Of a stretch of 64,000 nt of DNA, positions 1 through 64,000 are shown one piece after another. Both the position numbers and the translations under genes were made by a program. The notes beneath the pieces were generated by a model, which saw nothing but the letters and a program-made list of their open reading frames with translations, was not told the origin of the DNA and searched no databases. The stretch spans positions 2,468,641 through 2,532,640 of the forward strand of contig CP022585.1 of assembly GCA_002243285.1 (NCBI GenBank), in the 5' to 3' direction. The stretch is from Candidatus Fluviicola riflensis. Its GTDB lineage: Bacteria > Bacteroidota > Bacteroidia > Flavobacteriales_D > Crocinitomicaceae. Position 1 is the stretch's first letter; each line of letters starts with the position of its first letter.

Positions 1-413
1 TTGTATTTTCCACTTATGAAGAACATGGTGGAAATTCAGTTGGAAATTGCGCACGTTATTTATACGAAACGTACGATTTGAAACAAGCACTGATCAGCGA
101 TATTACCTGGGTAACACATGGTGTTGTTCACGGTGGCGGAGTGGCAATTTCTATGCGGGACAGTATGTTACCACGCAGAAGTTACCTCAACAGGATTATT
201 GATTTGGCCCGGGAATCGGGTGTTATGTTTCAACTGGAAGTAGAATCAGCAGGTGGAAGTGACGGTTCGGTGCTTCAAAAATCAGATTTGCCGATCGATT
301 GGTGCTTTATCGGCGCTGCAGAAGACAATGTGCACACGCCCGATGAAAAGGTATTCAAATCGGATATCGTTTCGATGCTGGAGTTGTACAACTATTTAAT
401 GATTCACCTTTAA
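1..413 (+). CDS. M42/M20-type metallopeptidase, 3' part (5' truncated by window edge)
   Basis: Reading frame 3 is open from the window edge to the TAA at 411-413; an ATG at 78 is internal, because upstream codons read [19 protein letters not shown] without a stop. The sequence resembles the C-terminal catalytic part of M42 (glutamyl aminopeptidase/cellulase M-like) zinc peptidases: an acidic TYEEHGG segment where the family has its catalytic Glu-Glu, GGSDGS, and a terminal block [14 protein letters not shown] in which the family usually places a metal-binding His. The start and N-terminal metal ligands lie outside the window. It converges on the minus-strand lipoprotein gene, the 3' ends overlapping by 4 bp. 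Substrate is unknown; family assignment is good, subfamily uncertain. Confidence 0.75.
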
Positions 414-760
414 CGAAGCGGAGTCACGTCAGAAACATTGATCGGTTGAAAATTCGGGCAGTTTTCAGGTACTTTTGCTTTCGTGTCTTCGTAAGCAAAC
501 TTTAAACGCATGCCGTCAACCTGGAATTTTGCATCAAGGTTGATCGGATAAAGGCTTCGCGCCACATCTCCCTGGATGTATTCGATGTAAAATCCGCAAT
601 CATCCGTTGCCCGAACGGTTCCCACAATACGTTCAGATTCCGACGGAGCAGACCCGTTATCAACCACTTCCGGTTTTTCCTTGTGCAGGTTGCAGGCGTT
701 GATCATTCCCAGTAATGTAATCGCTAGTACCACGAATATTGATTTATTTAGTGTATTCAT
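410..760 (-). CDS. small hypothetical lipoprotein
   Basis: A 116-residue protein with a lipoprotein signal: hydrophobic [15 protein letters not shown], lipobox Cys at residue 23, then NLHKEKPEV. The mature part (about 93 residues) has two further Cys (DDCGFYIEY and ENCPNF), which could form a disulfide, and an [13 protein letters not shown] beta-rich segment. I do not recognise a named family. Its ATG overlaps the stop of the upstream flavoprotein gene (ATGA, 4 bp), so the two are probably co-transcribed and translationally coupled. Likely an envelope lipoprotein; function unknown. Confidence 0.7.
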
Positions 761-1992
761 TTCTCTTCCGTTTGGTTCAATAATACGGATTTTCCGGCTA
801 TTGCAGCGGTTGTCCAGGCAGCCTGAAAATTAAATCCACCGGTAACACCATCGATATCCATCACTTCTCCGGCAAAAAACAAGCCACGATACCGTTTGGA
901 TTGCATGGTTTTCACCTCAATTTCGGCCAGATCAATTCCACCAGCTGTTACAAACTCTTCTTTAAAGGTTGTTTTCCCTTCCATTTGGTACAAATCGTTG
1001 ATCAATACCTCGATGAGTTTATTTTCCTGCCGGCTTCCCAGTTCCGACCAGCGCAGGTCTTCATTTAATTCGCATTTGCTCAGTAAATAAGTCCACAAGC
1101 GGCTTTTGATCTGAAACAAAGGTGTGTTGAGCATTTTTTTGTTCGATAATTTCCATTCAACCAGCGCTGCACGCACCTCATCTTGTTTCAAAAAACCTGT
1201 CCAATTTACCGAAATTGCTGTGCGGTAACCTTTTTCTTCCAAAATACGAGCCCCGAAAGCAGAACATTTCAATACCGCCGGACCACTCATTCCCCAGTGC
1301 GTAATTAATAACGGCCCGGAAGTCGACCATTTTTCGCCCAGAATGCGAACCGATGCATTCTCGGTAACAACCCCCATTAATTCGCGAATGGATTCGTTGG
1401 GCATATTGAAGGTAAACAAGGACGGAATGGGCGGTATAATTTTCAGATCGAGTTGACTTAACAACTGAAAGCCACTGATTTTTGGTTGTCCGCCAACAGT
1501 CAATATCACCGATTTACAGGCAATTGTTCCGGCTGGAGTTGTTACTTCCCAACCAGAATCAGTTTGTTGAACGGCATCAACTCGCGATTCTAACCGAAGC
1601 GGAATTTTTAGTTTTTTCAGTTCGTTCAGGAAACAATTGATGATGGTTTGCGAATCATTGGTAACAGGAAACAAGCAACCATCCGGATATTCTTTCAATT
1701 CAATTCCCTGTTCATTGAGCCAGGCGATCATGTGCGAAGAGGAAAATGAATAGAATGCTTTTCGCAGAAATCGTTCTCCCCGCGGGTAATTGGTTGAAAG
1801 TTCGGTGGGGTCAGAAACAATATTGGTAACATTGCAACGGCCACCGCCGGAAATTTTCACCTTGGCAAGTGGTTTTATTCCGCGTTCCAATACCACAATT
1901 CGCGCTTCCGGAAAATGGGTTCCTGCCTGAATGGCTGCAAAACAACCTGCTGCGCCACCGCCAATCACTACCACATCAACCGTTTCTTTCAT
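757..1992 (-). CDS. HI0933/BaiN-family NAD(P)/FAD-dependent oxidoreductase
   Basis: 411 residues, full length for the HI0933-like flavoprotein family. The N-terminus has the dinucleotide-binding motif VVVIGGGAAGCFAA (residues 7-20), then the family signature KVKISGGGRCNVTN (about 44-57) and a second FAD-contacting motif LFFAGEVMDIDGVTGGFNFQ near the C-terminus. The family is cytoplasmic; most members have no proven substrate, although relatives reduce bile-acid intermediates or act as flavoprotein oxidoreductases. It is first in a two-gene unit with the lipoprotein gene at 410-760 (4-bp overlap). A TATTTTTA box ends exactly 4 nt before the ATG. Confidence 0.9.
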   Translation of the reverse strand: MKETVDVVVIGGGAAGCFAAIQAGTHFPEARIVVLERGIKPLAKVKISGGGRCNVTNIVSDPTELSTNYPRGERFLRKAFYSFSSSHMIAWLNEQGIELKEYPDGCLFPVTNDSQTIINCFLNELKKLKIPLRLESRVDAVQQTDSGWEVTTPAGTIACKSVILTVGGQPKISGFQLLSQLDLKIIPPIPSLFTFNMPNESIRELMGVVTENASVRILGEKWSTSGPLLITHWGMSGPAVLKCSAFGARILEEKGYRTAISVNWTGFLKQDEVRAALVEWKLSNKKMLNTPLFQIKSRLWTYLLSKCELNEDLRWSELGSRQENKLIEVLINDLYQMEGKTTFKEEFVTAGGIDLAEIEVKTMQSKRYRGLFFAGEVMDIDGVTGGFNFQAAWTTAAIAGKSVLLNQTEEK

Positions 1993-1996
1993 GTGG

Positions 1997-2004
1997 TAAA
2001 AATA
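1997..2004 (-). promoter_or_regulatory. -7 box candidate TATTTTTA, 4 nt before ATG
   Basis: On the minus strand TATTTTTA is followed by CCAC and then the ATG of the flavoprotein gene. It differs from the Bacteroidetes TAnnTTTG -7 box only in the last base. The spacing would place transcription initiation at or next to the start codon. Confidence 0.4.
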
Positions 2005-2040
2005 GTCAAAGCAATCATGGGTTTTCTGAAGAAATCTTCC

Positions 2041-2072
2041 AAAAAAAAGCCCCGGCAGTTATCGCCGGGGCT
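2041..2072 (-). terminator. rho-independent terminator of the C25 peptidase gene
   Basis: Perfect 9-bp stem AGCCCCGGC/GCCGGGGCT (2048-2056 and 2064-2072) with a 7-nt loop. On the minus strand it is followed by an eight-T run (2041-2048 read in reverse). It lies just past the stop of the peptidase gene and upstream of the flavoprotein gene, so it separates the two minus-strand units. Confidence 0.9.
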
Positions 2073-2095
2073 TTCTATAAAGAGTTTGTTTTTCA

Positions 2096-4333
2096 TTATT
2101 TTACTACTTCCAATCGCTTGATCGCAATTCCTTTAGCAGTAACCACACGTGCAAGATAGCTTCCTGCAGCAACAGCAGATAAATCTATTGTAGCGATTCC
2201 GTTAGTGGAGCCGAATGTACCGATTACCTGTCCGGTAATTGTTACCAATTCAACCGACTCGATCATCGATTCGCTGCTTACGATACTTACAGTAGTTGTT
2301 GCAGGGTTCGGGTACATTGTTACGGTATTGCTCAATTCTTCAATTCCCGCAGGGCCGTTACCAACCTGCACTGGCCCTTGATATGTGGCGTGATTTTGCT
2401 TGGTAGCTGTAACTGCTAATGGTAAATCTGAAACAAGTGCCGGGAATGTAATGTTTACTGTTCCGCCGCTTACAAATCCACGGCCGATCAACACATTGTC
2501 TTGTGAAACAGCAACCAAAGCTCCTTCAACATTGCAGTTTACTGCTAACGAAGTTGTAGCCAACGGAACCTGTGCCGCATGAGTTACAGTGATACCCATT
2601 GTTTGTTTGTTGCGGAATTGAGTTGACGGATCTCCGAAAAACAACCATGTTTGCATGACTTCTCTTCCGTCTGAACCACCAGGATATTCTTCGAGCATAC
2701 TTGCCTGGCTGTTGTAGAACAAACCACCAAGCGTTGTTTTTTTATTGGAAGGATACGCTTCTGCGATCAATTCAGCTAATTCATCCTGTGTTTGCATTGG
2801 CTGTGCCCACGCCATAAGAATAGAAGAACCTGCAGCTGCGATAGCTCCTGCCGGTGTAGATGCGTTGTCTGCGCGCAGCCATGTCTCAGAGATACAAGTA
2901 CCTGAAGTAAACGTTCCGTTGTTACAGGCCACCGAAATCACTAACGGATATTTACCATTATTGGTAGCCGCATTGATGTTTGTAGAAGTGAAATTCCCGG
3001 TAACGCATGTATTTTGAGCGCCATGTCCGGTGTAGTTAAACAAACCTACTCCTTCGTTCACCGCAGGAAGAATCATTGTAGAATTCGGATCACCACTAGC
3101 ATCCTCACCACCACGGCTACCGTCGTAAAACTCATAAACGCTCGTATAACCATAGCTCATCAATCGGGTGCGAACATTACGCAAATGCTGCCAATCTGCT
3201 TCACCGTCGTCTCCGAATCCTGAACCTTCACCTGAACCAAGTCCAATTGCTTTTTCCATCCAGTCACCTGCAGCAGGATTTTTCTCATATTCCAACGTTC
3301 TGTCAACCATTACTTTGATCTGAGCAGAATTACCGGAAAAACGTCCGACAAATGCTTCCGGATAATAATCACTTGCACCACCAGCCAATTGACCGTAATA
3401 AGAGTCAGACCACAACTCTTCACCGCCGCTTTCACCATAGGTATGGGATGGTACTTCTGCATGATCACCAACCAGCAATACATATACAAGGTCAGGATTG
3501 GAAGCGTAGAAGTTTTGAATGTATGCTTTGATATCAGTATCGGTTGTCCCGGTAACAGTAGTAGTCACAGTTGTTGTTTTGATTCCTTTTTGGTTTTTCC
3601 AGTTGGCCAGAGGCAAAATATCAGCCGAAAACGACTCATCAGTAATGATGAGCAATTCACCTTCTTCATCGATAGCAGTGTATTTTTGAACATCATTTGC
3701 TGTATTGATGAAGAAACGTTGCTGAGCGCTCCCTAAAACCTTGTCTGTTTTTGAAACTTTGGTTTCGTTGATTCCGGCAACATCCGGCTGAAGAACCAAA
3801 CGCACGCGGATGTTTTCGTGCACACGCAATACTTTCGTCACAGGATTGTATTGGTATGGAGAAATTGTAATGGTTTGTCCACGTGATTCGCGCCAAACAA
3901 ACGGATCATTCAACGAAGCGATGTTTGACGGATAAAACGCATTCTGCTGGTAAGCAGAACCAAATGTATAGGCCACAGATGCCGGATCTACATTGCGTTT
4001 CAGATTTCCTTTGGAAGGAGCTACTTCTACGTTTTGAATTTCGGTTACGGCATCGTATTCAACCACCAACATGGTGTTTCCTTTGGCAGGAAGCTGAACA
4101 GATGTGTGGTAAAGCGGCAATGCCGGCATACCGTTTTCCATGGAAATAACACGGTGTGTTTTACCGAAATCGATGTGCTGCTGTCCATTAATGGCAACGT
4201 ACTGATACGGCATTTCTTTGAGTGTATGACCAATGGCAACACCATCGTCATCGTGGGAAATTAATTGGAATTGCTGAGCGAAGGAGAGTATGCCCATTAG
4301 CAACATTCCGGAGAGGAGTACAGTTTTTTTCAT
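2096..4333 (-). CDS. C25 (gingipain-type) cysteine peptidase with T9SS sorting domain
   Basis: 745 residues. Signal peptide MKKTVLLSGMLLMGILSFAQ, a propeptide-like beta region (about 20-225), then a C25 catalytic domain. The expected catalytic His is in FNYTGHGAQN (about H437) and the Cys in VISVACNNGTF (about C470), spaced as in gingipains. The last 80 residues (MYPNPATTTVSIVSS to IAIKRLEVVK) form a T9SS type A sorting domain, so the enzyme should cross the outer membrane through T9SS and be anchored or released. It is much shorter than PorU and is therefore more likely a secreted peptidase than the sortase. Preferred cleavage residue (Arg or Lys) cannot be read from sequence. It is monocistronic, with its own terminator. 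Confidence 0.9.
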   Translation of the reverse strand: MKKTVLLSGMLLMGILSFAQQFQLISHDDDGVAIGHTLKEMPYQYVAINGQQHIDFGKTHRVISMENGMPALPLYHTSVQLPAKGNTMLVVEYDAVTEIQNVEVAPSKGNLKRNVDPASVAYTFGSAYQQNAFYPSNIASLNDPFVWRESRGQTITISPYQYNPVTKVLRVHENIRVRLVLQPDVAGINETKVSKTDKVLGSAQQRFFINTANDVQKYTAIDEEGELLIITDESFSADILPLANWKNQKGIKTTTVTTTVTGTTDTDIKAYIQNFYASNPDLVYVLLVGDHAEVPSHTYGESGGEELWSDSYYGQLAGGASDYYPEAFVGRFSGNSAQIKVMVDRTLEYEKNPAAGDWMEKAIGLGSGEGSGFGDDGEADWQHLRNVRTRLMSYGYTSVYEFYDGSRGGEDASGDPNSTMILPAVNEGVGLFNYTGHGAQNTCVTGNFTSTNINAATNNGKYPLVISVACNNGTFTSGTCISETWLRADNASTPAGAIAAAGSSILMAWAQPMQTQDELAELIAEAYPSNKKTTLGGLFYNSQASMLEEYPGGSDGREVMQTWLFFGDPSTQFRNKQTMGITVTHAAQVPLATTSLAVNCNVEGALVAVSQDNVLIGRGFVSGGTVNITFPALVSDLPLAVTATKQNHATYQGPVQVGNGPAGIEELSNTVTMYPNPATTTVSIVSSESMIESVELVTITGQVIGTFGSTNGIATIDLSAVAAGSYLARVVTAKGIAIKRLEVVK

Positions 4334-4423
4334 CTAGCTTTTGGTTTTGAATCCACTAATCTACAAAAAAAAAGAATTCACCGCACTACCGTAAACACCA
4401 TAGAAACGACCTTACACTCAAAG

Positions 4424-4457
4424 AAAAAGGCCTCTGTCAACTGACAAAAGCCTTTTT
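4424..4457. terminator. bidirectional-looking terminator
   Basis: Stem AAAAAGGC/GCCTTTTT (4424-4431, 4450-4457) with an inner TGTCA/TGACA pairing. On the minus strand it ends the rhodanese operon (last gene stops at 4546); A/T tails on both sides would also work on the plus strand. The rest of the 4334-4545 gap shows nothing else that I can name. Confidence 0.75.
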
Positions 4458-4545
4458 CCCTTAACCTGTAGATGTTAATAATTGATCCGTTGATTACTCT
4501 AACGGTGATATTTTAAAAAGGTTTCAAAAAAAAAGAAACACCAGA

Positions 4546-5253
4546 TCATTTTAAGTGTTCCACCAAGGTTACTTTTTCTGCGTAACCGACATTCCTCCAA
4601 CTAATCTCTTTGTTTTTGTAAATAAGGATTGTAGGTAATGCATCTATTTCCAGTTCTTTAGCGAGTTCAGGATTCTGGTCTACATCGATGCGGACTATTT
4701 TAACAGTGGCTTGCATTTCTTTCGAAATTTCCTCCAACGAAGGTTTCATTTTTTTGCATGGCCCGCACCATTCCGCGTAAAAATCTACCAGCACGATTTT
4801 ATCATCGTTGATGAGTTCCTGATAATCCCGGGTGGTCATCCCGTTTTTTGGTGTGGCCGTTCCCATAACTTCCGGTAGTCCGTCCGAACGCCATTTCATC
4901 ATTCCACCATCCATTTCGTAAACTTCTTTGAATCCGAGTTCACGCATGTGCTCGGCTGCAGCGGCACTTCTTCCACCGGAAAGGCAGTACACAAAGTACG
5001 GATTGGATTTATCCAGCTTGCTGATTTTTGCATCAAATCCGTCGGAAGTCCAATCAATGTTTGTTGCGTTTTCCAAATGACCACCGGCAAATTCTTCTGT
5101 TGTTCGCACATCAACAATCGTTGCATTTTCAGTGGCTGTTATTTTTTCCTGAAATGCGGCAGGTTTCAATACTGTTTTTTCTGACTGACTCATTCCGCAG
5201 CTACTCAATAAGAGTATAAAAACCGGAATCAGCTTGAATTTGAATTGTTTCAT
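4546..5253 (-). CDS. rhodanese-thioredoxin fusion lipoprotein
   Basis: 235 residues from the ATG at 5253. A longer frame reaches 5388, but it would overlap the upstream rhodanese gene and bury the signal, whereas MKQFKFKLIPVFILLLSSC is a clean lipoprotein signal (lipobox Cys 19). Domain 1 (about 30-125) is rhodanese with active-site loop CLSGGRS (Cys 90). Domain 2 (about 140-235) is thioredoxin with WCGPC (Cys 163 and 166). The protein should be tethered outside the cytoplasm and combine sulfane-sulfur transfer with thiol reduction. It is the last gene of a DUF6132-rhodanese-rhodanese operon, 20 bp after the preceding stop. Confidence 0.88.
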   Translation of the reverse strand: MKQFKFKLIPVFILLLSSCGMSQSEKTVLKPAAFQEKITATENATIVDVRTTEEFAGGHLENATNIDWTSDGFDAKISKLDKSNPYFVYCLSGGRSAAAAEHMRELGFKEVYEMDGGMMKWRSDGLPEVMGTATPKNGMTTRDYQELINDDKIVLVDFYAEWCGPCKKMKPSLEEISKEMQATVKIVRIDVDQNPELAKELEIDALPTILIYKNKEISWRNVGYAEKVTLVEHLK

Positions 5254-5273
5254 TTCTAAACTTAAGGTTTGAA

Positions 5274-5585
5274 TTAGTGTAATTTTGATTGTAATCTGAA
5301 CCAACTCCCTCCGTTGTAAACTTCCTGAAATCCGTTTGATTTCAACACATTTACCGCAGAGCCACTTCGCATTCCTGAGGCGCAGCAAGTGATTACGGGT
5401 TTATCTTTCTTAATTTTTGCTAATGATCCGGCCAATTGATCCAATGGGATATTAATGCTTCCTTTGATATGGCCTCCCTGGTATTCCTGGCGTGTCCGCA
5501 CATCAATTAACTGAGCCCCCCGCTTTGTCATTTCAACAAAATCAATCGACGGTTTTCCGCCAAATAGTCGTTGTAAAATCCCCAT
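5274..5585 (-). CDS. single-domain rhodanese
   Basis: 103 residues, essentially one rhodanese domain without a signal peptide, so probably cytoplasmic. The active-site loop is CCASGMRS, with the second Cys of the pair as the expected persulfide carrier; upstream is the conserved LIDVRTRQEYQGGHIKGSIN block. The start overlaps the previous rhodanese's stop by 1 bp (TAATG arrangement), indicating coupling. The CCASGxRS loop is shared with its neighbour at 5585-5863, and both end in a YNGGSW/FNGGSW motif, so the two look like tandem duplicates. Confidence 0.9.
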   Translation of the reverse strand: MGILQRLFGGKPSIDFVEMTKRGAQLIDVRTRQEYQGGHIKGSINIPLDQLAGSLAKIKKDKPVITCCASGMRSGSAVNVLKSNGFQEVYNGGSWFRLQSKLH

Positions 5586-5863
5586 TATTTCGCTGTATTA
5601 ATACTGTTATTTACTGATAACCAACTACCTCCATTAAAAACATTGGTGTGACCATTTTGCTGAAGCAGTTGAGTTGCCATTCCACTTCTTCCGCCACTTG
5701 CGCAACAAAACACTAATGTTTTCGCTTGAAGCAGCTCTTCCAAATGCTCATCAATTTCCTGTAAAGGAATATTAATAGAGCCTACCACATGTCCACCGTT
5801 GAACTCTGCGTGTGAACGCACATCAACGATTACCTTTCCTTCGCTTTTTATCCAATCATTCAT
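5585..5863 (-). CDS. single-domain rhodanese
   Basis: 92-residue rhodanese domain, no signal peptide. It has VIVDVRSHAEFNGGHVVGSIN and active-site loop CCASGGRS, with a double Cys as in the neighbour. It overlaps the upstream DUF6132 gene by 8 bp and the next rhodanese by 1 bp. Three rhodanese domains in one operon next to a Crp/Fnr regulator suggest handling of sulfide-derived persulfides; that physiological role is inference. Confidence 0.9.
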   Translation of the reverse strand: MNDWIKSEGKVIVDVRSHAEFNGGHVVGSINIPLQEIDEHLEELLQAKTLVFCCASGGRSGMATQLLQQNGHTNVFNGGSWLSVNNSINTAK

Positions 5864-6074
5864 CTTTTTTCTTATTTATCGGTTTACCCATTCCTGAAAA
5901 GAGGTTCACAAAAAGTCCGCCCATAAGTGTTCCATACAGGGTACTGTTAACAGGACTGGAAGTAATGGCGCAAGTACCGCTGGCACAACCTACAAAATAG
6001 TAATAGGCATAACCTCCCAGAGCGCCTATTCCTGCGCCCACCATGATCCATTTATTTCTTTTAATCCATTCCAT
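5856..6074 (-). CDS. DUF6132 small membrane protein
   Basis: 72 residues. A basic N-terminus MEWIKRNK precedes a glycine-rich membrane segment, then the conserved GCASGTCAITSSP motif and a second membrane segment (STLYGTLMGGLFVNLF), ending in a basic tail. This matches the DUF6132 family, small inner-membrane proteins often adjacent to rhodaneses or thiol proteins; the CxxxxC pair is suggestive of thiol chemistry (inference). It is the first gene of the minus-strand rhodanese operon and is divergently transcribed from the DUF983-Crp unit. Confidence 0.8.
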   Translation of the reverse strand: MEWIKRNKWIMVGAGIGALGGYAYYYFVGCASGTCAITSSPVNSTLYGTLMGGLFVNLFSGMGKPINKKKDE

Positions 6075-6141
6075 GTGCTTTCACTTAATCGTTCCACGTT
6101 CAGTTCGGTATGCAAAGGTGTTTCAAAAATAGACAAGATAA

Positions 6142-6157
6142 TGTCACCTATGTTACA
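6142..6157. promoter_or_regulatory. candidate Crp/Fnr operator, copy 1
   Basis: Imperfect palindrome TGTCAC-CTAT-GTTACA in the divergent promoter region between the rhodanese operon and the DUF983-Crp unit. The half-sites TGTCAC/TGTAAC differ at one position. A second copy starts exactly 40 bp further on, four helical turns, on the same face of the DNA. Confidence 0.5.
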
Positions 6158-6181
6158 TCATCAAAACAGGAAAAACTTGCA

Positions 6182-6197
6182 TGCAACTTATGTTACG
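6182..6197. promoter_or_regulatory. candidate Crp/Fnr operator, copy 2
   Basis: Palindrome TGCAAC-TTAT-GTTACG, sharing TATGTTAC with copy 1 and the same 6-4-6 arrangement. It lies 46 bp upstream of the DUF983 start. The encoded Crp/Fnr protein immediately downstream is the obvious candidate ligand; not proven. Confidence 0.5.
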
Positions 6198-6242
6198 TAA
6201 GCGAGCCGGTTTTTCAATTAATTTCGCACAAAATAAAGATCT

Positions 6243-6641
6243 ATGTTGGGCAAGGGAACAAAAATGTACAGTATCGGCAAAATGGTTTGTCCGCGTTGTC
6301 AGGAGGGTGATTTTTTTGTTGCCAATCCTTACAATTTAAGAAAAGCCGGTGATACACACGAGCATTGCCCCAAGTGTGGATTGAAGTATGAGAAAGAAAT
6401 TGGGTTCTATTACGGAGCCATGTATGTTTCATATGCGCTGGGAGTGGCTTTGTTTGTAACTTGCTGGGTAACATTTAATTTATTTTTCCCGAATGCCTCA
6501 ACCGGTTTGCAGATCACAACGATTTCATTGATATCTTTGGCTGCCGGCCCTTACTTTTATGCACTTTCAAAAATAATCTGGGCCAATTTTTTCTTCGGAT
6601 ATGACAAAGATGCCATCAAAAACGCTCAATCTCATCACTGA
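6243..6641 (+). CDS. DUF983 zinc-ribbon membrane protein
   Basis: 132 residues. MLGKGTKMYSI leads into two CxxC pairs (Cys 16/19 and Cys 42/45), which look like a zinc ribbon, followed by two long membrane segments (about 60-80 and 90-115). This order is the DUF983 pattern, and the start at 6243 gives the usual family N-terminus. Function of the family is not established. Its 3' end overlaps the Crp/Fnr gene by 41 bp (or 32 bp if the latter starts at 6610), so the two are one transcript. Confidence 0.85.
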   Translation: MLGKGTKMYSIGKMVCPRCQEGDFFVANPYNLRKAGDTHEHCPKCGLKYEKEIGFYYGAMYVSYALGVALFVTCWVTFNLFFPNASTGLQITTISLISLAAGPYFYALSKIIWANFFFGYDKDAIKNAQSHH

Positions 6642-7254
6642 AAAATTCGGGTACTTATTTGAATCTGAACTAATTGAGGCTATTCATTCCAACATGCTTC
6701 TGAAGGAAGCTTCAGCGGGAACGGTTCTTATCGAGATCGGGCAGACATTCCCGGGAATTCCTCTTCTGTTGAGCGGTTCTCTGAAAGTATTCAGGGAAGA
6801 CGATCAGGGAAACGAATTATTGCTCTATTATATAGAAAGCGGCGATACCTGTGCTATGTCGTTAACATTTGATCCGAAACTTTCAAAAAGTACGATCAGA
6901 GCAGTTGTGGAAGAAGATGCACAGTTTTTGATTATTCCCATTGCTTTTCTGGATAAATGGATGGTACAATTTGCAAGCTGGCGCTCGTTTATCATTGGTA
7001 GTTTTAATCATCGCCTTACCGAAATGCTTGATACGATTGATAGTCTGGCATTCAAACAATTGGATGAGCGTTTGAAAAATTATTTATCAGATAAAGTTAA
7101 AATTAACGGAACCACGAGTTTGCATCTGACTCATTTTGAAATTGCGGAAGAATTAAACTCTTCCAGAGTGGTTATCTCACGATTACTCAAACAATTGGAA
7201 AGCCAAGGTAATTTAATTTTGCACCGGAACAAGATTGAAATGCTGTTGTTTTGA
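6601..7254 (+). CDS. Crp/Fnr family transcriptional regulator
   Basis: 217 residues (a start at ATG 6610 is equally possible). Cyclic-nucleotide-binding-like beta-barrel (about 20-130), a dimerisation helix, and a C-terminal winged helix with recognition region HFEIAEELNSSRVVISRLLKQLE (about 180-202; given here in shortened form as residues EELNSSRVVISRLLKQL). It lacks a Cys-rich N-terminus, so it is not an FNR iron-sulfur sensor; the ligand is unknown. Position next to DUF983 and divergent to the rhodanese/DUF6132 operon, with paired palindromes between them, points to local regulation of sulfur or redox genes (inference). Confidence 0.88.
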   Translation: MTKMPSKTLNLITEKFGYLFESELIEAIHSNMLLKEASAGTVLIEIGQTFPGIPLLLSGSLKVFREDDQGNELLLYYIESGDTCAMSLTFDPKLSKSTIRAVVEEDAQFLIIPIAFLDKWMVQFASWRSFIIGSFNHRLTEMLDTIDSLAFKQLDERLKNYLSDKVKINGTTSLHLTHFEIAEELNSSRVVISRLLKQLESQGNLILHRNKIEMLLF

Positions 7255-7306
7255 CCCCACACTGAGAAATCAACTGTTCACTCTTCATAACATTCTTGGA
7301 GTTTTA

Positions 7307-7338
7307 TTTGGAACATTCGTTCCATGTCTTTACATTTG
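7307..7338 (+). promoter_or_regulatory. Bacteroidetes-type promoter with internal palindrome
   Basis: TTTG at 7307-7310, 20-bp spacer, TACATTTG at 7331-7338: a near-consensus -33/-7 pair for the Bacteroidetes housekeeping sigma factor. Between the boxes lies a perfect inverted repeat GGAAC-ATTC-GTTCC (7310-7323), a possible operator. It drives the T9SS protein gene at 7367. Confidence 0.75.
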
Positions 7339-7366
7339 GGTCAAATTAACTTTTTAATAAAAAACT

Positions 7367-8176
7367 ATGAAAAAATCTTTACTCGCTATTGGAGCCGTAT
7401 TGGCTTTAACAAATGTAGATGCTCAGTTGTTGTTTTCTGAGGACTGGACAGCACCACAAGTATGGTCAACTTATCAGGGACCAACAGATCCGGATACATT
7501 GAACTGGGGAATTGGTACAACTGCTGCTTTTTCTGCTCAAGGGAACATGGGTATTTCAGCTTCTTGGAGTCCGGATCCAGCTCCAAATGGTACACCTTTG
7601 ACTCCGGACAACATGCTTATTTCTCCAAACATTGACATGTCAGCTGTTACAGGAAGCGTATCATTGTCTTTCAAAGTAGGTTCTCCTGAGCCAACTGCTT
7701 CTAACTTCTACCAGGAATTTATTTCTGTTTACGTTTTGAACAGTATAAATGACCTTGCTACTGCAACTCCTGTTCACGCTGCAGCATTGGCTGGTGGTGA
7801 GCAATTGTATACTTTCAACTACGACATTTCTTCAATGGCGGCAGGTGAGGATACAGTATTGTTAGTATTCCGTCACCACAACTGTACAGATGAGAACTTC
7901 ATTGTGTTGGATGATATCAATGTAACAAACGGTGGTTTGGGTATCAACGAAGCAATTACAGAAGCTTCTGTTTTCCCTAACCCTGCTAACGAAGTATTGA
8001 ACATCGTTACAACTGAAGAGTTGGCTGAAGTACGTATTATGACTATGGATGGTAAAGTAGCTTTTATTTCTGCTACATCTAACGTTAACGTTGCTGATTT
8101 GAAATCAGGAATGTACCTATACGAAGCAATTACCGTTTCAGGTAAAGTTGCTCGTGGTAACTTCGTGAAAAACTAA
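7367..8176 (+). CDS. secreted choice-of-anchor J-like protein with T9SS sorting domain
   Basis: 269 residues. Signal peptide MKKSLLAIGAVLALTNVDAQ, then a jelly-roll-like domain (about 20-190) with LFSEDW, NMLISPNIDMS, LSFKVGS and DENFIVLDDINV motifs typical of choice-of-anchor J domains, then a T9SS type A sorting domain (ASVFPNPANEVLNI to ARGNFVKN). Substrate or ligand unknown; probably a surface-attached adhesin- or carbohydrate-binding-like protein. Codon choice is strongly biased to GGT, GCT, CGT, GTA and AAC compared with neighbours, and it has a strong promoter and terminator, so I infer very high expression. Confidence 0.85.
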   Translation: MKKSLLAIGAVLALTNVDAQLLFSEDWTAPQVWSTYQGPTDPDTLNWGIGTTAAFSAQGNMGISASWSPDPAPNGTPLTPDNMLISPNIDMSAVTGSVSLSFKVGSPEPTASNFYQEFISVYVLNSINDLATATPVHAAALAGGEQLYTFNYDISSMAAGEDTVLLVFRHHNCTDENFIVLDDINVTNGGLGINEAITEASVFPNPANEVLNIVTTEELAEVRIMTMDGKVAFISATSNVNVADLKSGMYLYEAITVSGKVARGNFVKN

Positions 8177-8200
8177 GAATTTACAATTCTTTAATATGAA

Positions 8201-8227
8201 GGGCTTTCCAATGGGAAGCCCTTTTTT
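8201..8227 (+). terminator. rho-independent terminator
   Basis: Stem GGGCTTTCC/GGGAAGCCC with a short loop followed by TTTTTT, 25 bp after the stop of the T9SS protein gene. Confidence 0.9.
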
Positions 8228-8257
8228 GTTGGGTATTGTTTCATGCTATTCAACAAT

Positions 8258-8279
8258 AGCACGGGTTGCGTCCCGCGCT
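8258..8279. repeat. GC-rich palindrome, GCGGGATGCGTCCCGC family
   Basis: AGCACGGGT-TGCG-TCCCGCGCT, an almost complete inverted repeat lying between two converging genes. Related copies are at 10235, 21433 and 28566. Confidence 0.6.
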
Positions 8280-8305
8280 TACGCATGCGTTACAGTATGA
8301 TAAAC

Positions 8306-8337
8306 AAAAAACCCGTCCACCTAAGGCAGACGGGTTT
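8306..8337 (-). terminator. rho-independent terminator of the MuiA-like gene
   Basis: Stem AAACCCGTC/GACGGGTTT (8309-8317, 8329-8337), followed on the minus strand by a T-run. It lies about 20 bp past the stop of the gene ending at 8356. Confidence 0.85.
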
Positions 8338-8355
8338 ACAATTGATCTCCGGCTG

Positions 8356-10032
8356 TTATTGCAGGATAACCTCTTTGTCTTTGTTGTGTTTCACCCGGTA
8401 GCTGAAGTGAATTTTACGATTCTCTTTCGGTTTCATGTCAAATTCCCAGTTTAGGATACCAGTGACAGGATTGTAATTTGCTTTATCCAAATCGATTGGC
8501 TCAATGATGATGTCGGCGTTTTGAGTTACCGGCAACTGATCTTTCACAATCAACTCAATATTGGTCGATTTGAGGTTTTTGATTTCCAACTCATACGACA
8601 TAATGCGTTCTTTGGTGTTGCCTACAATTTTCTCCTTCATTTCTTTTTTCAACAACGTGCGTTTCACGATGATGTTCGGATCTTTGCCAAGGCTCAATGA
8701 TAAGGTATCGTCCATTGTTGTGGGATCAAGATAAGTTTCACCAATGTACGTTCCATCGAAGAAGATGTTGGCTGTTGCCGGAACCAATTGCAATTCATCC
8801 AGTTTCACAATTTGCGCTACCAGGTAAGCACTTGGATCCAGCTTAGGAACACTGATGTATTTGTAATTGGCGCTCAAATCAATATTTTTCACCAATACCA
8901 TGTGTTCTTCACCATCGCTTTTGATGGAATACGGTAAATCGATCTTAAACTCAGCTGAAAGCACCCGGTCGATCATCGTGGTGAAATCGCTTGAGGTCTG
9001 TGCATCAATCTCCAAATCTTCCTGCGCCCCCATTGCTCCTTTTGCTTCGCTAGACAATACCTGTGGCATCGGTGCATTGGAGTATGAATAGTTTGGTTGA
9101 TCATAATAAACAGCTGCCACGTAATAATCAACGTACCACGGATGGAGAACAGGACGTGTTTTGTTTTGATAAGGATTATTGGTAGAAACCGTTAAACGCA
9201 CATCGTCCCAGTCCTCACTCGTGTTTTGGCTCACGTGAGCTTTGTATGTCAAATTGATTTTGCCCGTTGCAATATCGCTTCGAAGATCGTACATCGGTAC
9301 CCAGCTTGCTCCTGAAACCAGGTAAGAAACCGTTAGTTTACCCGTTGCAGCTTCTTTGGCAGAAACGGTGATCATGATTTGGTGAACCGGCCCTTTCGGT
9401 TGTTCAGGCGCGCTGGAAGACTGGAAATTCTTCAAATCCTGCATCCGTGTGTGCATCCCGGAACGCTTGAAATCTTTTTCCGATTTACGACGATTCAATA
9501 CCAACATCTTTTTATTGAGCTCGTTCATTTTTACCTGGTAATAATCCACAGCTTGTTTCAGCAACTGGATCGAATCGTTGACTTTTCCCTGTCCTTTAAT
9601 GGCTCCGTTATTGGCCAAAATGCTCTTGGTAGCTGTCAAGACATCAATTTCATCCTGAATTTCGCGGATCTCATAATCCATGTTTGAAATCGAATCCTGC
9701 AACAGTTGAATGTCTTTTCTGATTTTCAACGGTAATCCTTCCAGCTTCACTACTACCGGTTGCGGATAGAACATGGAATATTTAGAATCGATGAGCACAA
9801 CATTTCCGGTTGCTTTTACCTGGAGGCTTTTCGGATCGATGTTCGGACTGATGCCTTCGATGACCAGTTGTGTGACTCCGGGTTTCACGGTGTAACTCGC
9901 TTTTCGGTAGACCTGTGCACCTTGTGTATATACCGTCACTTCTGAAATACTTGATTTGATGGTTTCTTTTTCTGTGGCGAATGTGCTAAGCGCAATACAC
10001 AAACAACCTGCTAAACCGATTACTTTTTTCAT
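8356..10032 (-). CDS. mucoidy inhibitor MuiA-family protein (DUF4140/DUF4139)
   Basis: 558 residues. Signal peptide MKKVIGLAGCLCIALSTFATEK, an N-terminal DUF4140 region (VTVYTQGAQVYRKASYTVKPG, about 30-125), a coiled-coil-like helix (about 100-180: LLQDSISNMDYEIREIQDEI and following), and a DUF4139 beta domain (about 210-558) with SYLVSGASWVPMYDLR. This order defines the MuiA family; an early report linked a member to mucoidy, but the biochemical role is unknown. Exported. It has its own terminator. On the minus strand AAATTTTG precedes the ATG by 5 nt, a possible -7 box. Confidence 0.85.
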   Translation of the reverse strand: MKKVIGLAGCLCIALSTFATEKETIKSSISEVTVYTQGAQVYRKASYTVKPGVTQLVIEGISPNIDPKSLQVKATGNVVLIDSKYSMFYPQPVVVKLEGLPLKIRKDIQLLQDSISNMDYEIREIQDEIDVLTATKSILANNGAIKGQGKVNDSIQLLKQAVDYYQVKMNELNKKMLVLNRRKSEKDFKRSGMHTRMQDLKNFQSSSAPEQPKGPVHQIMITVSAKEAATGKLTVSYLVSGASWVPMYDLRSDIATGKINLTYKAHVSQNTSEDWDDVRLTVSTNNPYQNKTRPVLHPWYVDYYVAAVYYDQPNYSYSNAPMPQVLSSEAKGAMGAQEDLEIDAQTSSDFTTMIDRVLSAEFKIDLPYSIKSDGEEHMVLVKNIDLSANYKYISVPKLDPSAYLVAQIVKLDELQLVPATANIFFDGTYIGETYLDPTTMDDTLSLSLGKDPNIIVKRTLLKKEMKEKIVGNTKERIMSYELEIKNLKSTNIELIVKDQLPVTQNADIIIEPIDLDKANYNPVTGILNWEFDMKPKENRKIHFSYRVKHNKDKEVILQ

Positions 10033-10098
10033 GGGATCAAAATTTTAACACAGTACCCATGAATCTGAAATAGGTTCAGCAATTGTTAAAATAAGGAA

Positions 10099-10128
10099 CA
10101 AAAAGGAGTCACCTTATTGAGGTAACTC
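10099..10128 (-). terminator. terminator of the TPR-ribH-glmM unit
   Basis: Stem GAGTCACCT/AGGTAACTC (10106-10114, 10120-10128; one mismatch) with a TTTTT run on the minus strand. It is the best terminator after glmM, about 150 bp past its stop. Confidence 0.65.
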
Positions 10129-10234
10129 TGCTCTTTTGTTTATGAAATGTGGGGATGAATGATTGTGCGGGAAGGGTGTTTTCCACCGAATGTGTTCGCT
10201 GTTTATTTCATGGTATTCAATAAACATGGAATAT

Positions 10235-10275
10235 GGCGCGGGATCTGCCTGAGGCAGACAAGTTGCCCCCGCGCC
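10235..10275. repeat. GC-rich nested palindrome at glmM stop codon
   Basis: Outer stem GGCGCGGG/CCCGCGCC (10235-10242, 10268-10275) encloses TGCCTGAGGCA. The outer arm includes the last base of the glmM stop codon. It belongs to the dispersed GCGGG palindrome family and may also act in termination or mRNA protection. Confidence 0.6.
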
Positions 10276-11657
10276 TACAGTGATTTAATTTCGTTGATGA
10301 TTTTATCTGCAAGGTCTGATGCCGCCTGTGCGTCTTTGCTTTCGGTGTACACGCGGATGATCGGTTCTGTATTGCTTTTGCGCAGATGGACCCATTCTTT
10401 GCCGATATAAATTTTCACACCGTCTGTTGTATCAACTTCTTCGTTTTCATAACGTTTTGCCATGGTTTGAAGAATTCCGTCGACGTCAATTCCCGGTGTT
10501 AATTCAATTTTTTTCTTTGCCATTTCGTAGTTTGGGTACGAAGCGCGCAAAGCGGTCATGGACATCTTTTTCTGTGCCAAATGAGTCAAAAACAATGCTA
10601 TTCCGACTAAAGAATCACGGCCGTAATGCAAATCAGGATAGATGATTCCACCGTTTCCTTCGCCACCGATTACAGCATTTACTGCTTTCATTTTTTCCAC
10701 TACGTTCACTTCACCAACTGCCGAGGCATGGTATTCACAACCATTTTCTTCGGTTATATCGCGCAACGCACGTGTGGAAGAAAGATTGGAAACAGTAGCT
10801 CCTTTTCGGCGTGAAAGAATGTATTCTGAAACCGCAACAAGCGTGTATTCTTCACCGAACATCGATCCGTCTTCGTTTACCAACGCCAAACGATCGACAT
10901 CCGGATCGACGGTAATACCCAAATCGGCACCAACTTCTTTGATCTTTTGAGAAAGTTCGGTCAAATGTTCTGGTAATGGTTCCGGATTGTGTGGAAAATG
11001 TCCGGTGGGTTCGCAGTACAATTCAGTTATTTGCGTCACACCCAATTTACGCAGCAACGCCGGAACAGCTATTCCACCGGTTGAATTGACAGCATCAACT
11101 ACAATTGAAAAACCAGCTGCAGTGATTGCAGGAATATTTACGTCATCTAACGCGAGAATAGTATCAATGTGGCGATCAATCGCCGTAGTATCGTTTGTTA
11201 GCAGACCTAAATCATCGACTTCCGCAAAATCAAAATCGCCGCTGGTTGCAATCGCAAGTAAATGCTCACCTTCGGCACCAGAGATGAATTCACCTTTTTC
11301 GTTTAGCAATTTCAGGGCATTCCATTGTTTCGGATTGTGGCTGGCGGTAAGGATGATTCCACCATTGGCTTTGTGATACGGAACGGCCATTTCTACGGTT
11401 GGCGTCGTAGATAAACCCAATTGCACCACATCAATTCCCAATCCGATCAGGGTATTAGTCACTAATTGGGAAATCATTTCACCTGAAATACGGGCGTCTC
11501 TTCCCACGACCACTTTTAGTCGTTGATTCGGGAACCGCAATTTCAGCCATGAACCGTAAGCCGCAGCAAATTGTACTGCGTCAATCGGTGTGAGCGCATC
11601 GCCGGGTTTACCGCCAATAGTTCCGCGAATACCTGAAATCGATTTAATCAGCGTCAT
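10275..11657 (-). CDS. glmM: phosphoglucosamine mutase
   Basis: 460 residues, an alpha-D-phosphohexomutase. It converts glucosamine-6-phosphate to glucosamine-1-phosphate for UDP-GlcNAc and cell-wall synthesis in the cytoplasm. The phosphoserine loop is TASHNPKQWNALK (Ser about 106), the metal loop DPDVDRLAL, the sugar-recognition loop GGEGNGG, and the C-terminal phosphate-binding motif RKSNTEPIIRVYTES. Asn-rich sugar loops and length fit the Bacteroidetes glmM-type enzyme, but phosphomannomutase/phosphoglucomutase activity cannot be excluded. It overlaps ribH by 14 bp. Confidence 0.88.
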   Translation of the reverse strand: MTLIKSISGIRGTIGGKPGDALTPIDAVQFAAAYGSWLKLRFPNQRLKVVVGRDARISGEMISQLVTNTLIGLGIDVVQLGLSTTPTVEMAVPYHKANGGIILTASHNPKQWNALKLLNEKGEFISGAEGEHLLAIATSGDFDFAEVDDLGLLTNDTTAIDRHIDTILALDDVNIPAITAAGFSIVVDAVNSTGGIAVPALLRKLGVTQITELYCEPTGHFPHNPEPLPEHLTELSQKIKEVGADLGITVDPDVDRLALVNEDGSMFGEEYTLVAVSEYILSRRKGATVSNLSSTRALRDITEENGCEYHASAVGEVNVVEKMKAVNAVIGGEGNGGIIYPDLHYGRDSLVGIALFLTHLAQKKMSMTALRASYPNYEMAKKKIELTPGIDVDGILQTMAKRYENEEVDTTDGVKIYIGKEWVHLRKSNTEPIIRVYTESKDAQAASDLADKIINEIKSL

Positions 11658-12165
11658 AACCCATTTTGTTTTTGAACGTGATTGACTGTTTCAGCCCGAT
11701 CATTTTCAGCAAGGTCACAGCGCATTCAACTCCTTTATTTCCATGCTTTCCACCCGCGCGATCAATTGATTGCTGTTCGGTATTGTCGGTAAGCAGGCAA
11801 AAAGAAAGCGGTTTGTTGTACTTTAAAGTTACATCCATGATTCCTTGTGTGGCTCCTCCGCAAACAAAATCAAAATGCCGGGTTTCTCCCTGAATCACCA
11901 CACCGATAGTGATCACGCCATCCGGATTGATCGTTTCCAAGAGCCATTGCGCTCCTAAGGGTAATTCAAACGCTCCGGGAACGTGATGAATCAGAATATT
12001 ATTTTCGCTTACACCATTCTCCAACAACGTATCTACGGCGCCTTTCAATAATTTGCCGGTGATGTGGTCGTTCCATTCAGAAACAACAATGCCGATCTTA
12101 AAATCGGCACCGTTTGGAATAGTATGTTTATCGTAAGCAGATAAGTTTTTGAGACTTGTTGCCAC
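11644..12165 (-). CDS. ribH: 6,7-dimethyl-8-ribityllumazine synthase
   Basis: 173 residues, slightly longer than typical (about 155) because of an N-terminal extension. It condenses 5-amino-6-ribitylaminouracil with 3,4-dihydroxybutanone phosphate, the penultimate riboflavin step. Family signatures: GIVVSEWNDHIT, VPGAFELPLGAQ (substrate loop), GVVIQGETRHFDFVCGG with the catalytic His, and C-terminal NKGVECAVTLLKM. It follows the TPR gene by 1 bp and overlaps glmM by 14 bp, so the three form one operon; other riboflavin genes are not in this window. Confidence 0.95.
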   Translation of the reverse strand: MATSLKNLSAYDKHTIPNGADFKIGIVVSEWNDHITGKLLKGAVDTLLENGVSENNILIHHVPGAFELPLGAQWLLETINPDGVITIGVVIQGETRHFDFVCGGATQGIMDVTLKYNKPLSFCLLTDNTEQQSIDRAGGKHGNKGVECAVTLLKMIGLKQSITFKNKMGYDAD

Positions 12166-12166
12166 T

Positions 12167-12808
12167 TTATTTCAGTTTTGTGTTTTTAGATCGTGCAATG
12201 AATTTCTCGATTGCTTTTTGTTGAGAGAACTGAGAGTAGTTATCGCGGATACGTTCGTACAATTCAGTCGCTTTCTCGAAATTTTTCAAATGTTCTGCAA
12301 CCAAAGCGGCTTTGAACAGGTATTCAGGAGTTGTTTTTTCGTTTTCGTTGGTTTCTGCAGCTTCGATGTATTTATCCATTGCATCCTGGTATTTGCCCAT
12401 TTCACTGTAACAATCACCCTGCAAACCGATCACACCAACTGCTGCGTACGTATCGCTTACCTTTACACCTTCTAATGTAGAAAGCGCTTTTTTGAAATTG
12501 CCTTTTGTCATATACTGACGACCGAGGATCAATTGAGCGTTTTCGCCACCAACAGTTCCGTCGTATTTTTTTACAACGCTTTCCAACTCAGCAATAGCTA
12601 AATCGGTAGAATCCTGAGAGGCAAGGTTCAATCCTTTAACATAAGCGCCTTTCGATTTGTCATTTTCAGGCCCGAAGATAAATTGCTTGTACACCAAATA
12701 CCCAACAAGTGCTACAACGAGAACTCCTATACCATAGGTAATCATTCGCAGTTGCTTGTTGTCTTTAAATTGTTGTTTCAGGTTATTGGTGCTGTTATTT
12801 TTTGCCAT
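12167..12808 (-). CDS. membrane-anchored tetratricopeptide repeat protein
   Basis: 213 residues from ATG 12808; an upstream in-frame ATG at 12832 is less likely because MAKNNSTNNLKQQF is the natural N-terminus and the promoter's -7 box covers the other. A single membrane segment (about 22-40, MITYGIGVLVVALVGYLVY) is followed by TPR-like helices (about 60-205). This is the layout of YfgM/Tol-Pal-type inner-membrane TPR proteins with a periplasmic domain; exact function unknown. It is first in the operon with ribH and glmM. Confidence 0.8.
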   Translation of the reverse strand: MAKNNSTNNLKQQFKDNKQLRMITYGIGVLVVALVGYLVYKQFIFGPENDKSKGAYVKGLNLASQDSTDLAIAELESVVKKYDGTVGGENAQLILGRQYMTKGNFKKALSTLEGVKVSDTYAAVGVIGLQGDCYSEMGKYQDAMDKYIEAAETNENEKTTPEYLFKAALVAEHLKNFEKATELYERIRDNYSQFSQQKAIEKFIARSKNTKLK

Positions 12809-12829
12809 CTGTTGTACGTTTAAGCGATG

Positions 12830-12859
12830 CAAAAATAATCTTTTTTTCCAATCGGCAAT
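12830..12859 (-). promoter_or_regulatory. promoter of the TPR-ribH-glmM operon
   Basis: On the minus strand ATTG, an 18-bp gap, and TATTTTTG (CAAAAATA on plus at 12830-12837). This fits the Bacteroidetes -33/-7 pattern and would give a leader of about 15-20 nt before the ATG at 12808. Confidence 0.55.
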
Positions 12860-13000
12860 TGAATTTTATTAACACCAAAGTGTCTAAAGCGCTTTGCTGA
12901 GCTTGAGTTTCTAAAGAAGCGCACGGCGAAACACATAGAGACTCTGATATGAGCCGTAAATTTCACCACATAGGAGGCACAACACTTACGCCGAAGCTTC

Positions 13001-13119
13001 AGCGAAGGAGCAAAGTTTTTTTAAAGGATAAACCTGTAAGATCACAAAGGTGATCAACCTAAATCTCATTTGTGATCTTTCTAACAAGTCAAACTTATCC
13101 ATTTCTTTGCTCCTTCGCT
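13001..13119. repeat. nested inverted-repeat element upstream of the B12 riboswitch
   Basis: Outer 15-bp perfect arms AGCGAAGGAGCAAAG (13001-13015) and its complement (13105-13119), then GGATAA/TTATCC (13026-13101 region), then a 10-bp inner pair AGATCACAAA/TTTGTGATCT (13039-13048, 13069-13078). The arms partly continue outward (GCCGAAGCTTCAGC and GCTGAAGC). It has no coding potential and looks like a MITE-like or REP-like element. The remainder of the 12860-13200 gap holds only sequences resembling this element. Confidence 0.7.
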
Positions 13120-13207
13120 ATGCACCTATGCTGAAGCTATGGCATAAGCTTCGGTGAAAGCGTTGTTCCTTTGTGGTTCAATACCTTTTGGGTGTTCTTT
13201 GTGTACT

Positions 13208-13238
13208 TTTAACTGACAAATAAAATTGTGTATCTTTG
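13208..13238 (+). promoter_or_regulatory. promoter of the cobalamin operon
   Basis: TTTA (13208-13211), a 19-bp spacer and TATCTTTG (13231-13238), a consensus -7 box. Predicted initiation is about 13243-13246, just upstream of the riboswitch P1 stem. Confidence 0.7.
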
Positions 13239-13255
13239 TCACGGTTTTAGGTTTC

Positions 13256-13500
13256 CAAACAAGATGTTTTCGAACTGATTGTGAGGAATTAATAGGGAAT
13301 TCGGTGTGAATCCGAAACTGTATCTGCAGCTGTAACCCTTGCCAAAGCTGTTTCAAAAAGTCACTGTTGGTGCATTACCGATGGGAAGACGAAACAGAAC
13401 TGAGGGGAGTCAGAATACCTGCCAAAACTTGTTTGAATGAAGACTTCAGATTAAAGTCGGTTTCATAATTGAGGTAGCGCGCACCTCAGTTCTGTTTCTC
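13256..13500 (+). ncRNA. cobalamin riboswitch with expression platform
   Basis: The aptamer spans 13256-13435, closed by an 8-bp P1 (CAAACAAG at 13256-13263 with CTTGTTTG at 13428-13435). Conserved elements are visible: AATAGGGAATTCGGTG, GTGAATCCGAAACTG, GCTGTAACCC, GATGGGAAGACG, and the B12 box GAGTCAGAATACCTGCC (13407-13423). Downstream, TGAGGT/ACCTCA (13470-13475, 13483-13488) can form a local hairpin. Alternatively 13484-13498 pairs perfectly over 15 bp with 13391-13405 inside the aptamer. The two pairings are mutually exclusive, as expected of an expression platform. No clear poly-U tail follows, so control of translation or of a distal structure is more likely than intrinsic termination. 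It should repress the downstream uptake genes when cobalamin is plentiful. Confidence 0.93.
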
Positions 13501-13548
13501 ATTTCTGATTTTTCATTTGCTTTTTTAACCTTTTAAAATGCGTAAGCA

Positions 13549-14508
13549 ATGAAAAAAACATTACTATCTCTGGCCATTTTGGCCGCATCCGGTGCTTTTG
13601 CACAAACAACAGTCACTTTTGATGACCTGACACTTGATACCAACTCTTATTGGAGCGGTTCCGACGGTTCGGGATCATTTGTGGCAAACGGTATTACATT
13701 TCCCAATGAGTATGACATGCAATGGAGTTACTGGTCGGGTGGATTTATTTATTCCAACTCGACAGACATTACAACTGCCGGTTATACCAACGATTTTAGC
13801 GCATATACCGGAATCGGTGCAGACGGAAGTGCCAATTACGGTGTGAACTACGGTGGAAATCTTGATTTCGTGACGCCACGTGTGTTGAGCAGTATCGATA
13901 TCACCAATACCACTTATGCCGCTCTTTCAATGCTGAATGGTGATTCGTTCGGGAAACAATTCGGATCGCCGAACAACGCAGCCGGAAATCCGGACGGAAC
14001 AAACGGAGAGGATTTCTTCCGCTTGCTGATCACCGGTTATGATGTCAACAATGATTCCATCGGAACGGTTACTTTTTACCTGGCCGATTACCGGTTTGCA
14101 GACAGCACACAGGATTACATTCTTGATACCTGGGAAACAGTCGATTTGAGTTCACTGGGAGAAGTTCGTTACCTTGATTTTGAATTGGAATCATCTGATA
14201 CAAACGCATTGGGGATTCTTACTCCGGGTTATTTCGCGCTGGACAACCTTATTTACGACGATGTTGCAGGCGTGGAAGAAAATCCGGCCCTTGCATTTAC
14301 TCTTTATCCAAATCCTGCCAACGGGCAATTTACCGTAAAAGGTACTGCAGGAACAATTACCGTACGTCAGGCTAACGGAACCACTATTCACACAGCTATC
14401 ACAAACGGATTCAGTACAATTGATTGTGCTTCATGGGCAGCGGGCGCTTACCTGGTTGAAGTAACGAATGAAAACGGTGTTTCAAGAAACACGTTCATGA
14501 AGAACTAA
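13549..14508 (+). CDS. DUF4465 secreted protein with T9SS sorting domain (B12-regulated)
   Basis: 319 residues. Signal peptide MKKTLLSLAILAASGAFAQ, a DUF4465-type beta-sandwich (about 20-240: TVTFDDLTLDTNSYWSG, GITFPNEYD, DFFRLLITGYD, YFALDNLIYDD), then a T9SS sorting domain (LYPNPANGQFTVKG to RNTFMKN). DUF4465 proteins recur in riboswitch-controlled B12 loci of Bacteroidetes, and I recall that a surface cobalamin-binding protein of Bacteroides (BtuH) is of this kind. Here the lipid anchor is replaced by T9SS attachment. Probably captures cobalamin at the cell surface and passes it to the receptor encoded next. First gene of the operon. Confidence 0.82.
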   Translation: MKKTLLSLAILAASGAFAQTTVTFDDLTLDTNSYWSGSDGSGSFVANGITFPNEYDMQWSYWSGGFIYSNSTDITTAGYTNDFSAYTGIGADGSANYGVNYGGNLDFVTPRVLSSIDITNTTYAALSMLNGDSFGKQFGSPNNAAGNPDGTNGEDFFRLLITGYDVNNDSIGTVTFYLADYRFADSTQDYILDTWETVDLSSLGEVRYLDFELESSDTNALGILTPGYFALDNLIYDDVAGVEENPALAFTLYPNPANGQFTVKGTAGTITVRQANGTTIHTAITNGFSTIDCASWAAGAYLVEVTNENGVSRNTFMKN

Positions 14509-14509
14509 T

Positions 14510-16456
14510 TTGAAGTTCCGCTTTACATATTGCCTTTTTTCAATTCTTGTCGTGTCGCCCTGCTTGTTTGGTCAGGGCGGCCCGACGGAATTGGATTCTG
14601 TAGAAGTAAATAATAACCGGTCTTCTGAGCTTAAAATAAGCCAGGAAATCCGGAAAGTTCGGATTCAGCGCCGTTTGGTAACCGATCTTGGACAATTAAT
14701 GAGTCTCTTTACCGGTGTTCAAACCAAAAGCTATGGCGGTTTGGGTGGTATGAAAACCGTCACGTTCAGAAGTTTGGGAGCGGGACATATCAGTGTTGTT
14801 TCCGATCATTTTGCGCTTTCACAAACACAAAGCGGCCAGGCAGATTTGGGGCAAATTCCGGTTGATTTTATCCATAAACTGGAATTGACCGGTTATAATC
14901 CGCTTTCGGTGAATTATCCCATTCATTCAAAACTGGCTGGGCAAATTATTGCTATCGAAACACGGCATGTTCAGAGAATCGATTCGTTTAGCGCCAATAT
15001 CGGAACGCAATTCGGATCGTTCGGACAACTGGATGGTCATGGCTTCGTGAGTAAACGCATTTCCAAATTTCAACTGGCTGGTTCCATGAAAGGAAGACGA
15101 TTTGATGGTGATTACCCGTTTTCGTACCTCAACGGACAAACTTCTACCAAAAGCACTAGAATAAACGGCGATTTGGTGGATGTATTCGGAACGGCATCAG
15201 TTTCTTACTTCTTCTCAAAAATGCAGAAATTGCATGCTTCTTACAGCGGTGCTTATTATGATAAAGGATTGCCAGGAGCAGTTGTTTTTTACAATGAAAC
15301 GGCCAATCAGCGGTTGTCGGGAAATAATCACCTGTTTACGTTGCGACATTCAGGAAGCAGCAACCGGTTCATTTACAGCTCGGGGGCTTCATTTCAGCAA
15401 TCAGAACTCAATTACGTGGATTCGAATTACCTGAACGCAGCGGGATTTTTGCACAGTCGTTTCATTTCTCATGAATCGACTGGAAACACACAATGGCGCT
15501 ATCATTCGCAAAACGACTCGCTTTCATTTTTGGTAGGCGCCGGAGTTCGCTACGAGCAATTGTTTTCGGAAGCATTTACCACGCCTCCTACCCGCTTTTC
15601 AACCGATCTTATTTCATCATTTCAATGGCTTTGGAAAGGTAATTTTTCAGCTCAATTGGGTTTGCAGGACATTCATGATATTCGTCCAACGCAAACAAAA
15701 CGTACAACAGTTTTGCTCCCTTCCTTCGAGTGGTCGATACGCCACAAAGGCTTTTCGTTCATTGCCGGATACCGTTATACTGTTCGGCAACCATCGTTTA
15801 ACGAGTTGTATTACAATCAGATAGGAAACGATAAACTTGTTCCCGAAAAAGCTCAATTGGCTTACACTGCGTTTGGGTATTATCGCAACTTTGGAGAAGA
15901 ATCAAACTGGTTTTACCAAGGTGTCGTCCAACCGTTTTATGTGCACGCAATCGATAAAATTCTTGCCATACCAACCAAAAACTTATTCATCTGGTCGATC
16001 CAAAACATTGGAAAATCAGACGCTTACGGCACAGAAATTCGTCAGTTTATTGAGTACCGAAAAAAAGATTTTTCAACATCTGTTAGACTGCAATATACAT
16101 TTCAGTATACAATCGATCTAAGTGATCCGACCGGTTCAAGCTATCGTGATTTACTCAGTTATTCTCCAATTCACGCCGGAACAGCAGAGTTCGATATTGA
16201 GATCAAGCATTGGGGAACCAGTTTATTGTTTACTTACCAGGGCGAACGTTATGCGTTGAACCAGAATATTCCTACCAATTTGCTGGAAGATTTTGTGTTA
16301 CTGGATTTGTCTTTTTTTTACAGAAGTACTTGGCGTGAACACCAAATCACTGCCCGTGTTGCCATCAACAATCTCACTAATAATTATTACAGTTATATCC
16401 GGTATTTTGTGATGCCGGGTACGAATGTTGCTTTTCGTTTGAGTTATGATATTTAG
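14510..16456 (+). CDS. btuB: BtuB-like TonB-dependent receptor
   Basis: 648 residues. It begins with a TTG codon at 14510, one base after the preceding stop codon; no ATG gives an intact signal peptide, and MKFRFTYCLFSILVVSPCLFGQ is a good one, so TTG is the likely start with translational coupling. A plug domain (about 40-150: LVTDLGQLMSLFTGVQTKS, GAGHISVV) precedes a 22-strand-like outer-membrane barrel with alternating aromatic strands up to the terminal FRLSYDI. There is no carboxypeptidase-like N-terminal domain. Position under a cobalamin riboswitch implies corrinoid transport across the outer membrane. Confidence 0.85.
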   Translation: MKFRFTYCLFSILVVSPCLFGQGGPTELDSVEVNNNRSSELKISQEIRKVRIQRRLVTDLGQLMSLFTGVQTKSYGGLGGMKTVTFRSLGAGHISVVSDHFALSQTQSGQADLGQIPVDFIHKLELTGYNPLSVNYPIHSKLAGQIIAIETRHVQRIDSFSANIGTQFGSFGQLDGHGFVSKRISKFQLAGSMKGRRFDGDYPFSYLNGQTSTKSTRINGDLVDVFGTASVSYFFSKMQKLHASYSGAYYDKGLPGAVVFYNETANQRLSGNNHLFTLRHSGSSNRFIYSSGASFQQSELNYVDSNYLNAAGFLHSRFISHESTGNTQWRYHSQNDSLSFLVGAGVRYEQLFSEAFTTPPTRFSTDLISSFQWLWKGNFSAQLGLQDIHDIRPTQTKRTTVLLPSFEWSIRHKGFSFIAGYRYTVRQPSFNELYYNQIGNDKLVPEKAQLAYTAFGYYRNFGEESNWFYQGVVQPFYVHAIDKILAIPTKNLFIWSIQNIGKSDAYGTEIRQFIEYRKKDFSTSVRLQYTFQYTIDLSDPTGSSYRDLLSYSPIHAGTAEFDIEIKHWGTSLLFTYQGERYALNQNIPTNLLEDFVLLDLSFFYRSTWREHQITARVAINNLTNNYYSYIRYFVMPGTNVAFRLSYDI

Positions 16457-17510
16457 ATTCCTTTTCATCAGCTTATTGGCCGTAACTATTTTGGGCTGCA
16501 AGAAGAAAAAACCGGATCCTGAGACACCGGCCCCAAGTACGCTTTCGCACGGATTATTGGTGCTCAACGAAGGATTGTTTAATCACAATAATTCTTCACT
16601 CAGTTGGATCAATACCAACGATCATTCTGTTGGGAATTCGTTTTTTGAAGAAAAAACCAATCGTGGCTTGGGCGATACGGGTAACGATTTGAAGCGCTAC
16701 GGCGGAAAAATTTACGTTGTTGTGAATGTTTCCAGTACGGTTGAAATTCTGGACGCCGCTACCGGAAATTCGCTGGAGCAGATCAGTATGATTCACAACG
16801 GAACACCGAAACAACCGCGTTCTATTACTTTTTATGGTCCGAAAGCTTATGTAAGTTGCTACGACGGTTATGTGGATGTGATCGATACACTTTCGATGTC
16901 GGTAACACAACGCATTGCTGTTGGGAGCAATCCGGAAGGATTAGCGGTGAGCAACGGAAAATTGTACGTCGCGAATTCGGGCGGTTTAAATTATCCGAAT
17001 GTTGACAGCACTGTTTCGGTGATTGACCTTGGTACGAACCAGGAGATCCAACGCATTACAGTCGGGAACAATCCGGGTGGTGTTTGTGTTGACAGTGAAG
17101 GCGATATTTACGTGATCAGTCGCGGAAATTACAGCAATATTCCTTCGCGAATGCACCGCATCAATCCGGTCACGGATACAAAAGAATTTACGTTTTCGTT
17201 TGATGCCGGCGGAATGACGCGTATGAATGACCAATTGCTGATTAGTTTTTACGACTATTCTACGAGTACAAGTCAGGTTGGTTTGTTTGATGCGCTGACT
17301 GAGCAACTAAGCGTGCCGAATTATATTTCTATGTCGGGAATTACGACGTTGTATGGCGTAAGCTATTCTTCTATCACCGACAAGATTTACTGCGCAGATG
17401 CCAATGCGTTTAGTAATACGGGATTTTTGCATGTTTTTAGTTCGGCGGGTGTTTTTGAACGTACGTATAATGTGGGGTTGAATCCTTCGAAGGTATTGGT
17501 GTTTGAATAG
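16446..17510 (+). CDS. BtuG-like YncE-type beta-propeller lipoprotein
   Basis: 354 residues, overlapping the receptor gene by 11 bp. MIFRFLFISLLAVTILGC is a lipoprotein signal (Cys 18), followed by KKKKPDPETPAP. Propeller blades recur: VVVNVSSTVEILDAATGNSLEQI, VSCYDGYVDVIDTLSMSVTQRI, VAVGSNPEGLAVSNGKLYVAN (described by position about 70-350; each about 45 residues). In Bacteroides, BtuG is a surface propeller lipoprotein that caps BtuB and binds B12 with very high affinity; the gene order here supports the same role. Last gene of the unit; the ABC transporter genes btuFCD are absent from the window. Confidence 0.82.
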   Translation: MIFRFLFISLLAVTILGCKKKKPDPETPAPSTLSHGLLVLNEGLFNHNNSSLSWINTNDHSVGNSFFEEKTNRGLGDTGNDLKRYGGKIYVVVNVSSTVEILDAATGNSLEQISMIHNGTPKQPRSITFYGPKAYVSCYDGYVDVIDTLSMSVTQRIAVGSNPEGLAVSNGKLYVANSGGLNYPNVDSTVSVIDLGTNQEIQRITVGNNPGGVCVDSEGDIYVISRGNYSNIPSRMHRINPVTDTKEFTFSFDAGGMTRMNDQLLISFYDYSTSTSQVGLFDALTEQLSVPNYISMSGITTLYGVSYSSITDKIYCADANAFSNTGFLHVFSSAGVFERTYNVGLNPSKVLVFE

Positions 17511-17605
17511 ATACAATATATCCTCCGATTTATAAATGTCGATGCTTTTTGCCACAGATCATCCTGAGACTGACACGTTTCACGGATTTTCACAGATAAT
17601 CTGCC

Positions 17606-17755
17606 GTCCTGTGGGGACGTAATATGGTAACAATGTAATCTCCCGTTTCCACTCCATCCAGTAGGGATGGGACATAAACATCTGTATATCTTACCCCTAC
17701 GGGGTAATGTATCTGATAACAATCTTTTTTCTATCATATTACGTCCCTACGGGAC
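17606..17755. repeat. four-hairpin inverted-repeat element, copy 1
   Basis: Terminal arms GACGTAATATGGTA (left) and TATCATATTACGTC (right) are inverted copies, each continuing into a GTCCC-TAC-GGGAC type stem-loop. Inside are CCATCC-AGTA-GGGATGG and TTACCCC-TAC-GGGGTAA stem-loops. Copy 2 at 34718-34868 has the same arms but its interior is reverse-complemented. About 150 bp, no ORF. Confidence 0.8.
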
Positions 17756-18005
17756 TACAAACAAAAATCCGAATACATTACATAATAATCCGACTTTAAT
17801 AAACATTTGATTATCAATCATATATCAATATTGATTTTTCAATGATTAAATCACAACCGGGTGTTATCAATAAATAAATTCGTTTTCCAAATCGAGATTT
17901 ATTTCTAAGTTTCTTTTTCTGGCTCATTACCATAAAAAACACACAATAACACTTATAATCAAACACATAGGAACATTTCAATAACTCAGTGATTTTTTCT
18001 TTCAT

Positions 18006-18029
18006 AACTTTCAATTATTATTGAAAATA
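18006..18029. promoter_or_regulatory. candidate GbsR operator, copy 1
   Basis: AACTTTCA-N8-TGAAAATA. It shares TTTCA-N8-TGAAA with copy 2 at 18586-18609. It lies directly upstream of the -7 box of the regulator's own gene, implying autoregulation. Confidence 0.65.
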
Positions 18030-18034
18030 TTGTA

Positions 18035-18042
18035 TATATTTG
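18035..18042 (+). promoter_or_regulatory. -7 box TATATTTG, 4 nt before ATG
   Basis: A full TAnnTTTG match ending 4 nt upstream of the start codon at 18047, so the transcript would be leaderless or nearly so. Confidence 0.5.
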
Positions 18043-18046
18043 AATC

Positions 18047-18544
18047 ATGACACTCGAACAAGCAAAACAGCAATTTATTCAAACCTGGGGAAATTTCGGG
18101 ACCCAATGGGGAATTAATCGCTCGATGGCCCAGGTTCACGCACTTTTGCTCGTGAGTGATCAATCCAAATGCACCGAAGACATCATGACTGAACTCTCTA
18201 TTTCAAGAGGAAACGCCAACATGAATCTTCGTGAACTGATGAACTGGAACCTTATTTATAAGGAAACTATTCCAGGTGACAGAAAAGAGTATTTCCGTGC
18301 TGAAAAAGATATGTGGGAAGTCGCCAAACGCATTACAAAAGAGCGTAAACGCCGGGAAATTGAACCATTGCAACAACATTTAACAGAACTCAAAAAAGTA
18401 GAGCAATCCTACGATTCCATTGCCTTTGTTGCCACAATTGAAAACATTGAGCGTCTGGTAAATCGCCTGGATGGACTTTCCAATACATTGATGAAAGCAG
18501 ATGAGCATATTTTCTTCGGGAAAATTCTCAATCTGCTGAAATAG
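18047..18544 (+). CDS. GbsR/MarR-family transcriptional regulator
   Basis: 165 residues. A winged-helix domain (about 10-95) with AQVHALLLVSDQ, TEDIMTELSISRGNANMNLRELM (recognition helix about 50-65) and YKETIPGDRKEYFRAEKDMW (wing) is the GbsR pattern; a C-terminal helical arm (about 100-165) should dimerise. The same inverted repeat precedes this gene and the next one, so it probably controls itself and the DCC-epimerase unit. Inducer unknown; GbsR itself responds to choline, but that cannot be transferred here. Confidence 0.88.
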   Translation: MTLEQAKQQFIQTWGNFGTQWGINRSMAQVHALLLVSDQSKCTEDIMTELSISRGNANMNLRELMNWNLIYKETIPGDRKEYFRAEKDMWEVAKRITKERKRREIEPLQQHLTELKKVEQSYDSIAFVATIENIERLVNRLDGLSNTLMKADEHIFFGKILNLLK

Positions 18545-18550
18545 AATTGC

Positions 18551-18575
18551 AAGCGATTCAGCGGAGTCGCTTTTT
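18551..18575 (+). terminator. terminator of the GbsR-type gene
   Basis: Stem AGCGATTC/GAGTCGCT (one G-T pair) with loop AGCG, then TTTTTATT, 7 bp after the stop. Confidence 0.8.
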
Positions 18576-18585
18576 ATTGAATGCA

Positions 18586-18609
18586 AACTTTCAATTTATA
18601 CTGAAAGTT
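18586..18609. promoter_or_regulatory. candidate GbsR operator, copy 2
   Basis: AACTTTCA-N8-TGAAAGTT, a perfect 8-bp inverted repeat, 25 bp upstream of the ATG of the DCC gene at 18634. It shares TTTCA-N8-TGAAA with the site before the regulator gene. Confidence 0.7.
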
Positions 18610-18633
18610 CTATAAACTATAAAATCATAAGCC

Positions 18634-19470
18634 ATGGAAACTCAATCCAATAGACTGATTTACGACAAAGATTGTCCGTTTTGCAGCTGGTACACCGGTC
18701 TTTTTATCAGAACCGGATTTTTAAGTGAGGATGGTCGAATTCCTTATAATGAGGCCGTTAATGATCGCAAGCTACACTTCAACCACACTGAAGCACGCAA
18801 TAAAATTGCATTGATCAATACCGAAACAGGTTCTGTTAAGTATGGAGCAGAAAGTTTGCTCACCGTATTGGGTACAAAATTTTCGCTGGTACAAAAGGTT
18901 GGAATGTTACCTCCTATTCTTTGGCTGATCAGTCTGTTATATAGTTTTATTAGTTTCAACCGCAAAGTCATTGCTCCTTCCGATTGCTCAGGAAGTTGTA
19001 ATTGCACACCGACCACTTCTTATTTCTGGCGATGGATTTTTATTGCTTTTTGTGCATTGGTTGTCAATAGTGTTACTGCCCTTTATTTTAACCAACACTT
19101 AAATGAGTATTATACCGGAATCCAAAACAGTGATCTGATCTTCTTTATACTGCAATTGGTTGTTCAATCAATCGTATTTATCATATTGAAACAAAAGGGT
19201 TTATATGATTATTTAGGGCAAATTTCATTCGTATCCTGTTTGGGCGCCCTCCTACTCCTCTTTTTCCACATCGGACTTCACTTACTCCACCAATTCGGGA
19301 TCAATATTGATCTTTTACAACCTTTTTGTTTCGGTGTGGTGGTGACTTTTATGTTTTTTGAACATAAACGAAGAGTTAGATTATTACACCTTTCACAGGG
19401 ATTAAGCATTTCCTGGATTTTATTTCGAATCGGTATAGCTCCATTCGCTTTCAACCTTATAGCGTTATGA
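18634..19470 (+). CDS. DCC-type thiol-disulfide oxidoreductase with membrane domain (DUF393)
   Basis: 278 residues. The N-terminal half (about 1-120) is a DUF393/DCC domain with RLIYDKDCPFCSWY (Cys 14 and 17), a thioredoxin-like CxxC after the D-x-D-C signature. The C-terminal half has four or so membrane helices (about 130-275). Fusion of DCC to a membrane part suggests redox work at the inner membrane; the partner is unknown. A CSGSCNC motif links the parts. It overlaps the next gene by 4 bp (ATGA), so both belong to one operon under the GbsR-like operator. Confidence 0.8.
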   Translation: METQSNRLIYDKDCPFCSWYTGLFIRTGFLSEDGRIPYNEAVNDRKLHFNHTEARNKIALINTETGSVKYGAESLLTVLGTKFSLVQKVGMLPPILWLISLLYSFISFNRKVIAPSDCSGSCNCTPTTSYFWRWIFIAFCALVVNSVTALYFNQHLNEYYTGIQNSDLIFFILQLVVQSIVFIILKQKGLYDYLGQISFVSCLGALLLLFFHIGLHLLHQFGINIDLLQPFCFGVVVTFMFFEHKRRVRLLHLSQGLSISWILFRIGIAPFAFNLIAL

Positions 19471-20375
19471 GACCAACCATCATTATCACAGCTGCCAACG
19501 GATTTATAGGACAATCACTTGTGCAGCACCTGAAAGACAACTATCGGATTGTCGCACTGGTTCGAACTTCTCTGCCTTCCACCCCCGACGTAACGTATTA
19601 CGTTTGGGATGGAAGAACAGCGGGTGAATGGAAACATGAACTGGAAGGAGCATTCGCCGTGATCAATCTCGCAGGAAAATCAGTGAATTGCCGCTACAAC
19701 GATATCAATAAAGCAGCAATTTATTCTTCCCGTTTGGAAAGTACGCACGTTATTGGAAAAGCCATTGAGGCGTGCATCGTGAAACCAAAAGTGTGGATGA
19801 ACGCTGCCAGTGCTACTATTTATGCGCATTCATTGGATAGACCAAATACGGAAGCAAATGGTGTAATCGGAACCGGATTTTCAGTTGACGTTTGCCAGCA
19901 ATGGGAAGCAGCTTTTAATGCCTACAACCATTTCGGAGTAAGACAAATTGCACTTCGGACTGCTATTGTACTAGGCAAAAAAGGTGGTGTGATGACGCCA
20001 TTCAAACGGCTCGCTTATTTAGGAATGGGCGGAAAAATGGGACCAGGAAATCAGCAATTCAGCTGGATTCACGAATTGGATGTTTGCAGAGCAATCGAAC
20101 ATTTATTGTTGAACGAAGCATCTTCCGGCGCGTATAACATTGCATCTCCGAATCCCGTTCGAAACATCGTTTTTGCAGCAACACTCCGGAAAAAGCTACG
20201 TGTTCCTTTTGGAATTCCACAACCAAAATGGTTACTGGAGTTTGGCGCACGGCTCATTAAAACCGAAACGGAATTGATCCTGAAAAGCCGTTATGTGATT
20301 CCCGAACGATTGCTGCAGGAAGGTTTTGTATTCCAATTCCCTGAAATAGAAGGTTGTTTGGAGGATATCGTTTAA
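19467..20375 (+). CDS. TIGR01777-family (YfcH/SDR39U1-like) epimerase
   Basis: 302 residues. An extended short-chain dehydrogenase fold with nucleotide-binding motif ITAANGFIGQSLVQHL (slightly variant GxxGxxG), INLAGKSVNCRY, SRLESTHVIGKAI and the C-terminal DUF1731-like block RVPFGIPQPKWLLEFGARL with a terminal LLQEGFVFQFPEIEGCL. The family is widespread and cytoplasmic without proven substrate. Co-expression with a DCC thiol protein is the only context. Confidence 0.88.
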   Translation: MRPTIIITAANGFIGQSLVQHLKDNYRIVALVRTSLPSTPDVTYYVWDGRTAGEWKHELEGAFAVINLAGKSVNCRYNDINKAAIYSSRLESTHVIGKAIEACIVKPKVWMNAASATIYAHSLDRPNTEANGVIGTGFSVDVCQQWEAAFNAYNHFGVRQIALRTAIVLGKKGGVMTPFKRLAYLGMGGKMGPGNQQFSWIHELDVCRAIEHLLLNEASSGAYNIASPNPVRNIVFAATLRKKLRVPFGIPQPKWLLEFGARLIKTETELILKSRYVIPERLLQEGFVFQFPEIEGCLEDIV

Positions 20376-20388
20376 AAAAGAGTAATTT

Positions 20389-20428
20389 TCATTCGAAATA
20401 AAGTAAAACCGAACGTGATTCGTCTTCC
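20389..20428 (+). promoter_or_regulatory. ECF-type promoter, copy 1
   Basis: TCATTCGAAATAAAGTAAAACC followed after 8 bp by TTCGTCTTCC (described in two parts: 20389-20410 and 20419-20428). The same blocks with identical internal spacing recur at 21462-21501. The CGTC core resembles ECF -10 elements. It lies just upstream of the sigma-factor gene, which suggests autoregulation. Confidence 0.65.
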
Positions 20429-20457
20429 CTGGTATGGAAGAAGTAATTTACTTATCA

Positions 20458-21009
20458 ATGACAGAACAAAAGCGATTTTCCATTACTGATACAGTGCAGC
20501 AATTCGGAAAAAAGCTGTTCGGATTCATCCGCGGACGCGTGCAATCGAATGAGGACGCTGAAGATATTCTGCAAGATGTTTGGTATCAATTCAGCAATTT
20601 ATCAGCCATTGATGAACTGGAGAATGTGAGCGCATGGCTCCATCGCGTTGCCCGCAACAAAGTCACCGATAAATACCGCAAAAAAACAACCGATGCGCTG
20701 GAAGATTATTCTTACGAAACCGAAGATGAATCGATCAGTTTTAAAGATGTTTTGCTGCTCGACGATTCCAATAATCCCGAATTGGCGCTGTACAAAGATC
20801 ATTTCTGGAATGAGTTATTGATGGCATTGGATGAATTACCCGAAAAACAGCGGGAAGTCTTTGTGCTGAATGAACTCGAGGATTTTACACTGCAGGAAAT
20901 TGCTGACAGAACCGGTGAAAACCTCAAAACCATCATCAGCCGGAAAGGCTACGCTACCAAGTACCTGCGCACGCGGCTCAACGATTTATATAACGAATTA
21001 AACGATTAA
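20458..21009 (+). CDS. ECF (sigma-70 family) RNA polymerase sigma factor
   Basis: 183 residues from ATG 20458 (ATG 20434 is possible but sits almost at the predicted transcription start). Region 2 includes LFGFIRGRVQSNEDAEDILQDVWYQF and AWLHRVARNKVTDKYRKK; region 4 is LDELPEKQREVFVLNELEDF plus TLQEIADRTGENLKTIISRKGYA helix-turn-helix. No anti-sigma gene follows; instead a small membrane protein gene starts 4 bp later and may fill that role (inference). Its own promoter matches that of 21541-21792. Confidence 0.9.
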   Translation: MTEQKRFSITDTVQQFGKKLFGFIRGRVQSNEDAEDILQDVWYQFSNLSAIDELENVSAWLHRVARNKVTDKYRKKTTDALEDYSYETEDESISFKDVLLLDDSNNPELALYKDHFWNELLMALDELPEKQREVFVLNELEDFTLQEIADRTGENLKTIISRKGYATKYLRTRLNDLYNELND

Positions 21010-21013
21010 GAAT

Positions 21014-21337
21014 ATGAACAAGTGTTTTAACGGAAACAAAAAATGGTTCTTCTTCGGACCGCTGTTTGTCGCAATGATTTTCGGACTCGGAGCAGTCGTA
21101 ATGTGGCTTTGGAATGCTATTCTACCTGATGTAATTTCAGGAGTTTCACCGATTAGTTATTGGCAGGCAATGGGATTGCTGGTGTTGAGTAAAATTTTAT
21201 TCGGCGGATTCGGTAAAGGAAAATCCGGTCACCGCGGATCACCTTTTGCTAAAAAACAGTTCAGACAAAAATTCATGGACATGTCTGAAGAAGAACGCGC
21301 CGAATTCAAACAGAAATGGAAAGAAAAATGCCGGTAA
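21014..21337 (+). CDS. small membrane protein in ECF operon
   Basis: 107 residues. MNKCFNGNKKWFFFGPLF runs into a first membrane helix (about 12-35), a second near 45-62 (YWQAMGLLVLSKILFG), then a Gly/Lys-rich linker and a charged C-terminal helix DMSEEERAEFKQKWKEKCR. The MSEEERAEFKQKW block resembles the MSDEEYEQFK block of the protein at 21541. Not a family I can name. Starts 4 bp after the sigma gene and is followed by a terminator at 21379. Likely a signal sensor, anti-sigma or effector. Confidence 0.75.
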   Translation: MNKCFNGNKKWFFFGPLFVAMIFGLGAVVMWLWNAILPDVISGVSPISYWQAMGLLVLSKILFGGFGKGKSGHRGSPFAKKQFRQKFMDMSEEERAEFKQKWKEKCR

Positions 21338-21378
21338 TTTAAACGTTGCATACGGGGCACGGGACATTTACCGCGTCG

Positions 21379-21410
21379 AAACCCATCAATGATTGTTGAT
21401 GGGTTTTTTG
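21379..21410 (+). terminator. terminator of the sigma-factor operon
   Basis: 11-bp stem AAACCCATCAA/TTGATGGGTTT (21379-21389, 21396-21406), followed by TTTTTTG. Confidence 0.9.
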
Positions 21411-21432
21411 TTTTCAAAAATCTTCCGTAGAG

Positions 21433-21448
21433 GCGGGATGTATCCCGC
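21433..21448. repeat. GC-rich palindrome, GCGGGATGCGTCCCGC family
   Basis: GCGGGAT-GT-ATCCCGC, a perfect palindrome between the sigma operon terminator and the second ECF-type promoter. Confidence 0.6.
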
Positions 21449-21461
21449 AATACCAACAAAA

Positions 21462-21501
21462 TCATCCGATTTAAAGTAAAACCACGCCACGTTCGTCTTC
21501 C
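21462..21501 (+). promoter_or_regulatory. ECF-type promoter, copy 2
   Basis: TCATCCG, then TAAAGTAAAACC, 8 bp, TTCGTCTTCC. It aligns without gaps to the sequence before the sigma gene (20389-20428). Transcription from here would give a leader of about 35-40 nt before ATG 21541. Confidence 0.65.
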
Positions 21502-21540
21502 TAACAAACAACAATAGTTTACAAACGAACATTTCAAAAA

Positions 21541-21792
21541 ATGGCAACAACAATTCTAAAATCTATTTTTATCGGAGCTTTAATGGGTACCATGATCTTT
21601 TTCGCCCCGGGTTTCATCATCGGATTAGCCATCACATTTTTAATCTTCCGATTGATGATCGGTCGTAAAATGCGCGGTGGAAGATATGGCGAATACCGAT
21701 TGGCTTTTGCAGACAAAGTACGCTCGATGAGTGATGAAGAATACGAGCAATTCAAAAGCAACATACACAATCAAGACCGTCGTTGCTGCTAA
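21541..21792 (+). CDS. small membrane protein, probable ECF regulon member
   Basis: 83 residues. One or two hydrophobic helices (about 5-40: ILKSIFIGALMGTMIFFAPG and following), a basic Gly/Arg stretch GRKMRGGRYGEY, then VRSMSDEEYEQFKSN and a C-terminal Cys pair (RRCC). The MSDEE/MSEEE-x-E/Q-F-K segment links it to the protein at 21014-21337. Function unknown. It is preceded by the second ECF-type promoter and followed 39 bp later by the His-rich gene. Confidence 0.75.
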   Translation: MATTILKSIFIGALMGTMIFFAPGFIIGLAITFLIFRLMIGRKMRGGRYGEYRLAFADKVRSMSDEEYEQFKSNIHNQDRRCC

Positions 21793-21831
21793 GCGATCAA
21801 ATTGTAATTATCCCCTATTTATTCGGAAACT

Positions 21832-22008
21832 ATGAAAAGAAAAACAGCATTTATTACAGGAGTTGCAGCAGCAGCAATCACTTTTGGCAGTTTAATGGCA
21901 ACAATTGGCCCGCGTCACTTTGGCCGCCACTGTAGCAACCACGTCACCCATTGCGGTTACCAGCAAGATCAGCATACGCATCACCACAATCATCAGGCAA
22001 CACGGTGA
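21832..22008 (+). CDS. 58-residue His/Cys-rich exported peptide
   Basis: ATG at 21832, TGA at 22006-22008. N-terminus MKRKTAFITGVAAAAITFGS is a signal-peptide or anchor sequence; the remaining 35 or so residues carry nine His and two Cys, including HFGRHCSNHVTHCGY and QHTHHHNHQ. Such composition suggests metal binding (Zn, Cu, Ni or Co), an inference. It is the last gene before a terminator and is probably co-transcribed with the small membrane protein before it. Short, but start, composition and context support a real gene. Confidence 0.65.
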   Translation: MKRKTAFITGVAAAAITFGSLMATIGPRHFGRHCSNHVTHCGYQQDQHTHHHNHQATR

Positions 22009-22064
22009 TCATTAACCAATAAGCAACAACCAATAGCAAACTCGTCTGAGAGTTTGAGTTACAG

Positions 22065-22098
22065 AACCGAAGCAGTTAACACTCTGTTTCGGTTTTTT
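22065..22098 (+). terminator. terminator after His-rich gene
   Basis: Stem AACCGAAGCAG/CTGTTTCGGTT (22065-22075, 22084-22094; one G-T), then TTTTTTG. Confidence 0.88.
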
Positions 22099-22203
22099 GT
22101 TTTATCGGATAAACAATGTGGTAATAGTTCAACTAAAAAACATTAAATTGTAACAAATGGCGTAATTATTGTTATATACATAACAAACCCAAAAACATCC
22201 GTT

Positions 22204-23214
22204 ATGAACTTCATCCTGCTCATTGTTTCGTTTTCACTTGTCGCCGGCAAAGAAGATAAAGTGTACCAAAAATTGGAAAAGAGTTACGCAAAAGATCCTG
22301 AAAAGGCTTATGTGCTGGCTAAACAATACCGCAAAAAGGACAATAGCTTGGCTGCTCCCTATTTTTTTGAATCGCAATACTACGAACGAAAAGCCGGTTT
22401 GGTAAAAAAGACGGCTGATCAGGCTTTGGCGCTCGGAAATGCTGCAACGAATGGTGCTTCTTTTGAGAAAAAAGCCAGTGACAAAATCTTGCTCAGAGCA
22501 CAGTGGGAATCTAAAAAAGCAATTTTACACGACAAAATAATAGCATGTTTAACGAAATTGAATGAACAACACAATTCAAGTAAATTCAAGCGTTTGACCG
22601 ATAAATCGATGAAATTATTCGGCGATCTTTCGAAGGAAGTGGCACCCATCGAAGAAAAGGAAGTAATTGTGGAGAAAAAGGCTGAACCGACTCAACCAAA
22701 TGCAGTTGTGTCTGCCGGAAATCAATCGGCTGCGTATAACTCTATGTCTAAAATTGATTTTTCGAAGAAACCAACCGGAAAAGAGCGCATCCAATCGCAT
22801 AATAAGGAAGAGGAAACAAAAATCCTTCAAATGATCAACGATGAACGCAAGAAGAAAAAGTTAAAACCGTTGGTACTGGATTCCAACCTGGTATTTGCTG
22901 CCCGATATCACGCTGCCGACATGGCGAATGAGGATTATTTCGAGCACGATTCGCACAATAAAGTCAACGGTAAACTCAATTCTTCTATGGGAGCCTTTGA
23001 GCGCATTGGATTGTTTTACAGCGCTTTCGCCAATACTGAAAACATCGCTGCCGGAAATTCAACGGCCGAAGCGACTTATGATCAATGGTATTTCAGCCCG
23101 GGACATTATGCCAACATGTTCAACAGTTCAGCCACAAAAGTCGGAGTCGGATTTATCCAAAATCCTTCCAGCGTTTATGAATATTACTGGGTATTTTGTA
23201 CAGGAACGGATTAG
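22204..23214 (+). CDS. CAP (SCP/PR-1) domain protein
   Basis: 336 residues. A short hydrophobic start (MNFILLIVSFSLVAG) suggests export. Residues 20-150 are helical and Lys/Glu-rich; a linker with EEKEVIVEKKAEPTQPN follows. The CAP domain is about 205-335: ILQMINDERKKKKLKPLVLD, FAARYHAADMANEDYFEHDS, TENIAAG, QWYFSPGHYANMFN and VGVGF, with the conserved His pair and Glu. Bacterial CAP proteins are exported and of unclear activity. Monocistronic. Confidence 0.85.
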   Translation: MNFILLIVSFSLVAGKEDKVYQKLEKSYAKDPEKAYVLAKQYRKKDNSLAAPYFFESQYYERKAGLVKKTADQALALGNAATNGASFEKKASDKILLRAQWESKKAILHDKIIACLTKLNEQHNSSKFKRLTDKSMKLFGDLSKEVAPIEEKEVIVEKKAEPTQPNAVVSAGNQSAAYNSMSKIDFSKKPTGKERIQSHNKEEETKILQMINDERKKKKLKPLVLDSNLVFAARYHAADMANEDYFEHDSHNKVNGKLNSSMGAFERIGLFYSAFANTENIAAGNSTAEATYDQWYFSPGHYANMFNSSATKVGVGFIQNPSSVYEYYWVFCTGTD

Positions 23215-23269
23215 ATTTTTCCGACGAACTCCATCATCGTTTAGTTCGATCGGTAGCTGATGTACTTTC

Positions 23270-23399
23270 CCCACGAATGCACGAATTAAGGCTCGCCTAA
23301 CGGCCTCGCATTTATTGTAGAATTGGATGATTTATTTGGTAAAAGAGTAGCGTGTCCGTTAGGCACGCAATCCGCCTGAGGCGGAAGTGAATTCGTGGG
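23270..23399. repeat. nested inverted-repeat element
   Basis: Outer arms CCCACGAAT/ATTCGTGGG (23270-23278, 23391-23399), inner arms GCCTAACGG/CCGTTAGGC (23295-23303, 23356-23364), and CCGCCTGAGGCGG (23372-23384). No ORF. It lies between two converging genes, CAP and Crp/Fnr. Confidence 0.7.
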
Positions 23400-23456
23400 A
23401 ATCATTTACATAAAACAGACAAGGTCTGTAATTGAGTGGAAAAGAAATCGAAGCGT

Positions 23457-24152
23457 TTATTTCACTGCTCCGCCAAGGCGAACAAGCGCTTCGCGGTTCA
23501 GGATCGTTATTTTACGTGTATGCACTTCGATGAACCCCTCTTCTTTGAAGTCTTTCAACAGGCGGATTAAGGTTTCAGTGGCGGTTCCAACGAAATTGGC
23601 TAAATCTTCGCGTGACATATTAACTGGTTCTTCACCGTAGACTTTTTGCAGTAAAACCAACGTAAATGCCAGGCGCTCGCGTACTGATTTTTGTGACAGG
23701 TTGGTGATAAATTGGGCTCTGTCTCCCAATTCTTTCGACAATTCCTTCATGATTGTATTCCGCAGCGCTGCATTGGTATCAATCATGTTTAGAAAATCTT
23801 CTTTTCCAATAAAACAAATGCTGGAATCTTCGAGTGTAGCTGCCGAAACTTTGTATGGATCACCGCTAAACATAGCCCTGAAACCCAGAATTTCACCTTC
23901 CTTGGCAACGTGAATGATTTGTTCCTTTCCTTCATCGCCAATGGTGTACACTTTCACCTTACCCCGATTTAAGCAATAAACGCCTCTCGGAAAGCTTCCC
24001 TCTAAAAAAATGGATTGGTTCTTTTTGAACAGATTACATATTTTGTGGTTGTTCAGATCATCAACCTCGCCGGGCAGAAGATTATTGAATAATCCTTCTC
24101 TGCGCACCCCACAGTGTTCACATGAAATGTGTTTATGAGATTTTTCCGACAT
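23457..24152 (-). CDS. Crp/Fnr family transcriptional regulator with N-terminal Cys motif
   Basis: 231 residues. N-terminus SCEHCGVRREGLF (Cys 11 and 14) plus a later Cys in HKICNLF (about 39) recalls the cluster-binding region of FNR, but spacing differs from E. coli FNR. Sensor barrel about 35-150 and winged helix about 165-225 with REDLANFVGTATETLIRLLKDF as recognition helix. It could be an oxygen- or redox-responsive regulator of anaerobic metabolism; cluster binding is a hypothesis. A TATCTTTG box lies on the minus strand at 24183-24176, giving a leader of about 20 nt. Confidence 0.88.
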   Translation of the reverse strand: MSEKSHKHISCEHCGVRREGLFNNLLPGEVDDLNNHKICNLFKKNQSIFLEGSFPRGVYCLNRGKVKVYTIGDEGKEQIIHVAKEGEILGFRAMFSGDPYKVSAATLEDSSICFIGKEDFLNMIDTNAALRNTIMKELSKELGDRAQFITNLSQKSVRERLAFTLVLLQKVYGEEPVNMSREDLANFVGTATETLIRLLKDFKEEGFIEVHTRKITILNREALVRLGGAVK

Positions 24153-24234
24153 CTTTATACGTATTGTTCAATCGCCAAAGATAGCGTTTTTAACGAACGC
24201 TGTAAACCGGAACACACGTGACTATAACTTATTA

Positions 24235-24579
24235 TTAGCGACGTTTGACGATTCTTCCCGACCGACGGTTATAATCGTTGTCATCCGTCAAGGCAATCAC
24301 ATAAATACCATCGTCGTATTTTTCAAGATCAATCACGATAGCACCTTCTGCAGGAGAAATAACGCGGTCTTCCACCAAAACACCCTGCATGTTATACACG
24401 CGTAAATGACAGAATTCGACTTCGGTTGTTCCCGGATTAATTGTCACGAATGAACTTGCCGGATTTGGAAAAGCGATCAAACTACCTTCAGGCAACGTTA
24501 CAGAAGCCGATCGGGTTTCCTGTGCGCTTGCAAGAAGCGAAACAAATAACAGAGCGAATAATAAGGTGACTTTTTTCAT
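24235..24579 (-). CDS. minimal T9SS cargo: signal peptide plus sorting domain only
   Basis: 114 residues. Signal peptide MKKVTLLFALLFVSLLASAQ, about 12 linker residues, then a complete T9SS type A sorting domain: LIAFPNPASSFVTINPG, LRVYNMQGVLVEDR, YDDGIYVIAL, SGRIVKRR. There is no other domain, although these sorting domains normally follow a large cargo. It has a textbook promoter, so it is probably expressed rather than a remnant. Role unknown; a small surface protein or T9SS modulator is possible. Confidence 0.78.
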   Translation of the reverse strand: MKKVTLLFALLFVSLLASAQETRSASVTLPEGSLIAFPNPASSFVTINPGTTEVEFCHLRVYNMQGVLVEDRVISPAEGAIVIDLEKYDDGIYVIALTDDNDYNRRSGRIVKRR

Positions 24580-24628
24580 GCTTTTTCAGGTGTTCGATGA
24601 TCCAATGGTGTGTTCAATTTCTCTTGAA

Positions 24629-24659
24629 CAAAGATAGAACCGAAGTTTTCTCTTACAAA
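24629..24659 (-). promoter_or_regulatory. consensus promoter of the minimal T9SS cargo gene
   Basis: On the minus strand TTTG, exactly 19 bp, TATCTTTG: the complete Bacteroidetes -33/-7 consensus, about 50 bp before the ATG at 24579. Confidence 0.85.
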
Positions 24660-24752
24660 ACCATTCACGCATTGATTAAGTCCGTTCAATCAACCGATAA
24701 ACCATCTTCACTTTTTTTTGTGAAAATGCAGGTGATTCAGGGGGCTTTCCGT

Positions 24753-25682
24753 TTAGTTATCCTGCTTTACAAAAATACCGGTTTGTTGAATGTTTCCTTC
24801 GGAATCTGAAATCACCACAGTATACAATCCATTGGCGTATTGCGCGATTGGAAGGCTGTCACTGTCGTTTTCTGACAACGCAAATTCACCGATTTTGACG
24901 CCCAAATGGTTGTATAATTTTACTGTCATTTCAGCATTTTCATTCGCAGAATAATTCAGTTTAATTGTTGAAGTTGCAGGATTCGGATAAATCATCAACT
25001 GATTTCCGGAATTGTATTCGTCCAAACCTACCGGAGGCGTATCCCACATAAACAAACTATCAAACATCAATCCATCTCTGGCATTATCGATGGCATCACT
25101 CATAAATGAAAACTTAAAAAGAACCGTATCGCCTCCGTTAATGGGAAGAACTGTTGCTAACTGCTCCAAATAAACCTGAAACTCTTTCCACCCGTTCGAA
25201 TTGCCTGTCAGTACCGGAATCGCATTATCATCCGGGTTAGCATATCCCCAATTAATCAATGAATCATATTGCCCCTGGTCGATTAAATCGATCCACGTTG
25301 TTCCGTTATCCGGTGAAAATTCGATTGTTCCGTAATCTGTAAGCGAATCCGAATCAACCCGGTACTTCCCACCAAAACTAACCTCAAACGGCATATCAAA
25401 TCCCAAATCAGCGACGTGTTTGAGGATAAAGGAACTATTCGCATTTGTCGGATAAGGGTTCGCAGTATCAGTGACAATTGCATTCGGCAAGGTAAACGCC
25501 TCTGTAAAAATGGTTTTATCAGGACTCCCGATTTGCCATAAACCGGCAGGATCTACGACCAATTCATGTCCGTAATCCGATTCGTGTACCCCGTTACCTT
25601 CAAAGGAAATTCCGTAGTAATTCTGAGCGGAAATCCAATTACTGCTCAATGCAAGAATAGATGATAGGAAGATTAGTTTCAT
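24753..25682 (-). CDS. secreted protein with T9SS sorting domain
   Basis: 309 residues from ATG 25682; an upstream ATG at 25724 would put 14 residues before the signal MKLIFLSSILALSSNWISAQ. The middle (about 20-220) is a beta-rich domain with FGGKYRVDSDSLTDYG, WIDLIDQGQYDSLINWG and DTVLFKFSFMSDAIDNARDG, as in jelly-roll ligand-binding domains. The C-terminus (LMIYPNPATSTIKLNYS to QTGIFVKQDN) is a T9SS sorting domain. TATCTTTG lies about 25 nt before the start. No specific family recognised. Confidence 0.78.
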   Translation of the reverse strand: MKLIFLSSILALSSNWISAQNYYGISFEGNGVHESDYGHELVVDPAGLWQIGSPDKTIFTEAFTLPNAIVTDTANPYPTNANSSFILKHVADLGFDMPFEVSFGGKYRVDSDSLTDYGTIEFSPDNGTTWIDLIDQGQYDSLINWGYANPDDNAIPVLTGNSNGWKEFQVYLEQLATVLPINGGDTVLFKFSFMSDAIDNARDGLMFDSLFMWDTPPVGLDEYNSGNQLMIYPNPATSTIKLNYSANENAEMTVKLYNHLGVKIGEFALSENDSDSLPIAQYANGLYTVVISDSEGNIQQTGIFVKQDN

Positions 25683-25770
25683 AAATAAATGATTTAGTTC
25701 GTAGGCCAAAGATAGTTGATTCAACCGACATTATTTTTACCGTTAAATCAATAATCGGGTTATTTCATCA

Positions 25771-26874
25771 TTACAATTGAATAAAATCCACATCCAGCAA
25801 TTCCTGAATGTAACGCAGTTTTTTTCGTTCTACCGGTTCCACGAAACTCAGTGAAATTCCTCGCTTTCCAGCTCTGGCAGTTCTTCCGCTGCGGTGCGTA
25901 TAATAATCAGGATCATCAGGCAACTGGTAATGCACTACAAAACTGAGGCTATCAAAGTCGATCCCGCGAGCAGCAATATCTGTAGCTACGATGTATTGAA
26001 AGGCCTGGTTGTGAAACATGCGAATGGCTTTTTCGCGTTCCTTCATATTCAATTCACCGAAAATCTCCGCTGTTTTGTAGTCGTTGGACTGCAATAACTT
26101 CGAAACAAACTGCACATCGCCTTTGGTGCGGCAGAAAATAATGCCACGCGCTTTTCCCTGCGACGACAAAAACTCAATCAGCATGGCCGGTTTTTCATCC
26201 TTCAGGCATTCGAGGTATTGATGCTCAATTTTCGGATTCATCACTTTTTTGGTAGCGATGCTGGCTTTCGGAGCATCAGTAGAAAGTTGTTTACGAATCC
26301 AGCCGGTGAGTTCTCCGTGAATCGTGGCTGAAAACAACCATTTTTTATGAAAATCATTGGTCGCGCCCAAAATCTTGTCAACTTCTTTCATAAAACCTTT
26401 GGCGTACAACTCATCGGCCTCATCGAGTACAATGGTTTTTACGCGGTCCAGTTTCACGGCTTTGAGCTGAATGAGTTCCCACAAACGGCCCGGAGTTGCT
26501 ACGATAATATGGGTTGGCCGGCGTAATCGCGCTTGTTGCACTTCGATTTGCTCACCACCCAAAATTCCTTCTATAAATACTTTGTCGATATGTTTACTGA
26601 GCTTAAATAACGTTTTCGCCGTTTGATTCACCAATTCGCGGGTCGGAACCAGCACAACCGCCTGCACATCACGGTCTTTGGCATCAATACGCTGCAAGAG
26701 TGGAACACCATAGGCAATTGTTTTACCCGAACCGGTATGCGCTTGTCCTACATAATCCTGGTGTTTTGGAATGAGATATTTCCATGCGTGCTCCTGAATC
26801 GGGGTCGGCTGAGTATAATTCAACTCTTCCAGGCGTTTCAAGATACTTGGTAAAATTGCATGTGACGTTTTCAT
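25771..26874 (-). CDS. DEAD-box ATP-dependent RNA helicase
   Basis: 367 residues, a nearly minimal helicase core. Motifs in order: Q motif YTQPTPIQEHAW, AHTGSGKT (Walker A), PTREL, GG/TPGR, DEAD (Walker B), SAT, FCRTKGD, ATDIAARGID and HRSGRTAR. There is no C-terminal RNA-binding extension such as DbpA or CsdA carry, so the specific RNP target is unknown (ribosome assembly or mRNA turnover). The box TACCTTTG ends 4 nt before the ATG on the minus strand. Confidence 0.93.
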   Translation of the reverse strand: MKTSHAILPSILKRLEELNYTQPTPIQEHAWKYLIPKHQDYVGQAHTGSGKTIAYGVPLLQRIDAKDRDVQAVVLVPTRELVNQTAKTLFKLSKHIDKVFIEGILGGEQIEVQQARLRRPTHIIVATPGRLWELIQLKAVKLDRVKTIVLDEADELYAKGFMKEVDKILGATNDFHKKWLFSATIHGELTGWIRKQLSTDAPKASIATKKVMNPKIEHQYLECLKDEKPAMLIEFLSSQGKARGIIFCRTKGDVQFVSKLLQSNDYKTAEIFGELNMKEREKAIRMFHNQAFQYIVATDIAARGIDFDSLSFVVHYQLPDDPDYYTHRSGRTARAGKRGISLSFVEPVERKKLRYIQELLDVDFIQL

Positions 26875-26878
26875 GGTG

Positions 26879-26886
26879 CAAAGGTA
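26879..26886 (-). promoter_or_regulatory. -7 box TACCTTTG, 4 nt before ATG
   Basis: Exact TAnnTTTG on the minus strand followed by CACC and ATG of the helicase gene; suggests a leaderless transcript. Confidence 0.5.
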
Positions 26887-26891
26887 CTTCT

Positions 26892-27039
26892 AATGTTGAA
26901 TTTTAAATGCTGAATGTTGAATGAAGATTCAAGTGAGGAAACAAAACGAGGGAACAATGAAAAGTTGTGGTAAAGAAGTTAAATTTCAAGTTTAGGGACA
27001 AGCCCAATTAAACATTCAAAATTCAACATTAAGCATTTA
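26892..27039. repeat. AT-rich palindromic intergenic element, copy a
   Basis: Left arm contains TAAATGCTGAATGTTGAATG, right arm (27010-27039) its near inverse CATTCAAAATTCAACATTAAG plus GCATTTA. The unit core is AATGCTTAATGTTGAATT. It fills the whole space between the helicase start and the TPR gene's stop. Confidence 0.75.
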
Positions 27040-28236
27040 TCAAAACAGGTCAAAAACCCGCCAATGATCCCACAACTGCTGGTCTTCATCGCTGATAAAA
27101 ACTTTTTTCCAGCGAAACTGAAGTACACAAATACATGATTCCATAGTCCCTTCCCATTCTACCATGAAACCTTTTTCACGCAAGCGTTCTACAATTGTCG
27201 TTCCAATGGCGATAGCGAAATCCGAATCGTCGATCAGAATACTATTGAATCCGATGTGCAGCGTGGAATCGGAATAAATAAGCTTATCCACGTTTTCGCC
27301 GCAATAGAAACAAAAACCTTTGATCAGTTCGGGTGAAAGCACCATGTCTTCCATTACAGAAAACACCTCTTCGATGGCATTTTCTCGTGTATAACCAGGC
27401 CGATGTAACGCCAGAATACCGTCTTTACAGAGCGTATTGAATACTTCTGCCAATCGTTTTACATCTGTTTCACCTGACCATTCCTTACTTTTTGCCAAAT
27501 GACTGGTGTACAATTGCATCGTCGTTTTCCTGATCCAGGAAGTGGGCACCGGAGCTTTCCATTGTTGCTCGTTTACTTCGTATATAATGTCAGGGATAAA
27601 CTCTTCCGGGTCTTCAAAACCAATCAGAATACGTTTTTCAATGCGATCAAAAATATCGTACAGGTATGGATGATCCGGAGAATTAATTCTGACTACAACA
27701 GGATCGATGAGATCTCTAAAATCAGGATCCTCATGAAAAGCCACTATATCTTCTTCCGTAGAAGCCTCCAACGCGTACCAATCGTCTTTTGCAATGCTTT
27801 GTGCAAGGTTTTTCAGGAATGGTTCTTTTTCATTGAGCAAGGCAAAACAGCAGGATTTCCAAAATAAGTAATAAGCGACCGGCTCATCACCGTAAAATTC
27901 TTCAGGGTCAATCACCGGATCGTCATCAAGCCACGCGTTTTCCGATTGTTTGAAACCAGCCTCATTTTCTTCCGAATTTTCCCATTCATCCGATTGAGAA
28001 TAATGCAGCTGGTAAATCAATTGATCGTATAAAGTTATCGCTTTTCTAAGGTAAGGTATCGCTTCATTCAAACGATTCAAACGTAAATAGGCCGCTCCTA
28101 CATTGTGCCACGCTTCGGGCATTTTCAACTCAGGCTCTATCGCTAACACTTTGAGATGCTGGACTAAAGATTCTTCGAATCGTTTAGCTTCTTTAAGCGA
28201 TATACCTTCATTGTAGTAGTTGGTCCAATGTTCCAT
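27040..28236 (-). CDS. tetratricopeptide repeat protein
   Basis: 398 residues, no signal peptide. Residues 1-75 hold two TPR-like units (WTNYYNEGISLKEAKRFEES, PEAWHNVGAAYLRLNRLNEA). The rest is acidic, with TEEDIVAFHEDPDFRDLIDP and a C-terminal domain (about 240-395) containing GFCFYCGENVDKL and HIGFNSILIDDSDFAIAIG, which I do not recognise. Probably a cytoplasmic scaffold or interaction protein. A TAACTTTA box ends 4 nt before the ATG. Confidence 0.75.
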   Translation of the reverse strand: MEHWTNYYNEGISLKEAKRFEESLVQHLKVLAIEPELKMPEAWHNVGAAYLRLNRLNEAIPYLRKAITLYDQLIYQLHYSQSDEWENSEENEAGFKQSENAWLDDDPVIDPEEFYGDEPVAYYLFWKSCCFALLNEKEPFLKNLAQSIAKDDWYALEASTEEDIVAFHEDPDFRDLIDPVVVRINSPDHPYLYDIFDRIEKRILIGFEDPEEFIPDIIYEVNEQQWKAPVPTSWIRKTTMQLYTSHLAKSKEWSGETDVKRLAEVFNTLCKDGILALHRPGYTRENAIEEVFSVMEDMVLSPELIKGFCFYCGENVDKLIYSDSTLHIGFNSILIDDSDFAIAIGTTIVERLREKGFMVEWEGTMESCICVLQFRWKKVFISDEDQQLWDHWRVFDLF

Positions 28237-28487
28237 AGAATAAAGTTACGGATTTCTCCTACTTTTTAAGTGTTTTTTGTGTAAAAATCAAGTAAAGATC
28301 CAGCTAAATGTTGTAAAAACAACTAACATTCATCACTTTTTCATGTAAATAATATCATGTTTTATTGATTCTTGGTTCGTTCTGGTGGATTAATTCCGTA
28401 CAAATACACATTGCAAAGGTATGAAACAAAACTTCATAAAATTTGATTTTCAATATATTACGGAAGCTGGTGCAGTACAGGAATAGG

Positions 28488-28522
28488 AAAATGCCCGTCT
28501 GTTCAGTCAGACGGGCATTTTT
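28488..28522. terminator. bidirectional rho-independent terminator
   Basis: 14-bp perfect stem AAAATGCCCGTCTG/CAGACGGGCATTTT with a 6-nt loop and A/T tails on both sides. It ends the sigma/anti-sigma unit coming from 31819. Confidence 0.9.
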
Positions 28523-28565
28523 GCTTCATACGCATTATACATTTCATTTTCATGCGGGGGTTATT

Positions 28566-28587
28566 GGCGCGGGATGCGTCCCGCGCC
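28566..28587. repeat. GC-rich palindrome, GCGGGATGCGTCCCGC family
   Basis: GGCGCGGGA-TGCG-TCCCGCGCC, a perfect 9-bp inverted repeat directly after the stop of the gene ending at 28596. Confidence 0.65.
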
Positions 28588-28595
28588 TCCCCCCA

Positions 28596-31268
28596 TCAAA
28601 TTTGTATTTCATCCCGCACAACATCATTCAAACACGGAAATACAATTGGGCGGATGATATTCCTAAACGCTTCGCGTTCCATACGCAAACGCTGTACTTT
28701 GTAATTTTGCTGTTCTTTCGTCAGCCATTCCAGTTCATCGAAAACCGCCATGGGTTTATCCAAACGATTGGCATTCATGGCTTCAACTCTTCGGTTAAAT
28801 TCCAATTCGGAAACTTGCTCAAGGTGAGTGATCGTTTTTTGACCGCCATCGACTCCTGTTTCTTCGTAGAGATAAAATCCGTTTTCAGCGATGCTAATAA
28901 CCAATAAATCATATTGCATGCCTTTGTTCAAACGGCCGTTGAATTGCCCGCCTGATCCATCTAAACGCTGAAAACTCTTTACTTGCTTCGGAAACAGGTA
29001 AACCATTGTTTTTCCGTAATCAGTGTTGTTTTTTACCGAAACGGAAAACGGTTCATATTCCGGTACTATGAGCGCAGGCGGCACATACATCGACGCCATA
29101 GAAGGAAGCGTTTTCTGCTTGGTAAGCTGATTGGATAGTTGTCGTAGTCGACCGCCTCTCCAGGCGGCTCGCTGCGCGTAGAACGGTTGATCAAAGCGGT
29201 CACAATTAAATACAGGCGCATCACTAAAAATCGTGAATCCAATTTGTGGTTTACTGCCCAATTGGCGAACCATTGCTTCGTAGTTAAAGCGCGCTTCTTC
29301 GGTACTGTTCTGCGATTGTCGTCGAGCTGTACGCCCTGATTCTTCTGTTCGCAAACGTTGCATTCTGTTATCCCACGCTATTTCCTGCCTGCGAACAAAA
29401 TCGCGGTCTTTTTTCAGCTCTTTTCGAATTTTCGAAACAGCACCTTCGTAATACTGACGCAGGTTGTTCATGTGTGGATTATCCAATTCCACTCCTCCTA
29501 CCCGCTCGGCAGCAAATTCCCTAAATTCAGGATGTCCCATCTTTACGACTTGCTCATCGATTTTATACAAGGGTTTGTTCAGGTTATCAGTATACGCTTC
29601 CAATACATCCTTGTCGCAGGTAGCATGAATGGCTTTCATCCGTTTTTCAAAATCGCGGGTAGCCAGAATGGTGTTGTTGAATTTGGGTTTCCAGAAAGCA
29701 ATGACCGCGGATGGCGGAATGTGTTTTTTGGTTTCGATTCCCGAAATGGAATCAGAAATAGTTGCTTTGTTATAAGCTGAAGTATAAGCTGAAGAAAGTT
29801 GCTCGAATGGCATGCCTACTAAGGAAAGACTGCCTCTGTACTGGACTTCTTCACCGGTTCCATCGTCATAAACCGCATACAGAAAATTAAAATCGAAAGT
29901 CGTCTGTGGTAAATATGCTTCCACTTTTTGCCTGAAGACCACTTGTTTTTCGAATCCCAATACAGGCTTACCTTTTAATAGAACTGTTTTTGGGGTATCT
30001 ATTTCCTCCAAACCGCCAATTAAGCGGAATCGGTTTAAGTCAATACCAACCAATTCTTGTTCTTTATTACTTAAAACATGGTACCCTTTCAGAAGTCTGA
30101 CTTCTAAAAAAAGATAGAACTGGTTATTCCCAATAAGAGTAACAGACGGATTAACACCATAATGTGTTTCAAATACAGTGTTACTAAAATCTTTTGCAAC
30201 ACCGTTTATAAGCGCTAATGAATCGTTCAGCTTATCCAATCTCAACTGAAGACTATTTTCAGTCGTATCTGATTTGACATCGGATATTGTTCTTAAAGGA
30301 TCTACTACTATTTGTTCGGGATAACTAATTCTAGCCTCCGCCGGTCGAAAAGAATTGGAAACTGTTGCCGCTACAACATCCTCCGGCTCATCCTCAAAAC
30401 TCAAATACAAACTATCCCGTTCTTTTTTGCCCGTTTTCCATTTCAGGTTGTTCAGTTTGTCTTCATAACCTTCCGGATAAAAATCGAGATCTTTCATATC
30501 GGCCATCTGTGGTAGTTTGGTCAATTGCTGCGGATTTCGCCAGTCAACGATACCGTTGTTCATTTTCTTACCTTCAAACAACATCATACCTTCCTTCAGT
30601 TCATCTACCGGAACCTGTACGTATACGCCGACTTCTGGGTTTACATTCAGCTTGGTGCCGTCGGGTGTAAAAGCCTGGAGCGCGAACATTCCCTGGGTTT
30701 CTAGCAAGTGTTCTCCGGCAAAGGTTGATAAACCGGCTTTTACGATATCGGCAGCATTGATCGCTTCCTGCCACTGGATCATTTTCGGGCCGGAATACGG
30801 TTTACCATTCAGTAAAAAAGCGCCTTCGGGAACGGAAAGCAACACGCCTGTTTTGGAAAGAACCACTGTATCTTGTTGATTCAGGTGGAAATACTCAGCT
30901 ACGATGTGTTCCAAAGGCGTGTGCTTATCCGCTTCCAGTTGGGCTACTAATTCTTGTTCGGCACGTTCTTTCTGTGAATCGCTTTTGCGGTTGGTCGACC
31001 AAAGTGTGATGGCTGTTACGGTTGCTACAACCAATACAACAATCGAAGATGTCACCACGTTTTTACGGAAATGATACCTTTTAGCTGTTTGTTGTACCAG
31101 GTTGCGCTGAGCGGCTCGTTTGGCAGCTTCGTGGAGTTGTTTATGCACAATAAGTTCCTGCAATAACTGATGATTTTCAGCTAATTGCAATTCAAATGAT
31201 TGACGTTCTGTCTGCGACAGTTCGTTGAGCAGATATCGCTCTATGAGTTGTGTGATTTCGGGATTCAT
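28596..31268 (-). CDS. large membrane-anchored anti-sigma-like protein
   Basis: 890 residues. The N-terminus (about 1-75, MNPEITQLIERYLLNELSQ and LQLAENHQLLQELIVHKQLH) resembles the sigma-binding helices of FecR/RsiW-type anti-sigma proteins without a zinc motif. One membrane helix follows (about 74-92, VVTSSIVVLVVATVTAITLW), then some 790 periplasmic residues. These include LSVPEGAFLLNGKPYSGP and VYVQVPVDELKEGMMLFEG (a ZU5/Ig-like surface) and a helical part with DRDFVRRQEIAWDNRMQRLR. The gene overlaps the ECF sigma gene by 4 bp. Inference: sequesters that sigma factor and senses an envelope signal through an unusually large domain. Confidence 0.72.
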   Translation of the reverse strand: MNPEITQLIERYLLNELSQTERQSFELQLAENHQLLQELIVHKQLHEAAKRAAQRNLVQQTAKRYHFRKNVVTSSIVVLVVATVTAITLWSTNRKSDSQKERAEQELVAQLEADKHTPLEHIVAEYFHLNQQDTVVLSKTGVLLSVPEGAFLLNGKPYSGPKMIQWQEAINAADIVKAGLSTFAGEHLLETQGMFALQAFTPDGTKLNVNPEVGVYVQVPVDELKEGMMLFEGKKMNNGIVDWRNPQQLTKLPQMADMKDLDFYPEGYEDKLNNLKWKTGKKERDSLYLSFEDEPEDVVAATVSNSFRPAEARISYPEQIVVDPLRTISDVKSDTTENSLQLRLDKLNDSLALINGVAKDFSNTVFETHYGVNPSVTLIGNNQFYLFLEVRLLKGYHVLSNKEQELVGIDLNRFRLIGGLEEIDTPKTVLLKGKPVLGFEKQVVFRQKVEAYLPQTTFDFNFLYAVYDDGTGEEVQYRGSLSLVGMPFEQLSSAYTSAYNKATISDSISGIETKKHIPPSAVIAFWKPKFNNTILATRDFEKRMKAIHATCDKDVLEAYTDNLNKPLYKIDEQVVKMGHPEFREFAAERVGGVELDNPHMNNLRQYYEGAVSKIRKELKKDRDFVRRQEIAWDNRMQRLRTEESGRTARRQSQNSTEEARFNYEAMVRQLGSKPQIGFTIFSDAPVFNCDRFDQPFYAQRAAWRGGRLRQLSNQLTKQKTLPSMASMYVPPALIVPEYEPFSVSVKNNTDYGKTMVYLFPKQVKSFQRLDGSGGQFNGRLNKGMQYDLLVISIAENGFYLYEETGVDGGQKTITHLEQVSELEFNRRVEAMNANRLDKPMAVFDELEWLTKEQQNYKVQRLRMEREAFRNIIRPIVFPCLNDVVRDEIQI

Positions 31269-31819
31269 GGTTTCTGTAGTTCAAGTTCAACATTCGGTTC
31301 CAGCTCTGGGCTTTGTACCAGCTCTTTGGCTTTTTGCAAGCAGCGGTACTTTTGTGCCTTGGCAACTTTGTCGTTGCGCAATCCTATTTTCGCAGCAATA
31401 TCTACCATGTTCCAACCCAAGCCGTAAAACAACTGCAGGAGTTCCTGGCATTGTTTCCCGAGTTGCGTCAAGGCTTGTTCGATGGTTCTGATTTGCGTTT
31501 CTTTTTTGAACCAATCATCGTCGAGCTGCGCAACATCCGTTTCCAGCGAATATGTTTGTTGCTTTCCTTGCTTGCGCGATTGGTTGTACCATAAGAGTTT
31601 GCAGGTATTGCGCACATAGAAAAAAGGTTCTACGGTCAATACAAAATCGGGCTGTTCGCATTTGCGGATATAAATCACCAATGCTTCCTGAAATACATCT
31701 TCAGCATCGTTTTTGGTACAGCCCAGACTTTGCAGAAAACGTTTGATCTCCGGCCACTTTTTATAAAGCGCCTTCAACTGCGTTTCCTGTAGGATGGTTT
31801 TGTTTAGGATCTTTTCCAT
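31265..31819 (-). CDS. ECF (sigma-70 family) RNA polymerase sigma factor
   Basis: 184 residues. Region 2: RFLQSLGCTKNDAEDVFQEALVIYIRK with the expected DAEDVFQE; region 3/4 linker LETDVAQLDDDWFKKETQ; region 4 helix-turn-helix GWNMVDIAAKIGLRNDKVAKAQKYRCL. It is translationally coupled (ATGA) with the 890-residue membrane protein. Different subgroup from the sigma factor at 20458-21009. Confidence 0.9.
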   Translation of the reverse strand: MEKILNKTILQETQLKALYKKWPEIKRFLQSLGCTKNDAEDVFQEALVIYIRKCEQPDFVLTVEPFFYVRNTCKLLWYNQSRKQGKQQTYSLETDVAQLDDDWFKKETQIRTIEQALTQLGKQCQELLQLFYGLGWNMVDIAAKIGLRNDKVAKAQKYRCLQKAKELVQSPELEPNVELELQKP

Positions 31820-31865
31820 TACACTGTTTTGTACCTAATGTTGAATTGATGGAAAGGTAAACAAA

Positions 31866-31992
31866 GAATTATGAATGTTGAATTATCAATTATGAAGACG
31901 GTTCAATTGAAAATTGAAAATGTAAAATTGAAAAGGCTCCGCTACTCCTTAGGAAAGCTCCCTTCATAATTCAACATTCATAATTCATAATT
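31866..31992. repeat. AT-rich palindromic intergenic element, copy b
   Basis: Left arm AATTATGAATGTTGAATT (31867 onward, extending to ATTATGAAG) and right arm CTTCATAATTCAACATTC extending to AATTCATAATT (31962-31992). The middle is a Lys/Arg-free AT-rich stretch without ORF. It sits between divergent genes. Confidence 0.75.
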
Positions 31993-32011
31993 TCCTCCTT
32001 ATCTTCGTAAA

Positions 32012-32869
32012 ATGAGTTGGCTTAAAAACTTCATCAAATACCATTTCGTCAAGAGTATTCACCGCGATAAATTGCATCCGTCTATTGGTATTCAGCAGCG
32101 TCAGCTGATGCAGCAATATTTGGTGTGCAAACAAAACAAACAGCTTCCCGATATCAAAACAACCGGTTTCAAAGTGTTTTCGCAATTTGAAGAAGATGGT
32201 ATTCTGCTGTACCTTTTCTCCATTATAGGTGAAGGAAGCAAAACGTTTATTGAAATTGGCGCCAATGACGGCATCAACAGCAATTGCAGTAATCTGGCCG
32301 TCCATTTCGGGTGGAGCGGGTTGTTTTTTGAAGGCGATCCAAACCTCATCAAACGCGGAAGAAAGTTCTATTCTAAAATCCCGACGCCGTATCATCCGAA
32401 ACCGGCCTACGTTCAGGCAATTATCAAACGCGAAAACATCAACGAACTCATTTCCAAAAACGGACTTTCGGGCGACATCGAATTGTTATCGATCGACATC
32501 GACGGAAACGATTACTGGGTGTGGGACGCTATTGAATCCGTTTCACCAAAAGTAGTAGTGATTGAAACGCATACCGAATTCGGCACCAATAACATTGTGG
32601 TTCCGTACGATCCGAATTATATGTACCCGGGCAAGCATCCGATTTACCACGGTGCTTCGGTGATTGCGATGAACAAACTGGCACAGAAAAAAGGCTATCG
32701 GTTGGTGGCAGCTAGCGATTTGGGAATCAACCAGGTTTTCCTGCGCAACGATTTAGCGGTGGATGAAATCCCGGCAATCGATCCTGCTTCAACTTTATGG
32801 CATCCGCAAACTATTGCCGGATTTCAGTCGTTTGAAGTCATCAAAGATTGGGACTATTTAGAAGGATAA
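32012..32869 (+). CDS. FkbM-like methyltransferase domain protein
   Basis: 285 residues. A Rossmann-like SAM-binding region is seen in FIEIGANDGINSNCSNLAVHF and GLFFEGDPNLIKRG (about 85-120), and ELLSIDIDGNDYWVWDAI (about 155-172) matches the acidic motif of FkbM-type methyltransferases. The N-terminal 80 residues hold SQFEEDGILLYLFSIIG, also typical of this subgroup. Substrate unknown; FkbM relatives modify polyketides or sugars. TATCTTCG ends 4 nt before the ATG. It is followed after 3 bp by a hydrolase gene. Confidence 0.75.
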   Translation: MSWLKNFIKYHFVKSIHRDKLHPSIGIQQRQLMQQYLVCKQNKQLPDIKTTGFKVFSQFEEDGILLYLFSIIGEGSKTFIEIGANDGINSNCSNLAVHFGWSGLFFEGDPNLIKRGRKFYSKIPTPYHPKPAYVQAIIKRENINELISKNGLSGDIELLSIDIDGNDYWVWDAIESVSPKVVVIETHTEFGTNNIVVPYDPNYMYPGKHPIYHGASVIAMNKLAQKKGYRLVAASDLGINQVFLRNDLAVDEIPAIDPASTLWHPQTIAGFQSFEVIKDWDYLEG

Positions 32870-32872
32870 GCG

Positions 32873-33874
32873 ATGAAACAATTGCTTTTTATAACCTGCT
32901 GCCTGATCCTGTTCAACAACTGGTCACAAAGCTATCAACCTGATATCCTGGGGAATGGTTTTGAGCAATTGACGATCAATCAACCCGACGATTACGAAGG
33001 AAAAGTCACCTGCACCTTGATCCGCAAAAAGGCAGAAACTCCTACTCAAAAAGCGGTGCTTTACGTTCACGGATACAACGATTATTTTTTCCAGTCCGAG
33101 CTCGCTAATTGGTACAATGCAAACGGTTATCACTTCTATGCCGTTGATCTGCGCAAATACGGACGTTCCATTCTTCCTCATCAGAAAATGAACAATGCGC
33201 GCGATCTGACGGAATATTTCGCTGATTTGGATACCGCACTTCGACTCATTCAGGCTGAAGGAAACACGACAGTATTATTGAACGGACATTCCAACGGTGG
33301 ATTGATTTGTACGTATTATGCACAACAACATCCCAACAGCCCGCTTTTCCATGGAATGTTCCTCAATAGCCCGTTTTTCGAGTTCAATGAATCAGGTTTC
33401 AAGCGAAAAATCGGAGTTCCGTTCATTTCAAAACGCGCCTTAAAGAAACCCAACAAGCTGAAAAAAGGTGGTTTCACCAAATGGTACGGACACAGTTTAC
33501 ATGTTTCAGAACACGGCCAATGGGACTATAATCTCACATGGAAACCGCACGTTCCTCCCTTGGCCAATTACGGTTTGATCAGGGCGCTTCATTTAGCCCA
33601 ATTAGCTATTCAGAACGGCGATGAAATTACTGTTCCTGTGATCGTGATCTTTTCCATGAAATCTGTTTACCCCAAAAAATGGAGTGATGTATTGTATGAA
33701 GGCGATGCCATTCTGAACGTGAATGATATTCAACGAATCAGTAAATTACTCAACTGCAAGTCGATGAATACCATTCAGATGGATGGGCTTTTGCACGATG
33801 TCGTTTTATCGCCACACGAAGTGAAAGTGGAAATGTATCGCAAGCTGGGGAATTGGCTAAAAACACAACTCTGA
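32873..33874 (+). CDS. secreted alpha/beta hydrolase (serine aminopeptidase S33-like)
   Basis: 333 residues. Signal peptide MKQLLFITCCLILFNNWSQS. Fold motifs: AVLYVHGYNDYFFQ (oxyanion HG), FYAVDLRKYGRSIL, nucleophile elbow LLNGHSNGGLI (Ser about 139), and a C-terminal LHDVVLSPHE with the presumed catalytic His. The pattern is that of monoacylglycerol-lipase/S33-type hydrolases. Exported to the periplasm or surface; substrate unknown. It starts 3 bp after the FkbM-like gene. Confidence 0.82.
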   Translation: MKQLLFITCCLILFNNWSQSYQPDILGNGFEQLTINQPDDYEGKVTCTLIRKKAETPTQKAVLYVHGYNDYFFQSELANWYNANGYHFYAVDLRKYGRSILPHQKMNNARDLTEYFADLDTALRLIQAEGNTTVLLNGHSNGGLICTYYAQQHPNSPLFHGMFLNSPFFEFNESGFKRKIGVPFISKRALKKPNKLKKGGFTKWYGHSLHVSEHGQWDYNLTWKPHVPPLANYGLIRALHLAQLAIQNGDEITVPVIVIFSMKSVYPKKWSDVLYEGDAILNVNDIQRISKLLNCKSMNTIQMDGLLHDVVLSPHEVKVEMYRKLGNWLKTQL

Positions 33875-34233
33875 AAGTTTGAACAAGTTAGGAACCATTC
33901 ATTCGTGCAAAGCCACAATTCAAACATTCAATTTGGAAAAACACTCTAACCTTTTGAAAATCAAACTATCCATTCATTAATTCCGTTAATTTTGCTTTCA
34001 TAACCGAATACACTATTCATGAAATCTGTTTTTTTCATGGGTTATTTTACTGCATCAGCGCGACTGATTTGCACGTGATTCAGATTGTATGGGGATTTTC
34101 ATCACCCGAAAACATTCGATTCACCTGTTTTTCAATTATGTTGATGTTGCATCAGCGTGTGCCCGGTTACCACTATCACTGAACGGAGAAAGCCGAAAAT
34201 CCGATCCAAGAGTAGGCACAAATAATCACTATT
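33875..34233. other. non-coding gap / probable long leader
   Basis: A TAATTTTG box (33987-33994) could start transcription near 34000, giving a leader of about 230 nt before the gene at 34234. A 19-codon frame (34020-34079) starting MKSVFFMGYFTASARLICT lies in it; whether it is translated is unknown. No structured RNA family recognised. Confidence 0.45.
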
Positions 34234-34572
34234 ATGGCACGTTTAATCGTAAACGCCCTTTCCGAAGACACAATTGCTGCTCCGGGAAACACAAACACAA
34301 ACTACATTGTAGTTTCAGTAACAGATGCTAACGGAGTACCTGTAACAGGTCTAGGCATCGCTAATTTTGCAGTAACTCCGATCATTGTTGGTCCGGGTGG
34401 ATCAACTGGAAGTACTTCGTCTGTAACTGGCGGAAGCTTGCCGGGAACGTATCTGGTAAGAGTAATTCCAACTGCGGGACAAACCTGGAAAGCAGGAGTC
34501 TATATATTCGCAGTAGCCGTTACAAGTGGCGCCAATCGCGGACAAAACCTGTGTAGCGTTTTAATGGATTAA
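34234..34572 (+). CDS. 112-residue beta-sandwich-like hypothetical protein
   Basis: No signal peptide (starts MARLIVNALSEDTIAAPGN). Sequence is strand-forming and Gly/Thr/Val-rich, with NYIVVSVTDANGVPVTGL, a GPGGSTGSTSSVTGGS turn and PGTYLVRVIPTAGQTW, resembling an Ig-like or big-domain module (bacterial Ig-like domain about 5-105). It has a single Cys near the C-terminus. Not assigned to a family. It has a good terminator and probably a long leader, so it seems to be an independently expressed gene. Unusual in being a lone Ig-like module without export signal. Confidence 0.6.
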   Translation: MARLIVNALSEDTIAAPGNTNTNYIVVSVTDANGVPVTGLGIANFAVTPIIVGPGGSTGSTSSVTGGSLPGTYLVRVIPTAGQTWKAGVYIFAVAVTSGANRGQNLCSVLMD

Positions 34573-34598
34573 TCCGTTCAAGTACGGTTTAGCAGGAA

Positions 34599-34630
34599 GG
34601 ATGTTTGTTTTCGGGCAGGCATCCTTTTTT
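34599..34630 (+). terminator. terminator of the Ig-like hypothetical gene
   Basis: Stem GGATGTTTG/CAGGCATCC (two G-T pairs), loop of 8 nt, then TTTTTT. Confidence 0.75.
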
Positions 34631-34717
34631 GGTGAGAATTTGAAGCCACTGATTTTGTTTGACACAAATCATCCTGAGGCTGACACGGTACCGCAGATTT
34701 TCTTAGATAAATCACTA

Positions 34718-34868
34718 AGTCCCGTAGAGACGTAATATGGTAACGACAGCCCTACTCTAAGCATTTACCCCGTAGGAGTAAGACATACAAATGTTGATAT
34801 CCCATCCCTACGGGATGGATTAAAAAGGGTATGATCTGCTTATTACCATATCACGTCCCTACGGGACT
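34718..34868. repeat. four-hairpin inverted-repeat element, copy 2
   Basis: Left arm AGTCCCGTAGAGACGTAATA with TGGTAA; right arm TTACCATATCACGTCCC with TACGGGACT. Inner stem-loops TTACCCC-GTAGGAGTAAG and CCATCCC-TAC-GGGATGG. The interior matches the reverse complement of copy 1 at 17606-17755. Confidence 0.8.
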
Positions 34869-34969
34869 ATACGAATACCTGATTATCCTTTTATATGTAA
34901 AATTTCATATCATATGTAGCAAAAAGAAATACATCCATTATTACTATCTTTCCCCAAAAATCCCGATTT

Positions 34970-35419
34970 ATGAACAGTTTATTTTCCAAAGAACATGTTG
35001 AAGCGCTCATTGAACGTATTCAACAATTAACACCGGAGCATCAGGCGCAGTGGGGAAAAATGAATGTTAGTCAGATGCTGGCCCACTGCTCTTCCACGAT
35101 GGAGGTTGCCCGCGACCAAAAACACCTCAAGCGTATGATGATCGGCTATCTATTGGGCGGATTGCTCAAAAAGCACTTTTACAACGATTCGCCGGTGAAG
35201 AAAAACAATCCGACTCATCCTTATTTCGTGCACACCGATACAAATGAACTGGAAGTTGAAAAAGAACATTTAATCAATCATTTGCGTTCATTTCAGGAAG
35301 GCGGGACAACCAAATGCACCAAACAATCGCATGCCTTTTTTGGTAAATTGACCGAAGAACAATGGGCGATGGGAATGTATAAACACACTTCTCATCATTT
35401 AGAACAATTCGGAGTTTAA
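34970..35419 (+). CDS. DUF1569 (DinB-like) protein
   Basis: 149 residues. The helical DinB-like fold is suggested by KMNVSQMLAHCSSTMEVA (conserved His) and the C-terminal KHTSHHLEQFGV; the order and spacing match DUF1569. DinB-like proteins are metal-binding four-helix bundles, some acting as thiol transferases; His residues in HCSS and THHxxQF-type positions (here TSHHLEQF) support a metal site. Cytoplasmic. It is 2 bp before the O-methyltransferase gene, so both form one unit. Confidence 0.8.
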   Translation: MNSLFSKEHVEALIERIQQLTPEHQAQWGKMNVSQMLAHCSSTMEVARDQKHLKRMMIGYLLGGLLKKHFYNDSPVKKNNPTHPYFVHTDTNELEVEKEHLINHLRSFQEGGTTKCTKQSHAFFGKLTEEQWAMGMYKHTSHHLEQFGV

Positions 35420-35421
35420 TC

Positions 35422-36063
35422 ATGGAATTTATTGCGCAGGAATTAGACGACTATGTTTGCAAACATACAAGTCCGGAGAACGAGCTTTTAGCGAAACTGA
35501 ACCGTGAGACGCATCTGAAAATCATGCAACCACGTATGTTGAGCGGGCATTTCCAGGGACGTGTATTAAGTATGCTTTCACACATGATCCATCCGGAACG
35601 CATTCTTGAAATTGGCACATATACGGGTTACTCAGCGCTTTGTCTGGCGGAAGGATTAACCGAAACCGGTAAACTCATTACAATCGATGTCAATGCGCAG
35701 CTGGAATCATTTGTGCGTGAACAATTTAAAAAAAGCGAACTCAACTCAAAAATCGATTTTCGGATTGCCAATGCCATGGAATTGATTCCGCAACTCGACG
35801 AACAATTCGACATTGTGTTCATTGATGCCGATAAACAGAATTACATCAATTACTACCACCTGGTATTCGATAAAGTAAAAAAAGGCGGATATATTTTGGC
35901 AGACAACGTGCTTTGGTCGGGAAAAGTGACCGGCGATTACGAAAAGCTGGACAAAGACACACGATTACTCATGGATTTTAACAAGCTTGTTCAGGAAGAT
36001 GAACGTGTGGAAAATGTATTGCTACCTATCCGGGATGGGATAATGATTGCCCGGAAGATCTGA
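35422..36063 (+). CDS. class I SAM-dependent O-methyltransferase (caffeoyl-CoA OMT-like)
   Basis: 213 residues. Motif I LEIGTYTGYSALCLAEGL (about 62-79), motif II KLITIDVN, post-motif region IDFRIANAMELIP, metal-binding DIVFIDADKQNYINYY (about 131-146) and ILADNVLWSGKV. This is the cation-dependent O-methyltransferase family 3 pattern at full length. It methylates catechol-type or related hydroxyl groups; natural substrate unknown. Downstream of DUF1569 by 2 bp. Confidence 0.9.
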   Translation: MEFIAQELDDYVCKHTSPENELLAKLNRETHLKIMQPRMLSGHFQGRVLSMLSHMIHPERILEIGTYTGYSALCLAEGLTETGKLITIDVNAQLESFVREQFKKSELNSKIDFRIANAMELIPQLDEQFDIVFIDADKQNYINYYHLVFDKVKKGGYILADNVLWSGKVTGDYEKLDKDTRLLMDFNKLVQEDERVENVLLPIRDGIMIARKI

Positions 36064-36214
36064 ATTTCATGAGTTTCGTGGGCTTTCAGTTCAGCGAGTT
36101 TTTAAGTTCATAAGTTGAACCCGCTAAACGACCTTTCTTCTTCATGTCTAAACAAAAAATGTGTAACCTTAAGCAGAAAAGTACTTTTATCTGGTTGTAA
36201 ACACAACTACATCT

Positions 36215-36811
36215 ATGAAAATAACAAAACAACTCACAGGTGCATTCATTCTTGCAATTGCACTCACACTCGTTTCATTTGATAGCCCAACAGGTTGGTT
36301 TGAAGCGGGAAGCGATCCGGAAAGTTACGATATGGGCATTGATCAGGGAGCCGGTCAAGACGGTAAAAATGCCGCAACTATTAAATCGAAAGTGAAAAAA
36401 ATCAAAGGTTTTGGTACGTTGATGCAGGATTGTTTACCCGATAATTATTGGGGGAAACGTGTTCGAATGTCAGGAATGGTGAAAACACAAGGTGTTTCGG
36501 ATTGGGCCGGCTTGTGGTTTCGTATCGATCAAAAGGATTCTGACCGTGATCTCGGTTTTGACAATATGCACGATGGCAAAAAAGACAGATCGATCAAAGG
36601 AACCACCGATTGGAAGAGGTACGAAATTGTGCTGGATGTTCCGGTAAACGCTTCTAATCTTGCCTATGGCGCTTTGCTGGTTGGAACAGGTCAAATTTGG
36701 TTTGACGACATTAAGTTTGAAATCGTGGACAATACCGTTCCTACAACCGGAGAAAGCAGTGCGCATCTGATGCCTGGTAAAGAACCTGTAAACCTTGATT
36801 TTGAGAAATAA
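36215..36811 (+). CDS. secreted galactose-binding-like domain protein
   Basis: 198 residues. Signal MKITKQLTGAFILAIALTLVSFDS, then a jelly-roll-like domain (about 27-175): GWFEAGSDPESYDMGID, GTLMQDCLPDNYWGKRVRMSG, WAGLWFRIDQ and IWFDDIKFEIVD, as in carbohydrate-binding-like modules attached to regulators and hydrolases. The C-terminal tail MPGKEPVNLDFEK is a common ending of this module. Here it stands alone. Ligand unknown. A TACTTTTA sequence occurs about 25 nt before the start. Confidence 0.7.
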   Translation: MKITKQLTGAFILAIALTLVSFDSPTGWFEAGSDPESYDMGIDQGAGQDGKNAATIKSKVKKIKGFGTLMQDCLPDNYWGKRVRMSGMVKTQGVSDWAGLWFRIDQKDSDRDLGFDNMHDGKKDRSIKGTTDWKRYEIVLDVPVNASNLAYGALLVGTGQIWFDDIKFEIVDNTVPTTGESSAHLMPGKEPVNLDFEK

Positions 36812-36822
36812 GAAAACACGGT

Positions 36823-38931
36823 CTACTTCATCTTTTCTTTCAGGAACTTTTTGATCTCTTTGTCAGTAGCATAATCATCCGCTTTTTTTCCGAAATCGTC
36901 TTCCAGGTTTACATCAGCGCCTTTGTTGACCAACAACATTGTGAAATCTTTGTTAGATTGCTGAACAGCCAGGAAAAGCAGTGATTGCTTCTGAAAATTA
37001 ACCGGCTGATTGAGATCAAAGCGATAGGTTTCCAGCGCAATCTGCAGCAAATCCAACGACGAAGCTGAGATTGCCAGCGAAGCCATTTTTTTCTGCTCGT
37101 CCGGTGACAAAGGAAGATCGGGATATTTACGCAAAACCTGTAATACAGCCGCGGTATTCTTTGCATTTAGAAACTCGTTGAGCTGTTTTGTTTCTTCGAG
37201 GCGTTTCATCACGGCAACATTCCGCTCTTCGGGTGTCATGGCGCCTTTCGTTTTCAGGTAATCGATCACCGGCTGATATTCGGTTTTGATGGCGTATTCT
37301 GCTGCATTCCGATCAAAATAACCAATCACGTTTACATCTGCTTTATTTTCTACCAAAAACTTTACAAAAGGTAAATCTTTCTTTTCGATAGCCTTGATCA
37401 ACACCGGTTCATCAAAATAACAGGCTTGTTCCAAATCAATTTTCTGGGAAATGAGGTATTGCGCCAATTCAAAATCCTGCAACTCAAGTGCCACACACAT
37501 ATAGGTGGCATGCCAATCGTCAACTGCATTTACGTCTGCTCCGTTTTCAAGGAGATAACGAATAATTTGCGGGTTTTTGCATTTCGGACGCTGGCCACTG
37601 CTGTTTTTCGGATTAAAATCGGCACCCTTCGTGCGCAACCATTCCAATAACTGCAGGTTACCAGCCAATGTGGCTTTGTAAACAAGCGTTTCCTTACTTT
37701 TTCCACACGAGTTGATACTCAATCCTTTTCCAAGAAAGATTTCCGTTAACGGTACATCTACCATTGCACCGTTCACTTCCACTAAATAAGACAGCGCATT
37801 CAATCCGTCATTGTTGACCTGTGCACAATTCGCACCACGGTCGATCAGCAATTTCACCCGTTCGCTTTTATTCAACGAAGCTGCTTTTAACAATACTGTA
37901 TTTCCTGTATGATCGGCATGATCAAGATTGACTTTGCGCTGTAAAAATAAATCGAACAAGGCAGGATTGTCATTCCTGTTGGCATAGAATAAAGCTGTTT
38001 CTCCGAGATTGTTCTCGAACTCAAGATTTGCAGTTTGATCAAGCAGTTGTGTGACAAGTGTCAAATTCTGCGATTTGCACGCCAGCATCAGCGCATTTTC
38101 ATTGGCGGCTGAAACCGAATTCACATCCAGTTTTAATTCCCTGATCGCATAATCGATCATGAGTTGATCACCGTTTTCAATGGCTAACAATAAGGCATTT
38201 TTTCCGTCTTCGTCTACGGCAGATTTTGTAGCTCCGCTTGACAAAGCAAGCGCTGCTATCGATTGGTTCGATTCTTTAATTGCACGTATAAAAACGACAT
38301 TTGCATCGGCACCAAGCGGTAACAATTGTTTGATCAGTTCATCGCGTTTATATGTGAACGCAAAGTTGACCGCTTCATCAATCTTTACGCCGTTTCGCAC
38401 AAGGAAAATGGCCACTTCATCATGGTTGTTCATCACAGCTGCCTCAATGGGCGAAATGTAATATTTACGAAACAATCCCGGTTTCCGTTTTTGGGAAACG
38501 TTGACAGAAAAGCCTTCCTGTACTAAAAATTTCACCACATTCAGGTGTCCGTATTCACTGGCTGCCAACACTGCTTCGGAATCTGTGAAACCATAATCGC
38601 GCAGGATTTCGATCCATGAAAGATCATTTTTCTCGCAAGCATCGTAAAATCCGTTACGGCCTGTCGCTCCCTTTTGCAATAAGTAAAGCGCAATGTCTTT
38701 GTAATAGTTCGAAACGGCCAATTCAACCGGTTCAACATGCCACATATCGCCTGTTTGAAAATCGGCGCCTGATTCAACCAAACGCTTTACTTCTTTCAGG
38801 TTATTCGCTTTTACAGCTTTGAAGACGGGTGTTTCTTCTTCCTGAGCAATGAGTGAAAAAGTCATTAACAACGTCAAAAAACACAAGGTGAAATGACGTA
38901 AACGGATCGTTGAAAGTAAACTTTGTTTCAT
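36823..38931 (-). CDS. exported ankyrin-repeat protein
   Basis: 702 residues. Signal sequence (about 1-29, FTLCFLTLLMTFSLIAQ), followed by some 16 ankyrin-like repeats of about 33 residues over about 32-690 (for instance EDGKNALLLAIENGDQLMIDYAI, DHTGNTVLLKAASLNKSERV, NSGADxN-like ENGADVNAVDDWHATYM). Repeats form a solenoid for protein binding; partner unknown. A central segment (about 560-620) is degenerate. Converges on the gene at 36215 with 11 bp between stops. Confidence 0.85.
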   Translation of the reverse strand: MKQSLLSTIRLRHFTLCFLTLLMTFSLIAQEEETPVFKAVKANNLKEVKRLVESGADFQTGDMWHVEPVELAVSNYYKDIALYLLQKGATGRNGFYDACEKNDLSWIEILRDYGFTDSEAVLAASEYGHLNVVKFLVQEGFSVNVSQKRKPGLFRKYYISPIEAAVMNNHDEVAIFLVRNGVKIDEAVNFAFTYKRDELIKQLLPLGADANVVFIRAIKESNQSIAALALSSGATKSAVDEDGKNALLLAIENGDQLMIDYAIRELKLDVNSVSAANENALMLACKSQNLTLVTQLLDQTANLEFENNLGETALFYANRNDNPALFDLFLQRKVNLDHADHTGNTVLLKAASLNKSERVKLLIDRGANCAQVNNDGLNALSYLVEVNGAMVDVPLTEIFLGKGLSINSCGKSKETLVYKATLAGNLQLLEWLRTKGADFNPKNSSGQRPKCKNPQIIRYLLENGADVNAVDDWHATYMCVALELQDFELAQYLISQKIDLEQACYFDEPVLIKAIEKKDLPFVKFLVENKADVNVIGYFDRNAAEYAIKTEYQPVIDYLKTKGAMTPEERNVAVMKRLEETKQLNEFLNAKNTAAVLQVLRKYPDLPLSPDEQKKMASLAISASSLDLLQIALETYRFDLNQPVNFQKQSLLFLAVQQSNKDFTMLLVNKGADVNLEDDFGKKADDYATDKEIKKFLKEKMK

Positions 38932-39073
38932 GCAGTAATCATTGGTTGTTCAGATGAATCAAATATCATGCATTTTTTTGTTCCGGAGCGTAACTTTTTA
39001 CCCTTTTTTACGATATAGTTCTTTAGGCATGAATATTGTCTGACACAATTGAATTTTTATAGAACGCAAGCTT

Positions 39074-41128
39074 ATGTTGAAAAACTACTTCCTTTTTTCT
39101 GTTGTTTCCGGTGCATTAATCTTTACTTCTGCTGCTTTTGCGCAGGAAGAAGATCCTTCTTGCTTGCCGCCACCCAAAAAAGCACAGAAATACATCGACG
39201 CAGGTAATAGTGCCAAAACTCCCCAGGAAGCTTCTGATAATTACCAGAAAGCCATTGATGCCGCGCCTGATAACGCAGCTTGTTATTTTGCATTTGGGCA
39301 ATACGCTTACGATATGGGAATGGAATATTTCAAAACCCAGCCCAATCCTGATTTAGGTGAACGCAGTTTTGCAAAAGCGGAAGTGATGCTGAAAAACGCG
39401 ATGGAATACTGCGATGATTACAACTCTGAAATGTTTTACTTGTTGGGAGTCATCAACTATTCGCAATCGGAAATGGAAGATGCCACCAAGTGGTTTGAAA
39501 AGTTTCTCGCCTACAAACATTCGGATAATGCGCGTTATGGTGAAAATTATGCGAAACAGCTTGCGGATGTAAAAGAAGTATTGGCTGAATTGAAAGACGA
39601 GCAGGAAATGATGGCAACCACGGTTCCGTTCAATCCGAAGATGGTCCCGAATGTTTCTTCGCGCGAGTGGGACGAATATTTCCCGATGATTTCACCAGAT
39701 AACGAAGTGATGTTCTTTACGCGTAAAATCAGTCGTGATATTGGTTATACAGCAGGCGGTAGTATGAAAGAGGAATTTACAATTTCAAAACGTAAGAGCG
39801 AAACACAATTATTTGATAGTGGCGAACCATTTCCAAAACCATTCAACGACGGAACATTTACCAGTTACGGCGCGGCATCCATGTCGGTCGATAACAAGGA
39901 AATGATCATGTGCGCCTGCAAGAAGGAAGAAGTGAAAGGCCAGATTTATACGAATTGTGACTTGTATTCTACTACGTTTATGCGCAGCGAAACTGCCAAG
40001 AGTGGCTATGAATGGACACCTCTGGTCAATCTCGGTCCAAAAATCAATACTTCTGACGGATGGGAAGGACAACCTTCGATGTCAGCCGATGGAAACATCT
40101 TGTTTTATACAGCCAACAGAGCAACAACCAAAGACAATGACGTTTTTATGGTGAAACGCAATCCTGACGGAACGTGGGGCGCAGCGGAGCCATTCGATGA
40201 GATCAATACCGACGGAAAAGACAAAAGCCCGTTCCTGCACCAGGATAGCGAAACCTTGTATTTTGTTTCTACAACTTCAGACTCCCGCAAAGGAATGGGT
40301 GGTTTGGATATTTTCTACATGCGTGAAGAAAACGGTGTTTGGTCGAAACCAAAAAACATCGGAAATCCGATCAATACTCCTGAAGACGAATTGGGAATCT
40401 TTGTTTCTACTGACGGCCAACTGGCTTATTATTCGTCGCAGGTTGGCGGAAAATGGGATATCTACGGCTTTGAATTGTACGAAGAAGCCCGTCCGAAAGC
40501 AGTGGCAATCTTAAAAGGTGAATTAAAAGCTCCGGACGGATCACCGATCACCGATGCCACAATCGAAGTAGCTTACGAAAATTCTGATAAAGTAGAAACC
40601 GTAAAAGTAAATGGCGACGATGGTAAATATGCTGTTGTTGTAAAAACAGAAGTGCCGCAGGATATCATGATCAGCGTGAAGAAAGAAGGTGCTGCGTTTG
40701 ATTCGAAACTGATTACCAAAGAAGAAGTTGCTAAAAAAGAAGACCGTGTAAACAACGACCTTGCGGTGAAAGAACTGAAAGTTGGTGAGGCTTACACAAT
40801 CAACGACATCTTGTACGATTACAACTCGGATGAGCTGAAAGATAAATCGAAGTTCATTTTGCGCGAATTTGCCCGTTACATGAAAAGCAACGAGATGATC
40901 GAAATCACGATTCAGGGTCATACCGACAGCGACGGCGACGACGCGAAAAACCTTGATTTATCTGACCGTCGTGCCAAGGGCGTGAAAGACTACCTGGTTT
41001 CTTTGGGAATCGATGAAAATCGTTTGGAAGCCAAAGGTTTGGGCGAAACGCAACCGAAAGTTCCGAATGATAATGCAGAGAACAAAGCAAAAAATCGTCG
41101 CACGGACTTCCTGATTCGTGGGATGTAG
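39074..41128 (+). CDS. OmpA-family outer-membrane protein with TPR and PD40 repeats
   Basis: 684 residues. Signal MLKNYFLFSVVSGALIFTSAAFAQ; TPR-like region (about 40-170); WD40-like PD40 beta-propeller segments (about 200-470: DEYFPMISPDNEVMFFT, WEGQPSMSADGNILFYT, KSPFLHQDSETLYFVS); a carboxypeptidase-regulatory-like domain (about 480-555); and a C-terminal OmpA peptidoglycan-binding domain (about 570-684, IQGHTDSDGDDAKNLDLSDRR, NRRTDFLI). This is the architecture of PorE-like T9SS-associated proteins, whose members bind peptidoglycan and hold the T9SS complex; identity with PorE is a possibility, not established. Confidence 0.82.
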   Translation: MLKNYFLFSVVSGALIFTSAAFAQEEDPSCLPPPKKAQKYIDAGNSAKTPQEASDNYQKAIDAAPDNAACYFAFGQYAYDMGMEYFKTQPNPDLGERSFAKAEVMLKNAMEYCDDYNSEMFYLLGVINYSQSEMEDATKWFEKFLAYKHSDNARYGENYAKQLADVKEVLAELKDEQEMMATTVPFNPKMVPNVSSREWDEYFPMISPDNEVMFFTRKISRDIGYTAGGSMKEEFTISKRKSETQLFDSGEPFPKPFNDGTFTSYGAASMSVDNKEMIMCACKKEEVKGQIYTNCDLYSTTFMRSETAKSGYEWTPLVNLGPKINTSDGWEGQPSMSADGNILFYTANRATTKDNDVFMVKRNPDGTWGAAEPFDEINTDGKDKSPFLHQDSETLYFVSTTSDSRKGMGGLDIFYMREENGVWSKPKNIGNPINTPEDELGIFVSTDGQLAYYSSQVGGKWDIYGFELYEEARPKAVAILKGELKAPDGSPITDATIEVAYENSDKVETVKVNGDDGKYAVVVKTEVPQDIMISVKKEGAAFDSKLITKEEVAKKEDRVNNDLAVKELKVGEAYTINDILYDYNSDELKDKSKFILREFARYMKSNEMIEITIQGHTDSDGDDAKNLDLSDRRAKGVKDYLVSLGIDENRLEAKGLGETQPKVPNDNAENKAKNRRTDFLIRGM

Positions 41129-41150
41129 ACACTGAATTATCAATGGTTAA

Positions 41151-41196
41151 ATTATCAATTATAAAGAAGGACTCCTCGTTCTTTATAATTGATAAT
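41151..41196. repeat. AT-rich palindromic element, copy c (perfect hairpin)
   Basis: 18-bp perfect arms ATTATCAATTATAAAGAA (41151-41168) and its complement (41179-41196) with a 10-nt loop. It could also terminate the OmpA gene. AATTCATAATTCATAATT follows. Confidence 0.8.
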
Positions 41197-41220
41197 TCAT
41201 AATTCATAATTTTTTGTGTT

Positions 41221-41228
41221 TACTTTTG
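41221..41228 (+). promoter_or_regulatory. -7 box TACTTTTG, 4 nt before ATG
   Basis: Exact TAnnTTTG followed by CGCC and the ATG of the methyltransferase gene at 41233; implies a leaderless transcript. Confidence 0.5.
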
Positions 41229-41232
41229 CGCC

Positions 41233-41712
41233 ATGCAAACCAACAACATTCAGGGATATTGCGCTATTGGCGTGTTCAATGCCAAAACCGAACACAATGT
41301 CGGTACGCTTTGGCGTTCGGCTTATATTTTGGGCGCGAGTTATATTTTCACGGTTGGAAAACGCTACAAAAAACAAACCTCTGACGTATTGAAAACATGG
41401 GCGCGTATCCCCTACTTTCATTATGATACCATCGAAGATTTATTCGAGAACATTCCCTACGATTGTCGTTTGATTGGAATAGAGTTAACAGAAGAAGCTA
41501 CAATGCTCCACGATTTTCAACATCCGCAGCGGGCGATTTATTTACTCGGATCAGAAGATCAGGGTTTACCGCAAAGTGTGCTCGACAAATGTCATTTTAC
41601 GGTGAAATTGCCGGGGAATTCGTCACTGAATGTAGCTGTGACCGGAAGTATTGTGCTACACGACAGAGTAGCGAAGAATCCGATTGAACTTCCAGAAAAC
41701 CATAAAGGTTAG
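41233..41712 (+). CDS. SpoU/TrmH-family RNA 2'-O-methyltransferase
   Basis: 159 residues. A SPOUT knot fold: NAKTEHNVGTLWRSAYILGAS (motif 1 with the conserved Asn/Arg), YLLGSEDQGLPQSVLDKC (motif 2) and LPGNSSLNVAVTGSIVLHDR (motif 3). It is short, without an N-terminal substrate-binding domain, as in single-domain tRNA methyltransferases like TrmL. Target RNA base unknown. Confidence 0.9.
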   Translation: MQTNNIQGYCAIGVFNAKTEHNVGTLWRSAYILGASYIFTVGKRYKKQTSDVLKTWARIPYFHYDTIEDLFENIPYDCRLIGIELTEEATMLHDFQHPQRAIYLLGSEDQGLPQSVLDKCHFTVKLPGNSSLNVAVTGSIVLHDRVAKNPIELPENHKG

Positions 41713-41716
41713 TTGA

Positions 41717-41847
41717 TTTTGAATGTTGAATGCTTAATGTTGAATTGGATTTCAGGTAGTTGATTTTGGAGAAACTTATGAAACTCAAGAACTCCTTAAC
41801 TTACGAAACTCCCAATTCAAAATTCAACATTCAAAATTAAGCATTTG
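41717..41847. repeat. AT-rich palindromic element, copy d
   Basis: Left arm TTTTGAATGTTGAATGCTTA with ATGTTGAATT; right arm AATTCAAAATTCAACATTC plus AAAATTAAGCATTTG (41814-41847). The right arm runs into the coding region of the minus-strand gene and supplies its last three codons and TAA stop. Confidence 0.8.
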
Positions 41848-42796
41848 TAGCTACGCCGATATGAAAAACCGCATCTCCTTTATTCACCAGCGGAGCTTCA
41901 TTCACGCAAATGATAAATCCTTTCATGGTTGATTTTACCTTCCGTTCAATTTCACCGTATGGGTCGCAGACAATTCCCAAAACAGTTCCAACCTCTACTT
42001 CGTCGCCATTTTTAACAATTGCCTGAAAAACCCCCGAGTGCGGAGCTCTCAGCCATTTTGAGGAGGTAATGAGAATGGGATTCCGGTCTTGTAATTCCAC
42101 CATTTTAAAAGTACGCATGCCTAAATGAACCAATACGCGCTGAATTCCGGCCAAGCCTTCTTCCACAATTTTCTCGTCGATTGAATTGGCTTTTCCGCCT
42201 TCAAACAACAGAATTTTTTTGCCACGTTTATTTAACGCTTCACGAATGGATTTGCTGATATAAGCCGAGTGCACGATAAACGGCGGACTAAATACATTGG
42301 CAAGTTCCATGCTTACTTCATCCGTTTTCAAACAACGGATTTGGGCAATGTTGCTGCGCTGTGCCGCTCCGGTATGAAAGTCGATTGCCAGGTCGATATT
42401 CGGCGCAATTTCTTTCATGAACTGATAGGCAAACTGGCTGGCCAGCGAACCGCTTTTTGTTCCTGGGAAACTTCGGTTGAGATCCCGCCCATCGGGCAAT
42501 TCGCGTTTCACATTCAGATAACCGAACACATTAAACACCGGAATACAAATAATCGTTCCGGTACTCGGTTTGTTCCAACCCTTGCGGATCACGCGGCGAA
42601 TGATTTCCATGCCGTTGATCTCATCGCCGTGCATACCGGCCATAAGTAACAAAACAGGTCCATCCTTTTCGGCGCGCTGCACAATAACAGGAACCTGAAT
42701 TGGTGTGTTGGTATGCAATTTTGCAACATTCATGCTTAGTTCCGCACCTTTTCCGGGTAGGATTTCTGTGCCTAAAATGAAAAATCGCTTTGCCAT
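41837..42796 (-). CDS. succinylglutamate desuccinylase/aspartoacylase-family metalloenzyme
   Basis: 319 residues. Zinc-site motifs of the AstE/AspA branch of M14: VLLLMAGMHGDEINGMEIIR (His-x-x-Glu), LAIDFHTGAAQRS (His), and a C-terminal barrel (about 240-319: SGVFQAIVKNGDEVEVGTVLG) like the family's biotinyl-type hairpin. It should cleave an acyl or amide bond, substrate unknown. It follows rimK by 3 bp, and such a gene is often linked to rimK. Start and stop are secure, although the stop and the last residues come from a repeat arm. Confidence 0.88.
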   Translation of the reverse strand: MAKRFFILGTEILPGKGAELSMNVAKLHTNTPIQVPVIVQRAEKDGPVLLLMAGMHGDEINGMEIIRRVIRKGWNKPSTGTIICIPVFNVFGYLNVKRELPDGRDLNRSFPGTKSGSLASQFAYQFMKEIAPNIDLAIDFHTGAAQRSNIAQIRCLKTDEVSMELANVFSPPFIVHSAYISKSIREALNKRGKKILLFEGGKANSIDEKIVEEGLAGIQRVLVHLGMRTFKMVELQDRNPILITSSKWLRAPHSGVFQAIVKNGDEVEVGTVLGIVCDPYGEIERKVKSTMKGFIICVNEAPLVNKGDAVFHIGVATNA

Positions 42797-42799
42797 GCC

Positions 42800-43678
42800 T
42801 TACACGTTTACGTTCTTTTCGATGTATTGAATAATTTTTCCGGCGATGTCTACGCCTGTAGCGCGTTCAATGCCTTCCAAACCTGGAGAAGAATTCACTT
42901 CCAATACCAGCGGCCCTCTTTCGGATTGTAGCATATCGACACCCGCAACTCCCAATCCTACAGCTTGTGCAGAACGAATGGCAGTTGATTTTTCTTCTTC
43001 GGTCAATTCGATTTGCATAGCGGAACCACCACGATGCAGATTCGAGCGGAATTCTCCTTCTTTTCCCTGGCGTTTCATCGCTCCTACTACTTCGCCGTCT
43101 ACCACAAAAGCACGAATATCGGCTCCTTTGGCTTCGTGAATGAATTCCTGAACAATTACGCGGGCGCGCAAACCGTTGAAAGCTTCCAATACCGACTGTG
43201 CGGCATTCTGATTTTCAGCCAATACAACGCCCAATCCTTGTGTTCCTTCCAGTAATTTCAACACAACAGGTGCACCACCGGCCGATTCAACAACGTGTTC
43301 TACATTGCGCGAATAGTTGGTGAAAACCGTTTTCGGTAAACCGATTCCTTCTTTTGAAAGCACCTGCAGGCATCGCAGTTTGTCGCGGGAATGCACAATA
43401 CCGCGCGAACTCACGACCGAAAACACATTCATCATTTCGAACTGGCGCACCACTGCCGTTCCGTAAAATGTGACTGAAGCTCCGATACGGGGAATCACCG
43501 CATTAAATCCGGTAAGATATTCCGAGCCGTAATACAGCGACGGACCTTTTTGTTCGATCTCGATATTGCAGCGAAGATGGTCAACCACATGGGCTTCGTG
43601 GCCACGCTTTTCGGCTGCTTCAACCAATCTTCGGGTTGAATACAAATCTGTGTTGCGTGACAGGATGGCGATTTTCAT
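42800..43678 (-). CDS. rimK: RimK-type alpha-L-glutamate ligase
   Basis: 292 residues with the RimK layout: N-terminal domain ([35 protein letters not shown]), then ATP-grasp (about 100-290) with [18 protein letters not shown] (nucleotide loop), [20 protein letters not shown], and [15 protein letters not shown] (metal-binding Glu/Asn). The E. coli enzyme adds glutamates to the C-terminus of ribosomal protein S6. Whether S6 is the target here is not known. It lies in a four-gene minus-strand unit with a retropepsin-like protease and an AstE/AspA-type enzyme. Confidence 0.93.
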
Positions 43679-43709
43679 ATACTACTCTTATTCTCTTAAA
43701 TAAATCAAT

Positions 43710-44144
43710 TTACAGTTTAGATTCGGCCTTGAACGAACAATTTGTTTTGGACGAATCAACTAAAAAGCGTTTGTTCAACAATCTTCTTCCCAACAAAATA
43801 GGATTGCGCAAACCGGTGCGTTCAGTGAGCGAAAATAGTGTTTCCACCGTTTCGTTGAACAGCCTGACGGTTCCAACTACAAAAAAACGTTCCTCAGACA
43901 TTCCGTTGGAGCTTTTCACCTTCTTTCGGATGTAGGTATCAAACTGAAATTTCTTTCCCGTATATCCTTCAATAGACGGATCAAGGAACACCACTTCAAG
44001 CATCTGTTTTCCATCTATTTCCACCAGGTTAATACTGTGACAGTGCATGGAACTTGAATATGCGCCCGAATCTATTTTCACCGGAACATTGATCAACTCA
44101 AACTCAGGAAAGGTCACAATGTCTTTTCTTCCTAAAATATGCAT
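43710..44144 (-). CDS. retropepsin-like ATP-dependent zinc protease (RimB family)
   Basis: 144 residues, full length for PF05618-type proteins. Key motif VPVKIDSGAYSSSMHC (Asp-Ser-Gly triad, like pepsin Asp-Thr-Gly), then RFFVVGTVRLFNETVETLFSL and RNPILLGRRLLNKRFLVD, which are conserved in the family. In Pseudomonas the rimABK locus includes such a protease (RimB) that reverses RimK-dependent glutamylation of S6. Here the order is hypothetical-protease-rimK-AstE/AspA. It starts 4 bp after the hypothetical gene. Confidence 0.85.
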   Translation of the reverse strand: MHILGRKDIVTFPEFELINVPVKIDSGAYSSSMHCHSINLVEIDGKQMLEVVFLDPSIEGYTGKKFQFDTYIRKKVKSSNGMSEERFFVVGTVRLFNETVETLFSLTERTGLRNPILLGRRLLNKRFLVDSSKTNCSFKAESKL

Positions 44145-44148
44145 GTTA

Positions 44149-44868
44149 TTACTTTGACGGGTAAGAAAATTGCTTGAAGTCGTCCTCTTCGAATTTCAGC
44201 CATTTCTGTTGCATTAATTCTTTTACGGAAGACGGCATTTCGGTTTTTGCTTCAATGGTCGGTTCGTCGGTAGACATACCCTCAAGTGTTGTAATTCCCA
44301 TGAATATGAATTTTTCATTCGAGTTGAAGCAATACAATTTACGGTCGGCCGGTGAAACATCACTTCGGCACGAAAGCGTGTATTGAAAGGAAACTTCGGC
44401 CATGCCATCAGCATTGACATCGGTTATCGAAAGCGATTTTTTAGTAAACCCGGCATAGAGGTCAAAATCATAACATCCTTGAAAATCGGCAACTTTCCAG
44501 ATGGATTTATAATTGGATTTTTCGTCGGAACGCGCAAACAAATAAGCATTGATCTCGGCTCTATCGCCGACTTTCTCGTATTCCCCGGCTTCGTTTTTCT
44601 CACTCACCGGAAACATACCGGTTTGAGTCAAAAGCAGGATATTATGTCCGTTGGCGTCATCAAATTCCAGGCATTCCACGATAATTCCGCGGTAAAACAC
44701 ATCGCGCGGCAAATCGTTGTAACCGATAGCCTGTATATTGAAAGCGGGGACGGGTTTTGAATTGTCCCAGATTCCAAGCCAATTAGACATACTCATGGTG
44801 CCTTCGGTTAATTCCTGTGCAAAGATTGTGAAAGGAAGCAAGGCTAGCAAGATGCTGATTTTCTTCAT
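44149..44868 (-). CDS. secreted hypothetical protein, first gene of the rimK unit
   Basis: 239 residues. Signal MKKISILLALLPFTIFAQ; a beta-rich body with a calcium-loop-like DVNADGMAEVSFQYTLSC and two Cys (near GCYDFD and SCRSDVS). It resembles proteins annotated in Flavobacteriia as the M949_RS01915-type surface polysaccharide biosynthesis family, but I cannot confirm this by eye. Exported, unlike its cytoplasmic neighbours, so co-transcription may reflect compact packing rather than shared function. A TATTTTCG box lies about 20 nt before the start. Confidence 0.65.
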   Translation of the reverse strand: MKKISILLALLPFTIFAQELTEGTMSMSNWLGIWDNSKPVPAFNIQAIGYNDLPRDVFYRGIIVECLEFDDANGHNILLLTQTGMFPVSEKNEAGEYEKVGDRAEINAYLFARSDEKSNYKSIWKVADFQGCYDFDLYAGFTKKSLSITDVNADGMAEVSFQYTLSCRSDVSPADRKLYCFNSNEKFIFMGITTLEGMSTDEPTIEAKTEMPSSVKELMQQKWLKFEEDDFKQFSYPSK

Positions 44869-44923
44869 GTCAGTTCGTGTTTTATCAATCGAAAATAGTC
44901 AAAAAAGCGAAAGTGAACGGGGA

Positions 44924-44957
44924 TTGCTGCTTTAAGCTGAAAAAAGTTGTATCTTTG
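44924..44957 (+). promoter_or_regulatory. promoter of rplS
   Basis: TTG (44924-44926), a 23-bp spacer and TATCTTTG (44950-44957), a consensus -7 box. Predicted start about 44962, leader of about 65 nt. Confidence 0.7.
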
Positions 44958-45028
44958 CGTATTGAATTAGAAAAATATTTGCTAATATTGCACCCCCAAT
45001 TATGGGTTAGCGATAGAAATTAAGAGTC

Positions 45029-45385
45029 ATGGATTTTATAAGAGAGCTTCAAAAAGAATTAGTAGAAGTAAGAGAGTTTCCAGCATTTGGTGCCGGAGAT
45101 ACAGTTACTGTGTCTTACAAAATTAAAGAGGGAAACAAAGAGCGTATTCAGCAGTTTCAAGGTGTTGTATTGCAACGTCGCGGTTCTGGTTCAACGGAAA
45201 CATTTACGGTTCGTAAAATGTCAGGAAACGTAGGTGTAGAGCGTATCTTCCCTATTACTTCTCCGTTTATCGACGCAATCGTAGTGAACAAACACGGTGC
45301 TGTTCGTCGTGCTCGTATTTTCTACTTCCGTGAGCGTACAGGTAAATCTGCCCGTATCAAGGAAAAAAGAAGATTCGTTCGTTAA
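45029..45385 (+). CDS. rplS: 50S ribosomal protein L19
   Basis: 118 residues, a full-length L19 of the large ribosomal subunit at the interface with the 30S subunit. The conserved blocks are visible: [52 protein letters not shown] and [20 protein letters not shown]. Single gene here (no rpsP-rimM-trmD operon, the arrangement in Proteobacteria), with own promoter and terminator. Codon use is strongly biased, as for highly expressed genes. Confidence 0.98.
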
Positions 45386-45412
45386 GAAGCTCCAACTTTT
45401 TAGATATACAAA

Positions 45413-45444
45413 GGCTGTCAATCAAAAATTGGCGGTCTTTTTTT
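45413..45444 (+). terminator. terminator of rplS
   Basis: Stem GGCTGTCAAT/ATTGGCGGTC (three G-T pairs), 5-nt loop, then TTTTTTT. Confidence 0.8.
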
Positions 45445-45445
45445 A

Positions 45446-45594
45446 TTTAATGTTGAATTTTGAATGCTTAATGTTGAATTATCAAGACCGTTCTTCTGGT
45501 ACAGTTTTCCTGATAATTTTTCAATTTATAATTGATAACTCAATCGAAGCCTAGCTTCATTCAAAATTCAACATTAAGCATTCAACATTATTAA
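45446..45594. repeat. AT-rich palindromic element, copy e
   Basis: Left arm TTTAATGTTGAATTTTGAATG plus CTTAATGTTGAATT (45446-45482); right arm TTCATTCAAAATTCAACAT with TAAGCATTCAACATTATTAA (45556-45594). It ends 2 bp before the ATG of the YdcF gene, so it occupies that gene's promoter or leader position. Confidence 0.8.
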
Positions 45595-45595
45595 C

Positions 45596-46363
45596 ATGTT
45601 TTTCCTCCTTTCAAAACTATTGCTCTTCCTGCTCTCACCGCTTACGTGGGTGATTGTCGGTTTGGGACTCACTTTTTTCTCGAAATCAGCCCGATGGAAG
45701 AAACGCGGTAAAGTCACCGCAATTTTCTGCCTGTTATTTTTCAGCAATACCTTTATCTACAAAGAAGTTTGCCGGCAATGGGAAGTTTTCGGAACGCCAA
45801 TCAACAAGGTCAAACATTATGATGTTGGAATCGTTTTGGGCGGAATGGCCGAGTACAATAACGATCTGAAAACATTGAGCCTGCGTCGCGGCGGTGATCG
45901 CATCTGGCAAACCATTGATTTGTATAAATCAGGGAAGATTGATAAAATACTGATCAGCGGCGACAACGGCGATCTGACCAATAAAGGTTTGCACGAAGCC
46001 AAACAAATGAAAGCCATCCTGGTGCGTTGGGGAATTCCGAAAGAAGATATCATCACCGAAACTGTTTCACGCAATACTCACCAAAATGCGGTGGAGACAA
46101 AAAAAGTACTCGATAAGTATTATCCGCACTACAAATCATTTATTCTGATTACTTCCGGCCGGCACATGCGTCGCGCGCTGGCTTGTTATGAAAATGCCGG
46201 TTTATATTGCACTCCCTATTCCACTGATCTCTACACCGGCCCGAAACGCAGTTATACCTTCGATGAATTCATCGTTCCAGATGTTTCTACGATGGCTGAC
46301 TGGCATGGATTGCTAAAAGAAATGGTTGGATATGTGGCGTATGGGATGACGGGGAAGATCTAG
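45596..46363 (+). CDS. YdcF/ElyC-family protein (DUF218)
   Basis: 255 residues. Two membrane helices at the N-terminus (about 4-28 and 40-58), then a DUF218 Rossmann-like domain (about 75-235): YDVGIVLGGMAEY, RIWQTIDLYKSGKIDKILISG, DIITETVSRNTHQNAVETKK, FILITSGRHMRRALACYENAG. ElyC of E. coli supports peptidoglycan and enterobacterial common antigen synthesis, so an envelope role is likely. The preceding repeat leaves only 2 bp upstream of the ATG. Confidence 0.88.
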   Translation: MFFLLSKLLLFLLSPLTWVIVGLGLTFFSKSARWKKRGKVTAIFCLLFFSNTFIYKEVCRQWEVFGTPINKVKHYDVGIVLGGMAEYNNDLKTLSLRRGGDRIWQTIDLYKSGKIDKILISGDNGDLTNKGLHEAKQMKAILVRWGIPKEDIITETVSRNTHQNAVETKKVLDKYYPHYKSFILITSGRHMRRALACYENAGLYCTPYSTDLYTGPKRSYTFDEFIVPDVSTMADWHGLLKEMVGYVAYGMTGKI

Positions 46364-46411
46364 AGCAGAAAGTTGTTGAGTTTATGAGTTGGACAGTTTT
46401 GTAAGTTGGGG

Positions 46412-48139
46412 TTATTTCTCACTATAAAAAAGCGGTTCGATGATTTCTTCGGCTTCTTTGAGGTAAACGCTTCCGCAGGTTTTGAGTTTTGACTGGATTT
46501 TCGGCCACGTTTCCTGGTAATCATAATCGTTGTACAAACTACCAATGGCGTTTATCCATTTCCCGTAAGACGATTTATAAGCGCCATGTTTAATATCCTT
46601 GAAAAACGTACACGGCCGTTCTACCAGCAATGAACCACAAATTCGTTGCATTTCACTGTAAGGATAATAATCATATGTTCCCCGGTCAACGACTTTACTT
46701 TCGAGTATGGCGTTGATCACAAACACATAAAACGCTTTGTTGTTATCCGGAATCGTATCCAGCATCTGCAGCAAATCATACGACATCCTATCATACATCA
46801 GCGATTGCTTGCCGTTCACAAACAATTTAGCCGTTTTATTGATCGAAGGCTGATTCAGGTAATACGAGAGTTTGTTGCCCGCAATGGTTGCAGGGACTTT
46901 TGAAATGTAGCAGCCATTGTGATTGATAAATCGCCAAACAGAATCCGGAATCTTTACCAATCCTCCTCGTTCAAGATCAATTGAAGCTTGCGGATTCAAT
47001 TTCATAATCTCAGGCGGCATCGATGTCAACGGATTCCAAAGTGCATTCAACTCCTCAATATTGCTCAAATCACCAATGCTCGCAGGAAATGTAGTCAGCT
47101 TATTTTCCTGGAGGTCCAATTTTTTCAATGAAATCATCTTCCCTATTTCACGTGGCAATTCAACCAGTTGATTACTTCGTAAATCCAATTCTTCGAGTAA
47201 CGTCAATTGACAGATTTCATCAGGAAGAGTTTTCAATTGGTTTCCATCCAAACTTACACGCCTTAATTGTGTTAGTTCGCCGAATTCTTTCGGAAGTGTC
47301 TTCAGTTGAGAATTAAGATCCAATGTACGAAGCTGTTTCAATTGACCGATTTCGGTTGGAAGTGTTTCGAAGTTCATTCCCCACAAAACCAACTCTTCCA
47401 ATTGAACCAGTTTTCCGATTTCCGATGGAAGTAGTTCTAATTTTGCTCCAATCTGCAATTTTTTCAGGTTAGTTAAATTTCCAAACGAAGCAGGAAGTTC
47501 AGTGACTTCAATCGAACTGATAGCCAACACTCTTAAGTTCGTTAACGTTCCTATTTCAGCCGGAATGAAAGCAAAACTGGCTGAGTATGCATACAATTCT
47601 TCGAGGTTCGTCAACTTGCCAATTGAAACCGGTAATCGCTTAAGCGGACCTCTGATTTCCAGTCTTTTCAGAGAAGTAAGATCACCAATCGAATCGGAAA
47701 TCACCATTCCGCTATCGTAACATTGAATGACCAGATTGTCGAGCAGTTTCAATTGCCAGATCTCCGAAGGAAGTTTTATAGGATCGTTACAGTAAATTTC
47801 TAATCCTTTGAGATTGACAAAACGGCCGATTTCCGCCGGAATTCCACCACCATCGGAACTACTGATATACAATCGGAGAACGTTTGTCGAATCAGCTTTG
47901 ATTTCTTCAAAACTATTGAAATACTTTTCGTGTTTGTGCGTCCAGTAACGTCCGCTGATACTTGGTTGGAGCGGTCTGTTTCCTCTATAAGAAACTCCTT
48001 CATCTTCTTCGCCAATAAACTCTTCATAAATAATCTCCGGTTCTACAACTTTCACTTGCGCCATAAGGCTGTTCATGCTTACTAAAAATAAACAGAAGAT
48101 GAAAAAACGGACTTTATGAAACAAAAGAAAAGGTGCCAT
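46412..48139 (-). CDS. exported leucine-rich repeat protein
   Basis: 575 residues from ATG 48139; a start at 48190 would add 17 polar residues before the signal MAPFLLFHKVRFFIFCLF. About twelve 23-residue repeats (about 90-385) follow the pattern LPxxIGxLTxLxxLxLxxNxL (for instance LPKEFGELTQLRRVSLDGNQ and LPDEICQLTLLEELDLRSNQ). The C-terminal domain (about 400-575) contains a DRMSYDLLQMLDTIPDNNKAFYVFV helical region I do not recognise. Likely protein binding in the periplasm or at the surface. Converges on ydcF. Confidence 0.85.
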   Translation of the reverse strand: MAPFLLFHKVRFFIFCLFLVSMNSLMAQVKVVEPEIIYEEFIGEEDEGVSYRGNRPLQPSISGRYWTHKHEKYFNSFEEIKADSTNVLRLYISSSDGGGIPAEIGRFVNLKGLEIYCNDPIKLPSEIWQLKLLDNLVIQCYDSGMVISDSIGDLTSLKRLEIRGPLKRLPVSIGKLTNLEELYAYSASFAFIPAEIGTLTNLRVLAISSIEVTELPASFGNLTNLKKLQIGAKLELLPSEIGKLVQLEELVLWGMNFETLPTEIGQLKQLRTLDLNSQLKTLPKEFGELTQLRRVSLDGNQLKTLPDEICQLTLLEELDLRSNQLVELPREIGKMISLKKLDLQENKLTTFPASIGDLSNIEELNALWNPLTSMPPEIMKLNPQASIDLERGGLVKIPDSVWRFINHNGCYISKVPATIAGNKLSYYLNQPSINKTAKLFVNGKQSLMYDRMSYDLLQMLDTIPDNNKAFYVFVINAILESKVVDRGTYDYYPYSEMQRICGSLLVERPCTFFKDIKHGAYKSSYGKWINAIGSLYNDYDYQETWPKIQSKLKTCGSVYLKEAEEIIEPLFYSEK

Positions 48140-48356
48140 CGGTTGGTTATTTCCAACTAAAATACGGTTTTCTTTTTGGTAACCTTTCATGCGGCAGGTT
48201 TTAAATAAGCCTCGAAATCATGTGAGATTATGAAGTACAACCATCGATCAAAAACGATCATTTACGTTGTCCAGCACAGAAAAAACCAGAAAATCACTTT
48301 TCCCGAAATACAAAAGCGGTTTTTATACGTAGATTCACAAAGGATAACGCGTTGCT

Positions 48357-49088
48357 ATGTATATTTTGATTTTTTTTCTAAGTCATTGGTTTTTATCACT
48401 CTTCTGTCAAACATTTTTTCTGCACCGCTACGCTTCGCATAAGATGTTCACTATGAACCGGTTCTGGGATCGGTTCTTTTACTTTCTCACATTTATCACC
48501 CAAGGATCTTCCTTTCTCAACCCGCGGGCTTATGCTATTATGCACCGCATGCATCACGCGTACAGCGACACTGAAAAAGATCCGCATTCGCCCCATTTCT
48601 TTAAAGATGTCTGGCAAATGACCATTCATACCAAAGACATTTACCTCGATTACGTCAAATTCAACAAGCAACCCGAAAAAGCTTTTCAAGGCAATTATCC
48701 CGAGTGGAAAACCCTGGATGCGATCAGCGATAACTGGATCGTGCGTATTTCATTTGGCGTGCTTTATTTCCTGTTTTACCTCTACTTCGCTCCTACTTAC
48801 TGGCTGATGCTGTTGTTACCTGTTCATTTTTTCATGGGGCCTGTGCACGGCGCAATTGTGAACTGGTGCGGACACAAATACGGATACAGCAATTTCAACA
48901 ACGAAGATCACAGCAAAAATTCGCTCCCGATTGATTTATTACTCATGGGCGAATTGATGCAGAACAATCATCATAAAAGTCCCAACAGCAGCAATTTTGC
49001 TCAGAAGTGGTGGGAATTCGATCCAACGTATCCTGTGATTCGCCTGATGCATTGGATGCACATTATTCGTTTGCGAAAAATCGTTTAA
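48357..49088 (+). CDS. membrane acyl-CoA/fatty-acid desaturase
   Basis: 243 residues with the three histidine boxes of the membrane desaturase family: HRYASH (about 22-27), HRMHHAYSD (about 63-71) and QNNHHKSP (about 202-209), with membrane helices between them (about 4-20, 35-50, 125-165). QGSSFLNPRAYAIMHRMHH is typical of the Bacteroidetes delta-9-type acyl-CoA desaturases. It introduces a double bond into acyl chains, giving the unsaturated substrate that CFA-type methyltransferases need. First gene of the lipid cluster. Confidence 0.9.
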   Translation: MYILIFFLSHWFLSLFCQTFFLHRYASHKMFTMNRFWDRFFYFLTFITQGSSFLNPRAYAIMHRMHHAYSDTEKDPHSPHFFKDVWQMTIHTKDIYLDYVKFNKQPEKAFQGNYPEWKTLDAISDNWIVRISFGVLYFLFYLYFAPTYWLMLLLPVHFFMGPVHGAIVNWCGHKYGYSNFNNEDHSKNSLPIDLLLMGELMQNNHHKSPNSSNFAQKWWEFDPTYPVIRLMHWMHIIRLRKIV

Positions 49089-49097
49089 GCATTCAGT

Positions 49098-49430
49098 ATG
49101 ATCACATTCCTTAAAATTCTCTTTGGCGGTTTGTTCATTTTCATGAATGTCATTGTCATCGATACGTCCCTCAAAAGCAATCTCTTTGAAGAATGGGATT
49201 TCCTGGCAGCCATTCCATGGATGAGTGCGACGCTTTGGGATTTTTACACCAACGTACTGGTTTTGCTTTGCTGGGTATTTTACAAAGAAACCAACTGGAT
49301 CTGGAAAATTACGTGGCTGGTGCTTTTCTGTACACTCGGAAGCATTGCAACCTGCCTGTATGTATTGATCGCGCTGTTCCGCTTAAAGAAAGGCGAAACC
49401 GTGAAAGATTTACTCATCAAACAACATTAA
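49098..49430 (+). CDS. DUF1475 membrane protein
   Basis: 110 residues, three membrane helices (about 4-22, 45-64, 72-95) with MSATLWDFYTNVLVLLCWVFYKE in the middle, as in DUF1475. It lies 9 bp after the desaturase and 10 bp before DUF1295. Small partner-like membrane protein; function not established. Confidence 0.82.
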   Translation: MITFLKILFGGLFIFMNVIVIDTSLKSNLFEEWDFLAAIPWMSATLWDFYTNVLVLLCWVFYKETNWIWKITWLVLFCTLGSIATCLYVLIALFRLKKGETVKDLLIKQH

Positions 49431-49440
49431 AGCAACTGTT

Positions 49441-50232
49441 ATGAGCTTGTATTTTTACCTTCCTCTTTTGTGCGTTGTTGTATTGGCAGCCTTTATGACC
49501 GTGGTTTGGAGCATCGCCCGCACGATCAAAAACAACAGTATTGTGGATGTTTTCTGGGCGTTCAATTTTGCGATCATCGCTGCGATTATTTACGCGGTAG
49601 CCGATGGTTTTTACGACCGGAAATTACTGGTTTGTTCACTCGCTTTAATCTGGAGTTTGAGACTGGGAACTTATCTCACCATTCGCGTTGGTTCACACAT
49701 CAAAGTCGAAGAAGGACGCTACAAACAACTGCGTGAAGAATGGGCGTCGAACCTGCATTTCAAGTTCTTTATGTTCTTTCAGATGCAAGGATTGTCAAAT
49801 GTGTTCCTGGCGATTCCTTACTTCATCATTGCGCTGAATCCGGAACCGAAACTGAGCGTACTGGAATACATCGGAGCGGGAATGTGGCTGCTGTGTATCA
49901 TCGGTGAAGGCTTATCTGATTTTCAACTGGCGCGTTTTAAACGAAATCCGGAAAACAAAGGAAAGGTTTGCACCGACGGTTTGTGGAATTATTCCCGTCA
50001 CCCGAATTACTTTTTCCAATGTATGATCTGGGTTTCGGTATTTGTTTTCGCACTTTCAAGTCCTTACGGCTACATCGCAATCGTTTGTCCGCTCGTGATC
50101 GCTTACCTGATTTTTAAAGTTACCGGCATTCCGATGACCGAAGAACAATCATTGCGCAGCAAAGGCGACGCTTACCGACATTATCAACAGACAACAAGCA
50201 TGTTCGTTCCCTGGTTCAAAAAAACAGTTTAG
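49441..50232 (+). CDS. DUF1295 (steroid 5-alpha-reductase-like) membrane protein
   Basis: 263 residues, six or seven helices. Signature C-terminal block: GKVCTDGLWNYSRHPNYFFQ (about 175-194) with the SRHPNYF motif, followed by VTGIPMTEEQSLRSKGDAYRHYQQTTSMFVPW. This is the DUF1295 branch of the 5-alpha reductase/ICMT-like superfamily. Family members are candidates for NADPH-dependent reduction or methyl transfer in membranes. It sits between DUF1475 and a CFA-type methyltransferase in the lipid cluster. Confidence 0.9.
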   Translation: MSLYFYLPLLCVVVLAAFMTVVWSIARTIKNNSIVDVFWAFNFAIIAAIIYAVADGFYDRKLLVCSLALIWSLRLGTYLTIRVGSHIKVEEGRYKQLREEWASNLHFKFFMFFQMQGLSNVFLAIPYFIIALNPEPKLSVLEYIGAGMWLLCIIGEGLSDFQLARFKRNPENKGKVCTDGLWNYSRHPNYFFQCMIWVSVFVFALSSPYGYIAIVCPLVIAYLIFKVTGIPMTEEQSLRSKGDAYRHYQQTTSMFVPWFKKTV

Positions 50233-50251
50233 TCCCAATTTAGTCAACTTT

Positions 50252-51283
50252 ATGTGGTATACATCGCTACTGGAAAACAACAGAGTTCCCGATTTTCTGA
50301 TCAGAAAAGGCATTCGCAACTTATTACAACAACGCCTCAATGAAGAAAAAAAGGCAACTCCCGATTTGCAACAAGCCCATTTGATGGAACTTATAGAGGA
50401 ATTAAAAGCCTCGCCTATCGCTATCAATACCGCTGACGCCAACGAACAGCATTACGAAGTACCAACCACATTTTACCAATATTGTCTTGGACCACATTTG
50501 AAATACAGTTCCGGTTACTGGAAAGATGGCGTTTCGGACATTGAAACTTCGGAGCGTGATATGCTGGAAATTACCTGCGAACGAGCAGATTTACAGCCAA
50601 ATCAAAACGTGCTGGAACTGGGCTGTGGCTGGGGATCATTGTCGTTGTTTATGTCGGCAAAATTTCCGTCGAGTACTTTTACCGTGGTTTCCAATTCACG
50701 CACGCAAAAAGAATACATCGATCAAACAGCGAAAGATCGCGGCATCACCAACCTTACGGTGATCACCATGGATATGAACGTTTTTGATGTCGATGACACA
50801 TTTGATCGTGTGGTTTCGGTAGAAATGTTCGAGCACATGCGCAATTACGAGTTGCTGATGCGGAAAGTGGCTTCAAAACTCAAGCCCGACGGGAAACTCT
50901 TCGTACATATCTTCACTCACAAGGAATTTACTTATAAGTTTGAAGTAAAAGACGAAAGCGATTGGATGAGCAAGTACTTTTTCACCGGCGGAATTATGCC
51001 GAGCGACGATTTGCTGTTTTATTTCAACGACGACCTCAAAGTTTCCAATCACTGGCACGTAAGCGGAACACATTATCAAAAAACTTCCGAAGCCTGGCTC
51101 CAGCGAATGGACGCCAACAAAGATGCAATTATGCCCTTGTTTGAAGAAACGTATGGAAAAGATCAGGCAGTGAAATGGTGGGTTTTCTGGCGCATTTTCT
51201 ATATGTCGTGTGCCGAATTGTGGGGCTTCAATAAAGGTGAAGAATGGATTGTAAGCCATTATTTGTTTTCCAAAACACGCTGA
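50252..51283 (+). CDS. CFA synthase-like SAM-dependent methyltransferase (short type)
   Basis: 343 residues. Substrate-binding N-terminal part with HYEVPTTFYQYCLGPHLKYSSGYW (about 70-93), SAM motif I VLELGCGWGSLSLFMSAKF (about 114-132), SNSRTQKEYIDQTAKDRG and VVSVEMFEHMRNYELLM (about 190-205). It resembles the CFA/coclaurine N-methyltransferase-type proteins that accompany the DUF1365/FAD-oxidoreductase cluster. It probably methylates an acyl double bond or a lipid head group. Spacing: 19 bp after DUF1295 and 6 bp before the oxidoreductase. Confidence 0.88.
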   Translation: MWYTSLLENNRVPDFLIRKGIRNLLQQRLNEEKKATPDLQQAHLMELIEELKASPIAINTADANEQHYEVPTTFYQYCLGPHLKYSSGYWKDGVSDIETSERDMLEITCERADLQPNQNVLELGCGWGSLSLFMSAKFPSSTFTVVSNSRTQKEYIDQTAKDRGITNLTVITMDMNVFDVDDTFDRVVSVEMFEHMRNYELLMRKVASKLKPDGKLFVHIFTHKEFTYKFEVKDESDWMSKYFFTGGIMPSDDLLFYFNDDLKVSNHWHVSGTHYQKTSEAWLQRMDANKDAIMPLFEETYGKDQAVKWWVFWRIFYMSCAELWGFNKGEEWIVSHYLFSKTR

Positions 51284-51289
51284 CCTGCT

Positions 51290-52543
51290 ATGGAAAAACT
51301 GGCAATCATCGGAACCGGAATCGCGGGAATGGGTTGTGGACATTGGCTTCACAAAAAGTACGACATTACACTTTTTGAGCAAAACGATTACATCGGCGGA
51401 CACACCAACACGGTTGCGGTAAACGAAAACGGCACCGATGTATTCATGGATACAGGATTCATGGTGTTCAACTTTGAAACTTATCCGCATTTGTGTGGAT
51501 TGTTCAAGGAAATCGGCGCTCCAATCAAGAAAACAGACATGTCGTTTAGCGTCCAGCATTTGCCTTCTGGATTGGAATATTGTGGTTCAGGATTAAACGG
51601 GCTTTTCGCTCAGCGCAGGAATATTTTTAGTCCGCGGTATATCAAAATGTTGATGCAAATCAGCCGGTTCAATAAAAAGAGCGTTGAAATCATGGACGAT
51701 CCGGCGTATGCGAACCATTCGCTGGGACAATACATCGAGGAATTCGGTTTCGGACAGGATATGTTGTGGAAATACCTCATCCCAATGAGTTCAGCTGTTT
51801 GGTCGACTCCGATGGAACTAATGCTCGATTTTCCGGCGGTTACGCTGATCCGTTTTTTCAAGAATCACGGTTTTCTAGGTTTAAATACGCAGCATCAATG
51901 GTACACGCTTGAAGGCGGAAGTGACGCTTACAAGAAGTTGTTGATCGCACCGTTCAAGGACCGGATTCTTACGAATAAAGGTGTGAAAGGTGTGAAACAA
52001 GTCGGCGAAAAAGTTCAGATTATATGTCTGGATGACTCGGTTCATTTGTTTGATAAAGTGATTTTTGCATCCCACGGCGATCAGACTTTACGTATGCTGG
52101 AAGAACCAACATCTGAACACCGACGTTTACTTTCTCCATTCAAATATCAGTACAACAAAGCGACCGTTCACACTGACGAAAGCATTATGCCGAAGACCAA
52201 ACTCACCTGGAGCAGTTGGAATTACCGCATTCAGGAGATAAATGGACAGCTGGTTCCGTCAACTATTTACTGGATGAATTCGTTGCAGGGAGTTTCGGAG
52301 AAACAAAACTATTTTGTGAGTATCAACGCGCAAGAAGGTTCGGTTGATCCGAAGAAGATCATACAGGAAATCAACTACGAGCATCCGTTGTTTGATTTGC
52401 CTGCTATTCAAGCCCAGGCGGAATTAAAAACGCTGAATGAAACCGGCCCGATCTATTTCTGCGGCAGTTACTTCAAGTATGGATTTCATGAGGATGCGTA
52501 TGCGAGCGCCGTTATTTTGTGTAAGAAGATTTTGGATGCTTGA
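51290..52543 (+). CDS. FAD-dependent amine-oxidase-like oxidoreductase of the lipid cluster
   Basis: 417 residues. Flavin-binding start MEKLAIIGTGIAGMGCGHWL (GxGxxG), second strand ITLFEQNDYIGGHTNTVAV (about 28-46), GTDVFMDTGFMVFNFETYP (about 50-68), and C-terminal FCGSYFKYGFHEDAYASAV (about 390-408). Proteins of this type are regularly adjacent to DUF1365 and CFA synthase genes; in Rhodobacter such a gene is part of the furan-fatty-acid pathway (as I recall it). Ends LDA-stop, where the last two codons and TGA come from a repeat arm. Confidence 0.85.
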   Translation: MEKLAIIGTGIAGMGCGHWLHKKYDITLFEQNDYIGGHTNTVAVNENGTDVFMDTGFMVFNFETYPHLCGLFKEIGAPIKKTDMSFSVQHLPSGLEYCGSGLNGLFAQRRNIFSPRYIKMLMQISRFNKKSVEIMDDPAYANHSLGQYIEEFGFGQDMLWKYLIPMSSAVWSTPMELMLDFPAVTLIRFFKNHGFLGLNTQHQWYTLEGGSDAYKKLLIAPFKDRILTNKGVKGVKQVGEKVQIICLDDSVHLFDKVIFASHGDQTLRMLEEPTSEHRRLLSPFKYQYNKATVHTDESIMPKTKLTWSSWNYRIQEINGQLVPSTIYWMNSLQGVSEKQNYFVSINAQEGSVDPKKIIQEINYEHPLFDLPAIQAQAELKTLNETGPIYFCGSYFKYGFHEDAYASAVILCKKILDA

Positions 52544-52670
52544 TTTTTGATGTTGAATTATTAATTATGAATGTTGAATTATGAAGATGTTGAGAGTTAT
52601 ATTTGTTTGGAAAAACTTGATTTTCTACCAAGTACTTCCATCCAACATCAAAAATCCAACATCAAGCATC
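52535..52670. repeat. AT-rich palindromic element, copy f
   Basis: Left arm GATGCTTGATTTTTGATGTT with GAATTATTAATTATG; right arm CATCCAACATCAAAAATCC with AACATCAAGCATC (52639-52670). It occupies the whole gap between the oxidoreductase and DUF1365 genes inside an otherwise compact operon and supplies the stop of the former. Confidence 0.8.
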
Positions 52671-52677
52671 CTTAAAG

Positions 52678-53475
52678 TTGAATACTGAATCGTCACTCTA
52701 CCGCGCGCGGGTCATGCACGACCGTTTGGAACCGAAAAAACTTCGATTCGGGTACAACGTGTTTATGTTTTACGTAAATCTCGACGACCTGGATGAACTT
52801 CCGAAAAAGTACTTTCTCATCAGCCGGAACCGGTTCAACGTGTTTACGTTTCGTGATAAAGATCATCTGCAATTGCCACTCGAAAAGCCTGACACCTCTA
52901 AAAGAATAAAAGAGCAAATCATTGATTACCTGGAACAAAACGGTGTTTCGTATGATGGTGGACCAATCATGCTGCTGACCAATTTCAGTGTGCTGGGCTA
53001 CAATTTTAATCCTGTTTCGTTTTATTTTGTCTTTGATCAACAACAGCAACCCGTTTGCAGCATCGCTGAGGTACAAAATACGTATCGCGAAATGAAACCC
53101 TACTTTTTGGGGAAAGAACAATTCAACGGAACCAGATTTCACCTCAATACCACCAAGTATTTTTACGTTTCGCCATTCATCGATCACGACACACAGTTCG
53201 ATTTTAATCTTCCTGTACCTGATGAAAACCTGGGAATCGGAATTGACGATTACAAAGACGGAAAACGCTTTTTCATCAGCACATTGACCGGTACCAAAAA
53301 AGCACTGACCAACGCCCGTTTGTTCGGCTACGCGTTTCGTTTTCCACTGATCACACTCCGGATTATTTCATTGATTCATTGGAAAGCACTGATTCTGTGG
53401 CTGAAAAAAATTCCTTACCATAAAAAAAACGCTCACCAAGATCTGCAACGCGATGTTTATCGTAAATCGAAATAA
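52678..53475 (+). CDS. DUF1365 protein
   Basis: 265 residues. It begins with TTG at 52678: MNTESSLYRARVMHDRLEPKKLRFGYNVFMF, exactly the usual DUF1365 N-terminus (SALYRGRVMHRRL-type), so a later ATG would cut conserved residues. Other family blocks: LLTNFSVLGYNFNPVSFYFVFD (about 98-119), AEVQNTYREMKPYFL and FHLNTTKYFYVSPF. DUF1365 genes pair with the FAD-oxidoreductase and CFA synthase; biochemical function unproven. Confidence 0.88.
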   Translation: MNTESSLYRARVMHDRLEPKKLRFGYNVFMFYVNLDDLDELPKKYFLISRNRFNVFTFRDKDHLQLPLEKPDTSKRIKEQIIDYLEQNGVSYDGGPIMLLTNFSVLGYNFNPVSFYFVFDQQQQPVCSIAEVQNTYREMKPYFLGKEQFNGTRFHLNTTKYFYVSPFIDHDTQFDFNLPVPDENLGIGIDDYKDGKRFFISTLTGTKKALTNARLFGYAFRFPLITLRIISLIHWKALILWLKKIPYHKKNAHQDLQRDVYRKSK

Positions 53476-53612
53476 TGTTGAATTCTAAATTATGAATGTT
53501 GAATTATGAAGTACTTAACAAGGTATAGAGAGTTTGAATTTTCACTCAACTCTTCCATTCAACACTGTGTCCGCCTTTGGCGCGATTAAAAATCCAACAT
53601 TAAACATTAATT
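53471..53612. repeat. AT-rich palindromic element, copy g
   Basis: Left arm AATAATGTTGAATTCTAAATT with ATGAATGTTGAATTATG (53471-53510); right arm AAAAATCCAACATTAAACAT (53588-53612). It fills the gap between DUF1365 and the CFA synthase. A CCGCCTTTGGCG palindrome lies inside. Confidence 0.75.
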
Positions 53613-53613
53613 G

Positions 53614-53621
53614 TATTTTTG
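53614..53621 (+). promoter_or_regulatory. -7 box TATTTTTG, 6 nt before ATG
   Basis: Exact TAnnTTTG followed by AATCGC and the ATG at 53628; could give the CFA synthase its own leaderless transcript inside the operon. Confidence 0.45.
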
Positions 53622-53627
53622 AATCGC

Positions 53628-54842
53628 ATGAAAAAACGCCCACTCTACGAAAAACTCATCCTGAATTTATTGACCAACATGCCACTTGGTAGTATGAACC
53701 TGACGTTACCCGATGGTGAAATCATCAAAATCGGGAATGGTGAAGGTGTATCAGCCGCGGTGACCATTCACAATCCGTCGTTTTTTAAACGCTGCGTGCT
53801 GTATGGTGATATCGGTTTTGGAGAAGGTTATGTAGACGGTGATTGGGATACGGAAAGTATTACCGATGTCATTAAATGGTTCATTCTGAATGTAGAACAC
53901 GCACCAACCGTTTCGGGGAGTAATGTAAAAGCGGTCGCATTAAATCTGATGAAATTTTACAACCGGTTGTTTCATTCGCGCCGGGATAACAGCCTGAGCG
54001 GATCGCGTAAAAACATTTCGGAGCATTATGATTTAAGTAACGACTTTTTCGCGCTGTGGCTCGACCCGACAATGACGTATTCTTCAGCGTATTTCAAAGA
54101 AGAGAATTTCACACTTGAAGAAGCTCAAAAAGCGAAATATCAGCGTTTGTGCGAACAATTGCAGCTCAAACCAACCGATCATGTGTTGGAAATTGGAAGC
54201 GGCTGGGGCGGAAACGCGATTTACATGGCATCGAATTTTGGGTGTAAAGTCACCACGATCACCATTTCGGAGGAACAGCAAAAACTGGCTAATGAGCGTG
54301 TAAAAGCCGCTGGATTAAACGATAAAATCTCCGTTGAAATTCAGGATTACCGCAAGATCAAAGGCCAATACGATAAAATTGTGTCGGTAGAAATGCTGGA
54401 AGCCGTTGGCGCGCGTTACTTTGAAAATTACTTCGAACAATGTCACAAGTTGCTGAAACAAGACGGAATTCTGGCGTTGCAGGTCATTACCTGTCCTGAT
54501 TCGCGTTTTGAAGCATTGCGCGATGGCGTGGATTGGATCCAGAAACACATTTTCCCCGGCTCACTTTTGCCCTCGGTTGGAGCGATGAACGAGGCCATCA
54601 ATCGCACAGGAGATTTGACGTTGGTCGATCTAAAAGATTTGGGATTGCATTACGCACGTACACTCAGAACCTGGTTTGAAAATTTCAACACGCAACTTGA
54701 AGAAACAAAGCAATTGGGTTTCAGCGATGCGTTCATCCGCAAATGGAATTATTACCTCTGTTATTGCGAAGCGGCGTTTGAAATGCGTAATATTAATGTG
54801 ATGCAGCTGGTATATGCCCGGCCGAATAATACGGGGAGATAG
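53628..54842 (+). CDS. cfa: cyclopropane-fatty-acyl-phospholipid synthase
   Basis: 404 residues from ATG 53628 (MKKRPLYEKLIL); an in-frame TTG at 53619 lies inside the -7 box. N-terminal domain about 1-120 (MNLTLPDGEIIKIGNG, FGEGYVDGDWDTESI), catalytic domain about 125-400: SEHYDLSNDFFALWLDPTMTYSSAYF, LEIGSGWGGNAIYMASNFGC (motif I), VSVEMLEAVGARYFENYF, ITCPDSRFEAL and QKHIFPGSLLPS. It transfers a methylene group from SAM to the double bond of a phospholipid acyl chain, or a methyl-type variant product. Last enzyme of the lipid cluster. Confidence 0.93.
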   Translation: MKKRPLYEKLILNLLTNMPLGSMNLTLPDGEIIKIGNGEGVSAAVTIHNPSFFKRCVLYGDIGFGEGYVDGDWDTESITDVIKWFILNVEHAPTVSGSNVKAVALNLMKFYNRLFHSRRDNSLSGSRKNISEHYDLSNDFFALWLDPTMTYSSAYFKEENFTLEEAQKAKYQRLCEQLQLKPTDHVLEIGSGWGGNAIYMASNFGCKVTTITISEEQQKLANERVKAAGLNDKISVEIQDYRKIKGQYDKIVSVEMLEAVGARYFENYFEQCHKLLKQDGILALQVITCPDSRFEALRDGVDWIQKHIFPGSLLPSVGAMNEAINRTGDLTLVDLKDLGLHYARTLRTWFENFNTQLEETKQLGFSDAFIRKWNYYLCYCEAAFEMRNINVMQLVYARPNNTGR

Positions 54843-54845
54843 ATT

Positions 54846-55247
54846 TTGGAGAAACAAAAATACATCGTGCTTACCGCACTCGCCATTGCTTTTTCAACAT
54901 TATTCCTTCCCTTTTTTGAAACGTACTATTTGGAAAGACATTATACAGATGTCCATTTAGGATATGAAATTCCATTTATTTATCCACTTTACGCGATTCC
55001 TGGCTTACTGGCTTACTATATACCTTTTGAAAATAGAACCAAAGCGTTAGTGGTATTGATTTCATCTGGTGCATTCTTCCTCTTCTTCTTACTTGTTTTA
55101 GGATTTGCCTTCAGTTTTGGTGGTGGAAGTACTCAAATTAAAGAAAATGTAGCAATCGGTTTCTGGATGCTTTTAGGCACAACTATTTTCCTCTTTGGTT
55201 ATAGTCTTTGGTGTATCTTGAAGAATAAATCCGCGAAAATTCCGTAG
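54846..55247 (+). CDS. small four-helix membrane protein
   Basis: 133 residues. It starts with TTG at 54846, 3 bp after the CFA synthase's TAG stop and in the same frame; no ATG is available upstream. Four hydrophobic helices (about 6-24, 45-60, 68-92, 104-124) with a polar first loop (ETYYLERHYTDVHLGYE). Not recognised as a named family. In-phase, 3-bp spacing suggests reinitiation or coupling with cfa. Could be a membrane partner of the cluster, or unrelated. Confidence 0.65.
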   Translation: MEKQKYIVLTALAIAFSTLFLPFFETYYLERHYTDVHLGYEIPFIYPLYAIPGLLAYYIPFENRTKALVVLISSGAFFLFFLLVLGFAFSFGGGSTQIKENVAIGFWMLLGTTIFLFGYSLWCILKNKSAKIP

Positions 55248-55257
55248 TCCCGCAATA

Positions 55258-55278
55258 CCGTGTCAGGCTCAGACTGAT
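55258..55278. repeat. remnant of the ATCATCCTGAG-type repeat
   Basis: CCGTGTCAGGCTCAGACTGAT is the reverse complement of a sequence almost identical to those at 17558-17577 and 34668-34687, but without the four-hairpin element beside it. Confidence 0.55.
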
Positions 55279-55386
55279 TATGGAATGTCCCTATTTGAGC
55301 AGCCTCACCTAATTTCTCCCGAATAGTTTTCCACAATTTATTGCTATTCTGTTAGTTCTGCTACTTTCGTTTCTACAACACTACTT

Positions 55387-56460
55387 ATGAAACAACTACG
55401 CTGGTTCGGTCTTTTTCTTTTTGTATTATTCGCCGGTTCATCCTGCGATGACGATGTTGCCGCAGACGGTACCAAACGCGGCAGATTATTCTACGTGGGA
55501 AATGTGGAGAAAAACAACAAGGAATACACTGTCTTTGTCTATAATCGCTACGAAACCATCGAATCTTCCGAGCAATCTTCGAGTACATTCTGGTATTGGC
55601 TCACATACACCGTAGATACCAAAACGGGGAAAACCGTTCATCAAACTGAGTTTTACGTGGATGAAAATTCCGGTAATTTCATGGGGGTTTCAGACAAGTA
55701 TGCTTTCTTTTTAAGACTAGATGGCGTCACGGCAATCGATCTACACAAAGACAACGCCATCATCGAGCCCGAAATGCTAAAAAAACGGATCGGTAGTGTT
55801 ACTCCGGCGTTGAAAGGAAACATTGCCAGCCTGGAAACGGATGGTTATTTCAACCTGCGGGCCATTACAAAACAAGGAGATATTTACCTACTGAATCCAA
55901 CTACGCTAAAAGGAAAGCCAATTGCTGATAATCTGAGCCTCCTACCTGAATATCAACTCAAAAACAAACTTCCTGATTATGGCAATTCTACGTTGATCAA
56001 TGGCCGGATTCATGGTTATATTGTCGATGACACTACGACATTGGCGCTGGAACCTTCCGACGAAGCAAATACACACAAACGTTATTTGCACACGCTGCAT
56101 CATCCTTCCCGAAATGATTTTTATGAAATGATTAAGGGAATGACACAGGAAAAATCGGATAGTACACTTTTCCTGGATGGCAACATGATGGGCCTCAACG
56201 ATTCGATTGTAACTGTAGAATATTTATCAGCGCTCGGAAGCACAGGTGTTCAAAAAATAGGCGCTTACAATATGAGAACGCATCGTTTTCTTTGGTCGAA
56301 ACCAGTCGCAACGCTTTATGATCACACAGGCGCTGGTAATTACCACATACTTTTCTGGAATACCGACGGTAAATCGTTCTTTATCTATTCCCAGGAAAAC
56401 GGATACACTCCGGTGAGTTTGGTGGATGCCAGAACCGGAAAAATAAAATGGAAATTTTAA
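55387..56460 (+). CDS. lipoprotein, member of a tandem paralogous pair
   Basis: 357 residues. Lipoprotein signal MKQLRWFGLFLFVLFAGSSC (Cys 20) followed by DDDVAADG. The body is beta-rich, propeller-like, and contains GVSDKYAFFLRLDGVTAID and EPEMLKKRIGSVTP (about 98-140), and near the end GNYHILFWNTDGKSFFIYS. These positions match SDRYIWLKMPEFTAVD and FTALKKRICSKNP in the next gene. Possibly the PA2928 family (low confidence). 10 bp before the paralog. Confidence 0.65.
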   Translation: MKQLRWFGLFLFVLFAGSSCDDDVAADGTKRGRLFYVGNVEKNNKEYTVFVYNRYETIESSEQSSSTFWYWLTYTVDTKTGKTVHQTEFYVDENSGNFMGVSDKYAFFLRLDGVTAIDLHKDNAIIEPEMLKKRIGSVTPALKGNIASLETDGYFNLRAITKQGDIYLLNPTTLKGKPIADNLSLLPEYQLKNKLPDYGNSTLINGRIHGYIVDDTTTLALEPSDEANTHKRYLHTLHHPSRNDFYEMIKGMTQEKSDSTLFLDGNMMGLNDSIVTVEYLSALGSTGVQKIGAYNMRTHRFLWSKPVATLYDHTGAGNYHILFWNTDGKSFFIYSQENGYTPVSLVDARTGKIKWKF

Positions 56461-56470
56461 GATTCTAATT

Positions 56471-57601
56471 ATGAAACCATTGCTCAAAAAACCACTTACT
56501 ACAAAAAGAAAATGGATGCTTGCCATTACTACTCTTCTGGCAACAGGAGTGGCAATTGGTTTTATTTACTGGGCATCTGCAAAAGAACCGACTTGGAAAT
56601 ATGTTCAGAGCTTTCAAAATAATCGCTATTTAACTGCAGTAGATAAAACATATAAGCGATACAAAGGCAGGCAGGACGATTTTTTTCTCATTCATATCTT
56701 CGATTTCAACACCAATAAATACAACAAAGCAATCAAAATTCCTATTCCGGATGGAATGGTTTACCGATCAGAATACATGGGATACAGCGATCGTTACATC
56801 TGGCTCAAAATGCCTGAATTTACAGCAGTCGATATGCTTTCCCCCAACCATGAAATTCTTGATTTCACTGCATTGAAAAAACGAATCTGCAGCAAAAACC
56901 CCAATGAATTTAAAGATGTGATCGAGCTGGCATTGGTTGAAGAATACCTGAAAGCAACCAATCAAAACGGTGATCAATTCTTTGTGAACCTCGAAACATT
57001 CGGCACAACCAAAACAGCACCTGTTCCCTATTACGATGCCTATCACAAAGCCTGGTCGGTTCCTGAACAGCTTTCTATATTCCTCAACGGAAGCGGTTAC
57101 GCGGGAAATTATCACTGCGAAGCCACCGTCGGCAATACGGATTATAACCTGAAACCAGTCGACGAAAACAATCCGATCAAACGTTCGTTTTTCAGTTCAC
57201 CGAACAACGGGCCTGATGAGATAAGTATGACTTTAGTCGATTCCTCCCAAGCCATCATTCAGGACGGATCAATGACAGTTAGCATACCTCAGGAACTAAC
57301 GCCGGCGGCTGTCATAGAAGAAACACGTTTGACCGACCTGACATTTATCAATGCTGTTGGATTGGGCGTTGTTAACAATCGTTTTGTGTTTCGCTACCAG
57401 AAAGCGATGGACCGAATGGCCCCGTGGTATCTCGGCTGGTTTGACCTGAAAACCAATTCCGTGATCAAAGAAGTCAACCTGGCATCAAAAGGAATGATCA
57501 TCGAAACGCCTCAGGAAGAGCTTTCTCATCGTGTTTCGGCTGACGGAAAGTGGGCGTTTTTAATCATTGGCCAAAAGAAACCGATTCGGATTCAGTTATA
57601 A
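56471..57601 (+). CDS. membrane-anchored paralog of the preceding lipoprotein
   Basis: 376 residues. Basic N-terminus MKPLLKKPLTTKRKWMLAI then one membrane anchor (about 16-36, LAITTLLATGVAIGFIYW), no lipobox. The body is beta-rich with GYSDRYIWLKMPEFTAVDML, NHEILDFTALKKRI and a terminal SADGKWAFLIIGQKKP. Similarity to the preceding protein is moderate but ordered over most of the length, so they probably arose by tandem duplication. Function unknown. Confidence 0.65.
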   Translation: MKPLLKKPLTTKRKWMLAITTLLATGVAIGFIYWASAKEPTWKYVQSFQNNRYLTAVDKTYKRYKGRQDDFFLIHIFDFNTNKYNKAIKIPIPDGMVYRSEYMGYSDRYIWLKMPEFTAVDMLSPNHEILDFTALKKRICSKNPNEFKDVIELALVEEYLKATNQNGDQFFVNLETFGTTKTAPVPYYDAYHKAWSVPEQLSIFLNGSGYAGNYHCEATVGNTDYNLKPVDENNPIKRSFFSSPNNGPDEISMTLVDSSQAIIQDGSMTVSIPQELTPAAVIEETRLTDLTFINAVGLGVVNNRFVFRYQKAMDRMAPWYLGWFDLKTNSVIKEVNLASKGMIIETPQEELSHRVSADGKWAFLIIGQKKPIRIQL

Positions 57602-57790
57602 AGCTTGCAAATCATTCATTCTTATCAGCTTATTGCCTTCGCCAACGAACTGTGATTCATGTAAGAATTGTAAAAAATCTGGTAACACTTTTCGTTTAAT
57701 TAGCGTACATCTTTGCTTCGTGTTTTTAGCCTTCGTAGTTGGAAAAAGCGGTTGAAAAACACACATTTCACCTCTTAATTTAAAGTACAA

Positions 57791-58252
57791 ATGGAAAACG
57801 AGCAAACGATCGATGCACTTAACAAGTTGGTACAAATCAACAATGAACGTATAGAAGGTTATCACACAGCGCTGCAGGAAACAGAGGAAGGCGATTTGCG
57901 AAAAATGTTCACGCTTTTTGCTCAGACAAGTGAGAAAAATGTCGTAGATCTTTCTTCCGAAATCAGGCGGATCGGTGGTGTTCCAACAGACCGGACCAAA
58001 ATCTCGGGTACTTTTTTCCGGGTCTGGATGGATGTAAAAGCAGCATTAACCGGTAAAAACAGAAAATTCATTCTTGATTCATGTGAATACGGAGAAGATA
58101 CTGCAATTGAAACCTACGAAACGGTTTTGAAAGACAATTCTCCTAATTTGAGCCAGATTCAGCAAACGATGATCAAATCTCAGCTGGCTTTACTCAGAGC
58201 AGATCATAATTCGGTGAAATCGATGCGCGACTCATCAAAAGTGAATCATTGA
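57791..58252 (+). CDS. DUF2383 (PA2169-type) ferritin-like protein
   Basis: 153 residues, four-helix bundle layout: DALNKLVQINNERIEGYHTALQE, FAQTSEKNVVDLSSEIRRIGG, FRVWMDVKAALTGKNRKFILDSCEYGEDTAIETYE, QTMIKSQLALLRADHNSVKSMRD. The order and the conserved E..GED..AxxxYE pattern fit PA2169/DUF2383. Cytoplasmic; di-iron or stress roles are suspected in the family but unproven. The gap before it (57602-57790) has only a degenerate -7-like sequence. Confidence 0.88.
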   Translation: MENEQTIDALNKLVQINNERIEGYHTALQETEEGDLRKMFTLFAQTSEKNVVDLSSEIRRIGGVPTDRTKISGTFFRVWMDVKAALTGKNRKFILDSCEYGEDTAIETYETVLKDNSPNLSQIQQTMIKSQLALLRADHNSVKSMRDSSKVNH

Positions 58253-58276
58253 AACAATTAAGATAATGACAGGTTT

Positions 58277-58328
58277 ATGTAAGGGCGGGTTGGATTTTTG
58301 GAGAAGTGAGTTGAGCACGCCCTTACAT
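58277..58328. terminator. inverted repeat after the DUF2383 gene
   Basis: 11-bp perfect arms ATGTAAGGGCG (58277-58287) and CGCCCTTACAT (58318-58328) with a 30-nt loop, no strong T-run. Possible terminator or structured 3' end. Confidence 0.5.
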
Positions 58329-58391
58329 TTCCTGTTCAGTTATATTCTGACTGAAATTTTAGATTGAACTCCTAATTTTAAAATCAATATC

Positions 58392-58910
58392 ATGAAAATC
58401 ACACAAAAAATTGCCCTTTTTGGCATTACCGGATTATTAACGGTTCACACAACAGCTCAAACGACAGGAAACGTGTACCAGGTTGTTCAGAGCTCGCAAA
58501 ATCATACAACATTGTATGAAACGATCAAAACGACAGAGTTTGCAGAAACACTTGGAGGAAAAGGTCCATATACCGTTTTTGCACCAACCAATGATGCATT
58601 TGCGCTGTTACCTCCCGGTGAACTGGAACGCATGCGAACTGCTGAACGCAAACAAGATCTGACAGATATGCTCAATTATCATATCGTGGAAGGAAAATAC
58701 GATGAGACGGCATTGCGGGATGCGATCAAAAAAGGAAACGGTGAAGCCAAGCTCAAAACTGTTTCGGGCGGAAAATTAACATTCAGGGTCGTGGGTGATT
58801 CGATTGTGTTAACCGACGGAAAAGGTGGCGACTCAGTGATTAGCAAAACCGATGCTGATGCCTCAAATGGAGTCGTTTACATTGTGGACAATGTCCTGAT
58901 GAAAAAATGA
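58392..58910 (+). CDS. secreted fasciclin-domain protein
   Basis: 172 residues. Signal MKITQKIALFGITGLLTVHTTAQ, then one fasciclin (FAS1) domain (about 35-170): TLYETIKTTEFAETLGGKGPYTVFAPTND (H1/F box), AFALLPPGELERM, MLNYHIVEGKYD, and a C-terminal SNGVVYIVDNVLM (H2 box). Single-domain FAS1 proteins are secreted adhesion or stress proteins in Bacteroidetes. It is separated by a hairpin from the DUF2383 gene. Confidence 0.93.
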   Translation: MKITQKIALFGITGLLTVHTTAQTTGNVYQVVQSSQNHTTLYETIKTTEFAETLGGKGPYTVFAPTNDAFALLPPGELERMRTAERKQDLTDMLNYHIVEGKYDETALRDAIKKGNGEAKLKTVSGGKLTFRVVGDSIVLTDGKGGDSVISKTDADASNGVVYIVDNVLMKK

Positions 58911-59186
58911 AAGATCGTAAGTACAACAATATATGTACAAAGAAATATTTTTTTATTTCGAATGTTTTATCTAACTTACAAATACAAGATCTTTTTCATT
59001 GTGAAAGATTTGCTTGTATAAACACTATATTACTCATTGAAAAAGAAATTGCCTATGAATTAATCCTTCTATCCTGTCTGAGAAATTTCACACAACACTT
59101 CGTTTCTCATGCATCATTTTTTAAAAACTGTCTTACCAACAGTTGAAGCGTTGCCACTCACTATTTACCTATTAAAAAAACACCCT

Positions 59187-59655
59187 ATGAGAACATGCTA
59201 CCCGAGCGCTGTTAAGAACAGCTCTTCGATTCGTTACACTGTATCCAATAAAAAGACGAATCAATCCGCATCATTCTTTCACCGCATCTGTTTTTCTGCC
59301 ACCATTTTTGGCACTTGCTGTTTGATAGTACTATCAACATCATCTTACAGGCAAATAAACACCTATGGTTACAGTACTTCAACCGGAGTGCCTTTAGAAA
59401 CAGGATTTTTCACAAACCTTTTGGGCACCTTTACAGATGATGTTTCTCCCTTGACAAACATCGGCTTCACCCTCAATTTTAACAGTGTTAACTACACCAA
59501 TTTTTCGGTAACCTCAAATGGGCTACTGCAATTTGGAGAAAGCGTTGTAACGGATTTCGAGAATCTAATCGGCAATCTGGACAGGACCGTATCTGGTTCC
59601 TTATTGGGATGTTAATTATACCGATTTCAAAATAAAACGAACTCAACTGGAATGA
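59187..59655 (+). pseudogene. frameshifted, truncated remnant of a large secreted protein
   Basis: A frame from ATG 59187 (or 59109) has a long basic leader, one hydrophobic segment (about 59290-59345), then INTYGYSTSTGVPLETGF and NIGFTLNFNSVNYTNFSVTSNG, typical of the repeated modules of very large T9SS-secreted proteins. At about 59586 a one-base shift is needed to go on: the +1 frame reads PYLVPYWDVNYTDFKIKRTQLE, matching the usual PxxxPxWDD-type continuation, and stops at 59655. In the main frame it ends at 59615. Such modules normally continue for hundreds of residues, so this is a broken fragment. Confidence 0.6.
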
Positions 59656-59721
59656 GTTCTTTATAAATTGAAAATTAGAGTTCATCAACAATTGACTCCG
59701 ATTTTCACAAAATCATGTGTC

Positions 59722-60210
59722 ATGACTAGTACAAAAACAATGTCCTCCTTCGGAAAACTACTGCTTGCCATTTTACTGTGTGAAGTTACCGGGGTTGCAA
59801 GCGCAATTATTTCCAACAGCGGAATAAGATTATGGTTAGAAAGGTATGATCAGTCAAGCTGGATCCCAAACGAGTATCTGCTAAGCAACGTTTGGATGGT
59901 TCTTTACATGTTAATGGGAATAGCACTTTGGCTCATTTGGAAAAATCATTCCTCTCGAAAGAAACGAAATAGTGCAATACGATTGTTTGTCATTCAATTG
60001 ATTCTTAATTTTTGGAGCAGCCTTTTACTCCTTAGTTTTCATTCACCAATATTGATGGTAATCAACATTCTGGTATTGTTAACTTTACTCATTCTTATTG
60101 CTAACAGATTCTCGGAGTTTTCCAAAACAGCTGCCTTGCTTCTAATGCCTTACATTGCTTGGATAGGTTTTGCATCGGTTCTCAACTTACAAATTTGGAT
60201 GGCTCAATAG
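59722..60210 (+). CDS. tspO: TspO/MBR-family membrane protein
   Basis: 162 residues from ATG 59722 (a TTG at 59668 would add 18 polar residues). Five helices; family motifs WIPNEYLLSNVWMVLYMLMGIALWLIW, FVIQLILNFWSSLLLLSF (the LNxxWS block) and MPYIAWIGFASVLNLQIWM (PYxxWxxFAxxLNxxIW). It binds porphyrins and related tetrapyrroles in bacteria; role here unknown. Some residues of the first motif (WxPP) are changed to WIPN. Confidence 0.85.
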   Translation: MTSTKTMSSFGKLLLAILLCEVTGVASAIISNSGIRLWLERYDQSSWIPNEYLLSNVWMVLYMLMGIALWLIWKNHSSRKKRNSAIRLFVIQLILNFWSSLLLLSFHSPILMVINILVLLTLLILIANRFSEFSKTAALLLMPYIAWIGFASVLNLQIWMAQ

Positions 60211-60227
60211 GTTGGTTTTAGTAAACG

Positions 60228-60665
60228 CTACACCCGCTGATGATCGGCTTTCCATTGTTTGATCGATTGTTTAATCGCATCACTGCTCAATTGTTCGTTC
60301 AGCGTTCGTTGAATAAGAGGAAGGAACTCCGCATCTGAAGCAAATCGCAAAGCAAAGATCTGGCCTTTAGACAATTGTTCTTCAATCAATTCAAACCGTT
60401 CACCGGTAATCACAAAATAGCGGTAACGCATTTCAAGCAGAATAATCCTGTTTTGCACTGTCATTCCGTAATGCTGGCGGGTCATAAACGAAAACCAGGC
60501 AAGAAGAGCAGTCAGCACACTCAGGAACAACCATACCCAACGCAAGGACTCATCAACTGTGCTTTGGTAAATTCCAATGCTTATCAACGCAATCGCGATT
60601 GGGTAAAAAATAAAGTGGTGTGGAATATAATAGCGTTTGTAATTATTGTAATTCTGATCTTTCAT
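60228..60665 (-). CDS. DUF6526-family membrane protein
   Basis: 145 residues from ATG 60665 (MKDQNYNNYKRYYIPHHFIFYP, the usual family start; the longer frame from 60692 adds nine residues). Two membrane helices (about 20-37 and 45-65), then a cytoplasmic-looking helical domain with RYRYFVITGERFELIEEQL and FASDAEFLPLIQRTLNEQL. Function unknown. It is separated by 18 bp from the tspO stop (converging). Confidence 0.75.
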   Translation of the reverse strand: MKDQNYNNYKRYYIPHHFIFYPIAIALISIGIYQSTVDESLRWVWLFLSVLTALLAWFSFMTRQHYGMTVQNRIILLEMRYRYFVITGERFELIEEQLSKGQIFALRFASDAEFLPLIQRTLNEQLSSDAIKQSIKQWKADHQRV

Positions 60666-60718
60666 CGGTTCTTGTGTTTTGATTATTTTCATGAGGAATG
60701 GTTTTCATTCCGGTAGTT

Positions 60719-62065
60719 TCATAAACGTCTTTTTTCTTCCCTGAAACGCGTAAAGATCAATGTTGCCAGTACGCACAATCCAAAACCAAGCAAACCACTC
60801 ATTCGAATCCCGAAATCGTTGCCTACATCTTTTCCATACAACAGGAACATGGCAAACAACGCAATTCCAATCGTTTGGGCAATTTTCACGAAGAAATAAC
60901 GCACTGCGAAGTAAATTGCCTCTTTGCCTTCGCCTGTGTCGAGGCTGTCTTTTTCAATGATTTCGGCCAAAATAGCATTGGGAAGAATATTCAATGAAGC
61001 CAGCGGAATTGCTGCACAGGCAATCAACCCAAAAATCTGTACTTCCGGATCGATATCCCAGGTTCCCAGCGAATAAACGCCCAGGAAAATCAACGATAAA
61101 AACCCGAGTGAAAATAACACGATGATCTTTTTGCCCACTTTTCGCGCCAGGTAATTCACAATCGGGTAAAAGAGGAACGACACCAGAACCATTGTGATCA
61201 TCAGTTTATTACCAATACTTTCGGGTAATTGAAGCAATACGGTAACAAAATAAATGAGTCCGGAAGTAATGATCGTGATCGCGATGAAATACGAGAAATC
61301 GGCAACGATAAACAGCAAAAAATTACGGTTGGTGAGCGTTTGCCGCAAAGCAATTTTCATCGGAATAGCGCTTGGTTTGCCTACGCACAATTTCTTTTCG
61401 TTGATCGTCCAGATCGGGATAAACATAAAAAGCGTTCCCAGTAGCGCAAAACTCAATACAGTTAACTGCAAAGCTTCCACACGGTCTAATCCCAGTTGTT
61501 TCATGTACATATCGGTCACATTAAACGCATTGGAAGCAATTCCAATTCCGAAAACATAACCAACCGACTGCCATGTAGACAATTTTACTTTATCATCCGA
61601 AGACGGTGCCAGCTCTGGCAACAATGCATTGTAAGGAATAATATACGTGGTGGAAGAAACATAAAATCCGACCAATGTAACCGCCAGCCAAACTACATTC
61701 CAGTTGCTTTCTTCATCAAACAGCGGATAGAACACCAAAAAACAGAAAATCAGCGATGGGAAAATAGCGCGTTTCATGATCGGAATTCGTCTTCCTCTCG
61801 GATGCTCGCTGCGATCACTTACCTGGGCAATAAACGGATCATAAATAGCATCTACCAAACGTCCGCCGGCTGTAATGAGCGCTATCGCATTAAAAATCCC
61901 AAAAATGGCGACTTGTGTGATAAACACTGGAATTCCGCTGTCTTTTGTGGGCGCATACAGGTAAATCAGAATGACACTAATCAGGTTGATCATCATGCTC
62001 CAACCCATCATTCCGGTTGCATACGCAATTTGTTTGGAAACAGGAAGCGCCTTTCGTTCGTTCAT
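60719..62065 (-). CDS. MFS/GPH-type sodium:sugar symporter-like transporter
   Basis: 448 residues, about 12 membrane helices. Signature of the glycoside-pentoside-hexuronide branch: MGWSMMINLISVILIYLYAP, RLVDAIYDPFIAQVSDRSEHPRGRRIPIM (loop 2-3 motif with D-x-D and R-G-R-R) and a C-terminal EGKEAIYFAVRYFFVKIAQTIG. Transported substrate unknown. A CAAGTTTG box ends 4 nt before the ATG. Confidence 0.88.
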   Translation of the reverse strand: MNERKALPVSKQIAYATGMMGWSMMINLISVILIYLYAPTKDSGIPVFITQVAIFGIFNAIALITAGGRLVDAIYDPFIAQVSDRSEHPRGRRIPIMKRAIFPSLIFCFLVFYPLFDEESNWNVVWLAVTLVGFYVSSTTYIIPYNALLPELAPSSDDKVKLSTWQSVGYVFGIGIASNAFNVTDMYMKQLGLDRVEALQLTVLSFALLGTLFMFIPIWTINEKKLCVGKPSAIPMKIALRQTLTNRNFLLFIVADFSYFIAITIITSGLIYFVTVLLQLPESIGNKLMITMVLVSFLFYPIVNYLARKVGKKIIVLFSLGFLSLIFLGVYSLGTWDIDPEVQIFGLIACAAIPLASLNILPNAILAEIIEKDSLDTGEGKEAIYFAVRYFFVKIAQTIGIALFAMFLLYGKDVGNDFGIRMSGLLGFGLCVLATLIFTRFREEKRRL

Positions 62066-62429
62066 GATACAAACTTGGCGAAAAAAGGAATACGCAGCTG
62101 CGGAATAGACAATGATGTTGATTAACGAATGTTAAAAGAATTATGAATTGGTCAATTATGAATTATCAAAGTGATTCACAGAAACTGATAAACTTTTTTA
62201 AATTGAATTTTCCTTTCCGAGTTCCTTGATAATTAATCATTCAAAATCAACAGATACTACCATTAAATCTCATCGCGCGAGTTGTCTTATAACCGGTAGA
62301 AGGAGTTGATTCTACTGTGAATAGCTCAACAACCTCATTGTATAACTTCGTGTTATTAGATAATCACGCTGTTTTTCCTTGTTTCGAACAAGCTGAAACA
62401 GCTATTCACAAACCTCAAATAACACACAC
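62066..62429. other. non-coding gap with repeat copy h
   Basis: Includes an AT-rich palindromic element with arms near 62138-62168 (GAATTATGAATTGGTCAATT) and 62225-62251 (TTGATAATTAATCATTC). The part from 62260 to 62429 shows no gene or structure that I can support. Confidence 0.6.
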
Positions 62430-63944
62430 ATGAAAAAAAACTTACACTTATTTACCGTATCAATGGGCCTGATTTCGTGCCTGATACCAAACATTACATC
62501 TGCCCAGTGCTGGCAGCAAAAAGGAACCGATCTCGCAGGAAACGACGAATTAGAAAACATCGGAACGTCTACCTGCATGAGCAGTGACGGAATGACAGTC
62601 GCTTCCGGCGCACCGCAGTACAATAATCTCGCCGGACGTGTCGTTGTTCATGCATGGAACGGGAATGCCTGGATTCAGAAAGGGACCGACTTGATTGGAT
62701 TGACAACATTCGAACGTTTCGGAACTTCTGTAGACATCAGCAGCGATGGAAATACTCTTGCAATAGGTGCACGAAACAACAGTGACAGCGCTACAACCAG
62801 CGGTGCCGTCCGCATGTATGAATGGAACGATAGTGTATGGCAGCAAAAAGGAAGTACCATACACGGCAACCTAAGCGGCCAAGGACTTGGTCAATTCATT
62901 GATATCAGCGACGACGGTCGGGTGATCGCCATTGGTGCGCCGTTTAGAAGTACAGGTGCTGGGACCTGGGAAACAATCGGTTTGGTAAGAACATACCATT
63001 GGAACGACACGATTGATGATTGGGAACAATTGGGAAGCGATCTGACAGGTATCCAGGAAGGAGACTGGTTCGGAAATTCCGTTTCGCTGAACGGTAACGG
63101 CACTGTGCTTGCTGTGGGAGCTTATTTCAGTTCTGTTTTCGGTACATACGCCGGTTACGCAAGAGTTTTTGCCTTCAACAACGACGATTGGCAGCTGCAC
63201 CAAACCTTTGAAGGTGCCGATGAAGAATCACTTGGTCAAGATGTTGACCTGACACCCGATGGCCACAGCCTTATCATTGCTTCTGGTGCCAATAACGACG
63301 ATTATCTGCTCGCCGGAAAAGCACGGATATATCATTATGATGGCATTGATTACTGGAATTCCCGAGGTGAGATTTCCGGGGAAACATCCAATTGTTTTTT
63401 GGGCCAATCGGTTGCAATCAATGCAGCCGGAGACATCATTGTTGTCGGTGGCCGGTCAAGTGCCAACAGTCCGCAATGGTCAGATAAAGGCTATATGGCA
63501 GCTTACTCTTGGCTCGGCGGTGACCAATGGCAAAAAATTGGTGAGGATATTGAAGGTTCTGTCGACAATGACCTGTTCGGTGAATCCGTCGCGATCAGCG
63601 ATGATGGAAATACGATTGCAGGCGGTGCGAAACAATTCGACGGTAATGTTTCCAATGTCGGTCTGGTGCGTGTTTATGAATCCTGTGTGGCTTCTATTAA
63701 AGAAAAAGCCAATCATTCATTTCTGTTCTCTCCCAATCCTTCATCGGGAATAGTGGAAACCGATTTGGGTGAATTTTATCATTCGGTGACCGTGACGGTC
63801 AAAAATTCCCTTGGACAAATCATTAGTAAACGCACCGTTTCTACACAGCAGTTGTCGGTTATTTTACCTAAAAATCCGGGAACTTACTTTATTGAAGTGA
63901 CTACTGAAAATGGCACGAGTGTTCAGAAGGTTGTAAAACTATAA
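62430..63944 (+). CDS. secreted FG-GAP-like repeat protein with T9SS sorting domain
   Basis: 504 residues. Signal MKKNLHLFTVSMGLISCLIPNITSAQ. Seven or so repeats of about 55 residues in 27-420, each with FGxSVxISxDGxTxAIGA and a WxQxG segment (for instance RFGTSVDISSDGNTLAIGAR, WFGNSVSLNGNGTVLAVGAY), as in FG-GAP-type beta-propellers. The C-terminal T9SS domain begins FLFSPNPSSGIVETDLG and ends SVQKVVKL. Probably a surface-exposed adhesin-like propeller; ligand unknown. Confidence 0.85.
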   Translation: MKKNLHLFTVSMGLISCLIPNITSAQCWQQKGTDLAGNDELENIGTSTCMSSDGMTVASGAPQYNNLAGRVVVHAWNGNAWIQKGTDLIGLTTFERFGTSVDISSDGNTLAIGARNNSDSATTSGAVRMYEWNDSVWQQKGSTIHGNLSGQGLGQFIDISDDGRVIAIGAPFRSTGAGTWETIGLVRTYHWNDTIDDWEQLGSDLTGIQEGDWFGNSVSLNGNGTVLAVGAYFSSVFGTYAGYARVFAFNNDDWQLHQTFEGADEESLGQDVDLTPDGHSLIIASGANNDDYLLAGKARIYHYDGIDYWNSRGEISGETSNCFLGQSVAINAAGDIIVVGGRSSANSPQWSDKGYMAAYSWLGGDQWQKIGEDIEGSVDNDLFGESVAISDDGNTIAGGAKQFDGNVSNVGLVRVYESCVASIKEKANHSFLFSPNPSSGIVETDLGEFYHSVTVTVKNSLGQIISKRTVSTQQLSVILPKNPGTYFIEVTTENGTSVQKVVKL

Positions 63945-63947
63945 GTC

Positions 63948-64000
63948 GATGCTTGATGTTGGATTTTTGATGTTGAATTAGCTCCTCCATCAAAAATCCA
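63948..64000. repeat. AT-rich palindromic element, copy i (left arm; truncated by window)
   Basis: GATGCTTGATGTTGGATTTT continuing TGATGTTGAATTAG, matching the reverse complement of the right arm of copy f. The inverted arm begins at the window edge (CATCAAAAATCC). Confidence 0.7.

Follow-up and report, generated by a model that had tools for sequence, protein, structure and literature searches.

A perfect 15-nt complement between the aptamer and the expression platform of a cobalamin riboswitch in Candidatus Fluviicola riflensis: a candidate strand-exchange helix

Several described riboswitches can be compared with the cobalamin leader RNA studied here. The translational riboswitch of Escherichia coli btuB is described as using anti-Shine-Dalgarno and anti-anti-Shine-Dalgarno logic (PMC11162775). 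In the corrinoid riboswitch of Priestia megaterium metE, a P13 hairpin stabilized by a kissing loop is reported to decide between two folds of the platform (PMC10653944). The phylum to which the present organism belongs is reported to lack Shine-Dalgarno sequences, and Flavobacterium johnsoniae is described as tuning initiation by structure near the start codon (PMC6847099). An expression platform of B12 riboswitches in Flavobacteriales was not found among the titles in the literature matches listed.

The DNA analyzed here, called the window, is a stretch of 64,000 nucleotides from Candidatus Fluviicola riflensis, and all coordinates refer to it. Its leader RNA is identified by sequence as a cobalamin riboswitch, with a predicted response to AdoCbl. 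The RF00174 match (gathering score 31.5 bits) spans the entire model, includes 38 standard pairs from the Rfam structure line, and was confirmed by a search of the same genome. The kissing loop between L5 and L13 has five of five possible pairs in all 14 leaders compared from the genus, every one of them invariant. The features of the leader and of the genes that follow it are these:

13232..13440, + strand: cobalamin riboswitch aptamer, RF00174 (cmscan 91.5 bits, E 2.3e-21, model positions 1-189 of 189)
13321..13326, + strand: loop L5 (UAUCUG), 5' partner of the kissing loop (AUCUG at 13322-13326 with CAGAU at 13447-13451; invariant in 14/14)
13336..13340, + strand: 5' strand of P7, pairing with 13402-13406 in the fold
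13348..13354, + strand: 5' strand of P8 (CUGUUUC), pairing with 13391-13397 in the fold
13391..13405, + strand: arm 1 of the 15-nt complement, GAAACAGAACTGAGG, which is the 3' strand of P8/P7
13408..13423, + strand: B12 box, AGUCAGAAUACCUGCC (from the sequence and the RF00174 alignment)
13434..13451, + strand: pre-P13 strand, the proposed anti-anti-start, AAUGAAGA..CAGA, which can pair with 13504-13517
13442..13458, + strand: P13 hairpin with loop CAGAUUA complementary to L5 (invariant in 14/14 genus leaders)
13467..13491, + strand: local hairpin 2, its 3' half overlapping arm 2 (101/122 cells paired in 14 leaders)
13484..13498, + strand: arm 2 of the 15-nt complement, CCTCAGTTCTGTTTC, overlapping the 3' half of hairpin 2
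13509..13520, + strand: anti-start strand, UUUUUCAUUUGC, pairing with GCAAUGAAAAA (13546-13556)
13549..14508, + strand: the operon's first gene, for a DUF4465 protein carrying a type IX secretion tail (PF14717 E 3.3e-53, PF18962 E 5.9e-9)
14510..16456, + strand: TonB-dependent receptor, BtuB-like by context (PF07715 plug, E 1.2e-5)
16446..17510, + strand: DUF5074 protein, BtuG-like by context (PF16819 E 8.7e-17)

The stems that contain the arms are widely paired in the genus. Across the 14 leaders, gaps set aside, 68 of 70 cells are paired in P7 and 73 of 77 in P8, with changes on both sides, and hairpin 2 shows several two-sided changes. P7 and P8 are the names used here for these stems; the P8 register differs slightly between the fold and the Rfam alignment. 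Hairpin 2 was considered as the P13 that kisses L5 and was rejected: its loop AGCGCGC mismatches L5, while CAGAUUA at 13447-13453 matches. By eye, L5 reads UCCCG and L13 reads CGGGA in some other members of the family. The start codon (13549-13551) falls inside the target of the anti-start strand.

The genes downstream of the riboswitch are predicted to form a B12 uptake operon. Eight distantly related DUF4465 members are reported to bind B12 (PMC13398666), and BtuH is described as a name linked to B12-binding DUF4465 proteins. The closest named relative (L156, Fluviicola sp.) has 86% protein identity. DUF5074 is presumably the domain that corresponds to BtuG. A four-codon open reading frame, ATG CGT AAG CAA TGA, lies at 13538-13552, overlaps the start of the DUF4465 gene (ATGA), and is a possible uORF; its ATGC is in another frame in L008 and in frame with the gene in L014. 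Elsewhere in the genome there is a second RF00174 match (L002, G000:C1:3405124-3405258) of 135 nt and 33.6 bits, apparently of a shorter type.

The core of the RNA is that of an AdoCbl riboswitch (RF00174), with the same aptamer core, B12 box, L5-L13 complementarity, and position upstream of B12 uptake genes. The difference is that the lineage of the window adds a perfect 15-nt complement between P7/P8 and the platform, and this does not make it a new class of riboswitch. As in btuB, a strand of the ligand state is predicted to hide the initiation site, and a competitor strand to remove the hider when ligand is absent. However, the region hidden here is the start codon (AAUGAAAAA, 13546-13556), whereas btuB hides a Shine-Dalgarno sequence; reading by eye, no Shine-Dalgarno-like GGAGG was seen 5' of the start codon. 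The platform may work like that of btuB without being the same. Like metE as it is described, the leader has a P13 strand common to the hairpin and to an alternative helix, but metE combines the 3' side of P13 with a terminator and an antiterminator, and the window combines the 5' side with an anti-start strand (PMC10653944). With strand-exchange riboswitches, as these are presented in PMC10907184, it shares an invading strand, branch migration, and mutually exclusive helices; it differs in that the invaded strands are those of the peripheral P7/P8 and the invader is a perfect 15-nt strand.

The reading preferred here, with a probability of about 0.42, is that the complement gives this lineage a strand-exchange helix on top of an otherwise ordinary cobalamin OFF riboswitch that serves B12 uptake genes. 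With ligand bound, P13 would be kept shut by the aptamer together with the L5-L13 kissing loop, and 13509-13520 would pair with the start codon (OFF). When ligand is absent, the anti-start strand would be captured by the pre-P13 strand at 13434-13451, and the start codon would be released (ON). If no ligand locks P7/P8 when 13498 emerges, arm 2 would displace the 5' strands of P7/P8, and this invasion would dismantle the aptamer and help to commit the RNA to the ligand-free branch. We infer the OFF logic and translation as the level of control. The 15-bp helix would presumably form in cells, and it would favor ON provided that the anti-start strand is held by pre-P13 in a pseudoknot. To our knowledge, the invasion of peripheral P7/P8 stems by a perfect 15-nt strand is unusual. 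If the helix is used, this would be a natural, irreversible strand-exchange riboswitch acting via peripheral aptamer helices, with the sister species and 12 relatives in the genus without the perfect match as ready controls. The conserved platform offers, independently of this, a testable account of how B12 riboswitches could act on translation in a group that lacks Shine-Dalgarno sequences: an anti-start strand would cover the start codon, and a start-codon mimic beside P13 could remove that strand.

The Watson-Crick match between the arms is real and far beyond chance. The initial annotation had reported a perfect 15-nt complement with one arm inside the aptamer just before the B12 box, and both parts of this are correct: 13391-13405 and 13484-13498 are 100% complementary and 78 nt apart, and arm 1 lies within the RF00174 match, 5' of a box that begins at 13408. 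The local hairpin TGAGGT/ACCTCA is also there, at 13470-13475 with 13483-13488, and extends to nine pairs as 13467-13475/13483-13491. With small irregularities allowed, the long-range duplex has 22 pairs (13383-13405 with 13484-13506, -30.6 kcal/mol). None of 1000 dinucleotide shuffles of 13232-13560 contained a 15-nt inverted repeat, and the longest was 13 nt, in one shuffle. The heptamer CUGUUUC is present twice, at 13348-13354 in the P8 5' strand and at 13492-13498 in arm 2. The window contains several other clusters of perfect 15-nt inverted repeats with arms at most 300 nt apart, so it is the aptamer-to-platform position that matters and not the length by itself. Such repeats of at least 15 nt lie at 31866-31986, 41150-41197, 41716-41837, and 45447-45585.

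The distribution of the match among relatives is most simply read as a single origin. An RF00174 match was found in each of the 14 genus genomes searched. From the 30 matches listed, 14 leaders of the same type were picked by eye, and the remaining 16 are of other leader types; one of the 14, L025, ends at a contig end and scores 24.3 bits, under the cut-off. The search of the wider family gave a match in 186 of 200 genomes, and the loci were drawn from among the matches listed, with 100 of the listed places fetched as extra loci. Removal of 20 loci without landmarks reduced 155 to 135, and the 100 of these with this type of P13 and a usable start were compared. The longest Watson-Crick match from the aptamer to the downstream region is 15 nt in the window (L001) and in L012; none of the remaining 98 leaders exceeds 10 nt. 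When G-U pairs are allowed, L055, L089, and L134 reach 15 nt too, and L136 reaches 17. The coupling energies of the window (-11.8 kcal/mol) and of its sister L012 (-13.3 kcal/mol) are the two lowest of the 100 (mean -5.3, sd 2.4), and they are matched by 5 of 60 and 9 of 60 shuffled-downstream controls, respectively. Perfect arms are present in only these two of the 14 genus leaders, and the tree places them together (support 97/96, starred), which makes one origin the simplest reading.

Comparison of the two sisters does not separate the possible causes of conservation. The arms have 0 changes in 30 positions, compared with 17 in 287 for the other leader columns and 104 over the gene's first 600 nt, which counts for the preferred reading. 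By our own arithmetic, however, 0 changes in 30 nt at 6% divergence has a chance of about 1 in 6, and identical arms fit selection on P7/P8 and hairpin 2 as well as selection on the 15-bp helix. A search of a plasmid collection gave only two short matches, covering 15% of the query.

The chief alternative is that the perfect match is a mutational by-product, which is quite possible though short of even odds. An ancestral imperfect repeat, formed by the purine-rich P7/P8 strand and the pyrimidine-rich strand of hairpin 2, would have been perfected by template switching during replication, with readjustment of P8, and the regulated switch would consist only of P13, the anti-start strand, and the start codon. 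Constraint on the two arms from P7/P8 and hairpin 2 would then preserve the match. Template switching is reported to be able to make perfect stems in RNA genes (PMC8794818), and the two perfect cases are one clade. Imperfect pairing near the same register speaks for a by-product and counts for the preferred reading too. It is found in eight of the 12 other genus leaders, whose best duplexes have 9 to 11 pairs at most one column away from the register of the window and 2 to 7 pairs exactly on it; within one column L008 has 8 pairs and L007 has 5. L009 and L025, which are near the window on the tree, have no pairs of this register, a point against the preferred reading. Among 13 slides of the register in these 12 related leaders, slide 0 is the best with 115 of 168 cells paired, a GU-rich pairing, and the next has 97 of 156. 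Between 7 and 16 of 500 shuffles pair as well as L014, L017, L018, and L019, and 38 to 380 of 500 are as good as the other eight, L025 and L009 being weaker than the shuffle mean. The imperfect pairing is suggestive at most, since these leaders are related.

The 15-nt arms, perfect only in two sister species, have no independent covariation. Own partners pair better than swapped partners over the 14 leaders (p 0.014), and the effect is absent without the two sisters (p 0.59), which favors the by-product. Family-wide covariation of the arms was tried and rejected: in 25 loci outside the genus, own partners are no better than swapped ones (p 0.44, 0.51). Arm 1 against the downstream region is nothing special in 46 representatives compared with shuffles (mean z -0.45). 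A pooled test of 45 loci, mixing leader types and including both sisters, gave p 0.004. Two considerations weigh against the by-product. A perfect match required the P8 5' strand, the P8 3' strand, and arm 2 to fit one another, which takes more than a single change. Also, the 15-bp helix lies 11.9 kcal/mol below the next enforced state and should be harmful if it formed without a function.

Sequence and folding together show which strands can pair, that the alternatives are incompatible, and that the core platform is conserved. As the initial annotation had proposed, the aptamer with the local hairpin and the long-range duplex exclude each other. In prefix folding, P8 (1.00) gives way to the 15-bp helix (1.00) between RNA ends 13490 and 13500; at end 13490 P8 is kept and hairpin 2 is also formed (0.96), and in the 15-bp state hairpin 2 is gone. 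These and the following folding numbers exclude ligand, the kissing loop, and tertiary contacts. For 13232-13560 without ligand, the 15-bp fold is the minimum at -87.5 kcal/mol, compared with -75.9 kcal/mol when the core, P1, and P8 are enforced. For 13232-13600 the energies are -101.3 kcal/mol with the 15-bp helix, -89.4 with the anti-anti-start helix, -86.0 with the aptamer, and -83.0 with the aptamer and P13. The arms are fully paired in the ensembles of the window and its sister at all three RNA lengths, and partially in L018 (9.1 to 12.1 pairs) and L009 (4.1 to 5.4).

Exclusion of the two folds stands, but the explicit two-state model built on it falls short as a full account of regulation. 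Mean start-region pairing is 0.93 in the 15-bp state and 0.91 in the aptamer state, so the 15-bp helix by itself gives no ON/OFF. It is 0.95 with the aptamer and P13 and 0.40 in the anti-anti-start fold, the only one of the enforced states predicted to free the start codon. The model leaves out the kissing-loop hairpin at 13442-13458, and the conserved parts are different from those it names: P13, the kissing loop, the anti-start strand, and the start codon are kept in 14 of 14 leaders. In addition, path search gives a high barrier after P7/P8 formation. As heuristic upper bounds at 37 C, the barriers from the aptamer to the 15-bp fold are 19.9 kcal/mol (end 13505) and 24.2 kcal/mol (end 13560), and the barrier out of the anti-anti-start fold is 33.3 kcal/mol. 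Judging from these models, P7/P8 and hairpin 2, once formed, may never exchange with the 15-bp helix. That the helix may never populate after P7/P8 form is a further point for the by-product, and these barriers, like the paired start codon of the 15-bp state, weigh against the preferred reading.

The preferred strand-exchange helix would act together with the anti-anti-start helix. The two cross, and nested programs therefore cannot display both together. A rough pseudoknot estimate for the combination is -96.6 to -99.2 kcal/mol, compared with -101.3 kcal/mol for the 15-bp helix with the start paired. An extended version of this idea, a one-shot switch, is unlikely. Without ligand, the 15-nt strand (up to 22 pairs) would irreversibly invade P7/P8, destroy the aptamer, and lock a ligand-free pseudoknot with the anti-anti-start helix; each transcript would read cobalamin once, during its own synthesis, and remember the result.

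The platform around P13 and the start codon is conserved in the genus and has a signal in the wider family. Every one of the 14 aligned genus leaders can form the P13, kissing-loop, and anti-anti-start pairs. The pre-P13 strand resembles the start-codon region, and both can pair with the same anti-start strand, with duplex energies of -13.1 kcal/mol for pre-P13 and -11.0 kcal/mol for the start. The core of the pre-P13 duplex has eight of eight pairs possible in all 14 leaders, all invariant, and the nine main pairs between the anti-start strand and the start are kept in all 14, with one gap in L012. In 46 family representatives with under 80% similarity to each other, the start's own downstream partner was beaten or equalled in 0 of 10000 permutations, which ignore shared ancestry; for the pre-P13 strand, too invariant to show covariation, 5816 of 10000 were as good. 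Taken individually, the start is significant in 17 of 46 and pre-P13 in 15 of 46 (at most 5 of 100 shuffles as good). In 42 of the 46 (17.4 expected), the best partners of the two strands share 4 nt or more; this overlap is due in part to the likeness between the strands, and that likeness is the proposed mimicry. The B12 box also has a downstream partner (-9.6 kcal/mol in the window; 7 of 10000 permutations as good in the 46). It is retained as no more than an additional candidate antisequestor, since a signal of this kind can arise from shared ancestry. Extra DNA lies between the anti-start strand and the start codon in L010, L013, L019, and L030 (alignment columns 308-371).

The predicted winning fold varies with the point at which the RNA is cut. 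In unconstrained ensembles at three lengths, the anti-anti-start helix dominates throughout only in L013 and L030 (2 of 14). L008 and L017 favor it only when the RNA is shortest and turn to start pairing at the greater lengths; L010, L011, L014, L018, and L025 are mixed or length-dependent. In the window, L012, L007, L009, and L019, it has at most 0.4 pairs at all three lengths and the start stays paired. The expected pairs between the anti-start strand and the start are 10.3 to 10.5 in the window and 0.0 to 1.5 in L013 and L030.

Control of transcription in place of translation is quite unlikely. Hairpin 2 would be a terminator, and the 15-bp helix an antiterminator that forms without cobalamin, which fits the classical logic of strand-exchange riboswitches. 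A scan marks 13467-13491 as terminator-like, and most of the 14 genus leaders retain hairpin 2, which the 15-bp state removes. Premature termination is proposed for cobalamin riboswitches of Bacteroides thetaiotaomicron, also of the Bacteroidota (PMC12751083), and for ten of 15 Gram-negative taxa with such loci one or more positive results for action at transcription are described (PMC12121620). However, hairpin 2 is followed by CUGUUUCUCA, and the first run of five U begins at the 18th base past the stem. A rule given for terminators asks for five or more U directly after the stem (PMC9600662), so hairpin 2 fails this rule, which may not be that of this phylum. The scan is itself weak, with three terminator-like matches on both strands compared with 0.9 expected.

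In a third state, the 15-bp helix would trap the RNA in OFF whether or not ligand is present, since it takes away the aptamer and leaves the start codon paired with the anti-start strand. This is very improbable, although it is the literal predicted minimum (start-region pairing 0.93) and fits the start pairing of the window as compared with L013 and L030. It would keep an uptake operon shut off in the absence of B12, which is hard to justify biologically. The ON pseudoknot, of a kind that nested folding omits, comes within 2 to 5 kcal/mol by the rough estimate. In addition, L007, L009, L012, and L019 are also start-paired at all three lengths, three of them without perfect arms, so that this prediction is no mark of the 15-bp helix.

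Two other elements were noted in the window. Directly upstream of the riboswitch, at 12975-13170, there is a palindromic element of about 196 bp with nested inverted repeats. Counting this copy, the genome contains 55 matches to it, full or partial, so it probably belongs to a dispersed MITE- or REP-like family. An RF02914 DUF805b motif (41.9 bits, gathering score 35.6) lies at 34183-34218, about 15 nt before an open reading frame at 34234.
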